Of a stretch of 64,000 nt of DNA, positions 1 to 64,000 are shown in pieces (positions within the stretch are counted from its first letter, which is position 1; each line of letters opens with the position of its first letter). The DNA comes from Rossellomorea marisflavi (GTDB taxonomy: Bacteria; Bacillota; Bacilli; Bacillales; Bacillaceae_B), in NCBI RefSeq assembly GCF_009806575.1, contig NZ_CP047096.1:1-64000 (forward strand), given 5' to 3'. The notes under the pieces were generated by a model. The model had not been told where the DNA came from and searched no databases. It was given only the letters and a program-made list of their open reading frames with translations. Position numbers and translations under genes: made by a program.

Positions 1-258
1 TGTATCTTTAATCTTGAATATGATAAGTCTATTGGTGAATTTTTAATCAAGAATAGAAATCAAAAGTTACCTGCTGATAACCAAATGAAGATTCTTAAAA
101 CAGAGAGAACTCTCTTTGTTTACTGGAGAAAGGATATGAAAGAGAAGATGTTCATGATTCCTAGATACGGGGATAGTGATCATGTCTCCAAGTTAAATGT
201 GATTTTAAGGGATCTACAATCAAGAAGAAAAGTAAAATTTAAAGATATATCTAATTAA
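1..258 (+). CDS. C-terminal end of an unrecognised protein (truncated by window edge)
   Basis: The reading frame is open from the first base and ends at a TAA after 85 codons. The product is basic and rich in Lys and Arg, with an FVYWRKDMKEKMF stretch and a C-terminal LQSRRKVKFKDIS. The start lies outside the window. A strong hairpin terminator follows directly, which supports a real gene end. I do not recognise the family. Confidence 0.6.
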   Translation, partial: CIFNLEYDKSIGEFLIKNRNQKLPADNQMKILKTERTLFVYWRKDMKEKMFMIPRYGDSDHVSKLNVILRDLQSRRKVKFKDISN

Positions 259-270
259 TAATAGTAAAGA

Positions 271-311
271 GGAGATCAAGATGAATACTTGATCTCCTTT
301 AATTTTTTTAA
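271..311. terminator. Bidirectional factor-independent terminator
   Basis: A perfect 10-bp stem (GGAGATCAAG with CTTGATCTCC) and a 7-base loop is followed by a T-rich tract on the plus strand and preceded by A-rich sequence. It sits between the convergent partial gene at 1-258 and the amidase gene ending at 308, so it probably serves both. Confidence 0.85.
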
Positions 312-2718
312 ATTGGGTCATACTTTCGCATTTCTTCCTCTAATGCTTTCAAAAGTTCCTCAGCAAAAACAAGGAGATTACTAGTGGTAACAAATGCTCG
401 AGAAGTAACCGTTATGACCTCAACTACTACTACTCCACTGATTATCAATGCAGCCCCACGCTAAGATATTTTACCAAGTTATCATATACTTCTTTTGGAA
501 GTGCTGAAAATATTGCTGGTTGCTGGTGATCATAAGTCATTTCTATTTCTACACAAAGTGAAGTTTTAATATCTCCTTGAACTTGCATATCCTTCATATT
601 CATGGCTACCTTCAGTACGAGTTTAGCATCATTGTTTACACCAACTGAGGTGATGATTTCTCCATCATTGACAATTCCCTGTAAGGTGACACCGTTACTT
701 CCAACCTCTGCTTGATAAGAAATTGCTTCCTCCAAACGATTAATGCCATCAAGGATTTCAGAATTCGCAGTACCCTCAATTTGCCCATTTTTAACGGTAA
801 ATTTAGTATCATCATTCCCCGGAGTTTTTAAGACTGTGGAGCATGTGATCTTGACTTCAATCGGCCCATATCTTCCATAGATGGGTTGTTCATTAACGAA
901 CTCACCTTGAGGAATTAGTTCAGAGATATCACTGTTTGAAATCATATCACCCAGCAAATTAAACTCTCTGAACTCCCTCAACTTACTCATCCGCTTTTCG
1001 CGAATAAGCTTCTCTTTTTCTTTGGTTGTCAGTTTCAGGTGTGCCACCAGCAAGTCCAAAATAGGAGATGATCTCACTTGCAATGGCTTTGGCAAACTCC
1101 TCTGGGCGACTACTGAGGAGGGATCCATCATAACTATTTGAAATGAATCCTGTTTCAACGAGGATAGCCGGCATCGTTTGTATACTTAATGACTCGGAAC
1201 TCCTCCTGCAAGGCTCCCCGGTTTTTGAGACCTAGTTTAGACGAAATGGAACGAGCAATGGATGCTGATAGTGCTGCTTCACTTGGACTAGGATTGTACG
1301 TGTAACATTCCGTTCCCGAAGCGAGTGGGCTTGGATTAGCGTTACAGTGAATGGAAATAAAGAGATCTGCGCCACTATTGTTTGCCATTTGACGATTTCA
1401 TCTAACGGATTATAGGTATCATACGTTCGTCTAAACTGGACGTTTGCCCCATTCTCCGCTAGGATTTTCCCCAGTTCTTTTACAATGGTTAAGTTTACAT
1501 TCTTCTCCAACAACCCATAGCCACTTGCCCTGAATCAAATCCTCCGTGTCCTGCATCAAGAAAGATTTTAACTCCATTAGGGTTTGACTGAATCGGTCCG
1601 TCATATCCCCCGCCAGGAGCCGTATTGCCTCCTCCAGATGCTCCGAAAAGTGGAGAAGCGGTAATAGAACTATCTGCATCCCTTGGAGCGTAAATATTTA
1701 CCCTTCCAAGCTCTCAGTATTAATCGTGTAACTATTTGCACCAACGGATTCCTAATATTCGGTAGGACAAGCCTCCAAACATTGACGGCCCTAAGTTTCC
1801 AACTTCGTTTCCGGCAACCATGGGTACTCCAAGGGATAAACCCGCCAAGAGCTCATATGTGGCATCAAATTCAGGTAGTTACCATGAATAGCCCCAGATG
1901 ATCCATCTGATGAATCAAGATAAATAGGAGAGTTGGTCAAGGAGCTGTCATTATCTCTAGGAGCGTAGATATTAACCCGTCCAAAGCTCTCCGTCAAGAT
2001 GGTGTATAGATTTGATGACGGGTTGCCAAGTATTTCATATGAAAGTCCTCCATATCTAGAAGGTGCGAGGCGCCCTACTTCATTTCCTGAGACAGGGTTT
2101 ACACCTAAGGGATAGACCTTCCACGAATCCATGTGAGGCTCTAAATTGAGGAATTGGCCTGCTCCACTTCCAGAAGAACCACGATCTCCCCCGTTTGAAA
2201 ACTCAGGACTATTTGTGATGCTGCTATCTTGATCTCGAGGAGCATAGATATTTACACGTCCGAAACTCTCCGTTTCAATGGTGTAAAGGTTTGGTGAGGG
2301 TTCATCAATAATTCGGTATGAAAGCCCGCCAAACACTGCAGGAGCCAAGCGTCCCGCTTCATTTCCAGATACCGGACTTTTCCCCACTGGATAGACACGC
2401 CATGAGGTCATGTGAGGTTGTAAATTTAGGTAGTCTCCGCTTCCGGTAGAGTTTGATTCATTATTGAACTGAGCTACGTTTGTAATGGAACTATCATCAT
2501 CACGTGGCGCGAAGATATTTGCTGTTCCAAAGCTTTCTGTACGAATTGTATAAATGTCTGTACTGGGGTTCCCAATGATTAAATAGGATAAGCCACCAAA
2601 AGTTGATGGTGCCAAATTCCCCACTTCATTCCCGATACGGGTGCTGTATTAAGTTCATACACTTTCCACGAATTCATATGTGGCATTAAATTTAAATATC
2701 TACCTACATTCGCCATTA
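308..2718 (-). pseudogene. N-acetylmuramoyl-L-alanine amidase with four N-terminal repeats, reading frame broken many times
   Basis: Joining frames on the minus strand gives one protein of about 800 residues starting at ATG 2718 (MANVGRYLNLMPHMNSW) after an AGAAGGGAGAG ribosome binding site. Four repeats of about 90 residues come first (core PHMxSWRVYPLG...GNEVGRLAPS...GGLSY...ESFGRVNIYAPRD.DSSIT). Next is an Amidase_3 domain with the zinc-site motif DAGHGG, ISIHCNA, and MPAILVETGFISN. A C-terminal domain follows, ending in a hydrophobic segment (AALIISGVVVVEVITV). It would cleave the MurNAc-L-Ala bond of peptidoglycan, and the repeats may bind wall. Breaks lie near 2631, 1830, 1750, 1706, 1530, 1390, 1180, 1015 and 453. 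Most are repaired by adding one base to a short mononucleotide run. No premature stops occur inside the correct frame between breaks, so this is either very recent decay or sequencing error. Confidence 0.85.
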
Positions 2719-2838
2719 TTGCTCTCCCTTCTATTTTCACCGGCTATTTCGACTAGTCATTTACTAAAGAGAAAGAAGAGGAAGATTTGTAAACCAGGTA
2801 TCCTAAAATAATTTCTTTTTTCATTTCACATGAAAAAT

Positions 2839-2859
2839 CGAACGTATGTTTGGTATAAT
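2839..2859 (+). promoter_or_regulatory. LexA-type SOS box over an extended -10 promoter
   Basis: CGAACGTATGTTTG at 2839-2852 matches the Bacillus LexA (DinR) operator pattern CGAAC-N4-GTTYG. It is followed without a gap by an extended -10 (TGG then TATAAT, 2854-2859). It lies about 30 bases upstream of the sigma-factor-like gene, so repression by LexA and induction by DNA damage is the natural inference. Confidence 0.75.
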
Positions 2860-2890
2860 GTGTTGAAAGGAGGGATATTGTGTCAAAAAA

Positions 2891-3424
2891 ATGTATAATT
2901 TGGTTCAAGAGGCTAAATTAGGTGATGAATTAGGTGCAATGGAGTTGATGGAACTTTTTAGTCCTCTAATTAATAAATATGGAAGGCTGCTACTAGGGGA
3001 AGACACGAAACAAGATTTAAAACTACACCTATTCAAGACAATTTACAGAATGAATCTCGAAACTATGAGGGAGAAAAATAACAAGGTGATCTTCAGTTAT
3101 TTAGCCAAAGCGATAAGGTATGAGTATATTCGACTCTCGAAATTTCACCGGAATAAAGAGGAGAATGAAGCTGTAGTGGATGTTGAAACATACGAAGATG
3201 AGGTGGCACTAAACTCAGAAATTGACCTCTTAGAAATGATGGAGGTATTAACCAAAAAAGAAGCATTTATTGTGAGCTGTATCTATGTAAACTGTCTGTC
3301 ATCAACCGAGGTAGCACATTATTTAGATATATCAAGACAGTCTGTAAATCAGACTAAAAATAGGGCTTTAAACAAAATAAAGAACCTCTATTTTGGAAAT
3401 AAAAAAAAGAAGCATAGAAATTAA
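2891..3424 (+). CDS. Sigma-70-like RNA polymerase factor, probably SOS-induced
   Basis: The protein of 177 residues has an N-terminal region-2-like part (LVQEAKLGDELGAMELMELFSPLINKYGR) and a C-terminal helix-turn-helix of region 4 type (SSTEVAHYLDISRQSVNQTKNRALNKIK). It resembles the small sigma factors of plasmids and phages (UviA or sigma-O-like group) that switch on late or lysis genes. A good ribosome binding site (AAAGGAGGG, 2867-2874) fits a GTG at 2880 better than ATG 2891, but the GTG is one base out of frame. One extra A in the run of seven A at 2884-2890 would give MSKKMYNLV. It is divergent from the amidase gene, a plausible target. I am sure of the HTH and sigma-like fold, less of the exact subfamily. 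Confidence 0.8.
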   Translation: MYNLVQEAKLGDELGAMELMELFSPLINKYGRLLLGEDTKQDLKLHLFKTIYRMNLETMREKNNKVIFSYLAKAIRYEYIRLSKFHRNKEENEAVVDVETYEDEVALNSEIDLLEMMEVLTKKEAFIVSCIYVNCLSSTEVAHYLDISRQSVNQTKNRALNKIKNLYFGNKKKKHRN

Positions 3425-3508
3425 TGCGGCACCCAACCACAAAAAAGTTATGCTTCCTTGATAGTATTATAACGTAAACTTTTGTTTTGTTCACTAGAGT
3501 AGATTGAC

Positions 3509-3652
3509 CTAATTCATGTTGCTTCTGGCCCTTAGGTTATTAATTTTCTTTTCTCTTTCTTCCTGTCTTTTCTTATTTATAGCTTTTTGATCTTTAAATT
3601 TAACTTTGTTAGTAAGATTAAAAGGAACAAGATCATTGTGCTTTTTATTCAT
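3509..3652 (-). CDS. Small basic protein, 47 residues
   Basis: Frame MNKKHNDLVPFNLTNK... ends in RARSNMN. Its core KVKFKDQKAINKKRQ parallels KVKFRSQKEINEERRQ of the neighbouring 52-residue gene at 3744-3902, so the two look like tandem paralogues. It is mostly charged and probably helical. The upstream terminator at 3701-3735 separates it from the operon. No strong ribosome binding site is visible, so this could be a decaying copy. Function unknown. Confidence 0.5.
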   Translation of the reverse strand: MNKKHNDLVPFNLTNKVKFKDQKAINKKRQEEREKKINNLRARSNMN

Positions 3653-3700
3653 GCATACCACTTCCCTTCCCTAACAGGATATGCACGAATCTTCATTATT

Positions 3701-3735
3701 AAACATAAAAGAGCCAAGGTTCATAACCTTGGCTC
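3701..3735 (-). terminator. Terminator after the 52-residue gene
   Basis: A perfect 10-bp stem, GAGCCAAGGT with ACCTTGGCTC and a TCATA loop, is followed on the minus strand by TTTTATGTTT. It lies 9 bases after the stop of the gene at 3744. Confidence 0.85.
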
Positions 3736-3743
3736 AAATTGTT

Positions 3744-3902
3744 CTATTCAGCTTTTTGATAATTACTTGAAATGATTCGTTTCACGCGTGCAGTAACGGA
3801 TCTTATTTCTTTTTCACGCTTTTGACGACGTTCCTCATTAATCTCTTTTTGAGATCGGAACTTAACCTTGCCGTATTTTGGAGTCTCTTTAACTACTGAC
3901 AT
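3744..3902 (-). CDS. Small basic protein, 52 residues
   Basis: ATG 3902 is preceded by a GGAGGG ribosome binding site and overlaps the stop of the upstream membrane protein gene by 14 bases, so translation is probably coupled. The product (MSVVKETPKYGKVKFRS... ending YQKAE) is highly charged and likely one long helix. It is a paralogue of the gene at 3509. Function unknown. Confidence 0.65.
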   Translation of the reverse strand: MSVVKETPKYGKVKFRSQKEINEERRQKREKEIRSVTARVKRIISSNYQKAE

Positions 3903-5049
3903 TTTTTATTCCCTCCGCTCCAAATCCTTGATTCAGGAGAAGTAAACACAAAGCATGGAATAAGCGATATACTTCACTTGTATTTAGTATATCATCGTTC
4001 AGTAACAAGTTCCACGCTTTCTCATTCAAGGTGGAATTAATATGGAAGTTATACACCCATACCCTATTATTATCAATACCCATCTTCATTCTGTACGAAA
4101 CAATGATGTAGCCTGGTCGTACTTCTTGATAGATAGGGAGGTTTTCCGGTTCGTTCAAAGCCCTTATCGAAGAATAAGTTTTGAACTTTGGAGAACTTAC
4201 CGATATCTCGTCTAAACTCGCTCCGGACGTACCATGGTCAGCTCTTTTAATTAACTTATCTTCCCTATATTCATAGAGTGTAAATCCAGACAAGAACTGA
4301 AGATCAGAGACAGTAAACTGCCCATTGTTCATTCTAAACAAAATCACGTTAATTTCTGATAGCAATTCAGTTAGAAAACTTGTAATTTGTTCAAGCTGAA
4401 TAGTGTCTTGATTTATTTCATCAAGTAACTCATCGTATTCGCTTAAGACGGAACCATGGTCTGTTTCGAGTTCATTAATCCTTTGAAGGTAGCTCTCTCG
4501 CTCAGATTCAAAGTATTGAGTAATGGCCCTGATTGCCTTCGATTCATCGTCATGATGGGTCAATACTCCGCTTACATAGTGAAACAGACCTTTAAAGGTG
4601 AAATCACTGTTATTAAGCGCATTGTTAAAAAAGACAAATTCTTTTGGTCGTCGATCGCGATAAGCAGCAATGTGAAAATGTTGCGAGTCTATATCAAGCA
4701 TCTTAGGCAGGTACCACCCTAGAATCATAATGGTGTATGTAACAAGAAATGCTCCTACGCCGATAAGAATCAAAGAAGTAGTGCTTAATGAAGACCAAAG
4801 GTTTGTAAGGTATGTGATAATCCCAGTACTTAACAAAGGGATTAATGCGTTGAAAATTCCTTTAAAAACTTCGACCAGCTTCTGTGACTCGGATATATTC
4901 TTAATCGGTAGGATGATAAGTCCTAAAATCCAGTTTTGCTCCAATTTACCTTCGTTTTTTTCTTTCCTAAAGAGGTTTAGAACCTTATCCCATTCAGGAT
5001 ATAAGACACTTAAACTGTTATGATAGTTTGTTTCGGTTTGATTTTTCAT
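3889..5049 (-). CDS. Two-helix membrane protein with coiled coil and GAF-like C-terminal domain
   Basis: The protein has 386 residues. Around residues 65-120 there are two hydrophobic helices (LIPLLSTGIITYLTNLW; LILIGVGAFLVTYTIMILGW). Residues about 180-240 are a coiled coil rich in E, L and Q. The C-terminal 130 residues (FTLYEYREDKLIKRADHGT...) look like the GAF-like sensor domain of some Bacillaceae membrane proteins. ATG 5049 follows GGGAGGACGAG. It is preceded by structured leader 1 (5099-5187), so expression may be attenuated. Ligand and function unknown. Confidence 0.75.
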   Translation of the reverse strand: MKNQTETNYHNSLSVLYPEWDKVLNLFRKEKNEGKLEQNWILGLIILPIKNISESQKLVEVFKGIFNALIPLLSTGIITYLTNLWSSLSTTSLILIGVGAFLVTYTIMILGWYLPKMLDIDSQHFHIAAYRDRRPKEFVFFNNALNNSDFTFKGLFHYVSGVLTHHDDESKAIRAITQYFESERESYLQRINELETDHGSVLSEYDELLDEINQDTIQLEQITSFLTELLSEINVILFRMNNGQFTVSDLQFLSGFTLYEYREDKLIKRADHGTSGASLDEISVSSPKFKTYSSIRALNEPENLPIYQEVRPGYIIVSYRMKMGIDNNRVWVYNFHINSTLNEKAWNLLLNDDILNTSEVYRLFHALCLLLLNQGFGAEGIKNVSS

Positions 5050-5098
5050 TTCTCGTCCTCCCGCTACGGTTTATTTCTACTTCCCATCCCTCCTTCAA

Positions 5099-5187
5099 TA
5101 AAAAAGGACCCATAGGAAACATGGAAATTGCGCCATGAACCCAAAGGTCCTGTTCATATAGTAAGTACCTGCTAACCCAAAGGTCGC
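5099..5187 (-). promoter_or_regulatory. Structured leader with terminator, copy 1 of 5
   Basis: On the minus strand a small hairpin GCGACC-TTTG-GGTTAGC (5171-5187) is followed by a terminator whose left arm is GGACCTTTGGGTT and right arm GGGTCC then TTTTTT (5099-5150), with an inner CATGG/CCATG stem. The hairpin loop also repeats CCTTTGGGTT, so the two parts could pair with each other's partners. It lies between genes 5265-5837 and 3889-5049, about 50 bases before the start of the latter. The same layout occurs at 10346, 12670, 12825 and 61867. Confidence 0.7.
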
Positions 5188-5264
5188 TAAGAAAACCAAA
5201 AGAAAAAGCTGAATACTTAGAGTATATCACTCGCTTTGTTAGTGGTCTACCAACTTCCTACTCA

Positions 5265-5837
5265 TTACTTAGGCAATATTAGTTGCTTTTCGTCTTTTGG
5301 ATTAGCACTCCAACAGGAACTAATATTCTTACGTTTACACAACTCATATGCTTCAAAAGATAACCATTGCTTAGTCTTCTCGAGGTTTTCAGGACTGACG
5401 TTCTTACCAGCCTTCGAATTGTCTTGCCATCTCTTAAAATAAATCTTATCCGCTTCCTCAACATCTGGACGGAAAGGGGCAATGTCTTTAGGAAGTGGTA
5501 TCTGACATCTTCCCTTAAAATCCTTTGGTATGACCCCATTAAAATAATTATAGAAAGCTGATGGATGAAAAGGGTTTTCGCGATTATATTCCAAGCCTAG
5601 AATCTTTATCAACCTGGACATTTCAGGAATAAATGCTTTTACGTTAAAACCATTATATACCACCGTTTCAAAGTAGTAATTCTCTTTGACTACTCCAAAG
5701 GCTAACTTGTGTGGCGATTCATCAATGAAATAAAGCACGTCAAATTTAACTCCCTTGAAGGTAAAATCAAATTTACATCTATTCGCTTGTTGATCAATCA
5801 TGCTTTTATATAGCGGAATTATTCCTTCGAGTTTCAT
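5265..5837 (-). CDS. DUF6037-like protein
   Basis: The protein of 190 residues starts MKLEGIIPLYKSM and contains FDVLYFIDESPHKLAFGVV, LGLEYNRENPFHPSAFYNYF, and a Trp/Lys-rich C-terminus. This pattern recalls a phage- and plasmid-associated domain of unknown function (DUF6037), recognised from memory only. It is downstream of the Spo0E-like gene in an operon. No catalytic motif is apparent. Confidence 0.6.
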   Translation of the reverse strand: MKLEGIIPLYKSMIDQQANRCKFDFTFKGVKFDVLYFIDESPHKLAFGVVKENYYFETVVYNGFNVKAFIPEMSRLIKILGLEYNRENPFHPSAFYNYFNGVIPKDFKGRCQIPLPKDIAPFRPDVEEADKIYFKRWQDNSKAGKNVSPENLEKTKQWLSFEAYELCKRKNISSCWSANPKDEKQLILPK

Positions 5838-5858
5838 GACCTATCCCCTCTCTCTAAA

Positions 5859-6035
5859 TTAAGATTCTTCCCGAGTGCCCGGATGGTTTATTGCCGATAA
5901 TTTATTGAGTAATTCATCGAGATGCTGGCTACAGTTTATTGTTTCAAAGTGATTAAGCCCATACTGATCAGCTGCCGAATAAAGTTCTACCCTTTTATGT
6001 TGAATAAGGGTGAGGAGGTCAGAGGAGTTGCTCAT
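5859..6035 (-). CDS. Spo0E-family aspartyl-phosphate phosphatase
   Basis: The 58-residue frame (ATG 6035) contains LIQHKRVELYSAADQYGLN, TINCSQHLDELLNKL, which matches the Spo0E family: an R/K-x-x-LY helix, then the signature SQxLDxLLN. Family members are helical hairpins that dephosphorylate Spo0A~P and so delay sporulation. The ATG abuts the TAA of the DUF2187 gene (TAAATG), indicating translational coupling. On a mobile element it would act on the host sporulation phosphorelay. Its specificity (Spo0A or another regulator) cannot be told from sequence. Confidence 0.85.
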   Translation of the reverse strand: MSNSSDLLTLIQHKRVELYSAADQYGLNHFETINCSQHLDELLNKLSAINHPGTREES

Positions 6036-6314
6036 TTAGACAGACCTTTTCTTCCAAGAATAATGATTCTGTGGGTCAAGTGGTGTTGGCTCCTGGGGAA
6101 GGTTACTCTTTTCAACTATTTTATATTTCCCGTTCTTTACGACTGTTCTGTTGTTGCCTAAATCAAGCTTCTTAGCTAGGTCATTGTCCAAGATTTCAAC
6201 GATTACTATTTCTTCCCTGAGTAAAATTATTCTACCTTCAATGGTCTCACCATACCGATCAAATTCAATGATATCCATAAGATTTGGTTTACCAGCACTA
6301 CTATTTTTCTCCAC
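6036..6314 (-). CDS. DUF2187 (YkvS-like) protein
   Basis: I place the start at GTG 6314 (MEKNSSAGKPNLMD), 9 bases after an AAAGGATG ribosome binding site; an upstream TTG at 6335 lies on the hairpin and is less likely. The core DIIEFDRYGETIEGRIILL...VEILDN...NRTVVKNGKYKIVE matches the small SH3-like DUF2187 family. It is the first gene of an operon with spo0E-like and DUF6037-like genes, and is preceded by a promoter and an attenuator-like hairpin. Biochemical role unknown. Confidence 0.75.
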   Translation of the reverse strand: MEKNSSAGKPNLMDIIEFDRYGETIEGRIILLREEIVIVEILDNDLAKKLDLGNNRTVVKNGKYKIVEKSNLPQEPTPLDPQNHYSWKKRSV

Positions 6315-6333
6315 TAATTTCTCATCCTTTCGC

Positions 6334-6382
6334 AAAAAGACACCCTAAAAAGTATGCTAATTAGCATCATTTTTGGGGTGTC
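6334..6382 (-). terminator. Attenuator-like hairpin in the leader of the DUF2187-spo0E operon
   Basis: On the minus strand GACACCC and GGGTGTC arms (6376-6382 with 6339-6345) enclose an inner palindrome ATGCTAATTAGCAT and are followed by TTTTTGCG. A consensus promoter lies 28 bases upstream and the ribosome binding site a few bases downstream, so transcripts must pass this terminator to reach the genes. Confidence 0.75.
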
Positions 6383-6409
6383 CCATAGTTATTATCCATA
6401 ATTTTCTTC

Positions 6410-6438
6410 ATTATAACTTTTAGTGGAAGTGTTTTCAA
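6410..6438 (-). promoter_or_regulatory. SigA-type promoter of the DUF2187-spo0E operon
   Basis: On the minus strand TTGAAA (6433-6438) and TATAAT (6410-6415) are separated by exactly 17 bases. Confidence 0.85.
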
Positions 6439-6544
6439 TGTAAAAAGTCACGAAACATGAAGTGAGGATGAGGAAAAAGCCCTATATTTTTACTAGAGTT
6501 TATTTTTCTGCTAAACTAAATAAAAAACCTGAGGAGTTGACTCC

Positions 6545-6751
6545 ATGCTTAAGCAATATGAAGAACAGTTCCAGGTGATAATGGATACCAAAGTAGAGGA
6601 TAAAGATCTTCGCTTAGCTAAATTAATGACTGATATGGAGAAAAAATTCAACATTCCAATGCTTAAAAATGAGGACTGGATCACGAATAATTTAGAGGCG
6701 TATCGACTCTACAGAAAAGTAAGTGATTCAAGGAGTATTTGGTCCGATTAA
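6545..6751 (+). CDS. Conserved small hypothetical protein, 68 residues
   Basis: MLKQYEEQFQVIMDTKVEDK followed by LAKLMTDMEKKFNIPMLKNEDW and YRLYRKVSDSR recalls a family of small acidic helical proteins seen in Bacillaceae plasmids and chromosomes. The start is supported by GAGGAG 8 bases upstream. It precedes a zinc-ribbon gene in the same direction. Function unknown. Confidence 0.7.
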   Translation: MLKQYEEQFQVIMDTKVEDKDLRLAKLMTDMEKKFNIPMLKNEDWITNNLEAYRLYRKVSDSRSIWSD

Positions 6752-6764
6752 AGGTGGAAAATAC

Positions 6765-6923
6765 ATGCGTTGTACCTTTTGCGTTAAACAATACCCTCCA
6801 GAAGAGTTAAAACCGTTGCCAAAGGATGATAGTCCTCACTTAGATCGTCGATATTGCCCTCGGTGTCTCCAAAGTGTCACAGCAGCCCACTTAAAGCTCC
6901 CCTGGATAAAAAAAATGAAATAA
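6765..6923 (+). CDS. Small zinc-ribbon protein
   Basis: ATG 6765 follows AAAGGTGG with a normal gap; an in-frame GTG at 6723 overlaps the upstream gene and has no ribosome binding site. The 52-residue product has two CxxC pairs (MRCTFCVKQ and YCPRCLQ) typical of a structural zinc ribbon. It probably binds nucleic acid or protein. Hairpin terminator 6931-6977 follows. Confidence 0.7.
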   Translation: MRCTFCVKQYPPEELKPLPKDDSPHLDRRYCPRCLQSVTAAHLKLPWIKKMK

Positions 6924-6930
6924 CAATCTG

Positions 6931-6977
6931 GAGTGTCAGAAGTCTTGTAGTTAAAGGCTTTACTGTCACTCTTTTTT
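6931..6977 (+). terminator. Terminator after the zinc-ribbon gene
   Basis: GAGTGTCAG pairs with CTGTCACTC (one mismatch) and is followed by TTTTTT. Confidence 0.7.
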
Positions 6978-7002
6978 AATTGGGGAAAAATAACTGTTTA
7001 TA

Positions 7003-7024
7003 GGAACTTATGTTCGGTTATAAT
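7003..7024 (+). promoter_or_regulatory. LexA-type SOS box in the promoter of the YolD-like gene
   Basis: GGAACTTATGTTCG (7003-7016) contains a perfect GAAC-N4-GTTC dyad. The -10 TATAAT at 7019-7024 follows directly, so bound LexA would block the promoter. The YolD-like gene starts 25 bases further on. Confidence 0.8.
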
Positions 7025-7048
7025 GGTGTGTAAGAGGTGATCAATTAA

Positions 7049-7390
7049 ATGGCTATACGAGATCGAGGTAGAATAAAATGGACTTCCCTAATGTTACCGG
7101 AACACGTTCAGCAACTCCGTGATACCTGGGAGGAATTCGAACGTGAAGATAAACCAATCATTGATCATTTTACTTTAAATGAGAATGAAGAGAGAATTCA
7201 TTATGCTATGGAATATAACTTATCAATCATCTTTAAGGTATGGAGAGACCTTCCTGGAAAATGTGAAGAGGTTACGGGGAAGGTTCGTTATATTCAACCA
7301 CAGGACCATGTTTTGTGTGTTCAATGCGAAGACAATACTCACATTCGGTTGAGTTTCGAAGATGTGGTAACAGTTAATGTCATTGATTGA
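7049..7390 (+). CDS. YolD-like protein, SOS-regulated
   Basis: The protein has 113 residues. MAIRDRGRIKWTSLMLPEHVQQL is the typical start of the YolD-like family (PF08863), followed by a small barrel-like region (GKVRYIQPQDHVLCVQ...DTHIRLSFEDVVTVNV). YolD-like genes usually accompany Y-family DNA polymerases (UvrX/UmuC type), probably as accessory factors; no such polymerase is in this window. The ATG follows GAGGTGATC. The LexA box upstream agrees with a damage-response role. Confidence 0.85.
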   Translation: MAIRDRGRIKWTSLMLPEHVQQLRDTWEEFEREDKPIIDHFTLNENEERIHYAMEYNLSIIFKVWRDLPGKCEEVTGKVRYIQPQDHVLCVQCEDNTHIRLSFEDVVTVNVID

Positions 7391-7424
7391 ATGAGGGTTG
7401 AGTTAAAGGTTCGGAGGTGGTCTT

Positions 7425-7766
7425 ATGATAATGGATGATGATAAGAACCTCATATACGAACTTATATATTTGGATCTGGCTATTGAGGTTCTGGAACGTG
7501 ACCTTATCACTATAGATCACTCGAGGATAAAATTTAAGGAACCTTATAAAGCGCGAGTAGAGGAAATCCTTAAGCAACAATTAATTGACCGTAGAACAAA
7601 AAAAAATCTATCTCGTAAAAAGGGTATTAAATTGTTTGAAAGAAAAGTTTTGGATGCTGACTTCATTGATTGGCCATACATAGTTAGAGGATACGAGGGG
7701 GTACAAAGAATTTGGACTGCAGCAATAAGAAAAAAATTAAACGAGCTGCTGAAGGAATTATTATAA
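7425..7766 (+). CDS. Conserved hypothetical protein after the YolD-like gene
   Basis: A 113-residue helical, charged protein (LIYELIYLDLAIEVLERDL, FKEPYKARVEEILKQQLIDR, RGYEGVQRIWTAAIRKKL). GGAGGTGG lies 6 bases before ATG 7425. It sits 34 bases after the YolD-like stop, so both may be transcribed from the LexA-controlled promoter. Not recognised beyond resembling plasmid-borne Bacillus hypotheticals. Confidence 0.65.
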   Translation: MIMDDDKNLIYELIYLDLAIEVLERDLITIDHSRIKFKEPYKARVEEILKQQLIDRRTKKNLSRKKGIKLFERKVLDADFIDWPYIVRGYEGVQRIWTAAIRKKLNELLKELL

Positions 7767-7772
7767 AAACAA

Positions 7773-7802
7773 TTAAGCCAACCTCCCCTGGGGTTGGCTT
7801 AA
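7773..7802. terminator. Bidirectional terminator between convergent genes
   Basis: TTAAGCCAACC pairs with GGTTGGCTTAA, loop TCCCCTGG, with A- and T-rich flanks on both sides. Confidence 0.85.
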
Positions 7803-7809
7803 TACATTT

Positions 7810-8805
7810 TTAACAGGGTCCACCTACATTACCTCTAAAGGCACCAGCGGGTGATTCCCATTTATTCATAATTAAATCCTCTGAGGTAAATGTATGACTT
7901 AACGCCATATTCACCCACTTACTTAATCGGTTATCTTTTGGAAGGCCATCAAGACCTCCTAGATTAGCCTTTTCTTCTAGTGAGATCCTTTTAGTATCAA
8001 TTGTATGATTTAGTTGTTTCTCAATGGATACAAGCTTTGCGAACCTCTCTGGGGCTATCTCTCTCATCATTGCCCAAAGATCTGCTGTCGAAAAGATACA
8101 GCCAAAGCAACTGGTACGATTCCATCCTAATAAATAAGCGGGGTGGGGAAGGAAGCGTCTTTTTTCATATTGGTCCCAAATCTGCTGTTCATTCCAATCA
8201 ATAACAGGACGCCAGGCATGGACCAACCGCTTCTTACTATTACAAGTATGGAGCTCAGTTTCCAAATACTTTGCCCTGTTAGAAGACTCCTCTCTTCTCT
8301 CACCTGTTACTACGAGTATTTTTTTCTCTTTATATCTCGGATGGTTATTTAAAACACGACGGAAAACGTCAATTTTTAAGTACGGTGAGCAGTACCGTTT
8401 TCTTAAATCAGGACTCATTGCCGGCCACATTAAACGGGTATTCTTCTTTCCTCCTTTTGTAGGCAGTCGGAAAATTTCCCCGTCGTCGCAATAGTACACG
8501 TCCCCGGTCAGACTATCTTTTCTCATTAGTTCGTTAAAAAAGCCTCCAGATCTCCATTGAAAGCTTGTTTTAATTCCGAAATGGTTTCCTACCGCTTCCA
8601 CATAAGATTCTGTTACTGGCCAATCCATAAGCTCAACATGATCCTCTTTTCCACCATCAACTGACTGATGCCAAAGTTCGAGTTTGGATGGAGGAACTCC
8701 TAAATCTAATAAGTAAAATAGACAAGCCATGCTATCCTTGCCACCAGATTCAGAGATGATAATGTGATCATATTCCTGGAAAGGAAGTAACTCCACCTTT
8801 TTCAT
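7810..8805 (-). CDS. PAPS-reductase-family PP-loop protein
   Basis: The protein has 331 residues. The N-terminal SESGGKDSMACLFYLLDLG is the PP-loop (SGGKDS) of the adenine nucleotide alpha hydrolase superfamily. Later come GERREESSNRAKY and WNEQQIWDQYEKR, then a Cys-containing NRTSCFGCIFS, as in phosphoadenosine phosphosulfate reductase-like proteins of phages and plasmids. True sulfate reducers use a C-terminal Cys; here the CxxC in FGC and the final GGPC are candidates. No partner genes of DNA phosphorothioation (dndB, D, E) are adjacent, so DndC activity is unlikely. Substrate unknown. Confidence 0.75.
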   Translation of the reverse strand: MKKVELLPFQEYDHIIISESGGKDSMACLFYLLDLGVPPSKLELWHQSVDGGKEDHVELMDWPVTESYVEAVGNHFGIKTSFQWRSGGFFNELMRKDSLTGDVYYCDDGEIFRLPTKGGKKNTRLMWPAMSPDLRKRYCSPYLKIDVFRRVLNNHPRYKEKKILVVTGERREESSNRAKYLETELHTCNSKKRLVHAWRPVIDWNEQQIWDQYEKRRFLPHPAYLLGWNRTSCFGCIFSTADLWAMMREIAPERFAKLVSIEKQLNHTIDTKRISLEEKANLGGLDGLPKDNRLSKWVNMALSHTFTSEDLIMNKWESPAGAFRGNVGGPC

Positions 8806-8872
8806 CTTCTGTACTTCAGTTTCAATGGTTATTTAATTGTTAAATAATGACAACTGTTGCATATAAGCCTCC

Positions 8873-8903
8873 AAAAAAAGTAGCCTCTATAGAGACTACT
8901 TTT
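8873..8903 (-). terminator. Terminator after gene 8909-9325
   Basis: AAAAGTAG-TCTCTATAGAG-CTACTTTT forms a nearly perfect hairpin followed by T on the minus strand, 6 bases after the stop. Confidence 0.8.
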
Positions 8904-8908
8904 GTATT

Positions 8909-9325
8909 TTATTTATCGTTGTATTGTTGATCAATTAAACGCATTGCAATACCTGCTGTAGCGAACACCAAAGTATCAATGTTTTCATCCTGTTCGATGG
9001 GAACATACTCACCTACAAAAGGAAAATATTGCCCTATTAGCCATCCAGGGCCGTCAGGGTTACTTATAACACAAAACTTAGGGTACCAATCTTCAGAATG
9101 CTTGGTTAACACGTGGAGGCTGAGATATCTTCCAAAGTCAGTTAGTTGCCAGGACAGTCCACCTTTAACACATAGATCCTGATGGTTACTCAGACTGGCC
9201 AAGACTCTTTTAATGTTAAATGAGAGTTCTTCTAGCTGCCGGTCACTCATTTCGTAGAAGTTAGGCATAGGATCATGTAGAAAGTTCTCATTGAAGTCGA
9301 TTAGTTCGCTTCTATGCTTATTCAT
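8909..9325 (-). CDS. Hypothetical protein, 138 residues
   Basis: Starts MNKHRSELIDFNENFLHDPMPNFYEMSD. It is globular with many aromatic residues (PGWLIGQYFPFVGEYVPIE). The start overlaps the stop of the upstream gene by 8 bases, so both are one translational unit. Family not recognised. Confidence 0.65.
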   Translation of the reverse strand: MNKHRSELIDFNENFLHDPMPNFYEMSDRQLEELSFNIKRVLASLSNHQDLCVKGGLSWQLTDFGRYLSLHVLTKHSEDWYPKFCVISNPDGPGWLIGQYFPFVGEYVPIEQDENIDTLVFATAGIAMRLIDQQYNDK

Positions 9326-9677
9326 TTGTAAGGGTCTCCTTACTAATGTTGACGATAGTTAGATTTAAATAGCTACAAATGTTAGTGGAAGCGGTTGTAT
9401 CGCATAACTCACTAAATCCTAATTTTGAGCATTTTTCTATACTATCGTAGTTTTCCTCATACCACTCTTCGTCTTCCCAATTATCTGAGTGCATAAAGAC
9501 TTCTAATGAACTCTCATCCTCATTCCAATATGGTTGCAAAATTGGTGAAAAGGATATCTGCTTAGATAAAAGCTCCCCGATACAATCAGATACCTGATAC
9601 ATGTCTACTTCATGTAAATAAACTTCACCAGTAGTTGAAGTTAAGTCGAAACGTAAAGTGTTTTCGTTGAAATCCAT
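9318..9677 (-). CDS. Hypothetical acidic protein, 119 residues
   Basis: ATG 9677 (MDFNENTLRFDLTST) has GGAGAGG 6 bases upstream; the longer frame to 9752 overlaps the previous gene and lacks a ribosome binding site. Strongly acidic middle (WNEDESSLEVFMHSDNWEDEE). Three-gene operon with 9697-10242 and 8909-9325 behind structured leader 2. Function unknown. Confidence 0.65.
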   Translation of the reverse strand: MDFNENTLRFDLTSTTGEVYLHEVDMYQVSDCIGELLSKQISFSPILQPYWNEDESSLEVFMHSDNWEDEEWYEENYDSIEKCSKLGFSELCDTTASTNICSYLNLTIVNISKETLTNE

Positions 9678-9696
9678 GTTTTTCCTCTCCAATCGT

Positions 9697-10242
9697 TTAG
9701 TAAATTTCACTGAATTCTTTATAAGCAATTTTAAATGCCTCGAATTGCTCAAAGCTGAATATTCCTGGTAAGTTGAAAGATTGTTGATTCAGAAAAATGT
9801 TCTGCTGAGTAAAAGAACAATAGTCTGCTTCAAGCATATGCGCGGCTAGCTGAGCTTTTTTCATCCAGGAGATTGTATAAGATTCAAACATGTAGTATTT
9901 CTCTGTATGAAGATCCTTTTTATACACTGCATACTCCTGCAAGCTATCCTCTGAAGTGGAAACGTTGATCAACAGAATAGAGTTCCATTCAAAATACGTT
10001 GATGGAATCTGAGTGTAATCAATTACCCTTGTAACCAATTCCGATAGACTCTCAAATTCAGTGACAAATAGAAGCATTTCGATGCTCATCTCCTCAAAGA
10101 TGTAGTGCTTTCCATTAAACGTTGCTGCATAGAGGGAAGCAGGAGCCGCTTCAAGTGTGCTTAATAGAAGAGAATCCTTACATTCTACATATCCTACAGC
10201 CTCCAGGTCACTACGAGAATACAATTTGTTTCTTACTAACAT
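9697..10242 (-). CDS. Hypothetical protein under structured leader 2
   Basis: ATG 10242 follows AAAGGGTGTTTTGAC; this 5-prime sequence is nearly the same before the genes at 12182 and 61520, which also follow a structured leader. The 181-residue product (MLVRNKLYSRSDLEAVGYVECKD...) looks globular, with an aromatic-rich middle. First gene of a three-gene operon. Family not recognised. Confidence 0.65.
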   Translation of the reverse strand: MLVRNKLYSRSDLEAVGYVECKDSLLLSTLEAAPASLYAATFNGKHYIFEEMSIEMLLFVTEFESLSELVTRVIDYTQIPSTYFEWNSILLINVSTSEDSLQEYAVYKKDLHTEKYYMFESYTISWMKKAQLAAHMLEADYCSFTQQNIFLNQQSFNLPGIFSFEQFEAFKIAYKEFSEIY

Positions 10243-10345
10243 GTCAAAACACCCTTTCAATTTGTTTTTATATAGAAAAAAGTCACCTACAATTGGGATA
10301 TCCCATAGTAAATGACTCTTACTCTCAGTGTTTAATTTAAATCAA

Positions 10346-10435
10346 CAAAAAAAGCCCTTGAAGAACATGGATTGTTGATCCATGAACCCAAAGGCTCGTC
10401 ATTTGTTAATTCACCGCTAACCTAAAAGTGGTTGC
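10346..10435 (-). promoter_or_regulatory. Structured leader with terminator, copy 2 of 5
   Basis: Minus strand: hairpin GCAACC-ACTTTTA-GGTTAGC (10416-10435), then a 28-base spacer, then terminator GAGCCTTTGGGTT-CATGGAT-loop-ATCCATG-TTCTTCAAGGGCTTTTTTT (10346-10396). About 105 bases before the start of gene 9697-10242. The segment upstream (10440-10500) is AT-rich with a TTCTGTT...AACAGAA dyad. Confidence 0.75.
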
Positions 10436-10522
10436 AAATTTAATAAAAGTAAATATCTTCTGTTCCTATAATAACAGAACCCACTGATAATGACATCCTA
10501 ATATAAACAAATTATTTCCTAT

Positions 10523-11011
10523 TTAAAATAATGAGAGTTGACTATATTCTTGAAGGTCCATTTTAGTCTTTTTAACAACTTGCGATTTGTTATTATCTTC
10601 AATCGAAAATTCTTTGGAGTTACTTAGTTGAAACTCTTTTATATAATACTGCCCTAAGAAATCACCCTTTAGGTTGTACACTTGTGTTATATTGCGAGGA
10701 ATATAGGTAGTGGATCGTAAAGTATACATCTCCCCTATCCTCAAATTAGAACAAAGTGGACCTGTTCCTCCCGTATAAATAACGTTAAACTCTTCACCTA
10801 TTTTTGTGAAGGTGATCTGTTTTAATTTACCCACATCCTCTGAAGCTTGGTGATGTCTTTGAAAACATCGACAATAATTTTTTGCATCGGAGTCGAGGTC
10901 GTCAAGTGCACAAGTTAATCGGCCCATGTTACAGTCTTTCCAGCGGCTACATGCTGCAAATCCGGCTTTAGAGAAACCCGAAATTGTATAACCTCCACGT
11001 TGATTTATCAA
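10523..11011 (-). CDS. Hypothetical Cys-rich protein, 162 residues
   Basis: Starts at TTG 11011 after GGAG. Residues 20-55 hold six Cys (FAACSRWKDC, LTCALDD, YCRCFQRHHQ), a possible metal or Fe-S site; the rest is beta-rich with a charged tail ending in QLSLF, which resembles a short beta-clamp-binding peptide (QLSLF). Downstream of three co-directional small genes. Family not recognised. Confidence 0.6.
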   Translation of the reverse strand: MINQRGGYTISGFSKAGFAACSRWKDCNMGRLTCALDDLDSDAKNYCRCFQRHHQASEDVGKLKQITFTKIGEEFNVIYTGGTGPLCSNLRIGEMYTLRSTTYIPRNITQVYNLKGDFLGQYYIKEFQLSNSKEFSIEDNNKSQVVKKTKMDLQEYSQLSLF

Positions 11012-11027
11012 TTGTTCCTACTCCTTT

Positions 11028-11183
11028 TTATTTATTATCAGGAATTTGTTTCAAAGAAAATTCGATCCCATCAATTAGTCCCTGGTAATATTTTTTCCTG
11101 TCCGTGTCCTTTTCATTTTTAAGTATTTGGGTATGAAGAGATATGGCCGTCACCAGTAAGTTCTTTAAATCATTGTTGGTCAT
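11028..11183 (-). CDS. Small hypothetical protein, 51 residues
   Basis: ATG 11183 (MTNNDLKNLLVTAISLHTQ) is preceded by GGGAGGAG; the longer frame upstream overlaps the previous gene. Helical. Function unknown. Confidence 0.6.
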   Translation of the reverse strand: MTNNDLKNLLVTAISLHTQILKNEKDTDRKKYYQGLIDGIEFSLKQIPDNK

Positions 11184-11202
11184 TTTTTTCTCCTCCCAAG
11201 TA

Positions 11203-11661
11203 CTAGTTATTGTATTGATAACTATTGAAATACGTTTCAGTGGTTTGATGTAATTCACGTAAGTTCGCTTTGATTTCTAGTTTTGATAAGGTCTGAGAAT
11301 CAATTTTAGCCAGACCATTAAATTCATTGCGGCGTATTGATCGAGCCAGAACTAGTGCTTCTGCTTTATTTATGTTTGTGTAACGGGATTCATCCTCACC
11401 CTCAACGTAAACACTCCAGCGATACCCCAACTCATAAAAGATACGAATCGAAGGCACTTTGGGTGTGTCAGGAAAATTCCGTATTTCATCAATTTTTCTA
11501 CATACTTCACTTAAGAAGCCTTTAGTATCACCTTGTAATGCAACTTGTTGCTCTCCAAAACATTTCAATTGAATTAAGGTAATAAAGGAGCACTGGTTAA
11601 GGTTTATTTGTCCTCCGTCTTGGTATGATTTAATTGCTTGCTCAAATGATATTGTTTTCAT
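11203..11661 (-). CDS. Hypothetical protein, 152 residues
   Basis: ATG 11661 (MKTISFEQAIKSYQDGG) has AGGAGGAG upstream. Contains VPSIRIFYELGYRWSVYVEGEDESRYTNINKAEALVLARSI, a compact alpha/beta pattern. It follows gene 11675-12112 by 13 bases in an operon. Family not recognised. Confidence 0.6.
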   Translation of the reverse strand: MKTISFEQAIKSYQDGGQINLNQCSFITLIQLKCFGEQQVALQGDTKGFLSEVCRKIDEIRNFPDTPKVPSIRIFYELGYRWSVYVEGEDESRYTNINKAEALVLARSIRRNEFNGLAKIDSQTLSKLEIKANLRELHQTTETYFNSYQYNN

Positions 11662-11674
11662 CTGTGATCTCCTC

Positions 11675-12112
11675 CTAAATTTGCTCAAAAAGTAATATTT
11701 GCTCACTTGTAGCGTTACCTTCTGCCAGCTTACTTGATTGTGTGTAAACGCGGTCCCCTTCAAAATGCGCTAAAGGTAGACGTTCTACAGGCTCATTTGC
11801 TGACATTACAAAGCTTTCATTAAGGTAAGGGTTATAGTGCACTTCCTTTGTTAGATCCGCTCTGCGAACATTATCAGTAGATATGTAGGTACCAGATATC
11901 CACGCATGTACTCTTTTACGCTTCTCTGTAATGGTCTTTTCTCGTCCGCTCTTCTGTACATGACATGTACAGGAGGAAATTTGGACCGTTTCCGCATGTG
12001 CCAAGACCTTTTTACTTTTGTTGCAGCGTATGCTGAAGTTACCAGTATTAAGGTTTCTATAGACATCAACCTTCTGCCCTGGTTGAAGTGTTCTTCCTTT
12101 ATATGCTTCCAT
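11675..12112 (-). CDS. Hypothetical protein, 145 residues
   Basis: MEAYKGRTLQPGQKVDVYRNL, then RKRVHAWISGTYISTD; beta-rich N-terminus. Start supported by AAGGAGTGGAG. A strong terminator hairpin (12126-12162) ends only about 6 bases before this ribosome binding site, with no room for a promoter in between, so transcription must read through it or attenuation operates. Family not recognised. Confidence 0.6.
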   Translation of the reverse strand: MEAYKGRTLQPGQKVDVYRNLNTGNFSIRCNKSKKVLAHAETVQISSCTCHVQKSGREKTITEKRKRVHAWISGTYISTDNVRRADLTKEVHYNPYLNESFVMSANEPVERLPLAHFEGDRVYTQSSKLAEGNATSEQILLFEQI

Positions 12113-12125
12113 CTCTCCACTCCTT

Positions 12126-12162
12126 AAAAAAAGAGCAGATAGCTTTATAAAGCTATCTGCTC
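12126..12162 (-). terminator. Terminator immediately upstream of the ribosome binding site of gene 11675-12112
   Basis: GAGCAGATAGCTTTATAAAGCTATCTGCTC is a perfect palindromic stem of 13 bp followed by TTTTTTT on the minus strand. Confidence 0.85.
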
Positions 12163-12181
12163 ACTCTTGTATTTTGTTCCG

Positions 12182-12622
12182 TTACATAACCTCAATTACG
12201 ATTCCTGTGGCTCTACAATAGGCAATCAAATCCCTTGTATCCCACCCCTTTTTTTCGTAATTTACATAAAGTAATGTGACAAAGTAACTTGTAGTCATGA
12301 TCCATAGTCCTAAATCTTCAAAAATCCAGTTATCTGAAGACTTTTTTTCATCATCCACAACTACATATTTAATATTCATTCCTTTACTGGCGTTTTCGAA
12401 CAAGTGGTATAGGATAACCTTGTTATGAATGGGTACCCCATCAAAAAAATGTCCTTTTCCTTCTGGGAGTAGCTTCATAAAGGAAACCAGCTCCTTAGAT
12501 TCCGCCCATATGCTAAAATCCTCTCGTTGATAAATCTTGAGGTCAACACGATCAATGAATGATTGTATTTCCTCACCTTCTTCTCCCATTGCCATAAGTT
12601 TCTCTTTTGAAAGTTTAATCAT
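12182..12622 (-). CDS. Hypothetical protein under tandem structured leaders 3 and 4
   Basis: ATG 12622 (MIKLSKEKLMAMGEEGEE) follows GAAAGGGTGCTTTGACA, the same 5-prime sequence seen before genes 9697 and 61520. The 146-residue product has Trp-rich and hydrophobic segments (WIFEDLGLWIMTTSYFVTLLYVNY) but no clear membrane helix. Family not recognised. Confidence 0.6.
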   Translation of the reverse strand: MIKLSKEKLMAMGEEGEEIQSFIDRVDLKIYQREDFSIWAESKELVSFMKLLPEGKGHFFDGVPIHNKVILYHLFENASKGMNIKYVVVDDEKKSSDNWIFEDLGLWIMTTSYFVTLLYVNYEKKGWDTRDLIAYCRATGIVIEVM

Positions 12623-12669
12623 TGTCAAAGCACCCTTTCTTTTTTACAACACCTTGAATTTTTCCACGC

Positions 12670-12762
12670 AAAAAAACCTTTGAGTTAATAAGAGGCGTGG
12701 AAGCCTTCTTAAAAACCCAAAGGTTTTAAATTTGATTAATAACTGCTAACCAAAAAGGTTGC
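12670..12762 (-). promoter_or_regulatory. Structured leader with terminator, copy 3 of 5
   Basis: Minus strand: hairpin GCAACC-TTTTT-GGTTAGC (12745-12762), spacer, then terminator AAAACCTTTGGG ... CTCAAAGGTTTTTTT with an inner GGC/GCC stem (12670-12729). An extended -10 promoter (TGCTATAAT, about 12800-12808) lies upstream. Gene 12182-12622 begins about 50 bases downstream. Confidence 0.75.
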
Positions 12763-12824
12763 GAAAAAAAGAACTAAGGAATCGTATGGATTGATTATAG
12801 CATAGAAGTTTTAAAGGTACACTT

Positions 12825-12944
12825 AAAATAAATAATGGCTTCACTCCAGCTATAAAGAATTATAGTTAGGAATGAAGCCGTATGCTTTTACCAACCCAAA
12901 GGCTGTCATGTTTTTTAAGTAACCGCTAATCCAAAATGGATTGC
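12825..12944 (-). promoter_or_regulatory. Structured leader with terminator, copy 4 of 5 (tandem with copy 3)
   Basis: Minus strand: hairpin GCAATCC-ATTTT-GGATTAGC (12925-12944); the stem differs from the other copies by compensating changes (ATCC with GGAT). It is followed by GACAGCCTTTGGGTTGG and a terminator GGCTTCATTCC ... GGAGTGAAGCC then ATTATTTATTTT (12825-12879). The copy has no gene of its own between it and copy 3, giving a double leader. Confidence 0.7.
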
Positions 12945-13119
12945 AAAAAAAGTGAAAAAGAAACAATTACATCATTAATATATCATATTAGAGCTGGTAT
13001 TTCACTAAGATGATTACAGATCTTGACTGTTTTGAGTGTTATGCACCTTCACCAAAATAGTCCATTTAAATAAGGTTAAGCACCATAACTCAATGCTTAA
13101 CCTTCAACTGTAATTATAA
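12945..13119. other. Intergenic stretch without a recognised gene
   Basis: Together with 12623-12944 this gives about 500 bases without a gene. Besides leaders 3 and 4 it holds only AT-rich sequence with a possible TATGAT -10 for leader 4, and a short TTAAG repeat near 13075-13105. Confidence 0.5.
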
Positions 13120-13311
13120 TTAAAAAGAGGATTCTCTCCATTTATCTCTCACAATAAGTAGCTGCTCAAACAGGATTACTCCCATTAAGATAAACAAAGA
13201 AATGTTAAGAGACCATTTTAGAACCCCATCTGGTACCTTTTCTTCTAGAACTAGAAAGTAACCTACTATTGACAACGCCCAAATCCAGTTGTTGTTTTTT
13301 CTCTTTTCCAT
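13120..13311 (-). CDS. Small membrane protein, two predicted helices
   Basis: MEKRKNNNWIWALSIVGYFLV then WSLNISLFILMGVILFEQLL: two hydrophobic segments separated by a short charged loop, 63 residues. No clear ribosome binding site; a stem-loop (13318-13360) with arms ACACGTGGC and GCCACGTGT lies directly upstream, and GAAAGGAGGG lies beyond it. Function unknown. Confidence 0.5.
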   Translation of the reverse strand: MEKRKNNNWIWALSIVGYFLVLEEKVPDGVLKWSLNISLFILMGVILFEQLLIVRDKWRESSF

Positions 13312-13317
13312 TCGCTA

Positions 13318-13360
13318 ACACGTGGCATTTCTTACCCATCAAAGCTAATTGGCCACGTGT
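13318..13360. repeat. Inverted repeat hairpin between two minus-strand genes
   Basis: ACACGTGGC and GCCACGTGT, 9-bp perfect arms, 25-base loop. It follows the PIN-domain gene and precedes the small membrane protein gene; either a terminator of the former or a leader structure of the latter. Confidence 0.6.
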
Positions 13361-13395
13361 CTTTTCCCTCCTTTCTATATAATCTAATAAGCATT

Positions 13396-14688
13396 TTATG
13401 CATAATCTGGTATAACCATGTAAAAATTATCATTTCGTTCAACAATTAGTGAATTTCTTAAGAGGTGGTTTTTAATACTTGCCACCATGTCGTCCAATCC
13501 ATTATATTCACCCCAAGCATTTATTACCTCATTTCTTATAATTATATTTGCTTGGTCTTTATGAATCAAAAAATTCAGATCTCTATTGAATAGTAATTGA
13601 TTATGTATATTTCGAATAAGATACGCTGGGAAAATAAGAGATTCTTTGAAATTATGCAGATGCTTGTCACCGATTTCAAAGTCCAACTTATTTATTTCAT
13701 TGTCATCCCCTACTATAAGGGACTTATAATATTCAGAGATAATCTTGGAATAGTTCTGCTTTTCTGATTGTCTTTCATTGGATTCCGCAATTTCCTTCAG
13801 TTCTTCCACAGTAGTATCACTTAATTCAGATTCAAGGAAGGAAGAAGCATAATTCATGAATCTTTGTGTATTATACATTACTAACTTTTGCTGGGTTAGA
13901 TAAGAAAATTCGTTAATTAATTCATACCTTGGACCAATAGTTCTTCCACTGGTTATATTCCACCAATCTGGTTTATTATCATCAGTTACGAAGATTATAT
14001 CTACTTCTTCTTCCTTTGCTTTATCTATGATCTGCTTCCACACGAGTAAGTCCCCATACTCGTCTTTAAGGATAGTATCTCTATAATATTTTAATTTCCC
14101 TTTTTTCTTTTCATCAGCATAGCCAGGAGGGAACTTTCTATCATATCTATCTTTTCCCTCCTCGTATATTTGATTTAATCTATCCTGGTCATAATAAGAG
14201 CCAACCTTACCATCCAATAACTCAGTTATTCTGTATAGTATGTAATCATCCTCAAGAAAATTTGGGTGCAGTTGTTTTTCACCCTTTAAACCCTCTTTTA
14301 AAGAATCCACATGTTCAGTAATTGAAGAAGTTATCATATTAATTTCTATTGAAGGGTGCCTTTTCTTAATATTTTTAACGTCCTTTTCAAACGTACTTAT
14401 CAATGTCTGCGTAGAATTATCGAGTAAGCTGATTACATCGTCAAAAGCTTTAATTTGCTCGATAATAACTGAAACGCGATTAGAATGATATTCTAACCCC
14501 ACTTGGTGTGGAATCCAAAGACGTCCAGATAAACTGGATAAGATATCTATTAACTTATTTCTAGTCTCTTCTGTATATCTGTACAAGTTAAGCAGAACAT
14601 TCGCATCAACTACAAAAGTACAATTATTCCAAATTTCATTGTATTCTTCTTCTGTAAGAGGATAATCTTTATTAAACATATTTTTCAT
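13396..14688 (-). CDS. PIN-like domain protein (PIN_8 type), 430 residues
   Basis: The N-terminal third has a PIN-nuclease pattern: acidic strand ends CTFVVDANVLLNLYRY and later VDIIFVTDDNKPDWW, with further acidic residues between. This spacing, with a long helical insert, matches the large PIN-like domain (PF18476) of stand-alone proteins suspected in defence or RNA cleavage. The C-terminal 150 residues are not recognised. It is a single gene with its own upstream AT-rich promoter region, so it is not a classical VapBC pair. Predicted RNase; substrate unknown. Confidence 0.75.
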   Translation of the reverse strand: MKNMFNKDYPLTEEEYNEIWNNCTFVVDANVLLNLYRYTEETRNKLIDILSSLSGRLWIPHQVGLEYHSNRVSVIIEQIKAFDDVISLLDNSTQTLISTFEKDVKNIKKRHPSIEINMITSSITEHVDSLKEGLKGEKQLHPNFLEDDYILYRITELLDGKVGSYYDQDRLNQIYEEGKDRYDRKFPPGYADEKKKGKLKYYRDTILKDEYGDLLVWKQIIDKAKEEEVDIIFVTDDNKPDWWNITSGRTIGPRYELINEFSYLTQQKLVMYNTQRFMNYASSFLESELSDTTVEELKEIAESNERQSEKQNYSKIISEYYKSLIVGDDNEINKLDFEIGDKHLHNFKESLIFPAYLIRNIHNQLLFNRDLNFLIHKDQANIIIRNEVINAWGEYNGLDDMVASIKNHLLRNSLIVERNDNFYMVIPDYA

Positions 14689-14820
14689 TACATTTCTCCT
14701 GTATAATTGGTATATTTTATATAATTATAATATAGTTAGATAAAAAAGGATATTCATTGGGTGAACTTCTTCAGTATTACTTAATAAATGCTCTCATTTA
14801 TTTTTAAGGAGTTGAAGTTT

Positions 14821-15165
14821 TTGGATAACAGTCTTCCACCGCAAAGAGTCATTAATGAATCATTGATCTGCCTCCCGACCCCATGTGATGATCTTACATA
14901 TTACCCAGCAAGTCTTGCAGACTTAGGAGCAAACGGTCAGATATCAGTATTCCAGTTAGAATGCTTTAAAAGTGGAAATGTTTATTTGGCAGCAACACTA
15001 ACTGAAGGGATTAATTATCGTCGAGCAGGTGCACCAGCTATAATCAATGCCTTGTACGAAGATATGCCATGGAAAGAACAAGAGATAATTAATCATAATG
15101 GAATATTTAAATATAAAGTGGCTCCCTCCTATGCAGAATTTGAACGTTTGCTTGGAATTGAATAA
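14821..15165 (+). CDS. Hypothetical protein, 114 residues
   Basis: TTG 14821 has TAAGGAG 9 bases upstream; ATG 14788 has none. The product (starting MDNSLPPQRVINESLICLP) is a compact alpha/beta protein with YYPASLADLGANGQISVFQLECF. Monocistronic, ended by terminator 15183-15226. Family not recognised. Confidence 0.6.
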   Translation: MDNSLPPQRVINESLICLPTPCDDLTYYPASLADLGANGQISVFQLECFKSGNVYLAATLTEGINYRRAGAPAIINALYEDMPWKEQEIINHNGIFKYKVAPSYAEFERLLGIE

Positions 15166-15182
15166 TCAAATCATCAAACCAA

Positions 15183-15226
15183 AAAGTAACCCACCCTCTT
15201 GAGCTTGCCTTATAGGGTGGGTTACT
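15183..15226. terminator. Bidirectional terminator
   Basis: AAGTAACCCACCCT pairs with AGGGTGGGTTACTT across a 14-base loop. Confidence 0.85.
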
Positions 15227-15282
15227 TGCGTATGGAATAGGATATGTCCTACATGATTCAAATTGATCGTTTACAAAAGAGC

Positions 15283-15849
15283 CTAAAAGTTTTTTGTTTG
15301 TTGGATAGGCGGTACGTCAGCTGTTTTCTTTTTTAAGGCTAGGATCCAGTCAATCAGTAGGTCACGATCGACCAATCTGACTTGATTTGAACTCGCTAGC
15401 TTCTTCGCAGGCTCAGTGAAGAAACTGTTGGTGACGACCCAGCACTCATCAGCGCTGTAATGGCTTTTAGCTGAAGCAATTTCTTGTACGGCTTTAATGC
15501 CAACATTCTTTTTATAACGCTTAGCTTGCACGATAATTCGTTGATCACTCAAGGTTAAAACCAAATCAGCCCCATAATCTCCACTGGAAGGTGTTAATTT
15601 CACACGATAGCCTAGATTTTTCAATAAAACTTTAAGATATTCTTCGAAATTCCGCCCAGACATCTGATCGATTTCCCGGATTCCGGATTCTTTTAGTCTT
15701 TGTTCTCTACGAATATCTTGTATTAAAGGAATAGCAATGACTAATCCTAACAGAGAGAATATACCTAAAGTTAATAATGGCTCGTCCATTAAAATGGTCC
15801 AGAGTAGCTCTAAGCCAATCTTGAATCCTTCGAGAAAGCCTATATCCAT
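15283..15849 (-). CDS. Membrane-anchored Mrr-like restriction endonuclease family protein
   Basis: The protein has 188 residues: one N-terminal membrane segment (LLTLGIFSLLGLVIAIPLI), then an Mrr_cat-type fold: GRNFEEYLKVLLKNLGYRV, the catalytic D-x(n)-QxK pattern as DYGADLVL and IIVQAKRYKKNVG, then AVQEIASAKSHYSADECWVVTNS. Such proteins are predicted to cleave DNA, often modified DNA; the membrane anchor is typical of short Bacillaceae members. A clearly related 3-prime fragment lies at 25655-25900. Single gene, no methylase adjacent. Confidence 0.8.
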   Translation of the reverse strand: MDIGFLEGFKIGLELLWTILMDEPLLTLGIFSLLGLVIAIPLIQDIRREQRLKESGIREIDQMSGRNFEEYLKVLLKNLGYRVKLTPSSGDYGADLVLTLSDQRIIVQAKRYKKNVGIKAVQEIASAKSHYSADECWVVTNSFFTEPAKKLASSNQVRLVDRDLLIDWILALKKKTADVPPIQQTKNF

Positions 15850-15885
15850 GCCCCACGTCCCCTTACTATTGTAATCTGCAGCAAG

Positions 15886-16209
15886 CTAAAACTTAAATCC
15901 ATGTATCTGATTCCTTTCATTTATCTTCTGTAAGGTCCCACAGTAGATCATTGTCTTCTCTAAATTAAAATTCTTAGGGTGAGGAAGAAGCTTGTGGAGA
16001 AAGTAATGTCTCCGGGCCATTGTTTGAATTTTTCTCTTTAATACTTTTTTACTCACTTCATAGCCTCCACCATTGTTCTGAATGGACTGTTTAAGGAGGG
16101 TTCCATCCTCTAAAAGTAAAGCAATCAATAAAAGGGGAGATTTCCGATTGGCAGTAAAATAAAAGGTATAAACTTGTTTATTAACGATGATGTACTCCAG
16201 CTCAATCAT
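15886..16209 (-). CDS. Hypothetical protein, 107 residues or longer
   Basis: From ATG 16209 the frame reads MIELEYIIVNKQVYTFYF. No ribosome binding site precedes this ATG, but the frame stays open upstream (SVRGVVENSIDYENYLYDK) to a strong AGGAGG at 16281-16286, where only ATT 16275 or ATA 16272 could start. The true start may be one of these unusual codons, or a point change destroyed an ATG. Family not recognised. Confidence 0.55.
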   Translation of the reverse strand: MIELEYIIVNKQVYTFYFTANRKSPLLLIALLLEDGTLLKQSIQNNGGGYEVSKKVLKRKIQTMARRHYFLHKLLPHPKNFNLEKTMIYCGTLQKINERNQIHGFKF

Positions 16210-16387
16210 GTGTTTGTCATAGAGGTAATTTTCGTAGTCAATGCTATTTTCTACAACCCCTCGGACGCTTATAATATTTACCTCCTTATCTAAATCACTA
16301 ATGTTTATGAGTTATATTTTACCACTTAAGTAGGTATTTTGAAATGGATGTATAGATGTGCTAAGTCTTATCCTAATGAAAAGAAAA

Positions 16388-16422
16388 TAGAACTGACCTA
16401 TGCTAAGGTGAGTTCTATTGTC
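16388..16422 (-). terminator. Terminator after gene 16484-17077
   Basis: AATAGAACT-ACCT and AGGT-AGTTCTATT arms with T-rich trailer on the minus strand. Confidence 0.75.
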
Positions 16423-16483
16423 GTTTATTCGGAAATCACAAAAAAATGATTATTGGGCGCCTTTTATTTAGTAACAATCCCCT

Positions 16484-17077
16484 TTAACTCTTAGTAAAGT
16501 GTTTGATAATTTCATCAAAGGCATTATTGATCAGTCCTTGCTTATAGCTGTTGATAAAGTCACAAAGCAGAATTTCAATAACATCTTCTACATATACCGG
16601 CTCCTCATTCAATACTTCATACAAATCTGCTAAAAATATCTCTAATTTCAATGCTTGTCTCCGTTCAAGGTGTACACTGAGTTCCATTAAATTAGGTGTG
16701 GGAGTACACTTCGATACCGACCTCTCTTCATATATATGGTGATTAATAATCACAGCCTTCTTGTGATCCCTAGAAACTAGACCTCTGTAGATATATTCAG
16801 GGTCTGGATTCCGTCTTATACCTCTCAAAAAGTCCTCAATCAGAACATTTATAAGGTCGGCTACATCAAAATCATATTCGCTTTCCTCAGTTATATCTTC
16901 ACAGAACATCTCAGTTCTTAAGTACACAGAAGTAGGAATTCTAAATGTGTATACATGTTGGTTGGGTGAAAAAACCTTATCGAAAATTCCGCCAAACAAT
17001 TTTCCAAATGTGCTGCTTTGAGGAGATGAATGCCGTCTTATTACGGACTCATATAAACGAAATCTGTCATTATACAT
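16484..17077 (-). CDS. Hypothetical protein, 197 residues
   Basis: ATG 17077 (MYNDRFRLYESVIRR) overlaps the stop of the upstream gene by 8 bases and has AAGGTGATC before it. Two segments have the look of ribbon-helix-helix or swapped DNA-binding units (YTFRIPTSVYLRTEMF; LMELSVHLERRQALKLEIFL), each followed by a DVxDLINVLIEDFLRG-like helix. A duplicated domain is likely. Possibly a plasmid DNA-binding protein; not proven. Confidence 0.6.
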   Translation of the reverse strand: MYNDRFRLYESVIRRHSSPQSSTFGKLFGGIFDKVFSPNQHVYTFRIPTSVYLRTEMFCEDITEESEYDFDVADLINVLIEDFLRGIRRNPDPEYIYRGLVSRDHKKAVIINHHIYEERSVSKCTPTPNLMELSVHLERRQALKLEIFLADLYEVLNEEPVYVEDVIEILLCDFINSYKQGLINNAFDEIIKHFTKS

Positions 17078-17498
17078 TCCGATCACCTTCAGCATTTACC
17101 ATACCAATTAAGATTCTGTGGGCAGCTTGCTTCCGACTACAATCCCACTCAATTGTCCATGCTACGAGCATGTCCATAAATCCTTGTTCTAACTTTACGG
17201 GATATGACTTGTCTGAACCAGAAGGGTACGGTGTCTCAGGAAATGATATTTTTCTATAAAGTCCTTTCTTTATCATGTCAGTACAATAATTTGTTGGATA
17301 TACTTTTTGAATAGTAGCAAGGTGCCTGATCTTTTTTCTCTGTTCCAGGGTTAAGGGAACCTTCACACTGAATTTTTTATCGCTACGAGTCTTTCTAGTC
17401 TTCTCCTTATCCTCTACACTTTTATCGGTTAGCTCCTTTTTTTGAATGATTTTTTTGTTGGGTGCGGCTGCTTTGTTGAATAACGGATTAATGGCCAC
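17070..17498 (-). CDS. Hypothetical basic protein, possible DNA-binding
   Basis: 142 residues. A charged disordered N-terminus (about 50 residues, K/E/T-rich) leads into SVKVPLTLEQRKKIRHLATIQ, resembling the strand and helix start of ribbon-helix-helix proteins, and a second VKLEQGFMDMLVAWTIEW segment. Translationally coupled to 16484-17077. The pair may be a partition or copy-control module, an inference from position only. Confidence 0.55.
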   Translation of the reverse strand: MAINPLFNKAAAPNKKIIQKKELTDKSVEDKEKTRKTRSDKKFSVKVPLTLEQRKKIRHLATIQKVYPTNYCTDMIKKGLYRKISFPETPYPSGSDKSYPVKLEQGFMDMLVAWTIEWDCSRKQAAHRILIGMVNAEGDRNV

Positions 17499-17669
17499 GC
17501 TTCTTCTCCCCCTTCTCCTATTTTAAAATCAGTCACTTATCTTAGGGTCAAAAAGTTAGATAGTTAGATAGTTAATGATATTCAGGGGAGAGGGGGTATA
17601 GAACGTATAGAAAACTTAAACCTTGGACATAATGAAAATAAGATTATTTCACAAGGGAGAGGATTAAAA

Positions 17670-17786
17670 ATGAAACAAAAAAAACTTAGAGACCAGGGCG
17701 TATCAAAAAAAGATATCATAGCTTTTGCTAAGCTTGGTAAAAAGAATCGCAAACGGACAGTTAAGAAGGTTACTATTTCACAATAA
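17670..17786 (+). CDS. Small basic peptide, 38 residues, upstream of DNA ligase
   Basis: ATG 17670 follows AAGGGAGAGG. The product (MKQKKLRDQGVSKKDIIAF, then KLGKKNRKRTVKK) is very basic. Its stop is 12 bases before the ligase ATG, so the two are one transcription and probably translation unit. Could be a nucleic-acid-binding helper or just a leader peptide. Confidence 0.6.
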   Translation: MKQKKLRDQGVSKKDIIAFAKLGKKNRKRTVKKVTISQ

Positions 17787-17798
17787 TAGGAGTTCGTT

Positions 17799-18644
17799 AT
17801 GTTTATATGGCCTATGTTATTGGAGAAAGGTGATCCCTTCACGTCAGAGGACTATTTTTTTCAGTGGAAGGCGGATGGGATCCGTCTAATCCTCTCGAGC
17901 ATGAACGGAGAAATAAACGCATATACCCGGCACAAGACCAGTTGTATAAAGAGGTTTCCTGAGCTTGCAACATTAAAATTTAGGGAAGATGTGGTGTTAG
18001 ACGGAGAATTGGTCTGTTTTGATCCTGAAACAAAAAAGGATAGCTGGGAGTTAGTTATGAGAAGATTCCAGATGACTAACGACTATAAGATTGCTGCAGC
18101 TATGAAGTCTTCACCAGTGATATTCCTGGTCTTTGATGTATTGTATTTAGGCGCACCTACCATGAATATGGAACTCAATGAACGTAAGGAAGTCCTTAAG
18201 GATGTAATTCCAGATTCGCCTTACATATCGACTATCCCATTTGTTGATACTGAAGGAGAGATATATTTTGAGCAGATTAAGAAATTTAAGCTTGAAGGTT
18301 GTGTAGCCAAGAGGAAGAGGAGTATTTATAGACCTGGTGAGCGGTCCTCCAATAGGGATTGGATAAAGATTATTAGGTATGAATACTACGAGGTAATGAT
18401 CACTGGAATAAGAAAGCAAAAGTTTGGATATTTTTGTTCCTTTAGAACGGAAGAAGGATTAAAACCTGCGGGTGTCATCGAGTTTGCAACTAAGGACCAA
18501 AGACGGCAGATCGGTTGGAGTGAAATAAGTAAAGAAGACAATTTCAAGAAGATATTTCGTAGGCCAGTACCAGCCATTGTAAAGTCAAGAGGTAAAACTC
18601 ATAATGGATTTCTCAGGACACCAATAATTCATTACCTGGATTAA
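17799..18644 (+). CDS. ATP-dependent DNA ligase (YoqV-like)
   Basis: 281 residues. Motif I KADGIR (residues about 24-29; the Lys is adenylated), motif III-like FLVFDVLYLG, motif IV EGCVAKRK and motif V WIKIIR are present in order, followed by a short OB-fold. There is no DNA-binding N-terminal domain, which gives the minimal size of the SPbeta YoqV and LigD ligase-domain type. It joins nicks with ATP, unlike the host NAD-dependent LigA. Start ATG 17799 has AGGAG upstream. A phage-like DNA-metabolism gene. Confidence 0.88.
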   Translation: MFIWPMLLEKGDPFTSEDYFFQWKADGIRLILSSMNGEINAYTRHKTSCIKRFPELATLKFREDVVLDGELVCFDPETKKDSWELVMRRFQMTNDYKIAAAMKSSPVIFLVFDVLYLGAPTMNMELNERKEVLKDVIPDSPYISTIPFVDTEGEIYFEQIKKFKLEGCVAKRKRSIYRPGERSSNRDWIKIIRYEYYEVMITGIRKQKFGYFCSFRTEEGLKPAGVIEFATKDQRRQIGWSEISKEDNFKKIFRRPVPAIVKSRGKTHNGFLRTPIIHYLD

Positions 18645-18800
18645 ATGAGTGGGTATAATAAAAGCCTAAAATCTTAGCCGTCGCAAGCGTAAGTAAGTTT
18701 TAGCCATAATCTAGCTTAAATATTGGATCAAGTTTACTTATAAGAAATTGCTCTTTAATCTAAAAAAACTACCTTAGGGTAGCAATTAGAAAATGATTCA
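18645..18800. other. Intergenic stretch between convergent genes
   Basis: Contains a short CTACC/GGTAG hairpin at about 18767-18782 with A-rich left side that can terminate the thermonuclease gene from the minus strand. Nothing else recognised. Confidence 0.4.
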
Positions 18801-19583
18801 TTATTGAAACAAACCACTGAGGGAGTCTTTACCGTCTTGTACTGCTTTATCAGCTAGATCTTTCCCTTTCTCCCCCAGTAAATTCTTTGCCTTGTCGTCG
18901 ACCTGTCCTTTTATATATTCTTTAGTCGCATCCTTTATCGACTGCTCTGTGCTTTTGCGCTCAGCCACGACAGGATTAAAGCCCCCGTCAGGCTGAACGT
19001 AGCCTGGCAAGCTCCACACATTTAACTTCTGCTGTCTTGCCTTCTTTTCCGCTGCTTTAAATTCAGGCAGCATGGTGATCCCAGGAGGTATTACGAATCT
19101 GATGATCGCTAACCCTTCCTCAAGGAGCTTTTCTTGCAAAATTTCTCCGTTAGGAAGCTGAACGTAAACAAGATGACGTTCATACTTATCCTTCTTGTTT
19201 CCTTTGTCATAATAAAGCTTTAGTTCAGTTCCTTTTGGCAGTAGCTCCTTTACCCGTTCAGTTGCTTTATCTCCCCAAGGCATCTTTTCTGTTGTCCATT
19301 CCGGAGAATCAATAAGAAGAAAACGTAACTTTACTTCTCTCTCTTCTGCCTCACCATCGACGATTTTAACTGCTATTGTGTCCCCGTCCACAACATGGGT
19401 TACTTCACCAATAAATGACCCTTCATCAATGGTCTCAAGTTTGTTCTTATCTGAAGTTTTAACACTTAGATCGTTTGTTTGAGTTGTGACAGGTGCCGCA
19501 GGAGCTTGTTGTTCCATCTCACTAATAGAACAACCAGTCAGAATTGAAATACCTAATATGAAAGGTAAGATACGTTTTTTCAT
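18801..19583 (-). CDS. Thermonuclease-family lipoprotein
   Basis: 260 residues. Signal peptide with lipobox LTGC, a linker, then an SNase domain (GEVTHVVDGDTIAVKI, LRFLLIDSPEW, GDKATERVKELL, DKYERHLVYVQL, EGLAIIRFV). The catalytic Arg and Glu of LRFLLIDSPE and the Arg of YERHLVYV are present. A hydrophilic C-terminal tail follows. Predicted surface-anchored, calcium-dependent nuclease (YncB/Nuc family) that degrades external DNA. ATG 19583 follows AAAGGAGG. Confidence 0.85.
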   Translation of the reverse strand: MKKRILPFILGISILTGCSISEMEQQAPAAPVTTQTNDLSVKTSDKNKLETIDEGSFIGEVTHVVDGDTIAVKIVDGEAEEREVKLRFLLIDSPEWTTEKMPWGDKATERVKELLPKGTELKLYYDKGNKKDKYERHLVYVQLPNGEILQEKLLEEGLAIIRFVIPPGITMLPEFKAAEKKARQQKLNVWSLPGYVQPDGGFNPVVAERKSTEQSIKDATKEYIKGQVDDKAKNLLGEKGKDLADKAVQDGKDSLSGLFQ

Positions 19584-19597
19584 TTATATTCCTCCTT

Positions 19598-19891
19598 TTA
19601 AATATTTCTTAATGTCTTATTAGAGACTTTAGCTATATAACGGAGACACTCCCTAATAGGGTATTGAATCAAGGACTTTGCCTGGCCAAAACGTATTCCT
19701 ATTTCCTCTAAATGGTCTACGAGTTGCATAACCGTCCACTCACCGTCATGAATCTTATGAAAAGACTTTATTACGACCTTCTTCCACTCTAAAGCTGGGC
19801 TAAGTATGTATGCTTCACCCATTACTGTGTGGTTTATTATTCTGTCAATTTTCTCCCGTTTCTTTTTGATCTCAAGCTCTTCCTGATACAA
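19598..19891 (-). CDS. Hypothetical protein, 97 residues
   Basis: TTG 19891 has AGGAGG at good distance. Helical, charged product (LEIKKKREKIDRIINHTVM). A terminator-like hairpin (19912-19964) lies directly before the ribosome binding site and a TGATATAAT extended -10 lies before the hairpin, so attenuation is plausible. Function unknown. Confidence 0.6.
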   Translation of the reverse strand: MYQEELEIKKKREKIDRIINHTVMGEAYILSPALEWKKVVIKSFHKIHDGEWTVMQLVDHLEEIGIRFGQAKSLIQYPIRECLRYIAKVSNKTLRNI

Positions 19892-19911
19892 TGCAATCGC
19901 CTCCTAAACGC

Positions 19912-19964
19912 AAAAACCCCACCTGAAAACGAATATATGTGTATATTCGTCCAAGTGGGGTTTT
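19912..19964 (-). terminator. Attenuator-like terminator before gene 19598-19891
   Basis: AAAACCCCACTTG ... CAGGTGGGGTTTTT with inner CGAATATA/TATATTCG stem; T run followed within 10 bases by AGGAGG. Confidence 0.8.
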
Positions 19965-20023
19965 CCCATTAGTTATTCTTTTTTTATTATATCATACGTA
20001 GACGCTTCATCAGATACCTTGTT

Positions 20024-20155
20024 TTAATCTTTCATAGGTGGTCTACCGTCACTCCAGAATTTAAATTGCATAGGCTGTTTTCCGTCACAATAGCGCTCTG
20101 GTGAAGCTTTAAGTGGATGTTACATAGGTGGTCCTCCATCAGAAAACGGGAACAA
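20024..20155 (-). other. Mini-ORFs encoding three DGxxPM peptide repeats
   Basis: One minus-strand frame from TTG 20155 (with GAGGTGA 6 bases upstream) reads MFPFSDGGPPM, stop, then on in the same frame through YCDGKQPM and WSDGRPPMKD to a stop at 20024. The repeat [SC]DGx[PQ]PM occurs three times with different codons, which suggests selection on the peptide. Either a broken small gene or an 11-residue peptide plus a decayed neighbour. Not recognised; a signalling peptide is only a guess. Confidence 0.35.
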
Positions 20156-20226
20156 GACAATCACCTCACTGAAAATAGAATATGATATTAATATTTTAAC
20201 ATATATGTTTTATATTGGTGACATTT

Positions 20227-20451
20227 TCAGTGGGTTGGGAGGGTTACTGGTGAATCAAGTACAATCGTAGAAATCGCATGTTTGTAGATCATCTGTTGTC
20301 TCTTATTAAATTCAATTAGAATAGTAAAACCATCGAAGCCAATAATTTTCCCATTAATCTTCATCCCGCTAACTAAAAAGATTGTAACGGTTTGACCATT
20401 TCGCCTTGCTTGGTTAATTATATGGTCTTGAATAGAATTTGATTTCTTCAT
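20227..20451 (-). CDS. hfq: Hfq-family RNA chaperone
   Basis: 74 residues. SIQDHIINQARRNGQTVTIFLVSGMKI matches Sm1 of Hfq (QD-xx-N, VTIFLVNGxKL), GFDGFTILIE the middle, and RQQMIYKHAISTIV the Sm2 YKHAIST signature. Hfq forms a hexameric ring that binds U- and A-rich RNA and pairs small RNAs with targets. ATG 20451 follows AAAGGAG. Bacillaceae hosts have their own hfq, so this is an extra, element-borne copy. A variant NKRQQ replaces the usual EGKQQ. Confidence 0.9.
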   Translation of the reverse strand: MKKSNSIQDHIINQARRNGQTVTIFLVSGMKINGKIIGFDGFTILIEFNKRQQMIYKHAISTIVLDSPVTLPTH

Positions 20452-20485
20452 GTGCTTCTCCTTTCATATTATGACTGGTAGCTAT

Positions 20486-20743
20486 TTACTTCAAGAGATC
20501 CTCCGCATAAAAGATTCCCGTAAGACCATCATTAAATTGGACAGTATATGAATTCCTGGCCATTGATTCATGGATACAGATAATCTCACCGATCTTATTA
20601 GCGAATGACATTAAATAATAGTAGTCCTCTTCGGTCCCTTCTTCTAAAAGAGGTGATTTTATTTTGACATGCTGGGACAACTGAAAAACTGTTGAGACAC
20701 CCACTTCTTCAATAGTTAAATCGAACAAGTTAATTTGCTTCAT
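20486..20743 (-). CDS. Hypothetical small protein, SH3-like
   Basis: 85 residues. VKIKSPLLEEGTEEDYYYLMSFANKIGEI then SYTVQFNDGLTGIFYAEDLL suggests a small SH3-like barrel seen in Bacillaceae plasmid hypotheticals. Its start lies 3 bases after the stop of the HTH gene, so they form an operon with hfq downstream. Function unknown. Confidence 0.6.
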   Translation of the reverse strand: MKQINLFDLTIEEVGVSTVFQLSQHVKIKSPLLEEGTEEDYYYLMSFANKIGEIICIHESMARNSYTVQFNDGLTGIFYAEDLLK

Positions 20744-20746
20744 GGC

Positions 20747-21712
20747 TCACGTTATATTCCAGTGTTGTTTTAGTGTGTGAATAATTAGTTCCTCCATAGT
20801 ACATTTATCATCCGCTGCTTTTTTTCTAATGAAATCTTTCATCTCATTAGAAAAATATATAGTCATGGGTTCTAAACCAGTATCAATATATATTCCCTCA
20901 ATATCCTCGAATATTTCTCCCGAAACCAAAGCCTCCATTAAATAGTTTATTTCTTCTTCAGTGAAAACAGTTATTAATGACGGTTTAACCTCCATAAGGA
21001 TGTTATCCTTATCAAATTCCATTTTCATGTTAGACGGGCCGAGGTAGACGAGAAACTTTTCAATGATTTGGTACACAATCGATTGTAAGTCATAAGGTCG
21101 CACAAATTTAAATTTCGCATAGCCCTTGCGGTTAATATGATCTTTTTTATTGGCTATGTATTTTGGTGTGTATCCACTGTATAAAGCTACTTCAAGAGGG
21201 ATTGTTTTGTTATTTATGGTGGATAGTTTAGGGTCCTGTTCCATTTCCATGATTCGACCGAAATCTTGAGATTCCTCATTATAAAAGCTTTGGAATAAAA
21301 AGTACTTATCATTGGAAAGTAAGTTTGTATTCTTTTTTTTGTATTGCTGCCATTCCTTTGATTCTAAGAATTGTTTAATATCGTTCTCTTGTAAGAAGTA
21401 TTGCACTTTACCTTGAAAAGACCTCTTAATAGCAGGAAGTTTTGACTCATGTATGTACTTCATTAGAACATGGTAAGGAATATCATACTTTTTAGAAACT
21501 TTAAATGTAGTTATTCCTGGCTTAGTGATGCTTTCTTTAAATTGCTCTATTTCTTGTTTATCAAATAGTTTGGTCCTTCTCATTCTCCATTTATGATCGT
21601 AGATGGGATTGATTTTTTTATCTTTGATGTATTTGTAAACGGTCGGAAGACTTTTACCTAATATCTCTGCGACTTCTTGTGTAGTGACAAAATCTCTCTG
21701 TTCATTGTTCAT
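20747..21712 (-). CDS. Helix-turn-helix protein, 321 residues
   Basis: Two excisionase/MerR-like helix-turn-helix units are visible: VTTQEVAEILGKSLPTVYKYI (residues 9-29) and FKVSKKYDIPYHVLMKYIHESKL (about 72-94). The rest is alpha/beta, ending in a MEELIIHTLKQHW helix like a ribbon-helix-helix tail. It heads an operon with 20486 and hfq. Next to a 300-base very AT-rich tract, so a replication or partition role is possible, but no Rep motif is seen. Confidence 0.65.
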   Translation of the reverse strand: MNNEQRDFVTTQEVAEILGKSLPTVYKYIKDKKINPIYDHKWRMRRTKLFDKQEIEQFKESITKPGITTFKVSKKYDIPYHVLMKYIHESKLPAIKRSFQGKVQYFLQENDIKQFLESKEWQQYKKKNTNLLSNDKYFLFQSFYNEESQDFGRIMEMEQDPKLSTINNKTIPLEVALYSGYTPKYIANKKDHINRKGYAKFKFVRPYDLQSIVYQIIEKFLVYLGPSNMKMEFDKDNILMEVKPSLITVFTEEEINYLMEALVSGEIFEDIEGIYIDTGLEPMTIYFSNEMKDFIRKKAADDKCTMEELIIHTLKQHWNIT

Positions 21713-22035
21713 TGTGAAAACATGACATCTCCTTCCTTCATGATTAAGTGAAATATTATTACTAATGTATTATATATTATAAACTATTTTACTAGATTTA
21801 TATATTTTTAATTATAATTTATTTTTAGTTAAAACTATAATAACTTATGGGAATTTAAGTAATTAAAATAAGGTACAACAAATGTAGTATTTTTTGTATG
21901 TTGTAATATTCTATGTGATATAATTTTATAAAAGTATTTAGTAAATATTAATCACTAATAGTCAGTGAAATAAATATCTTGTCATTGGAATATTTGAGAA
22001 AAACTATTTAATTTGATAAGTTGGTGAAAATTATT
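21713..22035. other. Very AT-rich intergenic region between divergent genes
   Basis: About 300 bases almost free of G and C, with repeated TATATATT-like words and a possible extended -10 (TGATATAAT at about 21917-21925) toward the recombinase. Could be a melting region of an origin or a recombination site of the neighbouring tyrosine recombinase; no iterons or arm-type repeats were found. Confidence 0.4.
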
Positions 22036-23202
22036 ATGTTTGATGTTCGGTTATCCTTGAATACAAAAGATAATGAATTAACTAATGTTTCTTCGCTTAC
22101 AAGAGTTTTTATGGATACCTCTCAACTCCCAGAATTAATACAAAAAATGGACAATTCCGAAAAAGAGAATCGCTTATTATTTGAGGACTTTACTGATCAT
22201 GAAATTCTCTATTATTATGTTCACTATAATAAAAACAGGGATCGTGAGAAAAGTCGTGCACCCGGAACTAAAAAAGAGTATTTGCGGGAGCTTTTAAAAT
22301 TTGCTCATAATATCGTTTCATATGCTAGCACAATTGGTGTAGATATTAACCAAGTCCACGACCATTCTTTGTTTAAAAGTCTTTCGCCCAGACATATTGC
22401 CCGCTACCAAATATGGATGGAGAAGGAAGAACCTCTTCTTAACAATAAAATATCGTATTCTTCTTCTACACTTGCTCGTAAAAATACAATTATCAAAAGC
22501 TTCTTGGATTACCTTTACAAGAATAAATACATTAGCGTTAATTTAACGGAAAGAATGAAATCCTCTACTGTAAATGATTATGAGCGACCGAATCGAGATC
22601 TTGGACCAGGAGAGGTCATTCAGATTTTGGATTACTTTTATAATGAAGAAAGGCATCCAATTATGGCAGGGCTAATACACGTCCTAGTTACAACGGGAAT
22701 TAGGAATTCAGAGCTTTGCAATGCTAAAATGAAGGATCTTAAGTATGATTCAATTGCTGCATCATATACTTTGAGTTTTAGAGCTAAAGGAAATATACAA
22801 AGAATTGTCCCCATTAAAAATAAAGTATATAGATCGATTGTCGAATATAGGAAAGCAAGAGGGCTAGACACTGTTCTTTCAAGCAATGATTCTTCACCTC
22901 TTTTACCGAATGCATACGGGAATGCATATACACGTTCATATCTATCTAAATACATAAAAGCATCTATTCTCAGAACAAACCTTTCCTTTCTTGAAAATCG
23001 AGAAAACCCAATTACGCCTCATACTTTTCGTCATGCATTTGCAGTTATTTCTTATCAATCGGGTGCGGATATCTATACCATACAAAAAAGTCTGGGACAT
23101 GAATCATATCGAACTACGGCTATTTATCTTCAAAAAATACTCGATCTTAATCAAAATGCCATCTATTCATGGGATCAAGGTGCTATGAAGAAATACGTTT
23201 AA
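22036..23202 (+). CDS. Tyrosine recombinase / integrase
   Basis: 388 residues from ATG 22036 (weak GGTG ribosome binding site; in-frame TTG 22021 is the alternative). A SAM-like N-terminal core-binding domain (TKKEYLRELLKFAHNIV, LARKNTIIKSFLDYLYK) precedes a catalytic domain with Arg in TTGIRNSELC, His-x-x-Arg in ITPHTFRHAF, His in SLGHES and the nucleophile Tyr in TTAIYLQ. It cuts and rejoins DNA at specific sites; role may be element integration or multimer resolution. Ended by terminator 23228-23264. Confidence 0.85.
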   Translation: MFDVRLSLNTKDNELTNVSSLTRVFMDTSQLPELIQKMDNSEKENRLLFEDFTDHEILYYYVHYNKNRDREKSRAPGTKKEYLRELLKFAHNIVSYASTIGVDINQVHDHSLFKSLSPRHIARYQIWMEKEEPLLNNKISYSSSTLARKNTIIKSFLDYLYKNKYISVNLTERMKSSTVNDYERPNRDLGPGEVIQILDYFYNEERHPIMAGLIHVLVTTGIRNSELCNAKMKDLKYDSIAASYTLSFRAKGNIQRIVPIKNKVYRSIVEYRKARGLDTVLSSNDSSPLLPNAYGNAYTRSYLSKYIKASILRTNLSFLENRENPITPHTFRHAFAVISYQSGADIYTIQKSLGHESYRTTAIYLQKILDLNQNAIYSWDQGAMKKYV

Positions 23203-23227
23203 TAGAGGGCACATACCAAGGGGATTT

Positions 23228-23264
23228 AAAAAGGAGAGAAGATGTTGTCATCTTCTCTCCTTTT
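23228..23264. terminator. Strong bidirectional terminator
   Basis: AAAAGGAGAGAAGATG-TTGT-CATCTTCTCTCCTTTT, 16-bp perfect stem. Confidence 0.9.
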
Positions 23265-23336
23265 CTATTTGAAAGTTTCACTAATAAATACGTAAGGTGA
23301 ATACAAACTAAATGCAATTTTTTCTATATCCAACCG

Positions 23337-23825
23337 TTAGAACTGAAACGCACCATTCTTTATTATTAAAACTTCATCTCCGTTTTCCTTTATCGCTAAT
23401 ACGTTCATATCTGGTGTACCGAATGATAGATTGACAATTAAAAGAGATTTATTTAGGCCAGCGCCCTTTAATTCTTGCCGCGATAGATTACTTCCATTTT
23501 TTAAATTTGATGGTGATGCATTGCCTATGCCAATATGACAGGATGTATTTTCATCAAACAATGTATTGTAAAAAAGAGTATCCTCTTGAGCGAGGGGAGA
23601 ATTATTAGAGACCAAGGCAATTTCCCCTAAATAATGAGAACCTTCATCTGTTTCAATAATCCCTTCCAGCACATCTTTTCCTGTTTTGGCATCATAAGTT
23701 GTAATCCTCCCATCTTTAAAACTGAGAGAAATATCATTGATAACACTTCCACTATAGACTTGGCTTTCTATAATATTATAAATAGTTATTGCTTCGGGTT
23801 GGAGCCCCATGTATACAGGAATCAT
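23337..23825 (-). pseudogene. C-terminal fragment of an M29-family aminopeptidase
   Basis: NDISLSFKDGRITTYDAKTG, LGEIALVSNNSPLA, FYNTLFDENTSCHIGIG match the C-terminal metal-binding half of M29 aminopeptidases (AmpS/PepS type). The N-terminal two thirds are missing; the fragment abuts an SdpB-like fragment in the opposite direction at about 23825. A remnant, unlikely to be active. Confidence 0.75.
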
Positions 23826-24239
23826 CCACGCATATATTGCTTATAGTTTGCAAACAGCTGGACCCAACTTGGAGGTGAGCAAGTTGCAACATTTATAACC
23901 ATAATGCTTATACCGGTTACTCTAACCGACAATAGAGTTTGGTACTGGCAATCAAAAAAGGTTAAAACCGCTACTTCCCTTGAAATAAATAAAAGGCTTA
24001 TAGCAAACACAGCTATTTGGGCAATTCGATTTCAAATTGCCATTATTTATTTGAATTCAACAATAGCTAAACTTGGAGAAAAAGATTGGATTAATGGGAC
24101 AGCGGTCTATTATTATTTACAAGATCCAATGCTAGGCAAACTAACGGCGCCTATACTTACAACCCCATTAGTTGCACTACCGACTTGGGGAACTTTAAAT
24201 TTACAATTTTTCCTGTTCGCAGCGCTAAGGGAGGTCTAA
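23826..24239 (+). pseudogene. Fragment of an SdpB-like (HTTM) membrane protein
   Basis: NSWTQLGGEQVATFITIMLIP, WAIRFQIAIIYLNSTIAKLG and DWINGTAVYYYLQDP match the HTTM domain of sporulation-delaying protein SdpB family, needed for SdpC toxin maturation. The start is missing, a frame break occurs near 23855 and the C-terminus is lost. No sdpA, sdpC or immunity gene nearby. Remnant. Confidence 0.65.
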
Positions 24240-24389
24240 TCTTATGGATTTGTTTTATACGTGTTAAACAATCGTTCACGCCCAGGCTTAGCACTCACTT
24301 CGGTCCGATTACGTTTTACAAACACCTTATAAGAATTATATACGATAAAAAGAAAGCCTTCTCTTATTAAGAAGACCTTCTTTTCCATC

Positions 24390-24761
24390 TTATTCTTCAT
24401 TAATCGTAATAGGTTCACTTGCTTTATGACTTGATTCTCCATGCCCTGGTCCAAATAAGTTTAAAATTACAACTCCTGCAAGAATAAGTACTATTCCTGC
24501 AATGCTAGCCATGTTAATTTTTTCTTTCCAAATTAAAACTGAAATGATAGTAGTAAAAACAATACCCAATCCTGACCATAATGCATACGCAGTAGTTAAG
24601 GGAATGGTTTTCAACGATATTGCTAAAAAGAAAAAACAAATAACGAAAGATACAAGCACCCCTATTGTAGGAAAGAGTTTTGAAAAACCTTCAGATGCTT
24701 TTAATAAAGAAGATCCAATAAGTTCTCCAATTATAGCAAGTGCTAAATATAAATATGACAT
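24390..24761 (-). CDS. Small multidrug resistance (SMR) efflux protein
   Basis: 123 residues, four membrane helices. ALAIIGELIGSSLLKASEGF holds the conserved membrane Glu (as Glu14 of EmrE); AYALWSGLGIVFTTIISVLIW and AGIVLILAGVVILNL are typical SMR helices. A dimer would exchange protons for quaternary ammonium compounds or other cations. The tail after helix 4 (GPGHGESSHKAS) is longer than usual. AGGAGGGAG precedes ATG. Cotranscribed behind its tetR gene. Confidence 0.88.
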   Translation of the reverse strand: MSYLYLALAIIGELIGSSLLKASEGFSKLFPTIGVLVSFVICFFFLAISLKTIPLTTAYALWSGLGIVFTTIISVLIWKEKINMASIAGIVLILAGVVILNLFGPGHGESSHKASEPITINEE

Positions 24762-24763
24762 TA

Positions 24764-25312
24764 TTATACTCCCTCCTGAATCATGGTCATTAATTCTTCA
24801 AATACTTGTTTTTTTAGTTCTTCATTTAATGGTGCTATTCCAAATATTTCAGAGAACCAAAGACCATCTATTGATAATCTTGCGATTGTTATTTTCACCG
24901 GATCAATTCCATCGTTTATTAACTTTGTATGCAAAATATTGTATTTCTCTCGAAACTCAGCTAATAAGTCTGGATTAATAAACATTGCAGCCGTTAATGC
25001 GGAATTTAGTTTATTATTTGCTAAATCAGAAAATGTTGTTTCTAAATAAGCTCTACTCCATTTTCCTAATGGATTATTATCTTTATTAACTAACATATCG
25101 AGGCATTCAAAATAATAATTTGTCCAATCTTCCACCATTCCTTTAATTAAGGCTTCCTTGCTAGGGAAATGATATAATAATCCACCTTTGCTTACACCAG
25201 CTCTTTGGGCTACAGCTTCTAATGTGAGTTTAATAACGCCTTCTTCTTTAACAATTTCAGATGCAGCAGTCAATATATACTTTTTTTTATTGGTATTTTT
25301 TGAAATAGTCAT
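24764..25312 (-). CDS. TetR-family repressor of the SMR pump
   Basis: ATG 25312 (MTISKNTNKKKYILTAA) with GGAGGTAATT upstream; the longer frame runs through promoter and operator. Residues 30-55 VAQRAGVSKGGLLYHFPSKEALIKGM are the TetR helix-turn-helix; the rest is a TetR-C ligand domain (WFSEIFGIAPLNEELKKQVFEEL). The stop is 2 bases before the SMR start. Presumed autorepressor responding to the pump's substrates. Confidence 0.87.
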   Translation of the reverse strand: MTISKNTNKKKYILTAASEIVKEEGVIKLTLEAVAQRAGVSKGGLLYHFPSKEALIKGMVEDWTNYYFECLDMLVNKDNNPLGKWSRAYLETTFSDLANNKLNSALTAAMFINPDLLAEFREKYNILHTKLINDGIDPVKITIARLSIDGLWFSEIFGIAPLNEELKKQVFEELMTMIQEGV

Positions 25313-25340
25313 AATTACCTCCATAACTTCGATATTATTT

Positions 25341-25369
25341 ACTGTACCGTCTGGACGGTTTTTTGTCAA
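25341..25369 (-). promoter_or_regulatory. Promoter with TetR-type operator inside the spacer
   Basis: On the minus strand TTGACA (25364-25369) and TACAGT (25341-25346) are 17 bases apart, and the spacer is filled by the perfect dyad ACCGTC-CA-GACGGT (25346-25359). Repressor binding there would exclude RNA polymerase. Confidence 0.8.
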
Positions 25370-25654
25370 TAATTGAAATTGCCCGCGATTTTTATGTTTC
25401 ATAGTAATTTCTTGACCACAGTAAGGAAGACCAACCCTGGTCCGGGTGGTCGAAGGAATCCACCATACTGCGCCAGCAAGTTCTTTAGTACTTTAAGGAG
25501 AGAGCAACGACAACCGGTTCATAACGAAGGACAGTGGGGAGACTCGTAGCACACGAGGAAGATAATAAAGTAAAAAAGCCTTGCTGATTATACAGCAAGA
25601 CTTGGAAGTTAGTGCGCTACATACATAACACCGAATTGATACGGCCACATTGTT
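25370..25654. other. Non-coding stretch with a hairpin
   Basis: No supported gene. A CTTGCTG/CAGCAAG hairpin at about 25576-25601 could be a terminator. The GC-richer part 25420-25560 contains several short inverted repeats but matches nothing I recognise. Confidence 0.4.
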
Positions 25655-25972
25655 CTACAGATCTTTAAAAGTCCTAGAATTTTTTGTTGTTTCTTGAATA
25701 GGAGGACTGTCTGCTGTTTTCTTCTTTAAAGCCAGTACCCAGTCAATCAATTGGTCGCGATCAACCAATCTGACATGATTTGAACTCGCTAGCCTCTTTG
25801 CTGGCTCAGTGAAGAAACTGTTGGTGATGACCCAACACTCATCCGCGCTGTAATGGCTTTTAGCTGAAGCAATCTCTTGCACGACCTTAATGCCAACGAG
25901 CTGGGTGGAGCCTGCAACCGAATGATCAACGGAGGCTAGGAAAATGACCGAATCCTTATCACGTAATAGCAA
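25655..25972 (-). pseudogene. 3-prime fragment of a second Mrr-like gene
   Basis: From about 25900 to 25655 the frame reads VGIKVVQEIASAKSHYSADECW...LIDWVLALKKKTAD, closely matching the C-terminal half of the intact gene at 15283-15849 at both protein and DNA level. Upstream of VGIK the sequence switches to an unrelated MLLRDKDSVIFLASVDH stretch, so the copy is truncated and fused. Confidence 0.8.
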
Positions 25973-25974
25973 TA

Positions 25975-26175
25975 AGCTTCAATCCCATAATGACGGCTAC
26001 AATAATCTCGAGACGCTTGTGCCCATACGTATTTACATAGGCGGTTGCCTTATGGCCAGGATAAACGCAATCAATAAGTCTTTATGAGCCATAGAATCGC
26101 TTTACACATGCCATGCGATGAATAAGAGCGCCAGGGAGTTGGTGATGAATCCACCGATTGCTTTAACGAACATGC
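25975..26175 (-). pseudogene. Scraps of a CzcD-like cation diffusion facilitator gene
   Basis: On the minus strand KAIGGFITNSLALLF (about 26167-26120) and, further on, TYGHKRLEIIVAVIMGL (about 26035-25985) correspond, in the right order, to EAxGGxxTNSLALLSD and TYGYKRFEILAALxNG of CDF zinc transporters. The frame is broken and most of the gene is missing. A second CDF remnant lies at 34162. Confidence 0.55.
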
Positions 26176-26250
26176 AAAGGGTATATCCACTTTGTTCACA
26201 ATCAATCTGGATAGAACGAAACAGCCCGGCAGTCATCGAGCTGTGTTCGT

Positions 26251-28752
26251 TCACTTGCTCCTGCCCTTCACGAGACGCAGAGCATTCAGAATTACGATAA
26301 TGGCAGCACCCGTGTCGCTTAGTACGGCCAACCATAGTGTCAACCATCCGGGGAAGATCAACGCAAGTGCAACAAATTTAACAACCAGAGAAAACCAGAT
26401 GTTCTGCTTGATAATGCTTAAAGCGCGCTGACTCAGGTTAATGGTATGTGGGAGTTTATCAAGGTTATCTGCCATTAACACGATATCAGCGGTTTCCATG
26501 GCAGTATCCGTCCCTGCTCCTCCCATGGCAATGCCAAGATCAGCTGTTGCAAGTGCCGGAGCATCATTGATTCCATCTCCGACCATAGCTACATGATATC
26601 CTTCACGTTGAAGCTGCTTGATGACATTCACTTTGTCTTCTGGCAGCAATTCTGCATACGAACGATCAATGCCAGCTTCCCTTGATACTAGCTGTGCGGT
26701 CTTGGGGTTATCACCTGTTAACATGACTACCTGATTGATTCCGGCTTCTTTTAAAGATGAAATCGTCTCGACCGTATCTCTTCGAATGGTGTCGGCCACT
26801 GCAAGGATCCCCAGCACATCATCTTCATGACCGATGATGACCACGGTCTTCCCTTCATTTTCAAAGGTATTGGCCACCGTCTCTGCTTCTTCAGTCAAAC
26901 CATTAAGCTCGCGAAATAAACGGACACTCCCTGCGATATATTGTGTGCCCCCGATAATGGCTTTCACACCTTTCCCGGTAATGTTCGTAAAGGAACTTCC
27001 CTCTCTTCCGCTTATCCCCCTTTCAGAGGCATGCTTTACGATGGTTCTTGCAATGGGGTGAGTCGAATGCCCTTCTAATGTCATCGCAATGGACAGTAAT
27101 TCTTCTTCTGTTCCTTCGAATACTTTGATTCCGGAAACATTAGGCTTTCCTTCGGTCAATGTGCCTGTTTTATCAAAGGCAATTGCATTAATACCGGCTG
27201 CCTTCTCAAGAAATGTACCACCTTTGATCAAAACACCATACTTTGCAGCGCTTCCTATGGCAGAAACGATTGCGACCGGAGTCGATATCACCAGTGCACA
27301 AGGACAAGCGACGACCAACAGTTCCAGTCCTCTGTAGAACCATTCACTCCAGGTCCCCATTCCCACTAATGGTGGAATGACCATGACCACCACAGCAAGA
27401 ACAAAGACGATGGGGGTGTAGATGGACGCAAAGCGGTCAATGAATGCTTGAGTAGGGGCTTTTTGGTCTTGAGCCTCTTCCACTAGATGAATGATTCTGG
27501 CGATTGTTGTATCTTCTACAAGCTTCGTGACTTTGACTGCCAATGAACCATTTTCGTTGATGCTTCCAGCATAGACTATGTCACCTATTGTTTTATCAAG
27601 AGGGATGGATTCTCCCGTAATAGGAGCTTGATTGACACTCGATTCCCCACTGATAATCTCTCCATCCAATGAAATCCGTTCACCAGGCTTCACCACCATG
27701 ATCTCCCCAATTGCAACGGCTTCAACCGGTTTTTTCTTGATTTCACTTCCCTCTTGGATCCAAGCTTCTGTGGGCGCCAGGTTCATAAGGCTACGGATGG
27801 AATTCCTCGTCTTTTCAATCGACATGGTTTGTAGAGCCGTTCCCAATGCAAATAGCCAAACAACCGTCGCCCCTTCCAACCATTCTCCAATCAATGCCGC
27901 GCCGATTGCTGCAGCAGACATGAGAACGTTCATATCAAGGGAACCGCTGCGAATTGAATAATAGGCACTCCTGACGGGCTTATATCCACTGATCAGCATG
28001 GAAAAAGCATATAGCATCGTGATGACCAAATCCGGCACACCAGTGAAAGATCCCCCTAGGCCGAGGGCAATCAAGATCCCCGATGTGATAATCGTCCCTT
28101 TCTCCTGATTGTTCCCTTTTGGCCTGTTTGCATCATGTCTGGAACGAATCGACGCTTTAAACCCTATTTTTGAAACTTCCGAGATGATTTCATCCACACT
28201 ATTGTCGTGAACCACCTCCATTTTCCCTGTGGAAAAGTGGACAGAAACATGATGGACCCCGTTGATGGATGACAGGTGGTTCTCGATGCTTTTGGCACAA
28301 CTTCCACAGTCCATCCCTTCGACATTGTAGGTCTTGGTATTCTTATTCTCCACTACGGGATCCAGGGCGTAGCCGAGCTTTTCTATCGTGCTCTCTACCT
28401 CATTCCGATCTGCTCCGGATCCCGCACTGTATCTAAGTTTCCCCGTGCTATAATTTACATGGATATCCTCGACCCCCTGCAATTTCCCCAAAGCTTTCTC
28501 AATCGAGAGGGCACAGGACGGGCAGTCCATCCCGGATACCTTATACTCCTCAAAGACTGGTGCCACCTTCCCTTGACGCATCTCACTCCTGTCTTCCCCA
28601 CAAGTATCAATGGTGCAACATGACTGCTGGAGAGGAAAATCAACGTCCGTATCCGCGCAACAACCTTTTCCCGACTTTTCTTGGGCAAGCAGGATTTCAC
28701 TCTTATCGCCTTTCTTCTTATCCGGCGATCCTCCACAACATTTATCGGCCAT
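26251..28752 (-). CDS. cadA: Cd/Zn/Pb-translocating P1B-type ATPase (CadA-like), 833 residues
   Basis: Order: a Cys-rich N-terminal tail (KCCGG, GCCAD, QSCCTIDTC), two heavy-metal-associated domains (GMDCPSC and GMDCGSC), membrane helices, the TGES actuator (ITGESIPLDK), the ion-site CPC (VVACPCALVIST), the phosphorylation motif DKTGTLTEGKP, the HP motif (GHSTHPIA) and hinge TGDNPKTA / GDGINDAPALA. It pumps divalent soft metals out of the cell using ATP. Two HMAs and the extra Cys tail are more than in staphylococcal CadA. Follows its ArsR-type regulator by 13 bases. Base composition is higher in GC than the backbone. Confidence 0.93.
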   Translation of the reverse strand: MADKCCGGSPDKKKGDKSEILLAQEKSGKGCCADTDVDFPLQQSCCTIDTCGEDRSEMRQGKVAPVFEEYKVSGMDCPSCALSIEKALGKLQGVEDIHVNYSTGKLRYSAGSGADRNEVESTIEKLGYALDPVVENKNTKTYNVEGMDCGSCAKSIENHLSSINGVHHVSVHFSTGKMEVVHDNSVDEIISEVSKIGFKASIRSRHDANRPKGNNQEKGTIITSGILIALGLGGSFTGVPDLVITMLYAFSMLISGYKPVRSAYYSIRSGSLDMNVLMSAAAIGAALIGEWLEGATVVWLFALGTALQTMSIEKTRNSIRSLMNLAPTEAWIQEGSEIKKKPVEAVAIGEIMVVKPGERISLDGEIISGESSVNQAPITGESIPLDKTIGDIVYAGSINENGSLAVKVTKLVEDTTIARIIHLVEEAQDQKAPTQAFIDRFASIYTPIVFVLAVVVMVIPPLVGMGTWSEWFYRGLELLVVACPCALVISTPVAIVSAIGSAAKYGVLIKGGTFLEKAAGINAIAFDKTGTLTEGKPNVSGIKVFEGTEEELLSIAMTLEGHSTHPIARTIVKHASERGISGREGSSFTNITGKGVKAIIGGTQYIAGSVRLFRELNGLTEEAETVANTFENEGKTVVIIGHEDDVLGILAVADTIRRDTVETISSLKEAGINQVVMLTGDNPKTAQLVSREAGIDRSYAELLPEDKVNVIKQLQREGYHVAMVGDGINDAPALATADLGIAMGGAGTDTAMETADIVLMADNLDKLPHTINLSQRALSIIKQNIWFSLVVKFVALALIFPGWLTLWLAVLSDTGAAIIVILNALRLVKGRSK

Positions 28753-28765
28753 TCATTTCCATCCC

Positions 28766-29092
28766 CTATACAATATGATTACGGCAACAGGCTACATCAC
28801 TTTGTACTTCACCCAAGACTGCATCAAACATCGTTAACAGATTTCTAACGTTCTCATTGCTCAAGCGATAATGGACATATTTCCCATCCTGCCTTCCAAC
28901 AATCAAACCGCACCCCTTTAAACATGAAAGGTGCTGAGATATGCTGGATTGACTTCCGTTAAGCTCCTCCACAAGCTGCGTCACCGTTTTCTCATCTTCT
29001 TTAAGCGCTTCTAAAATTTGAATTCTAAGTTTATGAGCAAATCCCTGTAGAAATTTAACCTTGATATTCAAATCGAAATCGACCTGATTCAA
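28766..29092 (-). CDS. ArsR/SmtB-family metal-responsive repressor
   Basis: I choose TTG 29092 (MNQVDFDLNIKVKFLQGF) with AAAGGAG upstream. The winged helix VTQLVEELNGSQSSISQHLSCLKGCGLI is typical ArsR; LKGCGLI has one Cys in the recognition-helix end, and the tail EVQSDVACCRNHIV supplies Cys and His ligands as in CmtR/CzrA-like sensors. It probably represses itself and cadA and is released by metal. Two dyads lie upstream. Confidence 0.85.
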   Translation of the reverse strand: MNQVDFDLNIKVKFLQGFAHKLRIQILEALKEDEKTVTQLVEELNGSQSSISQHLSCLKGCGLIVGRQDGKYVHYRLSNENVRNLLTMFDAVLGEVQSDVACCRNHIV

Positions 29093-29108
29093 ACAACCCA
29101 CTCCTTTC

Positions 29109-29161
29109 ACATTAGAAAATCCTAATATGTATGATTAACATATTACAGATCTCTAATATGT
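29109..29161 (-). promoter_or_regulatory. Paired ArsR-type operators of the arsR-cadA operon
   Basis: ACATATTA-N8-TAATATGT (29138-29161) is a perfect dyad; a second, ACATTAG-N6-CTAATATGT, lies at 29109-29130. Both fit 12-2-12-like ATAT(T)A operators of ArsR-family repressors. Confidence 0.7.
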
Positions 29162-29537
29162 GTGTCAAAATAAAAAAAAAAACATATACCGATGTTTTTC
29201 ATTCAAACCTATTCATTTTTTTTAATTTGTCTTCCGTATTCAACATGATGTTCGAGTTATCCAAATTTGCTCGCATCCTCATCATTCGGTTCTGAATGCT
29301 ACATATCGTTAAGCTGAACTTCCACACATATGTGGCTCTACTTGAAACTAATTAGAACTAATAATATCAGCGTCTGTACAAAGGGATTGAGTTGCAGCAT
29401 TGAGTAGAGGGAAAATTCTGCAGCTGAAGGTTGCCTACAAAAAGCACAAAAAGACAGGGATTGGATTATGTCCCTGTCTTTAACGATTATTTCTGCCGTT
29501 TAGTATAAATGGAGGTTCTATTAGGAAGAGAATAGTA
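29162..29537. other. Intergenic stretch of about 375 bases
   Basis: Besides the terminator at 29449-29482 nothing is recognised. No frame with a ribosome binding site was found. Confidence 0.5.
29449..29482 (-). terminator. Terminator after the Acr3-like gene
   Basis: AAAGACAGGGA pairs with TCCCTGTCTTT, 11-bp stem, T-rich 3-prime side on the minus strand. Confidence 0.85.
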
Positions 29538-30608
29538 TTAGTTGGTTGTTTTACGCATGATGAAGTTAGGGACTAATCGAATGTACATGAGCTCAACGGC
29601 AAGTTCTACGATGGTTTGAGTCACAATGATCGCTGCAACTAACGTGTTCATAGTATCCGGCAAGGCCAACGCAAGTGGAAGAACGACAAGTGAGTTCCGT
29701 GTGGATCCACTGAATATTAGGGCACGACCTGAACCGATATCAAGCTTAAACCATTTTGCTATTACCTTAGAGATGAACGGCATAATGATCATAAAAGCAA
29801 TATAAATAGGAATTACTTTGATAATCAGATTGATGTCTGCTGACACTTTCCCAATTTGAGATGCTACAACGACAAATAGGGTAAGGGCCATAAATGGGAC
29901 TGGGAGCCATGCAGATAGGTCAATCATTCGAATCCCTGCTCTTGATTTTTTTGCTATGATCTGCAAAGCGATGGCCAGTCCTAAAGGGATCACAATCAGG
30001 CCAAGAAATGCTTCTAGGAATGGAGCTGGATCTACAATCGTTACTGCTTCACTCCCGATAAACAGGATTAAGTACAAAGGTAATAGCAACATTTGGGTAA
30101 TAAAAAGAATAGGTGTAGAAATCAGGATGATCTTTTCATTTCCTCTCCCCAAAGCCGTAAACACAATGACATAATCAATGCAAGGTGTAAGTAACACTAA
30201 ATAAACACCTAGCAGTAGTGGCGGATAGTCTGGTAGGAACCTAGCTAGGAGCCATACCACAACGGGGACGGCGACAAAGTTGACTGTAAGTAGTGCCCAG
30301 ATAAAACGGCGATTTGCAAACGATTCCTTTAATGAAGTGAATGGTATCTGGGAGAACATACTATACATCAAGATAGCAATAACCAGAGATATGGTCACAT
30401 CCAATTTTGCTCCTAGATTCGGGGCCACTAATCCAAATCCAGCTGCCACTAGTAGTACAATGACATAAAGCCAGACTTGATTATTTTCTAGTTTCTCTCG
30501 AGTAACTATGATTTGAATACACTCCTTCATTTCTTTGCGTGAAGCGATTAGTTGTTTTTTGGAGGTAAAGTCTCTCTCCATACTATCATAGCTAGTGGTA
30601 AACTCCAT
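29538..30608 (-). CDS. Acr3-like / bile acid:sodium symporter family arsenic resistance transporter
   Basis: 356 residues, about ten membrane helices after a 40-residue hydrophilic N-terminus. LTPCIDYVIVFTALGRGNEK holds the conserved Cys in a broken helix, as in arsenite transporters of the BART superfamily; RALIFSGSTRNSLVVLPLALALP is the second conserved broken helix. The family expels arsenite or antimonite, and members of this subgroup are annotated arsenic resistance protein. No arsR or arsC is adjacent. ATG 30608 is used; MKECIQ further in is an alternative start. Confidence 0.8.
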   Translation of the reverse strand: MEFTTSYDSMERDFTSKKQLIASRKEMKECIQIIVTREKLENNQVWLYVIVLLVAAGFGLVAPNLGAKLDVTISLVIAILMYSMFSQIPFTSLKESFANRRFIWALLTVNFVAVPVVVWLLARFLPDYPPLLLGVYLVLLTPCIDYVIVFTALGRGNEKIILISTPILFITQMLLLPLYLILFIGSEAVTIVDPAPFLEAFLGLIVIPLGLAIALQIIAKKSRAGIRMIDLSAWLPVPFMALTLFVVVASQIGKVSADINLIIKVIPIYIAFMIIMPFISKVIAKWFKLDIGSGRALIFSGSTRNSLVVLPLALALPDTMNTLVAAIIVTQTIVELAVELMYIRLVPNFIMRKTTN

Positions 30609-30851
30609 TCAATACAAAATACCGCACATTTAGGCGGGCAGCGTCTCTTTATAGATGGAAACCAATTGAATCCCTCAATGACGGTCCCTTTTTTCCCCTA
30701 CGTTGACGACAATGGTTTTATATAAGATTGTCTAAAGCCGTAGCGTACAATACAGCTTTGCCACTTGTGGTGCAGCCGTTGCAGACAAACAGTTCATTCC
30801 CCTGGTTTAGCTAAAGTGGCATGAACTACTCGAACATCGTGCTCTCGCCCA

Positions 30852-31115
30852 GTGAACGGGCAAAGGAAGTACACAGTCGATGTCCTGGATCAGCTACCAT
30901 TCATTAAGACAGCTCAGCAAGCAGGTTTTAGTAGTCAAGAGATTAATATTTTTCCTCCTCATAGATGGAGAGAAATGGCTCGATCCAAGTGTGCCGAATT
31001 GGAGGATCAACAGAAAACCATAGAAGAAATGCCGGAGATCAACGGATTAAAGTATACATGTAAAACGTGGTCAGAGTGTTTTACGAAAGCAAATCCAACC
31101 GGCACTTGTGGATAA
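30852..31115 (+). pseudogene. C-terminal fragment of a MerR-family regulator
   Basis: RKYTVDVLDQLPFIKTAQQAGFSSQEIN is the helix after the MerR DNA-binding domain; RWREMARSKCAELEDQQKTIEEM is the dimerisation coiled coil; a Cys-containing tail (YTCKTWSECF, TGTCG) resembles metal-sensing MerR tails. The helix-turn-helix is absent because the sequence upstream (30609-30851) is unrelated. Remnant. Confidence 0.7.
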
Positions 31116-31128
31116 CTATCAAAATATC

Positions 31129-31163
31129 GGCGCCCGAAACAACCGTGTTTTGGGCGCTATTTT
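31129..31163 (+). terminator. Terminator
   Basis: GGCGCCCGAAACA pairs with TGTTTTGGGCGCT and is followed by ATTTTAAAT; 12 bases after the MerR fragment stop. Confidence 0.8.
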
Positions 31164-31184
31164 AAATAGTGAACCGATAAATGT

Positions 31185-32254
31185 TTACTCCACCTTTCCC
31201 TTTGATGGAGTAGAGAGGGCTTCAGACTGTATCAGTTTCTCATAAATGTATTCAGCATCATTCCCTACTCCCAGTAATAGCGCAGATCCCCTTCGGAATT
31301 GCCAAGGAAGGCCCAGAAAATAAAGGCCCTGTTCCTTGGAAATCCCCCGAATATGAATAGGTTTACCGAGTTCATCCACTACCCTAGGGAGGCTTATCCA
31401 ATCGTAATTTTGTCTATAGCCAGTCGCCCAGATAATATTAGAGACATCCAGCTTACTGCCATCTTCCAGTATGACTCGTCTTCCTTTAAACCCATGAAAC
31501 CGGCTTTTTATAATGACTTTCTCTTCTTTTATCAGGTTTACTAACTCCTTACCAAAGATGGGATCAGGCTGGTTTTGAATGTATTTGCCCAGTCTTGATT
31601 CTGAAGTAACGGATAAAAGGCCTAAGCGTTTAAACCACCGAAAAATGCTTTTTCCTGCTACCTCTTGGGGCAAAAACCTCATTCTTGATCCCAAAGATAA
31701 ATACACTTTCCTCGTTTTTGAAAGTTCCACTGCAATCTGAGCACCTGAATTGCCTCCCCCACGACCAAAACAGATCCAGGCTCAAGCTGGGAGGAATTTC
31801 GATAATTCGAGGAATGCAGGTGGGTAAAGGGAACAGACTCACTTTGATTTAGAGGGATGTTAGGCGTATGAAACGGCCCTGTCGCAATGACAACTTGCTT
31901 CGATAAAAGTGTGTCCCGTTCTGTCCTGACATGAAACATCCCATTGTGTTTCTCCAATTTTAACACCTTGGTACTTAGTCGTAGGGGGAGATTGAATGTC
32001 TGAACATACTCTGCTAAGTAAGAAGCAATCTCCTCTTTACCCGGATACCCATCCTCATCTCCATTAAGTGCCAGTCCGGGAAGGGATGACATAGACCGGG
32101 GTGTAAAAAGCTTCAAAGAGTCATACCTTTTCCTCCAACTCTCGCCAACATCTCTTGACTGATCAATGATCAGGAAGGACTGGTCCGACTTGGTTAAATA
32201 ATATCCCATAGCCAGTCCTGCTTGACCAGCACCAACGACAATGACATCATACAT
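31185..32254 (-). pseudogene. czcO: CzcO-like flavoprotein monooxygenase, one frame break
   Basis: The N-terminal part (MYDVIVVGAGQAGLAMGYYL, GESWRKRYDSLKLFTPR) has the FAD-binding GxGxxG, and after the break the frame continues with GGNSGAQIAVELSKTRKVYLS (NADP site) and IIWATGYRQNYDWI. The break is at about 31760 in a G run: one extra G restores GSVLVVGGGNSG. Intact homologues (Bacillus CzcO/TrkA) are cotranscribed with czcD and linked to metal resistance. Start ATG 32254 has GGAGG upstream. Possibly intact if the deletion is a sequencing error. Confidence 0.85.
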
Positions 32255-32272
32255 GTAAATTCCTCCATAACG

Positions 32273-32304
32273 AATTATTATATGCGTATATATTCATATA
32301 TTAA
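32273..32304 (-). promoter_or_regulatory. Probable CzrA/ArsR-type operator upstream of czcO-like gene
   Basis: On the minus strand TATATGAATATATACGCATATAATAAT is almost the same as TATATGAATATATAATCATATAATAAT at 34043-34069 before the czcD-like remnant (both described here by their shared parts TATATGAATATATA and CATATAATAAT). Confidence 0.6.
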
Positions 32305-32500
32305 TACTTTATGGATTCAATGTATATACTAACCTCCGTTTAAATACAATTGATTTCGTAAATTTAAATAACTACATTTCGCAGTATCACTCAACATACG
32401 ATTAAATTGTTGAAAATATGTACTATTCTGTCGTTTAAGCGCAACCAAACAGTTGCTATGATAAAGCTAGCCTAAAAATCTTGTATAAGGGGTGCTCAGT

Positions 32501-33159
32501 ATGAAGAAATCGCCAATGAAGATGATCGTTCTATTAACGATTGTGGTCTTTTGTCTCTTGGCAGCAATCGTAGTTTTAAACAACAAAGCAGAGAACAAAG
32601 ATGAAACATTGGATACCCACCCAGATGTAACAGGACAACCCTTACACGGGGAAAGGGACGCCCCTGTGTCCATCGTTGAGTTTGGTGATTTCAAATGTCC
32701 TGCATGCAAGGCTTGGGGGACACCATCTACCCTCAATTGAAGAAAGACTTCATTGATACTGGGAAAGCAAATCTGTCCTATGTCAACGTGCTCTTTCATG
32801 GTAAAGAATCTACACTGGCTGCATTGGCCGCAGAATCGGTTTTAGAGAATGATCCGGATTCTTATTGGCGCTTCCAGGAAGAAGTATTCAAAAATCAGCC
32901 AGAGGACAATCACGATGAAGCCTGGATTACGGTTGAGAAACTAATGGAGATCGCCGGTGAAACGACTAGCATGGACCTTCAAAAACTTCAACAGGATATC
33001 CAACAACAAACATTCAAGGATCAATTAGACGTAGATACTTCACTGGTGGAAGAGTTCAACATTGAAAAAACGCCAACGATTATCATCAACGGTGTAATGT
33101 TAGAGGATCCATATGATTATGATAAGATCACGTCCCTGATTGAAGAAGGGCAGAACTAG
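32501..33159 (+). pseudogene. bdbD: BdbD-like thiol-disulfide oxidoreductase (DsbA family), one frame break
   Basis: ATG 32501 (MKKSPMKMIVLLTIVVFCL) follows AAGGGGTG. A membrane anchor is followed by a thioredoxin fold with GDFKCPACKAWG (CPAC active site), a helical insert and the cis-Pro loop IEKTPTIIINGVM. The frame breaks at 32713-32718 in a G run; one extra G gives AWGDTIYPQ. It would oxidise thiols of exported proteins. Its stop abuts the BdbC start. Confidence 0.88.
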
Positions 33160-33585
33160 ATGAATAAAATTGAAGAAACTACATTTTGGCTGTACACAGC
33201 ATGGCTGGTTTCCATCATTGCTACCCTTGGCAGCTTGTATTTCAGTGAGATAAAAGGGTTTGTCCCGTGTGAAATGTGCTGGTATCAGCGGATATTCATG
33301 TATCCACTGGTCCTCATCCTTGGTATTGCAACTTTTCAGAATGATCTTGGTCTAAGAAAAATCGTGCTTCCGATGGCCATCATCGGAGGCACGATCTCCG
33401 TACTTCATTATCTGGAACAAAAAGTTGATGGATTTGGTGGAATTAAGCCCTGCGCGAACGGGGTTCCATGCAATGTGCAGTATATTAATTGGTTTGGATT
33501 CATTACCATTCCGTTCTTGGCTCTGACTGCTTTTACTCTAATAACCATTTTTATGCTGTTATCGTTTAAGGGAACGAAGAAATAA
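33160..33585 (+). CDS. bdbC: BdbC-like disulfide bond formation protein (DsbB family)
   Basis: 141 residues, four membrane helices. The redox pairs are CEMCWYQRIF (residues 38-41 region) and CANGVPC (about 99-105). It reoxidises BdbD and passes electrons to quinone. The start codon directly follows the bdbD stop. Confidence 0.92.
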   Translation: MNKIEETTFWLYTAWLVSIIATLGSLYFSEIKGFVPCEMCWYQRIFMYPLVLILGIATFQNDLGLRKIVLPMAIIGGTISVLHYLEQKVDGFGGIKPCANGVPCNVQYINWFGFITIPFLALTAFTLITIFMLLSFKGTKK

Positions 33586-33678
33586 TCGGATACACTACTG
33601 ATAAGGTGACTCGGTATCACCTTATCAATCGTGCATCTATCCTTAGTTTGTTGTTCGGATATGGGAGGTAAGATTATA

Positions 33679-33966
33679 TTGAAACGACTTTATACTATTT
33701 TGATTGTAACTCTGACTATGGTAGCCGCCATTATATTCATTCCTTTCACCTCTTCTCCTTCTAATTCCAGTAGGGTAATTTTGGATCATGATCAGAAAAC
33801 GTACATTGCACCTTCCTGTTTTAATCAAGAGACGGCCTCAAACTTTCTTGAAGAAACGACATGGGAGGCAGCAAGTAAGTCTAACTACATTGCAAATTCC
33901 ACTTGTTCAAAAGAAAAATTTGAGCCGGTTCATTGCTCAATCTATACATTATTGAATCGCTTGTAG
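33679..33966 (+). CDS. Small exported hypothetical protein with four Cys
   Basis: TTG 33679 has GGGAGGT upstream. MKRLYTILIVTLTMVAAIIF is a signal or anchor segment; the mature part has APSCFNQ, NSTCSKE and VHCSIY. Directly after bdbDC, so a possible substrate or partner of the thiol oxidase pair. No family recognised. Confidence 0.6.
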   Translation: MKRLYTILIVTLTMVAAIIFIPFTSSPSNSSRVILDHDQKTYIAPSCFNQETASNFLEETTWEAASKSNYIANSTCSKEKFEPVHCSIYTLLNRL

Positions 33967-34040
33967 AAAAGTTGTTTTCTCCCATTTGTCCATAACCGAG
34001 CGCTTAGTTGCACTTGACTTATGTAAGTTCTCATTTTTAT

Positions 34041-34070
34041 TATATATGAATATATAATCATATAATAATA
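34041..34070 (+). promoter_or_regulatory. Probable CzrA/ArsR-type operator upstream of czcD-like remnant
   Basis: TATATATGAATATATA followed by ATCATATAATAAT; the same sequence, inverted, is found at 32273-32304. Such ATAT-rich dyads are typical of ArsR-family metal sensors such as CzrA. Confidence 0.6.
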
Positions 34071-34161
34071 TTTTAGGTGTTGAGATTTATTCAGGTCATG
34101 CTGAGAAAGCACTTTCGCCTTTGAAAAGATGATTATTCTCTTGAAAAAGGAGGTCATTTGT

Positions 34162-34680
34162 ATGGCACACGATCATAGCAACCACTCTCACAATAGCAAT
34201 ACAAAAACACTTTTGATCTCATTTTATTATCATTACACTATACATGGCGGTAGAAGCAATCGGTGGATATGTCACTGATTGCCTGGCCCTTCTATCTGAC
34301 GCTGGACATATGCTCAGTGATTCCCTCTCTCTAGGAACCGCGTTAATAGCATTCAAATTTGGAAAAAAGCAGCGACCTACAGCAAGACTTACGGTTACAA
34401 ACGTTTTGAGATTCTTGCTGCTACCCTAAACGGACTTACGCTGATGGGAATTGCCCTCTTTATCTTTTATGAAGCGTTTAAAAGGTTCACCAAACCGCCG
34501 GAAGTGGCAACAGGCGGCATGCTCCTCATTTCTGTCATTGGTCTTCTCGTTAATATGTGTTGTTGGAAAGACCATAGCAATTCCGAAGAATATCTTTCCC
34601 TCCAAAACTCCCTCGGATGGTATTTGACTTCCCTTTTGTTTGCCATCCTGATCTCCAGGTTTGAACAAAAACGACGATAA
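34162..34680 (+). pseudogene. czcD: CzcD-like cation diffusion facilitator, N-terminal part only, frame broken
   Basis: ATG 34162 has AAGGAGG upstream. MAHDHSNHSHNSNTKT is a His-rich CDF N-terminus; then MAVEAIGGYVTDCLALLSDAGHMLSD (metal-site HxxxD as GHMLSD) and, in another frame, KTYGYKRFEILAATLNGLTLM. Two breaks (about 34225 in a T run, 34370 in an A run) fit single-base deletions. After GLLVNM near 34558 the sequence no longer looks like a CDF, so the gene is truly truncated. Confidence 0.75.
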
Positions 34681-35588
34681 TGGCATTGGAGAGGAATAAC
34701 CAGTATTTGTTCTTGATCCCACATATCTTGTTTGGATTTACTGCGTTTGTTTAGGGACTTTGCGGGGTATTGGTGGTTGGCTTTTCATCAACCATATGTT
34801 ATTAACTTTGCGGAAAATCTTAAAAAACCTCGCGTAAAAGGAGTTATTGCCAAAGCGGCAGTGAATCATCTTCTACGCCAGGTGGGATGGTATCATTTAG
34901 GGACTACAAGCCATATTCATGACAGGATAATCTATATACTCGCAGCCTCTATTGGCCATTTGTTTGATGACCCGCTTATCATAGTCGTCCCTATCCTTTT
35001 TTAGAAAACCTGTACCATCATCATATCCTTGTTCACAGGAAGAATGACGAACAGCGACCAGGTGTTAATTGGATTCAGAGAATGCTAAAATGGTTAAAGA
35101 CCTTCCTGATAAAAGATTATAGAAAGTCTTGGACATAAATGTCATCGCACCTCTTCCCATAAAGAACACTTTCTTCAAAAAAACCTTAGAAGACAGCGTT
35201 CAAAATTTATGATCTCAGTTACCGAGTTCATCACTATATATTGTTTTGTTTAACCCTTAAATCGTACACTATTTATGAATAAATAATATACCCCAATAAT
35301 AAACCCATTGCCGAAGAAGGAACTGATTCCTTTCACACGCGATGGAATTCTGTCTGAATAATATATCGCTGAACAGCTCTTTGGCATCCCGATAAAGGTA
35401 GACTTTGAGGTGAGAAGGGCCGACCTCTTGAGAAGCCTTCATAGGATTTATAGACCTGCTTCTTATCGTTATTTCATGGGTTTCGTTGCGTACAGTGATG
35501 TTCCGCCTTGAAGATGTCAGACAAGAGGAACACATACATAGCAGAACGCAGGGCCGACCTGCTTCGTGTGAGGAAAGGATGTTGAACC
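34681..35588. other. About 900 bases without a recognisable gene
   Basis: Contains short frames (for example 34732-35004 on the plus strand) with no ribosome binding site and no family resemblance. Base composition shifts from AT-rich to GC-rich toward 35480, marking the left edge of the sucrose segment. Probably remains of several recombined pieces. Confidence 0.4.
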
Positions 35589-36569
35589 ATGGTGAGCATA
35601 AAAGATGTAGCAGAAAAGGCGAACGTTGCGAAAAGTACCGTTTCCCTTGTCATCAATAACAATGGCTATGTTTCAGAGAAGACAAAGGAGAAAGTGGAGA
35701 AGGCCATGAGGGAGCTGAAATACGTCCCCAATCAGTTGGCCAAAAACCTATCCATCCGTAAATCGAATCTGATCGGGATTGTCATGCCCGATATCCTCCA
35801 TCCCTTCTTCTCCACCTTTATCAAGCATGTCGAGAAGGAGCTGTACGATAAGGGCTATATGACGATGGTGTGTGGATCCGTAGGCAGGAACCATGTCGAG
35901 AAAGAGTACATCGAGTGGCTCAACCGGAGTACGATGGATGGAATCATCATGGGTGCCCACAGCCTGGATATCAGTCATTATGTCGGGACGGATCGGCCCA
36001 TCGTAAGTCTGGATCGCTTTTTGAATGAGCGAATCCCAATGGTCTCATCCAATCACCATCAAGCAGCAGAATTGACCATCGGGCGATTGGAGAGAAGCGG
36101 GTGCACCCATGCCGTCCAATTCGTAGGATCAAGGAAGTATAATCTTGGAAGTGATACCTATGTGGAGCACTGCAAACGGATGTTTGAAGAGAAAGGCCAC
36201 CGCCTCGATTTCTTTGAAATGGACTCCAATACATTCACCCTCGAACAATATATGAAGGCCGCCTCAACGGCAATGGACAAGCATAAAGGGGCAGATGCAT
36301 TCATCGGGTCGGATCTCGTCATCTCCCAATGCCTTAAGATTGCCACGGAGAAGGGAATCCGGGTACCTGATGACCTGAAGCTGATCGCCTTCGATGGCAC
36401 CTATGTGACGCGGATAACGTCCCCTGTCATCACCGCGATCGTCCAACCCATCGAGAAGCTTGCGAGCCTAGCCACCGATGCCCTCATCCATCAGATCAAT
36501 GGAAACCCCATAAGAGAACGCCATATGATCCTCGATGTATCCATCCAGGAAGGGGAAACCACCCTCTGA
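35589..36569 (+). CDS. scrR: LacI-family repressor of sucrose genes (ScrR-like)
   Basis: 326 residues. SIKDVAEKANVAKSTVSLVINNN is the LacI helix-turn-helix, followed by the hinge KYVPNQLAKNLSIRKSNLIG and a periplasmic-binding-like effector domain (GADAFIGSDLVISQCLKIATEKGIRVPDDL, IAFDGTY). Position before PTS IIBC and sucrose-6-phosphate hydrolase indicates sucrose or fructose-6-phosphate as signal. GAGGAAAGG precedes the ATG. Confidence 0.88.
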   Translation: MVSIKDVAEKANVAKSTVSLVINNNGYVSEKTKEKVEKAMRELKYVPNQLAKNLSIRKSNLIGIVMPDILHPFFSTFIKHVEKELYDKGYMTMVCGSVGRNHVEKEYIEWLNRSTMDGIIMGAHSLDISHYVGTDRPIVSLDRFLNERIPMVSSNHHQAAELTIGRLERSGCTHAVQFVGSRKYNLGSDTYVEHCKRMFEEKGHRLDFFEMDSNTFTLEQYMKAASTAMDKHKGADAFIGSDLVISQCLKIATEKGIRVPDDLKLIAFDGTYVTRITSPVITAIVQPIEKLASLATDALIHQINGNPIRERHMILDVSIQEGETTL

Positions 36570-36590
36570 TGAAACGCTTCCAAAAAAAGA

Positions 36591-36691
36591 TTGACAGTAA
36601 CATTCAACGGTGATAGATTTTTAAATGTAAAACCGGTTCGATATCCACTGGTTTTGCATTTATTTTACTCTTGTATAAAACCGGTTCGATA
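36591..36691 (+). promoter_or_regulatory. scr promoter with two identical LacI-type operators
   Basis: TTGACA (36591-36596), 17 bases, TAGATT (36614-36619). Downstream of it the 15-mer AAAACCGGTTCGATA occurs twice, at 36629-36643 and 36677-36691; its core AACCGGTT is palindromic like LacI/GalR operators. ScrR binding just after the start point would block transcription. Confidence 0.85.
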
Positions 36692-36713
36692 CATTGAAAG
36701 GGGATGCGTTTCC

Positions 36714-38108
36714 ATGAAAAAAGATCCAGTCATAACGGCAAAAGGCGTCATTGCGGCGCTGGGAGGAGCAAACAATATCCTCTCGGCCACACACTGTGCC
36801 ACCAGACTTCGCGTGGAAGTTCGCGACGCTTCACGAGTTCAAGAGGAGAACATCAAAGAGTTGGATGGCGTGGCAGGCTATTTCGAACAGAATGGCCAGC
36901 ATCAGGTGATCCTGGGAACAGGGTTCGTCAACAAAGTCCACCTGGAAGTGACCCGACTTCTAGGACATGCCCCTCCCTCGTCAGACCAAGTTGAAAAGCC
37001 TAAAGGCACGGCATTTCAACGTATAACCAAGGACATTTCCGATATCTTCATCCCCATCATCCCGATCCTCCTTGCCACAGGAATCCTGATGGGGCTACAA
37101 GGCTTATGGGTCAACGGATTCGGCTTCTCTATGAGCAAGAATGTAAGCGTTATTTTCTCCGTATTGACCGAGACGGCCTATGTATTCATTCCTGTCCTGG
37201 TCTGTTGGTCGGCGAATAAGAAGTACGGGGGATCACCGATTATCGGAATCGTTCTCGGCTTGATGCTTGTCTCCCCCATCCTCCCTAACAAATGGGATGT
37301 GGTGAACGGAGCTTCGGATCCCCTCCTCTTCCCAATCGGTCCCATCGACTTAACGATCGTCGGCTATCAAAGTTCAGTCCTGCCAGCTCTGTGCATGGGG
37401 ATCGTGGCAGCCCTTCTTGAGAAGAAGCTGAACAAAGTCATACCAGATCTCGTCAACATGCTCTTCGTGCCATTCCTGACGGTTTCGATTTCTCTATTGA
37501 CTGGTTTGTTTCTAGTAGGACCTATCCTTTCTCTCATCGAAAAAGGATTGACCGACCTGATCTTATATAGCTTGACCCTCCCATTCGGAATCGGTGGGAT
37601 TGTCTATGGGGGCGGAATTCAGCTCCTATGCGTGGTTGGCATGCATCACACGGTGACGCCGGTCATTGTCAGTATTTTCGCACAGACCGGCCTTGATTAC
37701 ATCAACCCACTGGGCACGGCCGCGATCGCCGGTCAACTGGGAGCTGGACTTGCCGTTGTCATGATGGAGCGCAACAGGCGCAAACGTAGCAAGATGGTAC
37801 CAGCATTGGTTCCTGCATTATTCGGGATTTCAGAGCCCGTCATGTATGGGCTGACCTTCCCCACGTTAAAGCCATTCTTCATGGGGTGCTTGGGCGGGGC
37901 AGCCGGGGGTGCGTTCGCCGGCATCATCCAACTAGCCGCGAAAGGCACGGGGGCTTCCATGATCCCCGGAGCCCTCTTATACCTCGAGGGTGGACTGCTT
38001 TCGTACTTGTTTGTCCTTGTCATCTCCATATCCGTCGCCTATGTCGGAACAGTTCTCATCACGGCGCGCGATAGGAAAAAACAACAACTTGAACAACAAA
38101 CTGCTTGA
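36714..38108 (+). CDS. scrA: Sucrose-specific PTS permease IIBC
   Basis: ATG 36714 follows AAAGGGGATG. The EIIB domain has the phospho-Cys in ATHCATRLRVEV; a linker leads to EIIC with about ten membrane helices (IFIPIIPILLATGILMGLQGLW, GISEPVMYGLTFP, the family-typical GxxEPxxYG). No IIA is fused, as in most sucrose/trehalose class permeases that use the glucose IIA. It imports sucrose as sucrose-6-phosphate. Confidence 0.9.
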   Translation: MKKDPVITAKGVIAALGGANNILSATHCATRLRVEVRDASRVQEENIKELDGVAGYFEQNGQHQVILGTGFVNKVHLEVTRLLGHAPPSSDQVEKPKGTAFQRITKDISDIFIPIIPILLATGILMGLQGLWVNGFGFSMSKNVSVIFSVLTETAYVFIPVLVCWSANKKYGGSPIIGIVLGLMLVSPILPNKWDVVNGASDPLLFPIGPIDLTIVGYQSSVLPALCMGIVAALLEKKLNKVIPDLVNMLFVPFLTVSISLLTGLFLVGPILSLIEKGLTDLILYSLTLPFGIGGIVYGGGIQLLCVVGMHHTVTPVIVSIFAQTGLDYINPLGTAAIAGQLGAGLAVVMMERNRRKRSKMVPALVPALFGISEPVMYGLTFPTLKPFFMGCLGGAAGGAFAGIIQLAAKGTGASMIPGALLYLEGGLLSYLFVLVISISVAYVGTVLITARDRKKQQLEQQTA

Positions 38109-38122
38109 TAGCGAGGGATACC

Positions 38123-39559
38123 ATGAATTTTATCGATTTTTCCAATCGTCAGAACAGGAATGTGCGCTTGACGGACGTATCCGATGACTACTTGAATGCG
38201 ATTCGTGAGCTAGCGAAGAATGACCCCTATTATCCGGGGTATCACATCGCTCCGGAACATGGACTATTGAATGACCCGAACGGCTTGTACCAAGATGAAG
38301 AAGGCTTTTTCCATCTCTTCTATCAGTGGTTCCCCATCGGACCTGTTCACGGGTTGAAATATTGGTACCATGTCTCGACGGAGGATTTTATACACTACCG
38401 TGATCACGGGTGCATGATCTCCCCCGATCACCCGGATGATCATGAGGGCTGCTACACGGGAATGGCCTTGAAAGATCAAGGGAATGTTCATCTGTTCTAT
38501 ACCGGAATCAAAGGAGATGACAAGATCCCCACCACCCTTCACGCGCAGATCAAGGACGGGGAGCTGACGCCCAAACAGGCCATCGCTCGTTGGGATCCCA
38601 CCGTTTCGACGCTTAACTACCGGGATCCATTCGTTTATCAGAAGGACGGGAGCTATTACATGCTCGTAGGTGCCGAGGATCTTCAGCACAAGGGAATCAT
38701 CATGCTATACAAAGGGGAGTCCCCGACCGAATTCACCTACTTGGGCAAGCTTGAACTGATGGATCACTATTTCGGCTATATGATCGAGTGCCCGAACTAT
38801 TACGAGGAAGATGGGAAGGGCATCCTGATCTTTTCCCCACAGGGGATTAAGAGCCCGAATCGATACGATTATCGCAACGTCTTCTCCGTCGTTTATGCCG
38901 TCGGGGCTACGATCGATCCCGACACCCTTCAGTATGACCATAATACATTCTACGAGTTGGATAAAGGTTTCGACTTTTATGCACCGCAGGTCTTTAAAGA
39001 TCGGAACGGACGCCGAATCCTATACGGCTGGCTCGGTAACTCGAAAAGTCCCTATCCGACAGACGGGAACCAATGGGCTCACATGCTCACGATCCCGAGG
39101 GAAGTGACCGTTGAAGGGGACAGATTGAAACAGTGGCCGCTTAAGGAACTTCACCAGCTCAGGGAAGAATCAATCCGCATCGAGGGGGAACATTTCCTTC
39201 AGACGAGAAGCCTTGAACTACGTTTCCGTGTCAGCAGCTCATTCCAGATCACCCTATCCAACGGACGAGGCGAATCACTCACCTTCCAATCTTCGGATGG
39301 CGAATATACCCTTGATCGTTCGAAGACCACCATCCTCTACAATGAGCGTTACGGGCAAGTGAGATACAGCAAGCGCCTGAATCCTGAAGAACACGAAGGG
39401 TGCCTGTATCTCGACCGCTCAAGCATAGAACTCTTCTTGGACGGTGGCCTGACCGTCTTTACGGGACGATTCTTCCTTGAAGACTTCGATCGGATCGAAG
39501 TGTCAGGAACAGAAGGGACACTGTATCCATTGAGTGGAATTTGTATCCAGAAAGAATGA
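38123..39559 (+). CDS. scrB: Sucrose-6-phosphate hydrolase (GH32)
   Basis: ATG 38123 after GCGAGGGA. The GH32 motifs are present: nucleophile region GLLNDPNGLYQ, transition-state Asp in YRDPFVY, acid/base in IECPNYY, plus FYQWFP. The C-terminal beta sandwich ends LDRSSIELFLDGG...FTGRFF. It splits sucrose-6-phosphate to glucose-6-phosphate and fructose. The scrA stop lies 14 bases upstream. The whole scr segment is visibly richer in GC than its surroundings, a sign of separate origin. Confidence 0.92.
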   Translation: MNFIDFSNRQNRNVRLTDVSDDYLNAIRELAKNDPYYPGYHIAPEHGLLNDPNGLYQDEEGFFHLFYQWFPIGPVHGLKYWYHVSTEDFIHYRDHGCMISPDHPDDHEGCYTGMALKDQGNVHLFYTGIKGDDKIPTTLHAQIKDGELTPKQAIARWDPTVSTLNYRDPFVYQKDGSYYMLVGAEDLQHKGIIMLYKGESPTEFTYLGKLELMDHYFGYMIECPNYYEEDGKGILIFSPQGIKSPNRYDYRNVFSVVYAVGATIDPDTLQYDHNTFYELDKGFDFYAPQVFKDRNGRRILYGWLGNSKSPYPTDGNQWAHMLTIPREVTVEGDRLKQWPLKELHQLREESIRIEGEHFLQTRSLELRFRVSSSFQITLSNGRGESLTFQSSDGEYTLDRSKTTILYNERYGQVRYSKRLNPEEHEGCLYLDRSSIELFLDGGLTVFTGRFFLEDFDRIEVSGTEGTLYPLSGICIQKE

Positions 39560-39715
39560 TGAATCGATTTCAGCACAGTATGACATGGGTACAAGTAAAA
39601 CCTAACGGCTTCTAATAGGACAAATAATAAAGAATTAATAGTTCCTAAAAAGGACTGTTCCATACACCCAATTTGAAGTTCCACAAGGTAAACAAGGGGT
39701 TCCCCACCCTAGTAG

Positions 39716-39754
39716 AACCAGGCATCCTTTTCAAAAAGAATGACCTGGTTTTAT
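39716..39754 (+). terminator. Terminator downstream of the sucrose operon
   Basis: AACCAGG-CAT...ATG-CCTGGTT with inner CCTTTT/AAAAGA pairs, followed by TTAT. Confidence 0.75.
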
Positions 39755-39781
39755 AAATATAATCTGTGTTAGCAAGAGATT

Positions 39782-39833
39782 TTTCTGTAATCAAAAACAA
39801 TTACGTTTACGTAATTGTTTTTGATTACAGAAA
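39782..39833. repeat. Perfect 24-bp inverted repeat with 4-base loop
   Basis: Left arm TTTCTGTAATCAAAAACA ATTACG and its exact complement flank TTTA. The arm length is far above that of ordinary terminators here; either a bidirectional terminator or two mobile-element ends lying end to end. Confidence 0.85.
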
Positions 39834-39989
39834 TAATTACTATTTCACGACTACTCCGATTAAAGAAGGCAGATTTATACCCTTTAACTAGAGGTGGCCT
39901 TGTTCTTTCAAGCTGTAATAGTCTGTTTTCGCGTTGACGATCAAGTGATTAAACAATTCCCTCTCTCATAAGCGAAGTTGTTACACTGA

Positions 39990-40230
39990 GGAGAAAGAAG
40001 GAGGAAAGTTCAACTGCACCGGATGGGTCCAAAACCGCATGTCTCCCGCCTGAGCCGCAGAGGGATAAATGACTAAAAGTCGGCACGTTAAAACGCCCCT
40101 CTTTCACAATGAAAGAGGGTACTGTTGGAGGCGGTTCGGTGCACTCAGTCACACGTCCCGGTATAAGCTTCAATGTGCATGGGAGATACAATGTCTCCTG
40201 TACTAAATGTAATTGCGTGCTCACAGATGG
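39990..40230. ncRNA. Possible structured RNA, unassigned
   Basis: The stretch contains CCCTCTTTC-ACAAT-GAAAGAGGG, GGGAGAT-ACA-ATGTCTCC and further complementary pairs, and its composition is unlike flanking AT-rich DNA. On the minus strand it ends near GTTGAACTTT, which recalls the right end RNAs of IS200/IS605-type elements, but no tnpA or tnpB is present. Low confidence. Confidence 0.25.
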
Positions 40231-40387
40231 AAATTCTTTTTTTACCTTTTAAAAACCCTAACATATATCCCTTATTGGCTGTCCACCTGAAATCAACCCT
40301 CGAATTATAATGAAATTATAGCATTATCAATAAAAATTAGATTTTTTAATAATGAGAAAGACCTTCTATTAATAAGGATATGTTTTG

Positions 40388-41644
40388 TTACTTAGTATTT
40401 TCATTTTTCTTTTTATCATATACTTTGTTATACGTTTCCCTCACACTATCATCAGACTTTTCTTCAATAAAGTATGCTATTGCTGCTTCACACAAGGCAT
40501 ATGTACCTGCTGATGCAACAACACCTGATATTACATTACCAGCAATAGGAATAAATTTCACTAACTGACGAGCAATTTGTCTTAGTGCAAATCCAGCGCC
40601 CACATTTACGCCTATCGCACTTAAAAACTCAACTACTCCTTTTTTATCAACTTTTTTCCCACCTATTAAAGCAATAGAAGTAACCATTGCAATCTGTACT
40701 CCAGTAATCATGGGTAAATCCGAACCAGGAATAGGATTTGCACCAATCAGCCCAGTAATTCCTGCAACACTTGCCCCAATTCTACGAGCAACCTTCTTTT
40801 GAACAGTTCTTATTTTTGCTAATCTAGCCATCACTACTTGGGCTTCATTGGGTAATTGTTCAATTAAATAATCTAATAAAGTATCTACGTTCCACCTTAT
40901 ATCATAAACAATATCGTTATCATCGAATTCAAGATAACAACAAATTGGTATAACTGTAACAGGATTTGAAACTGTATCACGCAATTTAGTTGATAATACA
41001 TTAATGGAATCTGCAATGTTTTTTTGTTTTACTGGATGTTCAAAGGGAGGGGTATCAGGTTTTTTGGGACTTAGTTCATCGACTTGAGTAACCAGACCAA
41101 TAATAGGTACATTGTATTCGTGATGTGAATGAATAGAATTTTTCAATTCTAATAGTTGCTCTAAATCTTCATCGATTCTTGCACTTACTTCTTTAGCCTT
41201 ACTTAAAAATAAAATTGCATCTGGGCATTTCTCTTTAATAGATGCCTTGACTTCCTCCAAAGCAGAGGATTGCGAATAATCTTCTTCTGGTTTATCCGCC
41301 TCACCTAACCCCCTTGTATCAAGTATTTCAAGACTTCCTAATTCTGATTTATAAGTGTGCCATCTCCCCATACCTGTTTTTGCTTTAACATCGCCAATCT
41401 CTGCTCTCATTTCACTGAAGATAGCATTAATCAAACTTGATTTCCCTGCACCTCTTCTACCCACAATTGCAATTCGAGCAGGCCTTGCATCTAGTGTAAA
41501 TGACTTTAAAGTATTTATTTCTTCTTTAATTTTCCCTTTAATCTTTTCTGGAAGCTTTGAATTTAGTAATGCCTTATAAATTGATTGAAATAACTCATCA
41601 ATTTGTTGGTATTGATCTTGTTGACCATCTCGATTATTACTCAT
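40388..41644 (-). CDS. Dynamin/Era-like GTPase with C-terminal membrane helices
   Basis: 418 residues. G1 IVGRRGAGKSSLINAIF, G3 LDTRGLGE, G4 VTQVDEL are in order within residues 58-210; the C-terminal part has hydrophobic, Gly/Ala-rich segments (GASVAGITGLIGANPIPGSD, GVNVGAGFALRQIARQ, AGNVISGVVASAGTYAL), like the DUF697/YcjF-type tails of YfjP-like GTPases. Probably a membrane-associated GTPase. It stands alone; such genes occur in defence islands, but role is unknown. Confidence 0.75.
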   Translation of the reverse strand: MSNNRDGQQDQYQQIDELFQSIYKALLNSKLPEKIKGKIKEEINTLKSFTLDARPARIAIVGRRGAGKSSLINAIFSEMRAEIGDVKAKTGMGRWHTYKSELGSLEILDTRGLGEADKPEEDYSQSSALEEVKASIKEKCPDAILFLSKAKEVSARIDEDLEQLLELKNSIHSHHEYNVPIIGLVTQVDELSPKKPDTPPFEHPVKQKNIADSINVLSTKLRDTVSNPVTVIPICCYLEFDDNDIVYDIRWNVDTLLDYLIEQLPNEAQVVMARLAKIRTVQKKVARRIGASVAGITGLIGANPIPGSDLPMITGVQIAMVTSIALIGGKKVDKKGVVEFLSAIGVNVGAGFALRQIARQLVKFIPIAGNVISGVVASAGTYALCEAAIAYFIEEKSDDSVRETYNKVYDKKKNENTK

Positions 41645-41828
41645 TAGCTTTCCCCCTATGTATAATGGTAAATTTGCCCTATACAGCTATAATTATTTCA
41701 TTAATAAATTACTTTGTCTACTAAACTAGCGATACAAAATGTTAATATAATCCACTTTAAGGTCTCATCACCATAACTTATGGTTAACTTCCAATTGTAT
41801 TGAAATTGCTACATAGCTAGAAGATTAT

Positions 41829-41978
41829 GATACTCCTGCAGAAATACTTAATGATGCAATTATCCATTTTACACAACATGCTTTGGAGCGAATGAGTATT
41901 AAAAAGGTTTGTATTAATCGCTACTGGAATTATGGTGAACCCAATAGGTTAAGACGCCTCAAGAATAAGTATAAATAA
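41829..41978 (+). pseudogene. Fragment resembling a DUF4258-type protein
   Basis: Frame DTPAEILNDAIIHFTQHALERMSI and ending LRRLKNKYK. The HALERM motif recalls the start of DUF4258 (mRNase-like fold) proteins. No start codon with ribosome binding site; truncated. Confidence 0.4.
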
Positions 41979-42016
41979 ACAATTACACAAACGTATACGG
42001 TTGTGTAATTGTTTTT
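41979..42016 (+). terminator. Terminator
   Basis: AACAATTACACAA pairs with TTGTGTAATTGTT and is followed by TTTT. Confidence 0.85.
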
Positions 42017-42252
42017 TGGTTAATAACAGCTTTACAATCTAGACGGAGTTAGTTTTATACGAACAGTAGGGTGTTCCTGTAAAACATTTCTATAAAATGT
42101 ACATAAAACGAAAGTTAAATGGACACTATTTTAGTCATGTATTCGAATAGTCCATAAACCCGTACTTAAGTCTATAAACTCATCCTTTTTTCTACGTTGA
42201 CGATTCCATAGGTTTTATGTACGATTAGAGCATAGAAAAGGGAGATGTTGGT

Positions 42253-42821
42253 ATGAAAATTGGATATGCGCGGGTGTCGACCAAAGATCAGTCCCTCGAG
42301 CTTCAAAAAGACGCACTGGAGAAATACGGGGTGGAGCGAATCTACTCAGAGAAAGAATCCGGAGGAAAATGGGACCGGGAAGAATTGACGAAGTGCCTGG
42401 ATCACCTTAGACCGGGTGATACCTTGGTAGTCTACAAATTGGACAGATTGGCAAGGAGTCAGAAACAGCTGATTGAAATTGCTGACCGCCTTCGGGAAGA
42501 GGACGTAGAGCTTGTGAGCATATCTGAGCAACTGGACACAAGGACGGCGATCGGAAAGGCCATGTTCGGCATGATCGGAGTCATGGCCGAACTAGAGCGA
42601 AACATGATCCGTGAGCGAACGTCTGCCGGGTTGGCCGCAGCTCGTGCCAGGGGACGGCGCGGGGGAAGGCCTAAAATGAATCCGGAAAAGATCGGTACGC
42701 CTTATCCTTATATGATGCGCGGGAGATGACGATTTCCGAGATCACCGCGGAAACCGGTGTAAGCAAGTCTTTATTGTACAAAGAGCTGAATAAGCGTAAT
42801 TTAAAACAGGCTACCGAGTGA
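42253..42821 (+). pseudogene. Serine resolvase (Tn3-type), frameshifted near the C-terminus
   Basis: ATG 42253 (MKIGYARVSTKDQSLELQK) has Ser10 in RVSTKDQ and the KLDRLARS and ELERNMIRERTSAGLAAA motifs. At about 42693 one base is missing relative to the second copy (GATCGG against GATCCGG), giving an early stop at 42729. In the other frame the helix-turn-helix (EMTISEITAETGVSKSLLYKEL) continues to 42821. The catalytic domain is whole but the DNA-binding domain is lost. Confidence 0.88.
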
Positions 42822-42836
42822 TCGGCAGCCTGTTTA
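42804..42836 (+). terminator. Terminator of the first resolvase gene
   Basis: AAACAGGCT...AGCCTGTTT hairpin overlapping the stop codon; the second resolvase copy ends with the same structure (46594-46623). Confidence 0.8.
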
Positions 42837-42944
42837 AAGTTGCATTCTTTCTATTTTACATACCTGGATGGATGCGGAGAAATAAATGTGATAGATATTC
42901 ACTTATTATCACATTAAATAATTCATTATAGTAGATGAATATGT

Positions 42945-42959
42945 AGAAGTTATGAAGAT
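42945..42959 (+). promoter_or_regulatory. Shared 15-base box before the Cys-rich protein gene
   Basis: AGAAGTTATGAAGAT occurs here and, identical, at 46043-46057 upstream of the ydhK-like gene. The two flank the two-component system; a response-regulator site is the obvious guess. Confidence 0.55.
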
Positions 42960-43042
42960 TTTTTATTTTATCTTTTCCTGTTTATCTCCTCATTAACAGG
43001 CTAAACAGATACCGAACCTACAATCTAAAGGAGGAAATTACC

Positions 43043-43372
43043 ATGACCCAAGAACAAATTAATCAATGTATTGAGGAATGTTTAGCCTGTATGACCGCAT
43101 GTAATCATTGCTTCGATGCCTGTCTACAAGAGGAAGATGTCAACATGATGTCGGAATGCATTCGCTACGATCGCGAGTGCGCAGATATATGTGCCTATGC
43201 TGTAAACGCCATGACCCGAAATAGTCCGTTTATGGCTTCTATTTGTGAACTATGCGCAGACATTTGTGTAGCGTGCGGCAATGAATGTAATAAACATTCC
43301 CATGATCACTGTCAGGCTTGTGCAGATGCATGTCTAAAATGTGCAAAAATGTGCCGTGAAATGGCTCATTAA
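43043..43372 (+). CDS. Four-helix-bundle Cys-rich copper-binding protein (YhjQ/Csp3-like)
   Basis: 109 residues with 18 or so Cys in CxxxC and CxxC spacings (CIEECLACMTACNHCFDAC; CELCADICVACGNEC; CQACADACLKCAKMC). This is the pattern of cytosolic copper storage proteins, tetrameric four-helix bundles that fill with Cu(I). No signal peptide. AAAGGAGG precedes the ATG. Neighbouring two-component system and ydhK-like gene support copper handling. Confidence 0.88.
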   Translation: MTQEQINQCIEECLACMTACNHCFDACLQEEDVNMMSECIRYDRECADICAYAVNAMTRNSPFMASICELCADICVACGNECNKHSHDHCQACADACLKCAKMCREMAH

Positions 43373-43458
43373 TAACAAAATGAGCCATACAGAATGTACT
43401 CTTACCGGTTGATAATAAACGTTCAAACATACGAAATAACCTCCCCAAATCGTGGAGG

Positions 43459-44529
43459 TTATTTTTCTTGTAGAGGAAGAGCAATATATACGCAACTACC
43501 TTTACCAGGCATGCTTTCAATCCAGATGTTTCCTTGGTGAGCATCTATGAGTTGCTTGGCAATAGTAAGACCTATTCCGCTTCCCCCGTATCGACGATTT
43601 CTCGATTTCTCCGTTCGGTAAAATCGTTCGAACACTCTATTTGCTTCATCCGTCCCCATCCCGATGCCCGTGTCTTTAATGATGATTTGGATGTCTTCTT
43701 TTCCTATTTGCGTCTCTACCGTGACAGTTCCTCCTTTAGGTGTGAACTTCAGAGCATTTGTTAATACATTCAGAAAGACTTGTATCAACCGATTTCTATC
43801 GAATGGTAGGTAACAACTACATTCTTTAAAATAGAGCTCTACTCCTTTTCGATTGAATGATTCTTTAATCGTTTCGATGCTTTGCTGAATGACTTTCCCA
43901 ATATCTTCCCTCTCCTTGGTCAAACTAAAATCTGGAGCTTCATAGGCAGTAAGTTGCTCCAAATCTTCGACTAATGAAATCAGTCGTTCGATTTCCTCTC
44001 TGAAGGAATGGAGACGTTCTGTCGTTATCTCAAAAACTCCATCTACCATTGCTTCAATATGGCTCTTAAGAGTCGTAAGGGGTGTTCTCAATTCATGAGC
44101 GATATCACTGGTCATATTCACCCGAGCAAGTTCTTGCTCCTCCAGTTGAGAAGCAAGCCTATTGAGGGAATGGGCCAGTTCCTGTAGCTCATCGTTCCCT
44201 TTAGTGTGTACTCTAATTTTAAGATCCCCTTTAGTCATTTCTTCTGCCGCTTTCCTCATGTCCACAAGTGGTCGCGAAAGCTTCCTAGCCACTACATAAC
44301 TCAGAAGGCATACCAATAAAAACACCCCTAAACTTGTCCATAAGATAGAACCTAGAACCGCTCTTTCAAAATGGAGTACCAAGGGCTTAAAGGCGGCAAA
44401 ATTCGGAACATCCATCTTAAACATTTCAAAATGGTAATGTACTTCAAGAACAATAATAATACTTGCCAATGCTAAGATTAATGTTGCCATTAAAGTAAAG
44501 ATAACTGTAAGTCGTGCATGTAACTTCAT
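43459..44529 (-). CDS. Sensor histidine kinase
   Basis: 356 residues. Two membrane helices (about 12-32 and 60-82) enclose a short extracytoplasmic loop, followed by HAMP, the H box DIAHELRTPLTTLKSH, N box NVLTNALKFTPKGG, G1 DTGIGMG, and G2 GGSGIGLTIAKQL. The loop of only about 25 residues suggests sensing at or in the membrane. Start overlaps the response-regulator stop (ATGA). Probably copper or envelope stress, judging by neighbours. Confidence 0.88.
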   Translation of the reverse strand: MKLHARLTVIFTLMATLILALASIIIVLEVHYHFEMFKMDVPNFAAFKPLVLHFERAVLGSILWTSLGVFLLVCLLSYVVARKLSRPLVDMRKAAEEMTKGDLKIRVHTKGNDELQELAHSLNRLASQLEEQELARVNMTSDIAHELRTPLTTLKSHIEAMVDGVFEITTERLHSFREEIERLISLVEDLEQLTAYEAPDFSLTKEREDIGKVIQQSIETIKESFNRKGVELYFKECSCYLPFDRNRLIQVFLNVLTNALKFTPKGGTVTVETQIGKEDIQIIIKDTGIGMGTDEANRVFERFYRTEKSRNRRYGGSGIGLTIAKQLIDAHQGNIWIESMPGKGSCVYIALPLQEK

Positions 44530-45221
44530 GATGAATCCCCTTTGAACCTGTATCCAATCCCAAATACGGTTTGAATGAACGATGGATGTTTTGGATTAGG
44601 TTCGATTTTATATCGGAGGTTTTTAATGTGCTGATCAATGGTACGTGTTTCCCCTTCATAATCAAAACCTAACACTTTTTCTACCAGTTCTTCTCTCGAA
44701 AATGTGCGGTTTGGGTGCCTTGCGAGAACAAGTAGTGTTTTAAATTCAACCTTTGTTAAACCCACTGATTTTCCTTCTCTATACACTTCTTGGGCGCTAG
44801 CATCAATTGTTAAGTCACCCTTATCATATGAAATACGATCCGCTAGGAGATCATGTTCGTGAACACGTCTAAAAATGGTTTTTACCCGCATCACTAATTC
44901 TTTTGGGCTGAATGGCTTAATCATATAATCATCTGCTCCCAAAGCAAGTCCATTTATCCGTTCATGTTCCCTCACTTTCGCGGTAAGCATTAAAATAGGA
45001 ATGGATGTCTCCTTTCTAAGGATGGTACAAAGCTCTTCCCCGCTCATATCAGGTAACATAAGATCTAAGATGGCAAAATCAATCGAATACGTTCTTATTA
45101 CTGTCAGTGCCTCCTTGGCGGTTACTACCTCTCTTGTATCATAACCTGCGTTGTTTAAATATTTGGAAATCACCTCTGCAATCTTCTCTTCATCATCTAC
45201 AATCAAGATTGTCTTCGCCAC
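44526..45221 (-). CDS. OmpR-family response regulator
   Basis: 231 residues. Receiver domain with acidic pocket VDDEEK, phospho-Asp in FAILDLMLPDMSG, and Lys in MIKPFSPKE; winged-helix output domain (LTKVEFKTLLVLARHPNRTFSREELVEKVLG, RTIDQHIKNLRYKIEP). Pairs with the kinase downstream and likely controls the ydhK-like and Cys-rich genes through the shared 15-base box. Confidence 0.9.
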   Translation of the reverse strand: MAKTILIVDDEEKIAEVISKYLNNAGYDTREVVTAKEALTVIRTYSIDFAILDLMLPDMSGEELCTILRKETSIPILMLTAKVREHERINGLALGADDYMIKPFSPKELVMRVKTIFRRVHEHDLLADRISYDKGDLTIDASAQEVYREGKSVGLTKVEFKTLLVLARHPNRTFSREELVEKVLGFDYEGETRTIDQHIKNLRYKIEPNPKHPSFIQTVFGIGYRFKGDSS

Positions 45222-45381
45222 TAGTGTTCCTCCTCGTATGGGAAACTTCTCTCTATAGGTTATCTTACATGAATAAGTTAAGGTTTAAAAATGCTGGACT
45301 AGACAGAGTAATCCCGGTCATTTTACATCAAGAAAAAATGGAAACCCTCTCACTGGGTCTCCATTTCATGCAACTCTTTTT

Positions 45382-45981
45382 CTATTCAGGTTTCAATTCA
45401 CTCTCAGTTACCCATTTGTGGTTTTTAACTTCTTTTCCACTAGTTGTAGAGGTATAGTCCACCATATAAACAGTTGTTTTTTCAGATGATTCGATGACCG
45501 CTTTAGCCCCTTTCATCCCTTTCATATGATCTGCCTCAAGCGTTACCTCGTCACCTTTTTTAAAATCTTGATCGTCTGCACCCTTAATTTCTTCCTTTAT
45601 AACCCACTTATGATCTTTAACAGGGCTGCCACCTGTTGTTGGTGTGTATGTAACTACATATGCAGTTGTGCCATACGCTCCGGTGATTGTTGCTTTGGCC
45701 CCGTCCATTCCTTCCATGTGGTCGGCAGTGATAACAGCCTCGCTTCCTACTTCATATTTAGGATTTTCAGCTTCACTAAGATTGTTAGGTACTTCTCCAG
45801 AACCATTATGATCCATTCCTTCATGATCCATTCCTTCATGATCCATTCCTTCATGATCCATTCCTTCTTCTTTCATCTCTTTCTTGTCCATCTTGTCATC
45901 ATTATCCGAATTGGAGCAAGCTCCCAGTACAAGAAATACAGAAAGTAGGCTAATGAAGAATATAAGCTGTTTGTTTTTCAT
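45382..45981 (-). CDS. YdhK-like lipoprotein with MDHEG repeats and two DUF1541 domains
   Basis: 199 residues. Lipobox LGACS, then a Met/His/Asp-rich segment with four MDHEG-type units, then two copies of a 60-residue DUF1541 domain (VITADHMEGMDGAKATITGAYG...HKWV and VTLEADHMKGMKGAKAVIE...HKWV). Met and His clusters fit binding of Cu(I). Anchored outside the membrane. Promoter with -10 TATAAT (46023-46028). Confidence 0.87.
   Translation of the reverse strand: MKNKQLIFFISLLSVFLVLGACSNSDNDDKMDKKEMKEEGMDHEGMDHEGMDHEGMDHNGSGEVPNNLSEAENPKYEVGSEAVITADHMEGMDGAKATITGAYGTTAYVVTYTPTTGGSPVKDHKWVIKEEIKGADDQDFKKGDEVTLEADHMKGMKGAKAVIESSEKTTVYMVDYTSTTSGKEVKNHKWVTESELKPE
45808..45866 (-). repeat. Tandem 15-bp repeat encoding MDHEG
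   Basis: Four consecutive units of ATGGATCATGAAGGA within the ydhK-like gene, nearly identical at DNA level, so copy number can vary by slippage. Confidence 0.85.
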
Positions 45982-46022
45982 GATTGCCCCTCCTAGAACA
46001 AATTTTCATCTTGATACACTCC

Positions 46023-46057
46023 ATTATAAAAAGGAATTGTAAAGAAGTTATGAAGAT
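46023..46057 (-). promoter_or_regulatory. Promoter and shared box of the ydhK-like gene
   Basis: Minus-strand TATAAT (46023-46028) lies 14 bases from the box AGAAGTTATGAAGAT (46043-46057 on the plus strand), which takes the place of the -35. Activation by the neighbouring OmpR-type regulator is plausible. Confidence 0.55.
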
Positions 46058-46238
46058 AATTGTTTGTATAGTATTTCAAAGTTTTCTAAGAATAATCACT
46101 TAAGACAAACTAAAAGGTATATGGGATTTTTTCACACTCCTAATTTGATACACCGCCAACAATATTAACAGATAACTACAAAAACCATAATAACGCAAAT
46201 GACGAAATTACTCCGAAAAAGAATCTAATGTAAAATAG

Positions 46239-46607
46239 GATCGAGTGGCGAGGAGTCAGAAACAGCTGATTGAAATTGCGGATCGTCTCCGGGAAGAAGA
46301 TGTAGAACTCGTAAGCATCTTGGAGCAATTGGATACGAGGACAGCGATCGGCAAGGCGATGTTCGGGATGATCGGAGTCATGGCCGAATTAGAGAAAAAC
46401 ATGATCCGTGAGCGAACGTCTGCAGGGTTGGCCGCAGCTCGTGCCAGGGGAAGGCCTAAAATGAATCCGGAAAAGATCCGGTACGCCTTATCCTTATATG
46501 ATGCGCGGGAGATGACGATTTCGGAAATCACTGCGAAAACGGGGGTAAGTAAGTCGCTATTATATAAAGAGCTGAATAAGCGCAATTTGCAGGAGGCTAC
46601 CGAGTAA
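46239..46607 (+). pseudogene. Serine resolvase, N-terminally truncated second copy
   Basis: Starts abruptly in DRVARSQKQLIEIADRL; the first 65 or so residues including the catalytic Ser are missing, while the C-terminus with the helix-turn-helix (EMTISEITAKTGVSKSLLYKEL) is whole. DNA is closely similar to 42430-42821. Followed by the same AGGCTACCGAGTAATCGGTAGCCT terminator type. Confidence 0.85.
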
Positions 46608-46768
46608 TCGGTAGCCTGTTTTTTCACCTTTCATCTATATAGCACTTTGAATGAGAGGGTTACATAATGAAGTATGAAATAAATTAATTTTTTGTAATTA
46701 TATGAATTTTATGGAAATTTTAGATATTTATAGCATAATAACCTTAGACCGGTCAAAATTTTATAGGA

Positions 46769-47524
46769 GTGATTACCCTGCGTTTTAATAAGATGGCTTC
46801 AAAATGTGTAGTTGCGTCAGTTATATTGTTTTCTGGTTTAGGTGTTGGATCTGCCTTCGCATCCCCTTCAAAAGAGAGTGTTTCACTTACAAAAGTACAA
46901 ATGGATGCTATTGAAAGTACTGCTAAAGAAGCAGGAATTGATAAAGCGGAACTTACCAAGGAAGTAAAAGAGCAAGAACTAAAAGCTAAGATGCTAAATA
47001 GTGAAAGTGAACCAAAGAAGTTGGATTACGAAGAAATTGAAAAATACAGAAAACCTGGAACAGATTCCAAATTTGATGCATTAGCTACAAGTAGTTCCGT
47101 TGGTACAGAAGGAGACGTGCTAGCTACAATGGACTCAAGTTCTTCAAAGGGCATATTTAATTACGGACATGCGGCTATTGTGCGATGGGATGATAATTAC
47201 ACAATCGAGGCCTACCCTAATGGAGGGGTTCAATACAAAAAGAACGATTGGAAAACTAGGTATAATAAGGTTAGAGGATTTTGGGTTAAGGGCGCATCAT
47301 TGAGCCATTACGATAAAGCTGAAAATTATGCCAAAGCCCAATTAGGAGAGCCTTACAATACTGGTTTTGGTAAGTGGCCGACAGACAGGTGGTACTGTTC
47401 TCAACTTGTTTGGAGAGCTTGGTATCAGCAAGGGTTTGATATAGATGATGGCGGTTCAGTTGTTTCTCCAGCCGATTTGTATAACAATGATGGTGGTGCT
47501 TTAACCATGTTTTATTCTAAATAA
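46769..47524 (+). CDS. Secreted YiiX/YycO-like papain-fold amidase
   Basis: After a signal peptide (MASKCVVASVILFSGLGVGSAFA) and a charged linker, the domain has the permuted papain-like order: His in NYGHAAIVRWDD, then EAYPNGGVQYKKNDW, and the Cys in DRWYCSQLVWRAWYQ. Predicted cell-wall or lipid amide hydrolase outside the cell. The start is unclear: GTG 46769 overlaps the AGGAG, CTG 46778 has ideal spacing, ATG 46793 is far from it. Confidence 0.75.
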   Translation: MITLRFNKMASKCVVASVILFSGLGVGSAFASPSKESVSLTKVQMDAIESTAKEAGIDKAELTKEVKEQELKAKMLNSESEPKKLDYEEIEKYRKPGTDSKFDALATSSSVGTEGDVLATMDSSSSKGIFNYGHAAIVRWDDNYTIEAYPNGGVQYKKNDWKTRYNKVRGFWVKGASLSHYDKAENYAKAQLGEPYNTGFGKWPTDRWYCSQLVWRAWYQQGFDIDDGGSVVSPADLYNNDGGALTMFYSK

Positions 47525-47588
47525 TGTATGAATATTTTTGGCGAAGATAATTATTTATCTTCGTCCTTCTTTAAAAGGGAGAGTTTCT

Positions 47589-48548
47589 ATGAAAAAAATA
47601 ATTTTGATAGTTATATCTATTTTTTTACTCAGTATCGCTTTTTACATCTCAGAAAATAAATCAAAGTATGATATTGGTCTAATATATACTAATTCTATGG
47701 AGCCAAAAAGCGAATTGGTACGTTATGATTTAGAAAATAAGTCCAAAGAAAAATTATCTATTGATGCCCAAGGCTTAACGAACGTACTAAAACAAGAAAA
47801 CAAGATTTTACTAACAGGTAATCATGGGAATATTCATGTTGAAGTGACTAATAACAAAAAAATTGCACAAAATGATTATGACTTTCCTACAAATTTCTTC
47901 AAAGAATGGGAAAATGTAAAAATTTTTAGTTTGAATAAAGAATTGGAGAAAAATATATTAGTTGTTAAGACTAAAGATGAGGAGAAAAAAAAGGAATTAG
48001 AAGGATTCTTGCGAACAGGCACTATACATAACAATCAAATCTATGTTTTTGCGGACCTAGTTCATAAAAAAAGTTCAATACTATATATATTAGACATGGA
48101 AGGTGAAATTAAGAAACAAATTGAGCTAGATTACCATTTTGCAGACGATATGTTAGTGATAAAGGACGAGCTAGCAATATTGACAAAAGAAAAAATTACA
48201 TATTTGAATACTTCAACACATAAAATTAATTACATAAAATTGCCATTCGAGGACCCTGTTCATATAAACCTTGTTGATGAGAAGTTCCTAATTACATCTT
48301 CCGATGGTGTATTGGGCTTATTTAATGAAAAGTTCGAACTCATAAATTCTATAGACACAAAAAGATTTATAATGAAGACGCGGGTTAAGGATAATAAAAT
48401 ATTTATCTTATTACCTCAGATTGAGGCAGGACAAGATAATAATATTGCTCAGTATTCTTTATCCAAAGATAAAATTAAATTCACAAAAAAGTATAAAATA
48501 CCCGATAACACCGAAGAACTTCTAGTTCAAGATTTTTACTTAGAATAA
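47589..48548 (+). CDS. Exported or membrane-anchored protein, possible beta propeller
   Basis: ATG 47589 (MKKIILIVISIFLLSIAFYIS) follows AAAAGGGAGAG. One N-terminal hydrophobic segment; the rest is made of repeated beta-strand pairs (LLTGNHGNIHVEV, LLITSSDGVLGLF type), suggesting a propeller. Located between the papain-like amidase and a lipoprotein, all in one direction. Family not recognised. Confidence 0.6.
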   Translation: MKKIILIVISIFLLSIAFYISENKSKYDIGLIYTNSMEPKSELVRYDLENKSKEKLSIDAQGLTNVLKQENKILLTGNHGNIHVEVTNNKKIAQNDYDFPTNFFKEWENVKIFSLNKELEKNILVVKTKDEEKKKELEGFLRTGTIHNNQIYVFADLVHKKSSILYILDMEGEIKKQIELDYHFADDMLVIKDELAILTKEKITYLNTSTHKINYIKLPFEDPVHINLVDEKFLITSSDGVLGLFNEKFELINSIDTKRFIMKTRVKDNKIFILLPQIEAGQDNNIAQYSLSKDKIKFTKKYKIPDNTEELLVQDFYLE

Positions 48549-48572
48549 TAATTCAAGGGGGCAACTGTAACT

Positions 48573-49028
48573 ATGAAGAAAATTAAATATGTAATGCTTA
48601 TTACTTTATTATTGATTCTAAGTGCATGTAACAAGGATTTGGCCGACCAAGACCTCCCCTCACCTGACATTTCATACGGAAAAGAAAAAATCAAAACACA
48701 ATCTATCGAGAGATGCTGGGGCCTAGAAGATTGTCAAAAAAAGCAGAAATCCACAGATGATGTAATTGCTAAAGAAGAGATTAATAATCTTATTGAAGCA
48801 CAAGGTGATTCCAATATTTCAATTAAATTCAGTAAGCCTAAGCCTGATACAATTAATTATAAAGTCAGAGAATTAGATGACGAATACATGACCGTAAGCG
48901 AGGATGGTTCAATTTTAGTTCCTGATCAAAAAGGTGTGTACACTTACGACCTTTTAGTGTATTGGAACACAAATAAAGGTCAGACAGAAGGAGAAATTGT
49001 TTACTCTTTTCAAATCGAAAGGAATTAA
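48573..49028 (+). CDS. Lipoprotein, 151 residues
   Basis: Lipobox ILSACN at residue 19. The mature part has one further Cys pair (RCWGLEDCQ) and an immunoglobulin-like C-terminus (SILVPDQKGVYTYDLLVYW). AAGGGGG upstream. Third gene of the 46.7-49 kb cluster. Function unknown. Confidence 0.65.
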   Translation: MKKIKYVMLITLLLILSACNKDLADQDLPSPDISYGKEKIKTQSIERCWGLEDCQKKQKSTDDVIAKEEINNLIEAQGDSNISIKFSKPKPDTINYKVRELDDEYMTVSEDGSILVPDQKGVYTYDLLVYWNTNKGQTEGEIVYSFQIERN

Positions 49029-49068
49029 GGAATGATGGCCCCACCTAAGCCAGATTAAGAAGTCATGA

Positions 49069-49105
49069 AACCAACTAACCATATTTTTATCGGTTGGTTT
49101 TTTGG
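49069..49105 (+). terminator. Terminator of the 46.7-49 kb cluster
   Basis: AAACCAAC pairs with GTTGGTTT and is followed by TTTT. Confidence 0.75.
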
Positions 49106-49186
49106 TGTATCCAAACCTTATTTATGTTATATATGGGGTAGCGTCAGGAAAATGCGGATTTACAACGCTAAGGAAATTCCCATACT

Positions 49187-49231
49187 AAAAAGCCAAATTT
49201 CTCAACATCAATTGAGAAATTTGGCTTTTTC
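49187..49231. terminator. Bidirectional terminator
   Basis: AAAAAGCCAAATTTCTCAA pairs with TTGAGAAATTTGGCTTTTT. Confidence 0.9.
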
Positions 49232-49341
49232 CGTTGCTCAGTTAAAGCGTCCTTTAGTTGTATATTTCCTGTTAATATCCCTTTTGAAGCATAACATTGT
49301 TTTCAATGATCGCACCCGATAGTTGACGCCCATTTTAGAAC

Positions 49342-51471
49342 CTATTCTTTGATTTTCAATAAGCGTAAACTGTTTAATGTTACAAGTAAAGTTGCTCCCA
49401 TATCAGCAAATATAGCTATCCAAAGTGTTAACCAACCGGGCATGACCAAAAGTAATGCCACTAATTTAATCGCCAAAGAGAAGGTAATGTTTTGCTTGAT
49501 GATTGCTAAAGCCTTACGGCTTAATTTTATTGTATATGGCAATTTACTCAAATCATCAGACATTAAGGCGATGTCAGCCGTTTCTAAAGCTGTATCAGTT
49601 CCAGCACCACCCATTGCTACACCAACGGTAGATGCCGCAAGGGCTGGAGCATCATTCACGCCATCTCCGACCATCCCCACACTTTGATGTTTTTCTCGAA
49701 GTTCTTTAATAAAATTAAGCTTATCTTCTGGAAGTAAGTCAGCTTTAATATCCGAAACACCAACTTGTTTTCCGATGGCTGTTGCCGTTCTTTGGTTATC
49801 GCCTGTTAGCATCACTGTTTCGATTCCCATATTGTTCAACTTGCCGATAACTTCTTTAGACGATTCCCTCATTTCATCGGCTACGGCAATAAACGAAAGA
49901 ATTTCTTTTTCTGTTCCTAACACCATCACCGTTTTACCTTGAGTTTGCATATCGGCAATTTTTTCTTTCCTATCGCTTGAAATGCTTCCGTGTAATTCCT
50001 CAAAAAGATTTGGACTTCCCACATAATACATTTCATTATTTATTTTGGCTTTAACGCCTTTACCTGTAATGGATTGAAAATCCTCTACTGTTACTTCGTT
50101 GAATTTTAATCCATTTTCTTCTGCTTTTCGCATAATCGCTGAAGCAAGAGGGTGCTGTGATCCTTTTTCAATGGCTGCTGTTATGGTCATTAATTCATTT
50201 TCATTTCTACCATATGTCACAATGTCTGTTACAGCAGGAATCCCTTTGGTTAATGTTCCTGTTTTATCAAAGGCTATCGCTTTTAAGTGTCCTGCTTCTT
50301 CTAAATGGATACCACCTTTAATTAAAACACCATTTTTCGCTGCATTTCCTATTGCTGTAACCACAGCAACTGGAGTTGAGACTACTAAGGCACAAGGACA
50401 ACCAACCACTAATACAGCTAAGCCTTGATAAATCCATTGGCTCCAGTCTCCGCCAAATAATGGTGGAACTACCGCAATTAAAAGAGCTAGTATGACAATA
50501 GCTGGTGTATAGTATTTTGCAAATTTATCGACAAACGCTTGAGAAGGGGCCCGTTCTGCTTGGGCTTCTTCTACCAAGTGAATGATTTTTGAAAGAGTAG
50601 TATCTTCAACTCGTTTTGTTACTTTAACCTCAAGTAACCCTTCTTCATTCAAGGTTCCTGCAAATACTTCATCATTTGTGGTTTTCGTTACTGGAACACT
50701 TTCACCTGTAATCGCAGCCTGATTTAATGTCGATGTACCTTTAACCACTATTCCATCCATTGCTAACTTTTGACCGGGCTTAACAATCATGATGTCTCCA
50801 ACTTGAATATCATCAACATGAATCATCATTTCTTCATTGCCTCGTCGAATTAACGCTTCTTTTGGGGCAATATCCATTAAAGATTCAATAGATTGACGTG
50901 CTTTATCCATTGAATAACGCTCTAATGCTTCACTAATCGCAAATAGGATAACAACGGTTGCCCCTTCACCCCATTCACCAATGATTGCAGCTCCTATAAT
51001 TGCAATAGTCATAAGCGTATTCATATCGAAATTTAATCTGCTTAGATTTTTGAGACCTTTAATGAATAACGAATATCCACCGATTAAAATGGACGCTGCA
51101 TAACCAATTGTCGGTAGAACATGCTCTTCACCATACTGCTCTCCTAAGAACCAGCTAACTACAAGTAAAAGAGCTGATATATATACCTTAATGTTTTCTT
51201 TCTGCTTCCAAAAAGGTTCTCGTTCTACCCTTTGTTCTTTTTCATCTCGAATTTTTAAATTTTCAAATGCTCCTGCTTTTTCTAATTCTTCAATGGTTGT
51301 CGTCCCTTTAACATAAACTTTAGATGCTCCGAAATTTACTTTCGCATCCTGAACACCGGGAAGTTCTTTAACATTATTTTCAAAAATGGCTGCACAGTTA
51401 GTACAAGTAAATCCTTGAACACGATAGGCTTTCATTTCTTCTTCAGACAGTTTTGCTTTCCCACTAGACAT
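49342..51471 (-). CDS. cadA: CadA cadmium/zinc/lead P1B-type ATPase, staphylococcal type, 709 residues
   Basis: One HMA domain ([15 protein letters not shown]), actuator [14 protein letters not shown] in [41 protein letters not shown]. Size and order match CadA of staphylococcal plasmid pI258. It exports Cd, Zn and Pb. The start overlaps the cadC stop by 8 bases. AT-rich, unlike the other cadA at 26251, so the two were acquired separately. Confidence 0.95.
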
Positions 51472-51832
51472 TGATCTTCACCTCTTTCTTATGTGCCAAT
51501 GCAATCATCATAATTTGTCTGATATGCTCATCATCTAATGAATAAAATGCAAGTTTTCCCTCTTTTCGAAACTTAACAATCCCTTGCTTATGGAGCGTTC
51601 GCAGGTGATGAGAGGCATTTGCAACCGTAACACCTATAATATTTGCTATATCACACACACACAGTTCGTCATCTTGACATAAAGCATAGGTAATTTTTGC
51701 TCTATTTTCATCTGCAATAGCTTTTAACATTTGGGCAACACTAGAAATATCTACTGTCTGTAAATTACCTTGTATTCGATTGACCTTTTCTTCGTCATAA
51801 CAATAAATTTCACAAGTATCTTTCTTAATCAC
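51464..51832 (-). CDS. cadC: CadC metal-responsive repressor
   Basis: 122 residues. N-terminal [16 protein letters not shown] supplies Cys7 and Cys11, and the alpha-R helix [13 protein letters not shown] supplies the second Cys pair of the Cd/Pb site; DNA recognition in [17 protein letters not shown]. Very close to CadC of pI258. Represses the cad promoter until Cd, Pb or Bi binds. Confidence 0.95.
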
Positions 51833-51850
51833 ATTCTCACCCCAATATCA

Positions 51851-51916
51851 TTCAAGTGTTTATTTGAATATAGTATAACCATTTTTAATAATTCATTCAA
51901 GTGTTTGTTTGAATGA
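51851..51916 (-). promoter_or_regulatory. cad promoter with two CadC operators
   Basis: On the minus strand TTGAAT, 17 bases, TATACT. The dyad TCATTCAAGTG-TTTGTTTGAATGA (51893-51916) and the related TTCAAGTGTTTATTTGAATA (51851-51870) match the known cadC operator pattern TATTCAAATAAAyA.TTGAA. Confidence 0.85.
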
Positions 51917-52032
51917 GTAAAAAAATTCATAAAAAAAGAATTGGAGTACCCAATTCTAATAACAAAATAACCAAACTGCATAAGACTTTAAGTACATAAC
52001 ATTATCTGGCCAATTAATGGAATAGGACTGAA

Positions 52033-52608
52033 CTATTTGTTCTCTTCCGATAGCTTTCTATATAATGAAGCCCTAGACACATTTGTAATTTCACAAATTT
52101 GATTTACAGTCATATTTCCTTCTTTATATAGCTTTACTGCATAATTCATTCCCGCATGATTTTTATGATATTTCTTTATCCGACCTTTAAACTTTCCTTC
52201 TTTCTTAGCCAGCTCAATCCCTTCACGTTGACGCATACGGATAAGATCTCTCTCTAACTGGTTAACACCAGCCATTACTGTAATTAAGAATTGGCTGTAT
52301 GGATTATCCTCTGATAAATCTAGCCATGTATCCTTGAGTGATTTTAAGCTGGCTTTTTTCCTTCGTATGTAATCGATCAATTCAAATAAATCTTGTGTAC
52401 TACGAGTAATTCGAGTTAAATCTGTAACATAAATGGTGTCACCATCTTGTAAGTCCTCTAACATTTTTTGAAGTTGCTCACGTTCCTTCGTTGCCCCAGA
52501 AACTTTTTCTTCGTATATAATATCCATTCCGAATTCGCTTAGCTGCTGAAATTGTCTTGAAGGGTTTTGACTAGTTGAACTGACACGTACATAACCAATT
52601 TTCCGCAA
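52033..52608 (-). CDS. Serine resolvase / invertase (Bin-like)
   Basis: 191 residues. MRKIGYVRVSSTSQNPSRQF has the catalytic Ser in VRVSS; IIYEEKVSGATKER, TRITRSTQDLFELID, and a C-terminal HTH (MTVNQICEITNVSRASLYRKL). Resembles the Bin resolvases of staphylococcal cadmium plasmids, and sits next to cadCA as there. Recombines DNA at a res or inversion site. Confidence 0.88.
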   Translation of the reverse strand: MRKIGYVRVSSTSQNPSRQFQQLSEFGMDIIYEEKVSGATKEREQLQKMLEDLQDGDTIYVTDLTRITRSTQDLFELIDYIRRKKASLKSLKDTWLDLSEDNPYSQFLITVMAGVNQLERDLIRMRQREGIELAKKEGKFKGRIKKYHKNHAGMNYAVKLYKEGNMTVNQICEITNVSRASLYRKLSEENK

Positions 52609-52710
52609 AATATCACCTCACTTTTGAGACAAGTCTTATGAGACGCTCTTAACTATGATTTTACCAGTCTACTTCATTTGTATCAATAGAGTACAGTCTA
52701 CTGATATAAA

Positions 52711-52926
52711 CTAATGAGTCCATGTGACAACGATGAATGGTTTCCCTTCCCATCCCTCATCGATCATTTCTCTGACGGTCTGCTTGTGCGTTTCTCCTTC
52801 GTCGCTCCAATACTTTTCATCCATGTCTAACACATGCGATTTTACTTCAGTGTAAATGGCTTCAGGCTCATCAATGACTTTATCTCTGTACCACTGAATG
52901 GCTTCCTGACCTCTACTAGTTTGCAA
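52711..52926 (-). CDS. Small hypothetical protein, 71 residues
   Basis: Frame MQTSRGQEAIQWYRDKVIDEPEA...GKPFIVVTWTH from a TTG after GAGGCGATG at some distance. Acidic, globular look. May be a 3-prime fragment of a longer gene. Family not recognised. Confidence 0.4.
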   Translation of the reverse strand: MQTSRGQEAIQWYRDKVIDEPEAIYTEVKSHVLDMDEKYWSDEGETHKQTVREMIDEGWEGKPFIVVTWTH

Positions 52927-52994
52927 TGAACCAGTTATATCATCGCCTCAATTATGTATTAAGCCGGCATCCTTAAATTTAGATTCTATACGCT

Positions 52995-53192
52995 TTAAAA
53001 GACCAAGTGTGATCCATGTTGATCAGTTAATATATTTACTACATCCTGGATGAGAACTTCGAACTGCTGGTTTTTCTTTATACCTTCCAAGACCAAGTTA
53101 AGGTCGGCATCTAAAAATTGAACATCAGATCCCTTTTTAAAAGATTGTAATTGCTCCACAAGTAATTCAATCCTGTTTAATGACCCACCCAT
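52995..53192 (-). CDS. Small hypothetical protein, 65 residues
   Basis: ATG 53192 follows AGGAGGAAATCAT. MGGSLNRIELLVEQLQSFKKG then VLEGIKKNQQFEVLIQDVV: mixed alpha/beta. Downstream of the DUF2325 gene by 25 bases. Function unknown. Confidence 0.55.
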   Translation of the reverse strand: MGGSLNRIELLVEQLQSFKKGSDVQFLDADLNLVLEGIKKNQQFEVLIQDVVNILTDQHGSHLVF

Positions 53193-53217
53193 ATGATTTC
53201 CTCCTCCTGATCATCAG

Positions 53218-53541
53218 TTAAGCAGCAGAGTTCATGTCATCCAATAATTGAACTCCAGCTAAGACTGCACTCGTGGCTCCATATCCACTTATATAATCAA
53301 TCTTTTTATCCATTCCTTTAGCAAGCTCTTTAACAATGTCCATTGTAATGTGGCCACAAGCATCTAAACATACAACAACACAATCTGCCTTTTTCATAAG
53401 TGTTCGAAAAGCTTTTGCATTTCCACCATTACCGCGAAGCTTCCCATTGTGATGAATAACATTACACCCATGTTTCTTACCAATTTTTTTAAATGTCAGA
53501 TCCTGGGTACCACCAATAATTGCAATTGTAGACTTTTTCAA
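53218..53541 (-). CDS. DUF2325 domain protein
   Basis: 107 residues from TTG 53541 (AAGGGGAG upstream). STIAIIGGTQDLTFKKIGKKHGCNVIHHNGK and MKKADCVVVCLDACGHITMDIVKELAK match the small Rossmann-like DUF2325 family, with IGG near the start, HHNGK and ADCVV. Family function unknown. Behind a promoter element shared with 56387-56410. Confidence 0.8.
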   Translation of the reverse strand: MKKSTIAIIGGTQDLTFKKIGKKHGCNVIHHNGKLRGNGGNAKAFRTLMKKADCVVVCLDACGHITMDIVKELAKGMDKKIDYISGYGATSAVLAGVQLLDDMNSAA

Positions 53542-53588
53542 TTTAATTACTCCCCTTCAAAAGTTTGTAATTAAATAATAATACAACA

Positions 53589-53612
53589 CTACCATTTATG
53601 CAATTGTTTTCT
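53589..53612 (-). promoter_or_regulatory. Shared promoter-like element (copy 1)
   Basis: On the minus strand AGAAAACAATTGCATAAATGGTAG; TTGCAT could be a -35 with TATTAT 17 bases on. A near-identical copy lies at 56387-56410. Confidence 0.55.
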
Positions 53613-54279
53613 TATAATTTAAAATCTTCTTCGTAGACTGCTTGGTCAATCCACCTATTAGAGACAGCTTTCATTACTGCAGATACGCGATTAGAGACAT
53701 TAAGTTTTTTTTGTAGCTTTGAAATATGCACTGCAGCAGTTCCTTGTGTAATAAAAAGCTCTTTTGCTATCTGAGCATTTGTAAATCCTCTTGAAAGGAG
53801 TTCTAAAATTTCCCACTCTCTCTTTGTTAAATCTGGTTTTTTCATAAATTTAGGTGCAAGTTCTTCGTAAGAACTGCTCACTTCTTCTAAGATGCTCTCT
53901 GCAAGGTTCTGGCTTATATATATCTTGTTATTTTTAACCTGGTTTATTGCACGAATTAAATCTTTAGATTGGCTGGATTTATCTACAATACCGCTTACAT
54001 TATTTTGTAAAAATGCTTTTAGATGATCTACGTCTTTCTGAATTGTAAGCACGATAAACTTGCTTATTTTATACGCTTCTTGCACAAGCTTTAAAACGTC
54101 CATAGGGGCATTTGTTGAATATACGGATCTATCACAACTACATCGAAATGGTGGGTACTTCCAAATATATGCGGGCCAAAATCGGCTGAAAAAACGTGGC
54201 AAGAAGAAAGGTTTATTTCAAGAATGGAGTGTAAACCAGTCCGGTAGGCCGTCTGATCATCAATAATTAGAATATTCAT
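53612..54279 (-). pseudogene. LuxR/NarL-type response regulator, one frame break
   Basis: MNILIIDDQTAYRTGLHSILE (Asp pair) and FDVVVIDPYIQQM (phospho-Asp) start the receiver; after a break at about 54100 the frame goes on PMDVLKLVQEAYKISKFIVLT and ends in a LuxR HTH (LTKREWEILELLSRGFTNAQIAKELFITQGTAAVHISKLQKKLNVSNR). The break lies in a run of four C; one more C restores MPPMDVLK. No kinase is nearby. Preceded by a terminator-like hairpin. Confidence 0.85.
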
Positions 54280-54309
54280 CTGTGGGAAAAAACTCCTTTA
54301 AAACAAAGA

Positions 54310-54359
54310 AACCCTCAGCTAGATATACTTCTCGGGAAGAAGTATTCAAACTAAGGGTT
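54310..54359 (-). terminator. Attenuator-like hairpin before the response regulator
   Basis: CAACCCTTAGTTTGAATACTTCTT ... AAGTATATCTAGCTGAGGGTT on the minus strand, then TTTCTTTGTTTT and directly AAAGGAG of the regulator gene. May also end gene 54433-54990. Confidence 0.7.
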
Positions 54360-54432
54360 GTCCTTTTAATATAAGATTGTCATGTCTTTACACATATTAT
54401 AAAGGTAAATGACTTCCAAAAACAATACTATT

Positions 54433-54990
54433 TCACTTTGGACGCATAGGCTGTGAAATCATTTGTACCCGACCATGGTTGAGTAATACATATTGCCCAT
54501 AGCCCTCTTCATTTACATACCAGCACATTTTACTTTGTAGTGGTGGTGGTGCGGAATGATTATGAAGAGGAACAGCGGATTGATATGTATTTGAACTGTT
54601 AAAATGACTAGCGTCTTGTACCAAGGATAAGGTTGTGCTCTTATTAATCAACCAACATCCGAACTCCTTGCTCGGATCCACATACCATTCTGCATCAATA
54701 GGGCTGTCTATCCCTGGTGCAGCTGGATAAGTCATTTGTTCTTGGAGTTTATTAGCGCCTGCCGGCTCAAACCATATTTGCTTAAAGCTCTCCGAATAAT
54801 GCTGTTTATTTTGATTATAGCTATGCGGTACCTTCATCTGGCATCTGGCATAAACTTCAGGGTTTGTTACTTCAACGTCACTGAATATACCACACTGCTG
54901 CATCACCGGATCATATAGTGAACAGGTAGTACGACATGTAGAAGAAGCTTCTTTAGATTGTTTTGTATTATCAATGACTAATTTCAGCAA
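54433..54990 (-). CDS. Hypothetical Cys- and Trp-containing protein, 185 residues
   Basis: N-terminal TCRTTCSLYDPVMQQCGIF has a Cys cluster that could bind metal; C-terminal half has WYVDPSKEFGCWLI and MCWYVNEEGYGQYVLLNHGR. AAAGGGTG lies before TTG/ATG. Cotranscribed with the membrane protein gene upstream. Family not recognised. Confidence 0.6.
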   Translation of the reverse strand: MLKLVIDNTKQSKEASSTCRTTCSLYDPVMQQCGIFSDVEVTNPEVYARCQMKVPHSYNQNKQHYSESFKQIWFEPAGANKLQEQMTYPAAPGIDSPIDAEWYVDPSKEFGCWLINKSTTLSLVQDASHFNSSNTYQSAVPLHNHSAPPPLQSKMCWYVNEEGYGQYVLLNHGRVQMISQPMRPK

Positions 54991-55007
54991 AAACTTTCAC
55001 CCTTTCG

Positions 55008-55532
55008 TTAAATCCCTAATAGCACTGAAGGCATTACCGTAATCAGGACTGCCGTTAAAACACTACCTACATATAGCCTTTTACTCCATCTCAAATATTC
55101 TTTATGATTAATCAGTTTATAGTTAAGCCTAAAGAGGAGACCAACAAGAAGCATTGTAAGTGAAACATAGATACCGGTTGATACTGCCAATCTTAAGCCA
55201 TCATCAATGATAACTGTCCATCCAATTGCATCTGAGCTAAAGAATAAGATGGGTAGTCCCCGAAGAAACAAGATGAAAATCAAGGTTGTGATCATTACTC
55301 CTGTGGACCATTTAGTCCATTGACCATTCTTAAAGATCATAGCCATTACTAACACAATAACCGCCACTACAAAAACGATTGTGATGAGTGTCATTCCGGT
55401 TCCGTACACTATGGGCATAGCCCCTTCTAACATGCTATTTGTTAGCCCAAAGTCTTCATCCATAGACTTTGGAGAGAAGGGATCTTCTGGTGTATCTTTA
55501 GGGACAAATGGAGAAACATTTAGAAAGTTCAT
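55008..55532 (-). CDS. Membrane protein with four to five helices
   Basis: 174 residues: MLEGAMPIVYGTGMTLITIVFVVAVIVLVMAMIF, WSTGVMITTLIFILFLRGLPILF, LAVSTGIYVSLTMLLVGLLF, LYVGSVLTAVLITVMPSVLL are clear membrane segments. Start overlaps the stop of 55529-56236 by 4 bases. Might belong to a secretion or conjugation apparatus, but no partner is identified. Confidence 0.65.
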   Translation of the reverse strand: MNFLNVSPFVPKDTPEDPFSPKSMDEDFGLTNSMLEGAMPIVYGTGMTLITIVFVVAVIVLVMAMIFKNGQWTKWSTGVMITTLIFILFLRGLPILFFSSDAIGWTVIIDDGLRLAVSTGIYVSLTMLLVGLLFRLNYKLINHKEYLRWSKRLYVGSVLTAVLITVMPSVLLGI

Positions 55533-56236
55533 CCTCGAGCCTTCCTTTGGTTCCCCTTAGCTATTCCCTCTACAAATTTCAAAGTCACCTTTTTCCTCAT
55601 ACGGTTAAAGTCCATCTTTCCTTCAAGTAATCGTACATTATAAGTTAAGCTATATTTATCATCAATTTCCTGAAGAATTTCATCATAAATGACTAGCCAC
55701 TGGGTTACTGTTCTCATATTTGGTGCGGTTTTACGAATAGTCTTCATCATTTCTCTGGTACTAAACAGCATCTCAAATTTAATGCTGCTGATTGCGTAAT
55801 CTACACTGGAGATTTCACAGTTTAATATGTACTTGCTGTATTTAGACAGAGTGGTAAAAATATTACGTAAAAACATCATCGGTTGATGCCGATCGCGTTC
55901 AGGGACTTTAATTTTAACTTCTAGGCGAACGTTATCCCCCACTTCTCCTTCTTCATTTACTGATCCATATACTGTAACAGGATTCTTACTGATATCTTTA
56001 TAAAAGAAATCTAACCATCCCATTTGAATCATGGATAAGTGGGCTTCCAGGTTTCCGTAGTAGTCTTCTTCTACGATCCACCCTTTTTCTCCGTCCCCTT
56101 TAAATAAACAAGTATCTACATAGCCATGAGAAGCGCCTTTTTGTTTTTGGCATTTGATTTCGAAAGCATCAACAGCTTCATCTTGGGATTCTAATTTACC
56201 TATAAGTGCGATGATTGATTCTTCACTGAACAACAT
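55529..56236 (-). CDS. Hypothetical protein, 235 residues
   Basis: ATG 56236 (MLFSEESIIALIGKLES) after GGAAGGGGAAC. Alpha/beta; contains VNEEGEVGDNVRLEVKIKVPERDRHQPMMFLRNIF. Translationally coupled to the membrane protein gene. Family not recognised. Confidence 0.65.
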   Translation of the reverse strand: MLFSEESIIALIGKLESQDEAVDAFEIKCQKQKGASHGYVDTCLFKGDGEKGWIVEEDYYGNLEAHLSMIQMGWLDFFYKDISKNPVTVYGSVNEEGEVGDNVRLEVKIKVPERDRHQPMMFLRNIFTTLSKYSKYILNCEISSVDYAISSIKFEMLFSTREMMKTIRKTAPNMRTVTQWLVIYDEILQEIDDKYSLTYNVRLLEGKMDFNRMRKKVTLKFVEGIAKGNQRKARG

Positions 56237-56287
56237 TTTAAGTTCCCCTTCCATCTCGTGTTGAAAGCTTTACAGAAGGATTCGGAT

Positions 56288-56362
56288 GAACTCCTATATC
56301 AATACCAGAAGCTTTCTGCCATTGATATAGGAGGTGACCAAGAATTTCATGGTCACTCACCC
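56288..56362 (-). repeat. Two stem-loops in the leader of the 54.4-56.2 kb operon
   Basis: CTCCTATATCAAT and ATTGATATAGGAG (13-bp arms, 56291-56333) and next to it GTGACC/GGTCAC (about 56333-56356). There is no T run, so this is not a simple terminator; the AGGAGGTGACC on one arm could hide or mimic a ribosome binding site. Confidence 0.6.
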
Positions 56363-56386
56363 TACACCCTACAATAAAACAACAAC

Positions 56387-56410
56387 TACCATTTATGCAA
56401 CTGTTTTCTA
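56387..56410 (-). promoter_or_regulatory. Shared promoter-like element (copy 2)
   Basis: AGAAAACAGTTGCATAAATGGTAG on the minus strand, one base different from 53589-53612. It lies about 150 bases before gene 55529-56236. Confidence 0.55.
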
Positions 56411-56416
56411 TTATAT

Positions 56417-57112
56417 TTACATTGCTAGTCTTTCATGGTGAGATACATTCATATATGCATCTGTTTCATCGTAGATCATGTAGTCTTCTGAGAAATGGTG
56501 CAAAATTGATACTTCTCTTATCTCAATTTTCTCGAGCTGACGGTCCAACTCCACTGAGATAATATCCCCAACAGTGATCTTGGATGCATAGTTACCAACA
56601 TCCAACCATATCCGATCTCCATCTGAAACATGAATATATTGTTTTTCTTCCCCTATTACATTAACTGTCCACTTTTGAATGCCGATAAGTTCGTCTTTGA
56701 TCTTGGCATTTGCTGAAGAGACATATTCATCGTCTATCGTTACATGCCACTCATTATTAAGGTCATTTAACGTTAGACAATCTTCTTCATCTGGATACGA
56801 TGGCCGATCATCATAGTTGATTCTTTTCGATTCACCAGCTAGTTCGACCTGCAGATTGTTAAATAGATCCTCTACAGGAGTTCCTTCGATATCAGATTTA
56901 GTGTAATTAACTTCTGCAACTTCCTCTATTGAGAATACGTTGCTTTGTTCTGGCACTGGTTCAATCAACAACTCGTAAAATTCTTCTTGGTTTTTTGCAA
57001 AAAGTCGTTGGTAAAAGAACTGATCGTACCGCTCCCTACAATAACTATCTAAGCCTTGAATGATAAAAAGCCCAATTACTTTAAACAATTCTATTAAATC
57101 AATCGTTATCAT
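56417..57112 (-). CDS. Hypothetical acidic protein, 231 residues
   Basis: MITIDLIELFKVIGLFIIQGL could be a short hydrophobic start; the C-terminal half has KITVGDIISVELDRQLEKIEIREVSIL, a small beta-barrel look. About 70 bases after the helicase stop and co-directional. ATG preceded by GGAGGGTAATCT. Family not recognised. Confidence 0.6.
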   Translation of the reverse strand: MITIDLIELFKVIGLFIIQGLDSYCRERYDQFFYQRLFAKNQEEFYELLIEPVPEQSNVFSIEEVAEVNYTKSDIEGTPVEDLFNNLQVELAGESKRINYDDRPSYPDEEDCLTLNDLNNEWHVTIDDEYVSSANAKIKDELIGIQKWTVNVIGEEKQYIHVSDGDRIWLDVGNYASKITVGDIISVELDRQLEKIEIREVSILHHFSEDYMIYDETDAYMNVSHHERLAM

Positions 57113-57182
57113 AGATTACCCTCCAAAAGCTGTTACCTTTCCCCCCTTTGTACTGAAAGAGAGGCAAAAGGTCCGCCATTTT

Positions 57183-60100
57183 TTAAAACAGTTCAAAGGC
57201 CAATTGTCCATCAGCAGATGCGCGCTTCTTTTGCTTGATTGAAGTCTTTTTCACTTCAATAATAGGAGCAAAATATTCCGTAGGGTTTATTGATTGAGCT
57301 CTTTTTAACTCAACACTCACTAAATGGGAAAGTATTTCTCCATCCGGGATGTGTTCAAATCCAAAAGCCTCAATAAAGTCAACGGAAAGGACGCCATCTA
57401 CATAGGTGAAACCTTGTATCTGTCCTCTTTCAATACTCTTTATAATTTGATTTTTCTTTCTTAACATCACGTTCTTAGTTGCTTCTGTTTTTATATTTTG
57501 TCTTGTCCAGGATATATATTGTTCAGACAGTGATGGGACCCTTTTCTTCCCTATGTTAGCTAAGATTTGCCGAGCTTTATCGGAAGTCTGGTGAACCCAT
57601 TCTTCTGCCGATCCTTTTAAGACTTTATTACCTTTCTTTACACTTTCAATTAGTAATGACTGTAAGTCTCCATCATCACCTAACATCGCAGATAACCCAT
57701 CTGATGATAATTCTCCGTTTATTGCTGCAGTTGCTCTGTTTTTCATCGCAATAAGTGTAGCCATGGTTTCCTGGAATGTATCTTGATAAGCGAGATAAAA
57801 AAGGCGGCATTCCTCTGTTTGGCCAATTCTAAAGGACCGTCTACTTGATTGATTAATAGTAAAGAGACTCCAAGAAAATTGATAGTATATGAGGGTAGGT
57901 GTACATAATAGGTCAAGTCCTACTTTGACGAGCTCTTGTGAGACAATGCAAACGTCGTAATCCTCTTTATCGATTTTCTTTTTTAACCACTCAGAGCGGC
58001 TGTCAGTTGAAGTCGTCCCTGTATCTAAGATACATACCTTAGCTCCAACAGACTCCAAAATTTTCTGCAACCTTGGACGTAAATCTCTACCTGGTCTGGA
58101 TGAGCCGGTATCTCGCACATAAACGATTGATTTCCTTCCTTCTGCCATTTCACTTTCAATAATTTCCTGAAGTTTTTTTTCTTTTGGTAACAAGCGGGAG
58201 GGATCTAAATGTTTAGCTCTCCAGATTAAAGTTCTCCCATCCTCACCTTTCATAGTCGCATCAGGGAATGTGAATGGATTATCTGGATACGCAATACCAT
58301 AATCAGTCATTGGCAGGTAAAGCTTATGACCATCTTCCAATGTGTGAATATTGTGCTCGAAAGTACGAACCATTTCTTGGTATGAATCCGATAGTTCTTC
58401 ATCCATATCAACAAATATGGTGGGAGTATCAATCAGGTCTACTGGATCTGGCCATACATCTAAAAGTTTTACGTTAACGACATTACTAACCATATATCTT
58501 CCGTAAATAAAACTACTGATACCTGGTAATACCTTTTCAGATGTTTTATTTCCACCGCGAGAATTTGTGTTGCTATTCTCACTTGTCTCTTCTCTCTCAT
58601 ATGTTGTCTTTTCAATATTTCCATACTCTTCATTAAACCTTCGCACTTCGGAGTATTGATAGCCGGAATCAACCATTGATTTGGGGAATAACCTCCACAG
58701 TAGGTAATAAATATCCTCTGCTTTTCCTCCAAACAGTGTTCCAGTACCAGCAATAATTTTCTTAGATACTGAGGCTAAACTTCCTAAAGAGTTGCCTTGA
58801 GCTGTATTACCGCCCTTTAATGGCAATAGGTAAGACTTTGAGATGATCTCCATCTTTTCCCCTGCCCCACACCGTACGTGAAGCTTTCACCTCATACGGC
58901 GTTCCATCTGCTTAGTGAAATATATTTCGTATAGGGAAAAATAACTAGAACAAAAGTCTCGAATTCATTGTACTAAACACAGTAAATCTTTTCTAATCCC
59001 GTTATCAGTTACATAAATCGACATATCCAGTATATTCTCACATTTACTCGCTATATCTCACACATACTCTTAAAAATATTCCTATGCGAATATTTTAAAG
59101 CGCTAACAGACTTGGGACCTTCCCTCCACTGTGTTTCCACAGCTTCTCGAGTACTATGTCCCTACTATCACAACGACAATCTCACTTCGACAAAGCCTTA
59201 TAGAGATCCTCCACGCTGATAGGCGCATCCTAGAGTCCGTTGCTTTCCACGTTCCAATAAGTTTAGCTCTTCAATAAGCCCTTAGGTGCTTGCTTTGGAC
59301 CTGTGGGTGTTATGGTCTCTTAGCTGACCATGCGATTTTCATAACGAACATCTTACTTATCGGTAACCCACACCTTTATATTAAGGCATATATAGATTTC
59401 TCTATATTCGTTCTCGAGATCCTTTCCTTCGCAAGTTCGTCAGTATAAACATTCTCACCATAGACTTTTTATAGCCCCCCGGCCTATCCATTATCGTATC
59501 TCGTTGACGTAGATAAGTTCAGCCGACTTTACCTAGCTTCACACCCAGATTGCTATCTCAAGCTGCGCGTGTAGGAGTTTAGGGAGTTAGTTTCAACCAG
59601 CATGATGGCTTCATTCCTAACTTCAACTTATTAGTTATATTCAACTTAAAAAAAGTTGAACCGCTAACTTCGCAGTCAAGGTTCCACTGCTTATATAGCA
59701 ACGTGTCACACGTTCATGAACTTCATCTACAATCGAAAGATCAAAGAAATTCTTCATTTTCCTTCGGATGTATTCGATGGCAGCAATACGTCTTGGCATT
59801 CCTGTAGCTTTAGGATAACTATTCTGATTCAATTGCTCGTGTTTATACAATGTTTGATTACCATGATTAATTGCGTAGAGTAGCTTTTTTTCATGATCAA
59901 TCCATTCTGAGAATGATGCATAGCGGTTAGGGACTTTTTTAGTCCAAAGGCTTTCCCCACATTCTGAACAAAAAGAATTTTGAGGTTTAGATGAATCTTT
60001 ATTTCTGCGTCCGCTACCAAACTCAAACTCCTCCATGGTCTTTTTAACCAGAACTTCTTCTTCAGATCCGTCCTCATTTACCACTACGCTTTTGGCTTCA

Positions 60101-61383
60101 ATAATTTGATGTGCTTCTCCGCAGCTTCTACAGTAATAACCAAATCGATAAGGTAGCTCCCCTTCACTTGCCTGCCTTTTCGTTTTTATAAACCTGAAGT
60201 CTACAGCCGGAACACTCCTCGAGTCATTCCTCATAGTAGTGAAAGAGACGATAAAAAACGTCGGACGAGTTGGTTTATTCCTCCCAGCAGCTACCCAATT
60301 CTGGTGCCACTGGATAAGTGTTGCGGTGTTTTTTATAACATGGATCTCAGCGTCAGGTATAAGCTCTTTAATCTCTAATGGCCACTTCTTCGTTAAAGAG
60401 GGCGGGCACATTAGACAAGCAAAATAGCCTTTTTTATTTATTAGTTCATGATAACCATCAGTTATCGCTGTCATCATTGATGACTTACCCGTGCTCATTT
60501 GACCTTGGATTATGACCGCTTTTTGTTTTGTTAATCTTTTAGCTATAGCGGTTGATACATGGCCTTGTACAGGAAATAGCTGTCTTGGATAATTATCAAA
60601 GTGAGGAAGAATCTCGTCTTTCATTGGATCGTGATCAGGTATGACTTCATCAGAGAGCTTCGTAACCATATCATCTGAGAAAGTCACCATGTAATCCGTG
60701 AGAGACTCCAAACTTGAAAGGGCTGAGCCGCTTCCCTTTTTAGGAAATTGCAATGTGCCACTTTGAATCATGTCTGATATTAGTTTGTCTGCTTGCTCTT
60801 CCTCAAGATTAATACGAAGTAATGAGATTCCTTCTGGAAACAATCCATGATCAAAATATATGTCCACTTCTTCAATGAATTTCCGACGAATCAGTTCTTC
60901 GTATACGGCCATTTTCCAATCATCTAAGATATGAAGACCATACTTAGCTCCACCTAAAAGTGTGGCAACATCTTCTGACGGATTGTTCTCAAAACAGAGG
61001 ATGTACTCATTATTCAATAATAGCTTTTCATGAACTATGGCCATTGCTTTTTTATTTTGGTTAATCGTGATGGGAAATCGCTCATATGCACCTTTTTCAG
61101 CAACAAGACCAAATTCACTTTTGAACTCATAGTTGGTGAGTCCCTTCTCTCCATATCCAAACCGGAAGCCACTTGAACCAATATCCATTGCTGCTTTCAT
61201 TGCCTGCAAAGTGGAATCACTTCCAGCTAAGATTGACATCAGGATAATTGGTGGTTTGTCAGAGTGTACTTGCTCCAAAGCAAGTCCATAACAAAAGGTA
61301 CTTTGCCAAGCTTGCTCTAAGTAAACCTCCAACATCTTTGGATTATCTTCTGTTTCCACTAATTTAAATAATTCTTCAGTCAT
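57183..61383 (-). CDS. SNF2/DExH-type helicase, 1102 residues, interrupted by a group II intron
   Basis: Exon 1 is 61383-59712, exon 2 is 58819-57183; joined they give exactly 1103 codons with the stop. Walker A IIQGQMSTGKSSMMTAI (about residue 297), a zinc-ribbon insert (YYCRSCGE and FCSECGE, about 415-465), the DEVH box IVDEVHELKGGN across the splice site, motif III region IAGTGTLFGG, and motif VI QSSRRSFRIGQTEECRLFYLA. It should translocate on DNA using ATP. Unspliced, translation from exon 1 stops 23 codons into the intron after DEVHE, removing all C-terminal motifs. LexA box at 61486 suggests SOS induction. The large N-terminal 280 residues are not recognised. Confidence 0.88.
58820..59711 (-). 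mobile_element. ORF-less group II intron, 892 bases
   Basis: On the minus strand it begins GTGTGACACG (consensus GTGYG) and ends near CCTATTGCCAT. Close to its end is a domain-V hairpin GCCGTATGAGG-TG-AAAG-CTTCACGTACGGT (about 58869-58902), followed by a domain-VI-like stem with TTACC carrying a candidate branch A. Removing it joins GAAC to TAAAG and restores HELKGG in frame. No reverse transcriptase frame is present, so splicing needs the RNA alone or a maturase supplied in trans. Confidence 0.88.
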
Positions 61384-61485
61384 ATCGTCCCCATAATTGA
61401 AAGGAAATTAATCAATTAAGGGAATCCCCTAATTGATTGTCTCCAATCGAATTAGGGAAGCACCTCCCTTATGTTGTCAATTATA

Positions 61486-61497
61486 GAACATATGTTC
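61486..61497 (-). promoter_or_regulatory. LexA-type SOS box before the helicase gene
   Basis: GAACATATGTTC is a perfect palindrome of the Bacillus LexA operator. On the minus strand TATAAT follows one base after it (61480-61485 region), so it sits in the promoter spacer, about 100 bases before ATG 61383. Confidence 0.8.
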
Positions 61498-61519
61498 CTG
61501 CTTTTGTAGTTATTTTTCC

Positions 61520-61771
61520 TCAGTCGGTTCCTAGTGAATATGTTTTAATAAACCAATCGTGTGGTTTATCTTTCACAAGCTCGATACAATCACTAATTGC
61601 CTCCTGTACCGATTCACTGAAACCTAGAGTCACATCCCCTAATTTTTTTGATTGCGCGGTTATCTTAAAGACAGGTTCTCCAAGGACATCCTCTCCAACG
61701 TACCGCACTACAAATGAAACTCCATTCTCTGTGGTTTCGTAGTACCTTTCCATCACTACACATTCGTCCAT
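61520..61771 (-). CDS. Small hypothetical protein under structured leader 5
   Basis: 83 residues, MDECVVMERYYETTENG then a beta-rich part (VGEDVLGEPVFKITAQ) and a helix (SVQEAISDCIELV). ATG follows GAAAGGGTGCTTTAG, the leader-associated 5-prime sequence also found at 9697 and 12182. Function unknown. Confidence 0.6.
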   Translation of the reverse strand: MDECVVMERYYETTENGVSFVVRYVGEDVLGEPVFKITAQSKKLGDVTLGFSESVQEAISDCIELVKDKPHDWFIKTYSLGTD

Positions 61772-61866
61772 CTAAAGCACCCTTTCAAACTGTTTTATCT
61801 ATATAAAAAGTGATATGGATCATACATCCATATCTCTTGGACACCCGCTCAGTAGCTTAATAAACA

Positions 61867-61973
61867 CAAAAAAGCCCTTGAGTCTGATAAATAAATAATC
61901 CGAATTAAAGATTATTTACATCAACCTCAAAGGCTGCACTGATAAGTAATAAACTGCTGACTAAACTAGTCGC
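61867..61973 (-). promoter_or_regulatory. Structured leader with terminator, copy 5 of 5
   Basis: Minus strand: hairpin GCGACTA-GT-TTAGTCAGC (61956-61973), with stem bases that differ from the other copies but still pair; spacer; terminator GCAGCCTTTGAGGTTG ... AATAATC/GATTATT ... CTCAAGGGCTTTTTT (61867-61937). Promoter TTGTTT-17-TATAAT lies just upstream (62007-62035). Confidence 0.75.
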
Positions 61974-62006
61974 AAAAAAGTAAGAAGCTAAATATTTAAT
62001 ATGTTT

Positions 62007-62035
62007 ATTATACTCAAATAGAAAGAGTAAAACAA
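62007..62035 (-). promoter_or_regulatory. Promoter of structured leader 5
   Basis: On the minus strand TTGTTT and TATAAT with a 17-base spacer, about 35 bases before the first hairpin. Confidence 0.75.
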
Positions 62036-62092
62036 TAGATACTTACAGTTTTCTCCTGCAATAAGATTATAATTAACTATGCTACCCACCAC

Positions 62093-62272
62093 TTAGAGTA
62101 TTTTATTTTCGATACCATTATATATTCTAATTATATTTTGCCGATGAAGAATGATTATTGTTGTGCATATTAATAATGATAGCCCTATCATTATTTCCCC
62201 TTCAAATATTAGGCTGAATATGAATAATGTAATACTAGCGAATATGGAACTTAGGGATACATAATAGTTAAT
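62093..62272 (-). pseudogene. plsY: C-terminal fragment of plsY (glycerol-3-phosphate acyltransferase)
   Basis: After an in-frame stop at 62273-62275 the frame reads INYYVSLSSIFASITLFIFSL ... TTIIILHRQNIIRIYNGIEN, matching the last two membrane helices and the HRxNIxRLxxGxEN end of PlsY. The rest of the gene is absent: upstream lies the accA stop only 13 bases away. A frame inside it (ATG 62188, with GAAGGGG upstream) could still be translated as 32 residues. Confidence 0.75.
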
Positions 62273-62285
62273 TTATCTGGTATGA

Positions 62286-63236
62286 CTAAAGGATTTGAAA
62301 TTCTCCAATAGTACGATACTTTTCAAATCTATGTTGTATCAATTCATCTGAAGACATTAAACAAAGTTCTTTTAGAGAACTTTTAATTACTTTCCTTATT
62401 TCTTGACTTTGTGTATGTATATCTTTGTGTGCTCCACCCTTTATTTCAGGAATCAATTTATCTATTATCTTAAGTTCTTCTAAGTCTTTCGCGGTGAGCT
62501 TAAGTGATTTAGCTGCTTCTGGAGCTTTTTCTGCAGTTTTCCAAAGAATTGAAGCTGCTCCTTCTGGCGAAATTACAGAGTACCATGTATTCTCCAACAT
62601 ATGTAAATGGTTGCATAAACTTAATCCTATAGCTCCGCCACTTGCCCCTTCACCAAGAACAATTGATATAACAGGAACCCTCAACCCACTCATTTCAACT
62701 AGATTGCGTGCTATAGCTTCGGAAATTCCTCTTTCCTCAGATTCTTTACCTGGATACGCACCAGGTGTATCAATAAATGTAATAATTGGACGATTAAATT
62801 TTTCAGCTTGTTTCATTAACCGCAACGCTTTTCTGTAGCCTTCTGGGTGCGGCATGCCAAAATTCCGTTCTATGTTCTCTTTAGTATTTCTGCCTTTTTG
62901 TTGTCCTATAATGGTTACTGGGATCCCTTCAAACTTTGCAATTCCACCAATTATAGATTTATCATCACCATACAACCTATCTCCAAATAATTCAAAGAAA
63001 TCCGTAAATAAAAGCGGGATATACTCAAGTGTCGTAGGACGTTCCTTGTGCCTGGCCATTTGAACCCTTTGCCATGGAGTAAGGTCGCTGTAAATGTTAT
63101 CTTCAAGTTTTCCCAACCGACTTTCTAGTAAATCAATTTCCATCGACAAGTCCAAATTACTTTCAGATATAATACTCTTTAAATCATTTATTCTATTCTG
63201 TAAGTCTTTCATTGGTTTTTCAAAATCTAAAGTCAT
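62286..63236 (-). CDS. accA: Acetyl-CoA carboxylase carboxyltransferase subunit alpha
   Basis: 316 residues, full length. [16 protein letters not shown] start, [16 protein letters not shown], then the crotonase-like core [58 protein letters not shown] and [12 protein letters not shown]. With AccD it transfers carboxyl from biotin to acetyl-CoA. AccD is not in the window, so this copy would have to pair with the chromosomal AccD or an element-borne one elsewhere. AGGGGG precedes ATG 63236. AT-rich. Confidence 0.93.
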
Positions 63237-63322
63237 ATTTATCCCCCTCTAATAAAATCTCATTATCTTCTATATGTTTCCTAACAAATAATAACACAAA
63301 TAGAAAATTATATTTATTGATG

Positions 63323-63362
63323 AAAAAATCATGAATCATTAGAATGATTCATGATTTTTTAG
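63323..63362 (-). terminator. Terminator between the methyltransferase and accA
   Basis: AAAAAATCATGAATCAT-TAGA-ATGATTCATGATTTTTT, a 16-bp perfect stem. Confidence 0.9.
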
Positions 63363-63423
63363 TTTTTTCTATATGGTTCCTAAATATGGATTTTAAATTT
63401 CTTAATTTCTTTTTATTCGCTCC

Positions 63424-64000
63424 CTAAATGATTAACTCCAACTGACCACTCCCGTTAATTGAAACAGGCTCCATAGAATCAGAAATATACCTAGCTGCCT
63501 TTCTCCCTGTATTAAGTATCCTCTTCACAAAGGACGCAGCAATATTATTAGCCAATGCTTTAAACACCTTTCCACAGACAGATAGACCAATCATCTCGTA
63601 CCTTCTTGTAATTGGTGTGTGGTCCGGAAAGCTAAAGAACTCAGGTATATCCATAATTCTAAAGAGCTCACTTTCAGTTAGGAATCGCCACATTGTTTTA
63701 TCTTCACTCAGTACATAGGACGAGGAAGCTGAGTGTGATCTGTACCTAGCTGGCACACATGATATTTGTTTGGTATCCTCCGTTACAAATGTTTTGTCTA
63801 AACTTCGGTCTATCCAAGCTTTCCTACTGTTGAATGATTCCATCCATTTACCTACGGGTTTCCAATCATATACACCGTTTTTACCATCCAGGAAGTGTTT
63901 CAAAGATTTCCTTCGTAGCTTCGGTGGCACCGGCCACTGGAAAGCCTCAAAGAGATCCTCTTCACGAAAACAAACAACGTATTTACGATTTCGAGTAGAA
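63424..64000 (-). CDS. Cytosine-5 DNA methyltransferase, C-terminal part (cut by window edge)
   Basis: The frame is open to the window end: RNRKYVVCFREEDLFEAFQWP (as motif VIII-like QxRxRxYxVxFR), a target-recognition stretch with RYRSHSASSSYVLSEDKTMWRFLTESELFRIMDIPEFF (motif IX-like LTxxExxRLMGFP) and RYEMIGLSVCGKVFKALANNIAA (motif X, with GLSVCGKVF in place of the usual GNSVxxxV). The catalytic motifs I and IV lie beyond the window. The changed motif X may mean reduced activity. No restriction enzyme is seen beside it. Confidence 0.75.
   Translation of the reverse strand, partial: STRNRKYVVCFREEDLFEAFQWPVPPKLRRKSLKHFLDGKNGVYDWKPVGKWMESFNSRKAWIDRSLDKTFVTEDTKQISCVPARYRSHSASSSYVLSEDKTMWRFLTESELFRIMDIPEFFSFPDHTPITRRYEMIGLSVCGKVFKALANNIAASFVKRILNTGRKAARYISDSMEPVSINGSGQLELII

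Follow-up and report, generated by a model that had tools for sequence, protein, structure and literature searches.

A Second Hfq and a Family of Putative Attenuator-Like Leader RNAs on a Large Plasmid of Rossellomorea marisflavi

A large plasmid of Rossellomorea marisflavi carries an hfq gene of its own, and the product of this gene probably serves (at a probability of roughly 0.6) as a working accessory chaperone of that plasmid, i.e., one with U-tail binding kept and with distal-face reading changed. Such a protein would form an Sm ring, its proximal face would still take U-rich 3' ends, and its altered distal face would read different sequences, with plasmid RNAs perhaps being handled without dependence on, or indeed drain of, the Hfq of the host. 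The U-tract leaders which are found on the same plasmid would constitute instead a separate, attenuator-like and plasmid-wide system, that is, one for which no plasmid hfq is needed.

The Replicon and the hfq of Its Host

The genome consists of two contigs, the chromosome C1 (4,411,234 bases) and C2 (138,020 bases). By 'the window' is meant here the whole stretch of DNA that was analysed, 64,000 nucleotides in length, which is C2:1-64000. The two ends of C2 do not overlap, and a 192-aa reading frame crosses them upon their joining, as expected of a circle. Encoded on C2 are Replic_Relax, a TraG/VirD4-like coupling protein, a VirB4/TraG-like ATPase, a T2SSE-like ATPase, an M23/SLT peptidase, and also a DNA polymerase III beta clamp, and I take C2 to be a conjugative-type plasmid. 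Its G+C content is 37.4%, versus 46.6% for the 3.2 kb that surround the chromosomal hfq.

That chromosomal hfq was found, at 113 bits, by a profile search of both contigs (C1; L001). The initial annotation had described the gene studied here as a second hfq residing on a mobile element, or else, should the host lack another, as the host's normal copy. As C1 carries an hfq, and as C2 is a 138-kb contig with conjugation genes, the second-copy claim is not refuted and indeed stands. More broadly, 19 of 397 genomes of the order possess at least two Hfq matches. The other 18 of these were searched again, with the surroundings of most of the extra copies inspected, and those copies are a mixed set: One group is common to a family, and two copies adjoin thermonuclease genes (L098, L099). 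For three of five extra matches with an apparent internal stop (G059, G095 and G129), this stop is where an intact frame ends naturally, and as such is no evidence for decay. One Bacillales genome (G102; L098, L099, L100) displays four Hfq matches, three of these being extra copies.

The Plasmid Hfq Protein

The coordinates first given for the gene (Table 1) are correct, i.e., they delimit a 74-aa open reading frame. The strand is minus, and stops interrupt a plus-strand reading of the same interval. By sequence and by predicted fold the identification of the product as an Hfq is firm, because the Pfam score, the closest PDB chains, and the predicted-fold matches all agree. Thus, the PF17209 (Hfq) score is 89.8 bits versus a curated cut-off of 27, and a PDB sequence search gave 37 distinct PDB sequences in total, with B. 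subtilis Hfq (3ahu) the best of them at E 4.6e-17. The AlphaFold2 model, as built from a two-row alignment, has a mean pLDDT of 83 and consists of a helix (H7-17) plus five strands, that is, a predicted Sm fold. Foldseek, as supplied with this model, placed Listeria 4nl3 on top, then a Caulobacter Hfq, and then B. subtilis 3hsb third, with a TM of 0.88 by query length versus the best matches, all of which are Hfqs.

Individual residues were compared with those of 48 chromosomal Hfqs, 30 from the genus and 18 from the order, with positions assigned to proximal, rim, and distal faces partly according to PMC5348863. The proximal, uridine-binding positions are Q8, F/Y42, K56, and H57 in E. coli numbering, and the plasmid Hfq has all of them, as Q8, F42, K57, and H58. 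It retains as well D9, F39, D40, and T62, with a G found at position 41, where N is invariant in 48 of 48. Its rim is R16 R17, with R16 K17 seen in 47 of 48.

More changed is the distal side. There F25 is kept, and N28S, F30M, Q31K, and R33N are replacements of residues which are common to 47 or 48 of the 48 chromosomal Hfqs. One of the five residues of the Gram-positive distal set (F25, N28, F30, Q31, R33) thus is kept, with the roles of these residues taken in part from PMC5348863. The initial annotation had noted a difference in the distal-face loop, which is NKRQQ rather than the EGKQQ of the host (with GKQQ in 48 of 48 chromosomal Hfqs); this was right, with the change being wider than had been noted, i.e., involving positions 28, 30, 31, and 33 too. 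Such changes do not exclude membership in the Hfq family because the residues vary within that family, with E. coli differing at four of the five, and K31 of the plasmid Hfq is as found in E. coli.

Gene Neighbourhood and History

The hfq gene is last in a presumed operon of the order HTH_17 - 85 aa - hfq, the gaps being 3 and 34 nt (Table 1). The homologue of the 85-aa gene that is found in the Sutcliffiella locus was not seen in the locus of Bacillus sp. RO1.

Table 1. Positions of the features discussed (window coordinates unless a contig is named).
Feature	Position	Strand	Remarks
Plasmid-borne hfq, 74 aa	20227..20451	minus	ATG at 20451; Shine-Dalgarno-like AAAGGAGA ahead; PF17209 89.8 bits
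85-aa gene, directly upstream of hfq	20486..20743	minus	Homologue behind Sutcliffiella HTH gene (L103), E 1.6e-13
321-aa HTH_17 protein, first gene of presumed operon	20747..21712	minus	Pfam
Tyrosine recombinase, divergent from HTH gene	22021..23202	plus	Recombinase at same place in related loci
Short frame behind hfq	20024..20155	minus	TTG start, strong Shine-Dalgarno; gives MFPFSDGGPPM-stop
Leader RNA of 97-aa gene	19898..19971	minus	AATGGGA, terminator-like hairpin, TTTTTGCGTT, Shine-Dalgarno
97-aa gene behind leader	19598..19891	minus	Leader ahead in 8/8 distinct loci
Thermonuclease (SNase)	18801..19583	minus	Pfam; N-terminus read as lipoprotein signal
Possible second window leader, weak	6323..6388	minus	R1 E 0.042 in local set, 0.49 in whole genome; unlisted with R2
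DUF2187 gene behind possible second leader	6036..6335	minus	Pfam
S1-domain protein gene	C2:90332-91228 (L004 6332-7228)	minus	Candidate leader regulator

The HTH gene is what defines the place. Matches to it are found in 88 plasmid records and at 20 genome-contig loci (two of the latter being short matches), and five plasmid loci along with the 20 contig loci, several of which end at contig borders, were inspected for hfq. An Hfq lies behind the HTH gene on Sutcliffiella horikoshii pBH-BAT-167 and on a Bacillus sp. RO1 contig, and is absent from that place in the other 19 of 20 contig loci, several of these being ones that end at contig borders. There is no Hfq anywhere on the Halobacillus, one Priestia, and the C. 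firmus plasmids which carry the HTH gene, and none is annotated within 1.5 kb of the HTH locus on a second Priestia plasmid. The window Hfq is 34% identical to that of RO1, and YKHA is missing from both of the same-place Hfqs; given such differences, one origin of Hfq at the HTH place is plausible at most. Immediately behind the Sutcliffiella and RO1 hfq genes (L043 10020-10100, L048 8015-8100) there is a near-invariant stretch possessing a terminator-like hairpin that overlaps a 14-bp pairing, with z of -7.2 and -6.6 for the two structures; among plasmids, the stretch behind the Sutcliffiella gene matched the Sutcliffiella record only.

Partnership between the Hfq and the thermonuclease was considered and rejected. 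The thermonuclease gene does adjoin an Hfq on a B. subtilis plasmid and in two of the three extra copies of G102, but I take it to belong to the plasmid backbone because it is present as well on the Halobacillus and C. firmus plasmids, which are without hfq.

In the window, an inverted repeat connects the hfq stop codon with the Shine-Dalgarno sequence of the short MFPFSDGGPPM frame, which suggests translational coupling. Past the stop of the latter, and in frame with it, are the repeats CDGKQPM and WSDGRPPM (20024-20155, minus). No homologue of these SDGxPPM frames was seen among plasmids, where there were two chance-level matches at E 9, and a scan of the genus (36 genomes) for SDGxPPM as a DNA pattern gave two occurrences on C2 and a single one in each of 6 other genomes.

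The plasmid and host Hfqs are 49-51% identical. The best relative of the window Hfq among the matches listed, as from 397 genomes of the order, is 54% identical, and there is no relative at 60% identity in plasmid or phage collections. A tree was built from 57 rows but few columns (72), and the program warned of long branches; in it 34 chromosomal-type Hfqs fall on one side of a branch (92/85) and the window Hfq on the other, three of the 34 coming from plasmid-collection records with chromosomal-type neighbours. The nearest neighbour of the window Hfq there, weakly supported (88/52), is the one encoded by B. subtilis plasmid NRS6116_2. A recent copying of the host gene is an unlikely origin because of this identity of 49-51% together with the tree position, and the plasmid hfq would appear to have been apart from the host gene for long. 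Phage origin was rejected as well, the phage collection having supplied 6 records, all below 60% identity, and with viral contigs containing no relative of the window Hfq by a search that detects close relatives only.

Elsewhere in the window, frames for heavy-metal P-type ATPases (26251-28752 and 49342-51471, minus) by reading each lie beside an ArsR-like regulator frame. A restriction-endonuclease-like frame has, also by reading, a truncated second copy whose C-terminal part is nearly the same (15283-15849 and 25655-25972, minus).

A Family of Leader RNAs

A hairpin and a T-rich stretch lie at most 45 nt upstream of 17 of the 117 plasmid open reading frames with a Shine-Dalgarno sequence, an uncontrolled count, and by reading ten of these 17 hairpins are terminator-like. 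Covariance models assign seven or eight of the C2 leaders to one family. What the initial annotation had said about many structured leaders with U-rich tracts is borne out to this extent, though not its placement of the U tract before the first hairpin: On the coding strand that tract, TTTTTGC (five T), comes after the hairpin rather than ahead of it.

In the eight loci of the 97-aa gene the leaders have a common layout, which is NGGGA, a stem of varying sequence, a U tract, and then a Shine-Dalgarno sequence. RNAalifold, as employed with 7 of these 8 leaders, gives 14 pairs, 6 of them with two-sided changes. The window's own example has a hairpin (19971..19898) with z of -8.8 and, by reading, an extended -10-like stretch upstream. 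Considering the 57 leaders that were tabulated, 44 have a start codon with Shine-Dalgarno sequence, and an open reading frame of at least 40 aa, within 40 nt past the U tract, mostly at 15-26 nt. With so little room for a promoter between U tract and start codon, transcription of these genes would as a rule have to pass the hairpin. A -10-like hexamer is found upstream of 31 of 37 leaders versus 62% in shuffles, which is a moderate enrichment.

Two covariance models were built, R1 from 7 leaders of the 97-aa gene and R2 from 20 sequences. R1 finds leaders ahead of genes unrelated to that one, on C2 ahead of EAL-domain, replication-relaxation, and S1-domain genes, ahead of a gene with a sub-threshold DUF6097 match, and ahead of a 499-513-aa gene without a Pfam match, along with a match at 119629 to which no gene was assigned and a weak match before the DUF2187 gene. 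It finds a leader also before the thermonuclease gene of Halobacillus pLDW-31. When run on the whole R. marisflavi genome, R1 gives five C2 matches at E ≤0.002, one of these being a training sequence, followed by a chromosomal match at E 0.0036, a C2 match at E 0.0086, and chromosomal matches at 0.019 and 0.026, with the chromosome being 32 times longer than C2. The C2 leader at 91309 is absent from this whole-genome list. R2 gives seven C2 matches at E ≤2.2e-4 and none on the chromosome below 0.02, those seven having been used in training R2.

The window gives just two Rfam matches that reach gathering score, both to group II introns. Domains of such an intron (58820-59639, minus) separate frame 57183-58853 (Helicase_C) from frame 59641-61383, and these frames may each be half of a single helicase gene. 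When the hfq locus and five leader loci were compared with Rfam, there were six matches, all below threshold, with the best at E 0.019 and 30.9 of 55 bits. No description of the leader family was found in the literature searched, which reached few subscription papers. With neither Rfam match nor description found, the leader family is more novel than is the plasmid Hfq.

Pairing Between N and N' in the Leaders

The table of 57 leaders consists of 64 matches minus 8, plus the window's leader at 6323 (R1 only); the 8 left out are four repeated places, one on the reverse strand, window 54291, L048 2724, and L051 11700. In 56 of the 57 the pattern N-GGGA-(1-7)-CCC-N' is seen, and all 56 have N paired with N', as 38 U-A, 11 A-U, and 7 C-G pairs. 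None of 100,000 shuffles rises above 47, although this figure, as with that for the second set below, overstates, the leader rows being related by descent and many of them homologous. In R1 and R2 themselves N and N' are left unpaired. In leaders of the 497-499-aa gene the pair differs between plasmids, some having U-A and others C-G.

A further set of leaders, the best 40 of 61 matches and from seven plasmids, lacks the NGGGA motif in 3 of the 40, with 37 parsed and 28 paired. The nine leaders taken from W07 are identical to Niallia leaders already present in the first set, and their exclusion leaves 31, of which 28 parsed. Of leaders from previously unused plasmids, then, N and N' pair in 19 of 28, a value that was reached by 1 of 100,000 shuffles. 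By plasmid, pairing is found in 11 of 11 (W08), 3 of 3 (W09), 1 of 1 (W11), and 3 of 4 (W12); it is rare on Terribacillus W06 (1 of 4) and absent on Virgibacillus W10 (0 of 5). Seven of the nine non-pairing leaders are A-A. The tendency toward N-N' pairing thus holds among these sequences, but it is not universal.

The 5' NGGG and the NGGG of the terminator's 3' arm may be viewed as competing, because the terminator uses CCCN' as its 5' arm as well. Pairing of N with N', in combination with this sharing of an arm with the terminator, suggests that the leaders are attenuators. The small 5' hairpin is predicted at about -4 kcal/mol versus -14 to -30 kcal/mol for the terminator (eight C2 leaders), and because of this difference an unaided switch is unlikely. 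Switching presumably would require a binder, or instead the small hairpin would act before the terminator has been made.

A Candidate Binder, the S1-Domain Protein

At E 0.01, leaders are present on 11 of 11 plasmids that have the S1-domain protein (its own plasmid, i.e., C2, plus W01, W02, W04, and W06-W12) and on 0 of 7 without it (W03, W05, and W13-W17). Presence is defined here as at least 37% identity over nearly full length, such that W14, with a distant relative only (26.5% identity), is counted as without. By this threshold there are 14 plasmid records, 10 of them searched for leaders and 4, from Cytobacillus, left out; weaker matches are seen in 20 records, one of which (W14) was searched. 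W06-W12 were selected for S1 presence, with the W07 leaders being those of an earlier Niallia contig, and one W09 leader was already present in another earlier record.

On most of the related plasmids inspected, the S1 gene is flanked on one side by a TraG/VirD4-like gene and on the other by a gene that is either hypothetical or of replication-relaxation type. It is itself preceded by a leader in 11 of 13 loci (own, W01, RO1, Niallia NCCP-28, W04, W02, W06-W09, and W12), with the leader on W12 lying 133 nt away and with the two Niallia loci being copies; upstream of the S1 genes of W10 and W11 there is no model match. Common descent of one plasmid family would explain this association of leaders with S1 protein as well as function does. 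Replicon G289:C2, which equals the Priestia koreensis plasmid NZ_CP061869.1 in length (198,404 bases), bears leaders along with the S1 protein, and its Hfq-like match is interrupted by a stop.

To the following I would assign somewhat less than even odds: The leaders make up a regulon of attenuators, not described before, that extends over the whole of large Bacillaceae plasmids. In it, the 3' arm of a 4-bp hairpin (NGGG/CCCN') close to the 5' end would also be part of an intrinsic terminator, and a plasmid RNA-binding protein would switch many genes to read-through at once. The S1-domain protein would be the best candidate for this binder, its own gene being mostly leader-bearing. Genes so switched together would include those of replication-relaxation, EAL-domain, and S1-domain proteins. 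Where such a plasmid also has an hfq, its Hfq may handle the U-tailed RNAs that are ended at the leaders.

What the Plasmid Hfq May Do

The accessory-chaperone reading has to be weighed against others. The plasmid Hfq might instead be a decoy or modulator, i.e., one which mixes into host rings and thereby weakens or redirects host riboregulation. The stretch by which subunits meet in known rings is close to that of the host (QQMIYKHAISTI versus QQLVYKHAISTF). In addition, Hfq3 of the Bacillus anthracis plasmid pXO1 is a mixture of hexamer and monomer, and is toxic upon overproduction, with its distal face responsible, according to PMC5348863. I consider such a role unlikely here.

Less likely still is that the plasmid Hfq is a dedicated partner of the leaders, holding their U tail or GGGA hairpin and so setting termination. 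The plasmid studied here, the RO1 contig, and the Sutcliffiella plasmid do each carry both Hfq and leaders, and in the window a leader is found some 250 nt behind hfq. On the other hand, no Hfq match is found on either Halobacillus pLDW-31 (W02) or the C. firmus plasmid (W04), on which leaders are abundant, there being at E ≤0.1 some 13 matches on W02 (including both strands of one place for some) and 12 on W04. In Niallia G420, the leaders are on C6 and C7 whereas the sole hfq is on C3, and the Hfq-bearing B. subtilis plasmid (W05) has no leader at E 0.01 and one weak match at E 0.0165. The suggestion in the initial annotation that the plasmid Hfq serves the structured leaders thus finds no favour: The hfq-free, leader-bearing plasmids rule out Hfq as an obligate leader partner, and an obligate Hfq-leader link is, if anything, disfavoured. 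It nonetheless is possible that short RNAs ended at leaders are clients of the plasmid Hfq.

About as improbable is that hfq is passive cargo, that is, a relic without selected function. Its distribution is patchy, with most of the inspected HTH loci lacking hfq, and the window copy is without a close relative by which selection could be gauged. The gene nevertheless is an open frame with a good Shine-Dalgarno sequence and with nearly all core residues kept. Moreover the Sutcliffiella and RO1 Hfqs, from the same place and identical at 58 of 70 residues, have a dN/dS of 0.07 (25.3 synonymous and 14.7 non-synonymous changes), a value known for this pair only; by this measure the pair is under purifying selection. 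That it is simply the host's ordinary hfq is ruled out, with the chromosomal gene lying behind a frame that reads as miaA and with an hfq present in each of the 36 genomes that were searched from the family, a single genus, of which the genome studied here alone has two.

Comparison with Known Systems

Plasmid-borne Hfqs are already known as a kind, as are attenuators. Among the systems closest to the present one is Hfq3 of pXO1, which likewise is an extra Hfq, encoded by a large plasmid in a relative of Bacillus that has chromosomal copies too, and which likewise has a short C-terminal tail and diverged surfaces. It differs in having IEEQ at the place of the E. coli rim arginines, where the window Hfq has RRNG, a comparison that is based on that paper's description (PMC5348863). 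The pXO1 sRNAs XrrA and XrrB are equally stable without any of the three hfq genes (PMC7843513), which counts against the accessory-chaperone reading.

Three B. subtilis plasmids of 63-65 kb also encode an Hfq. On NRS6116_2, the one inspected, hfq is followed by a thermonuclease gene, as here, but the other annotated neighbours are helicase, Cas4-like, and toprim genes, and there is no leader at E 0.01. With B. subtilis Hfq itself (3hsb, 3ahu) the window Hfq shares fold, most proximal residues, and YKHAIST, differing from it by N28S, F30M, Q31K, R33N, and the loop NKRQQ. Thermococcus plasmids also carry an Sm/Hfq-like gene, though its products are archaeal and mostly zinc-fingered, and the gene is found behind a helicase gene (PMC3543421).

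As to the leaders, the LoaP-associated dfn leader of Bacillus velezensis similarly has a small hairpin and then an intrinsic terminator before the first gene, but its UNCG hairpin is apart from the terminator, whereas that of the plasmid leaders shares its 3' arm with the terminator (PMC12691694). LoaP-type control was considered as well, and rejected, as PF02357 (NusG family) gave no match on C2. ConAn of pLS20 and canT of Tn916 similarly involve control at terminators of genes of Gram-positive mobile elements; theirs, however, is processive antitermination of one long operon rather than many short leaders before separate genes (PMC11658703).

What role plasmid Hfqs play is a question that was left open by the work on pXO1 Hfq3, and the plasmid hfq described here, along with the same-place Hfqs of its relatives, offers a non-pathogen system for asking it. 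The leader family would be of more weight, if true, as conjugation-type plasmids would then be controlling dispersed genes, transfer-type genes among them, by means of one termination-level RNA switch.
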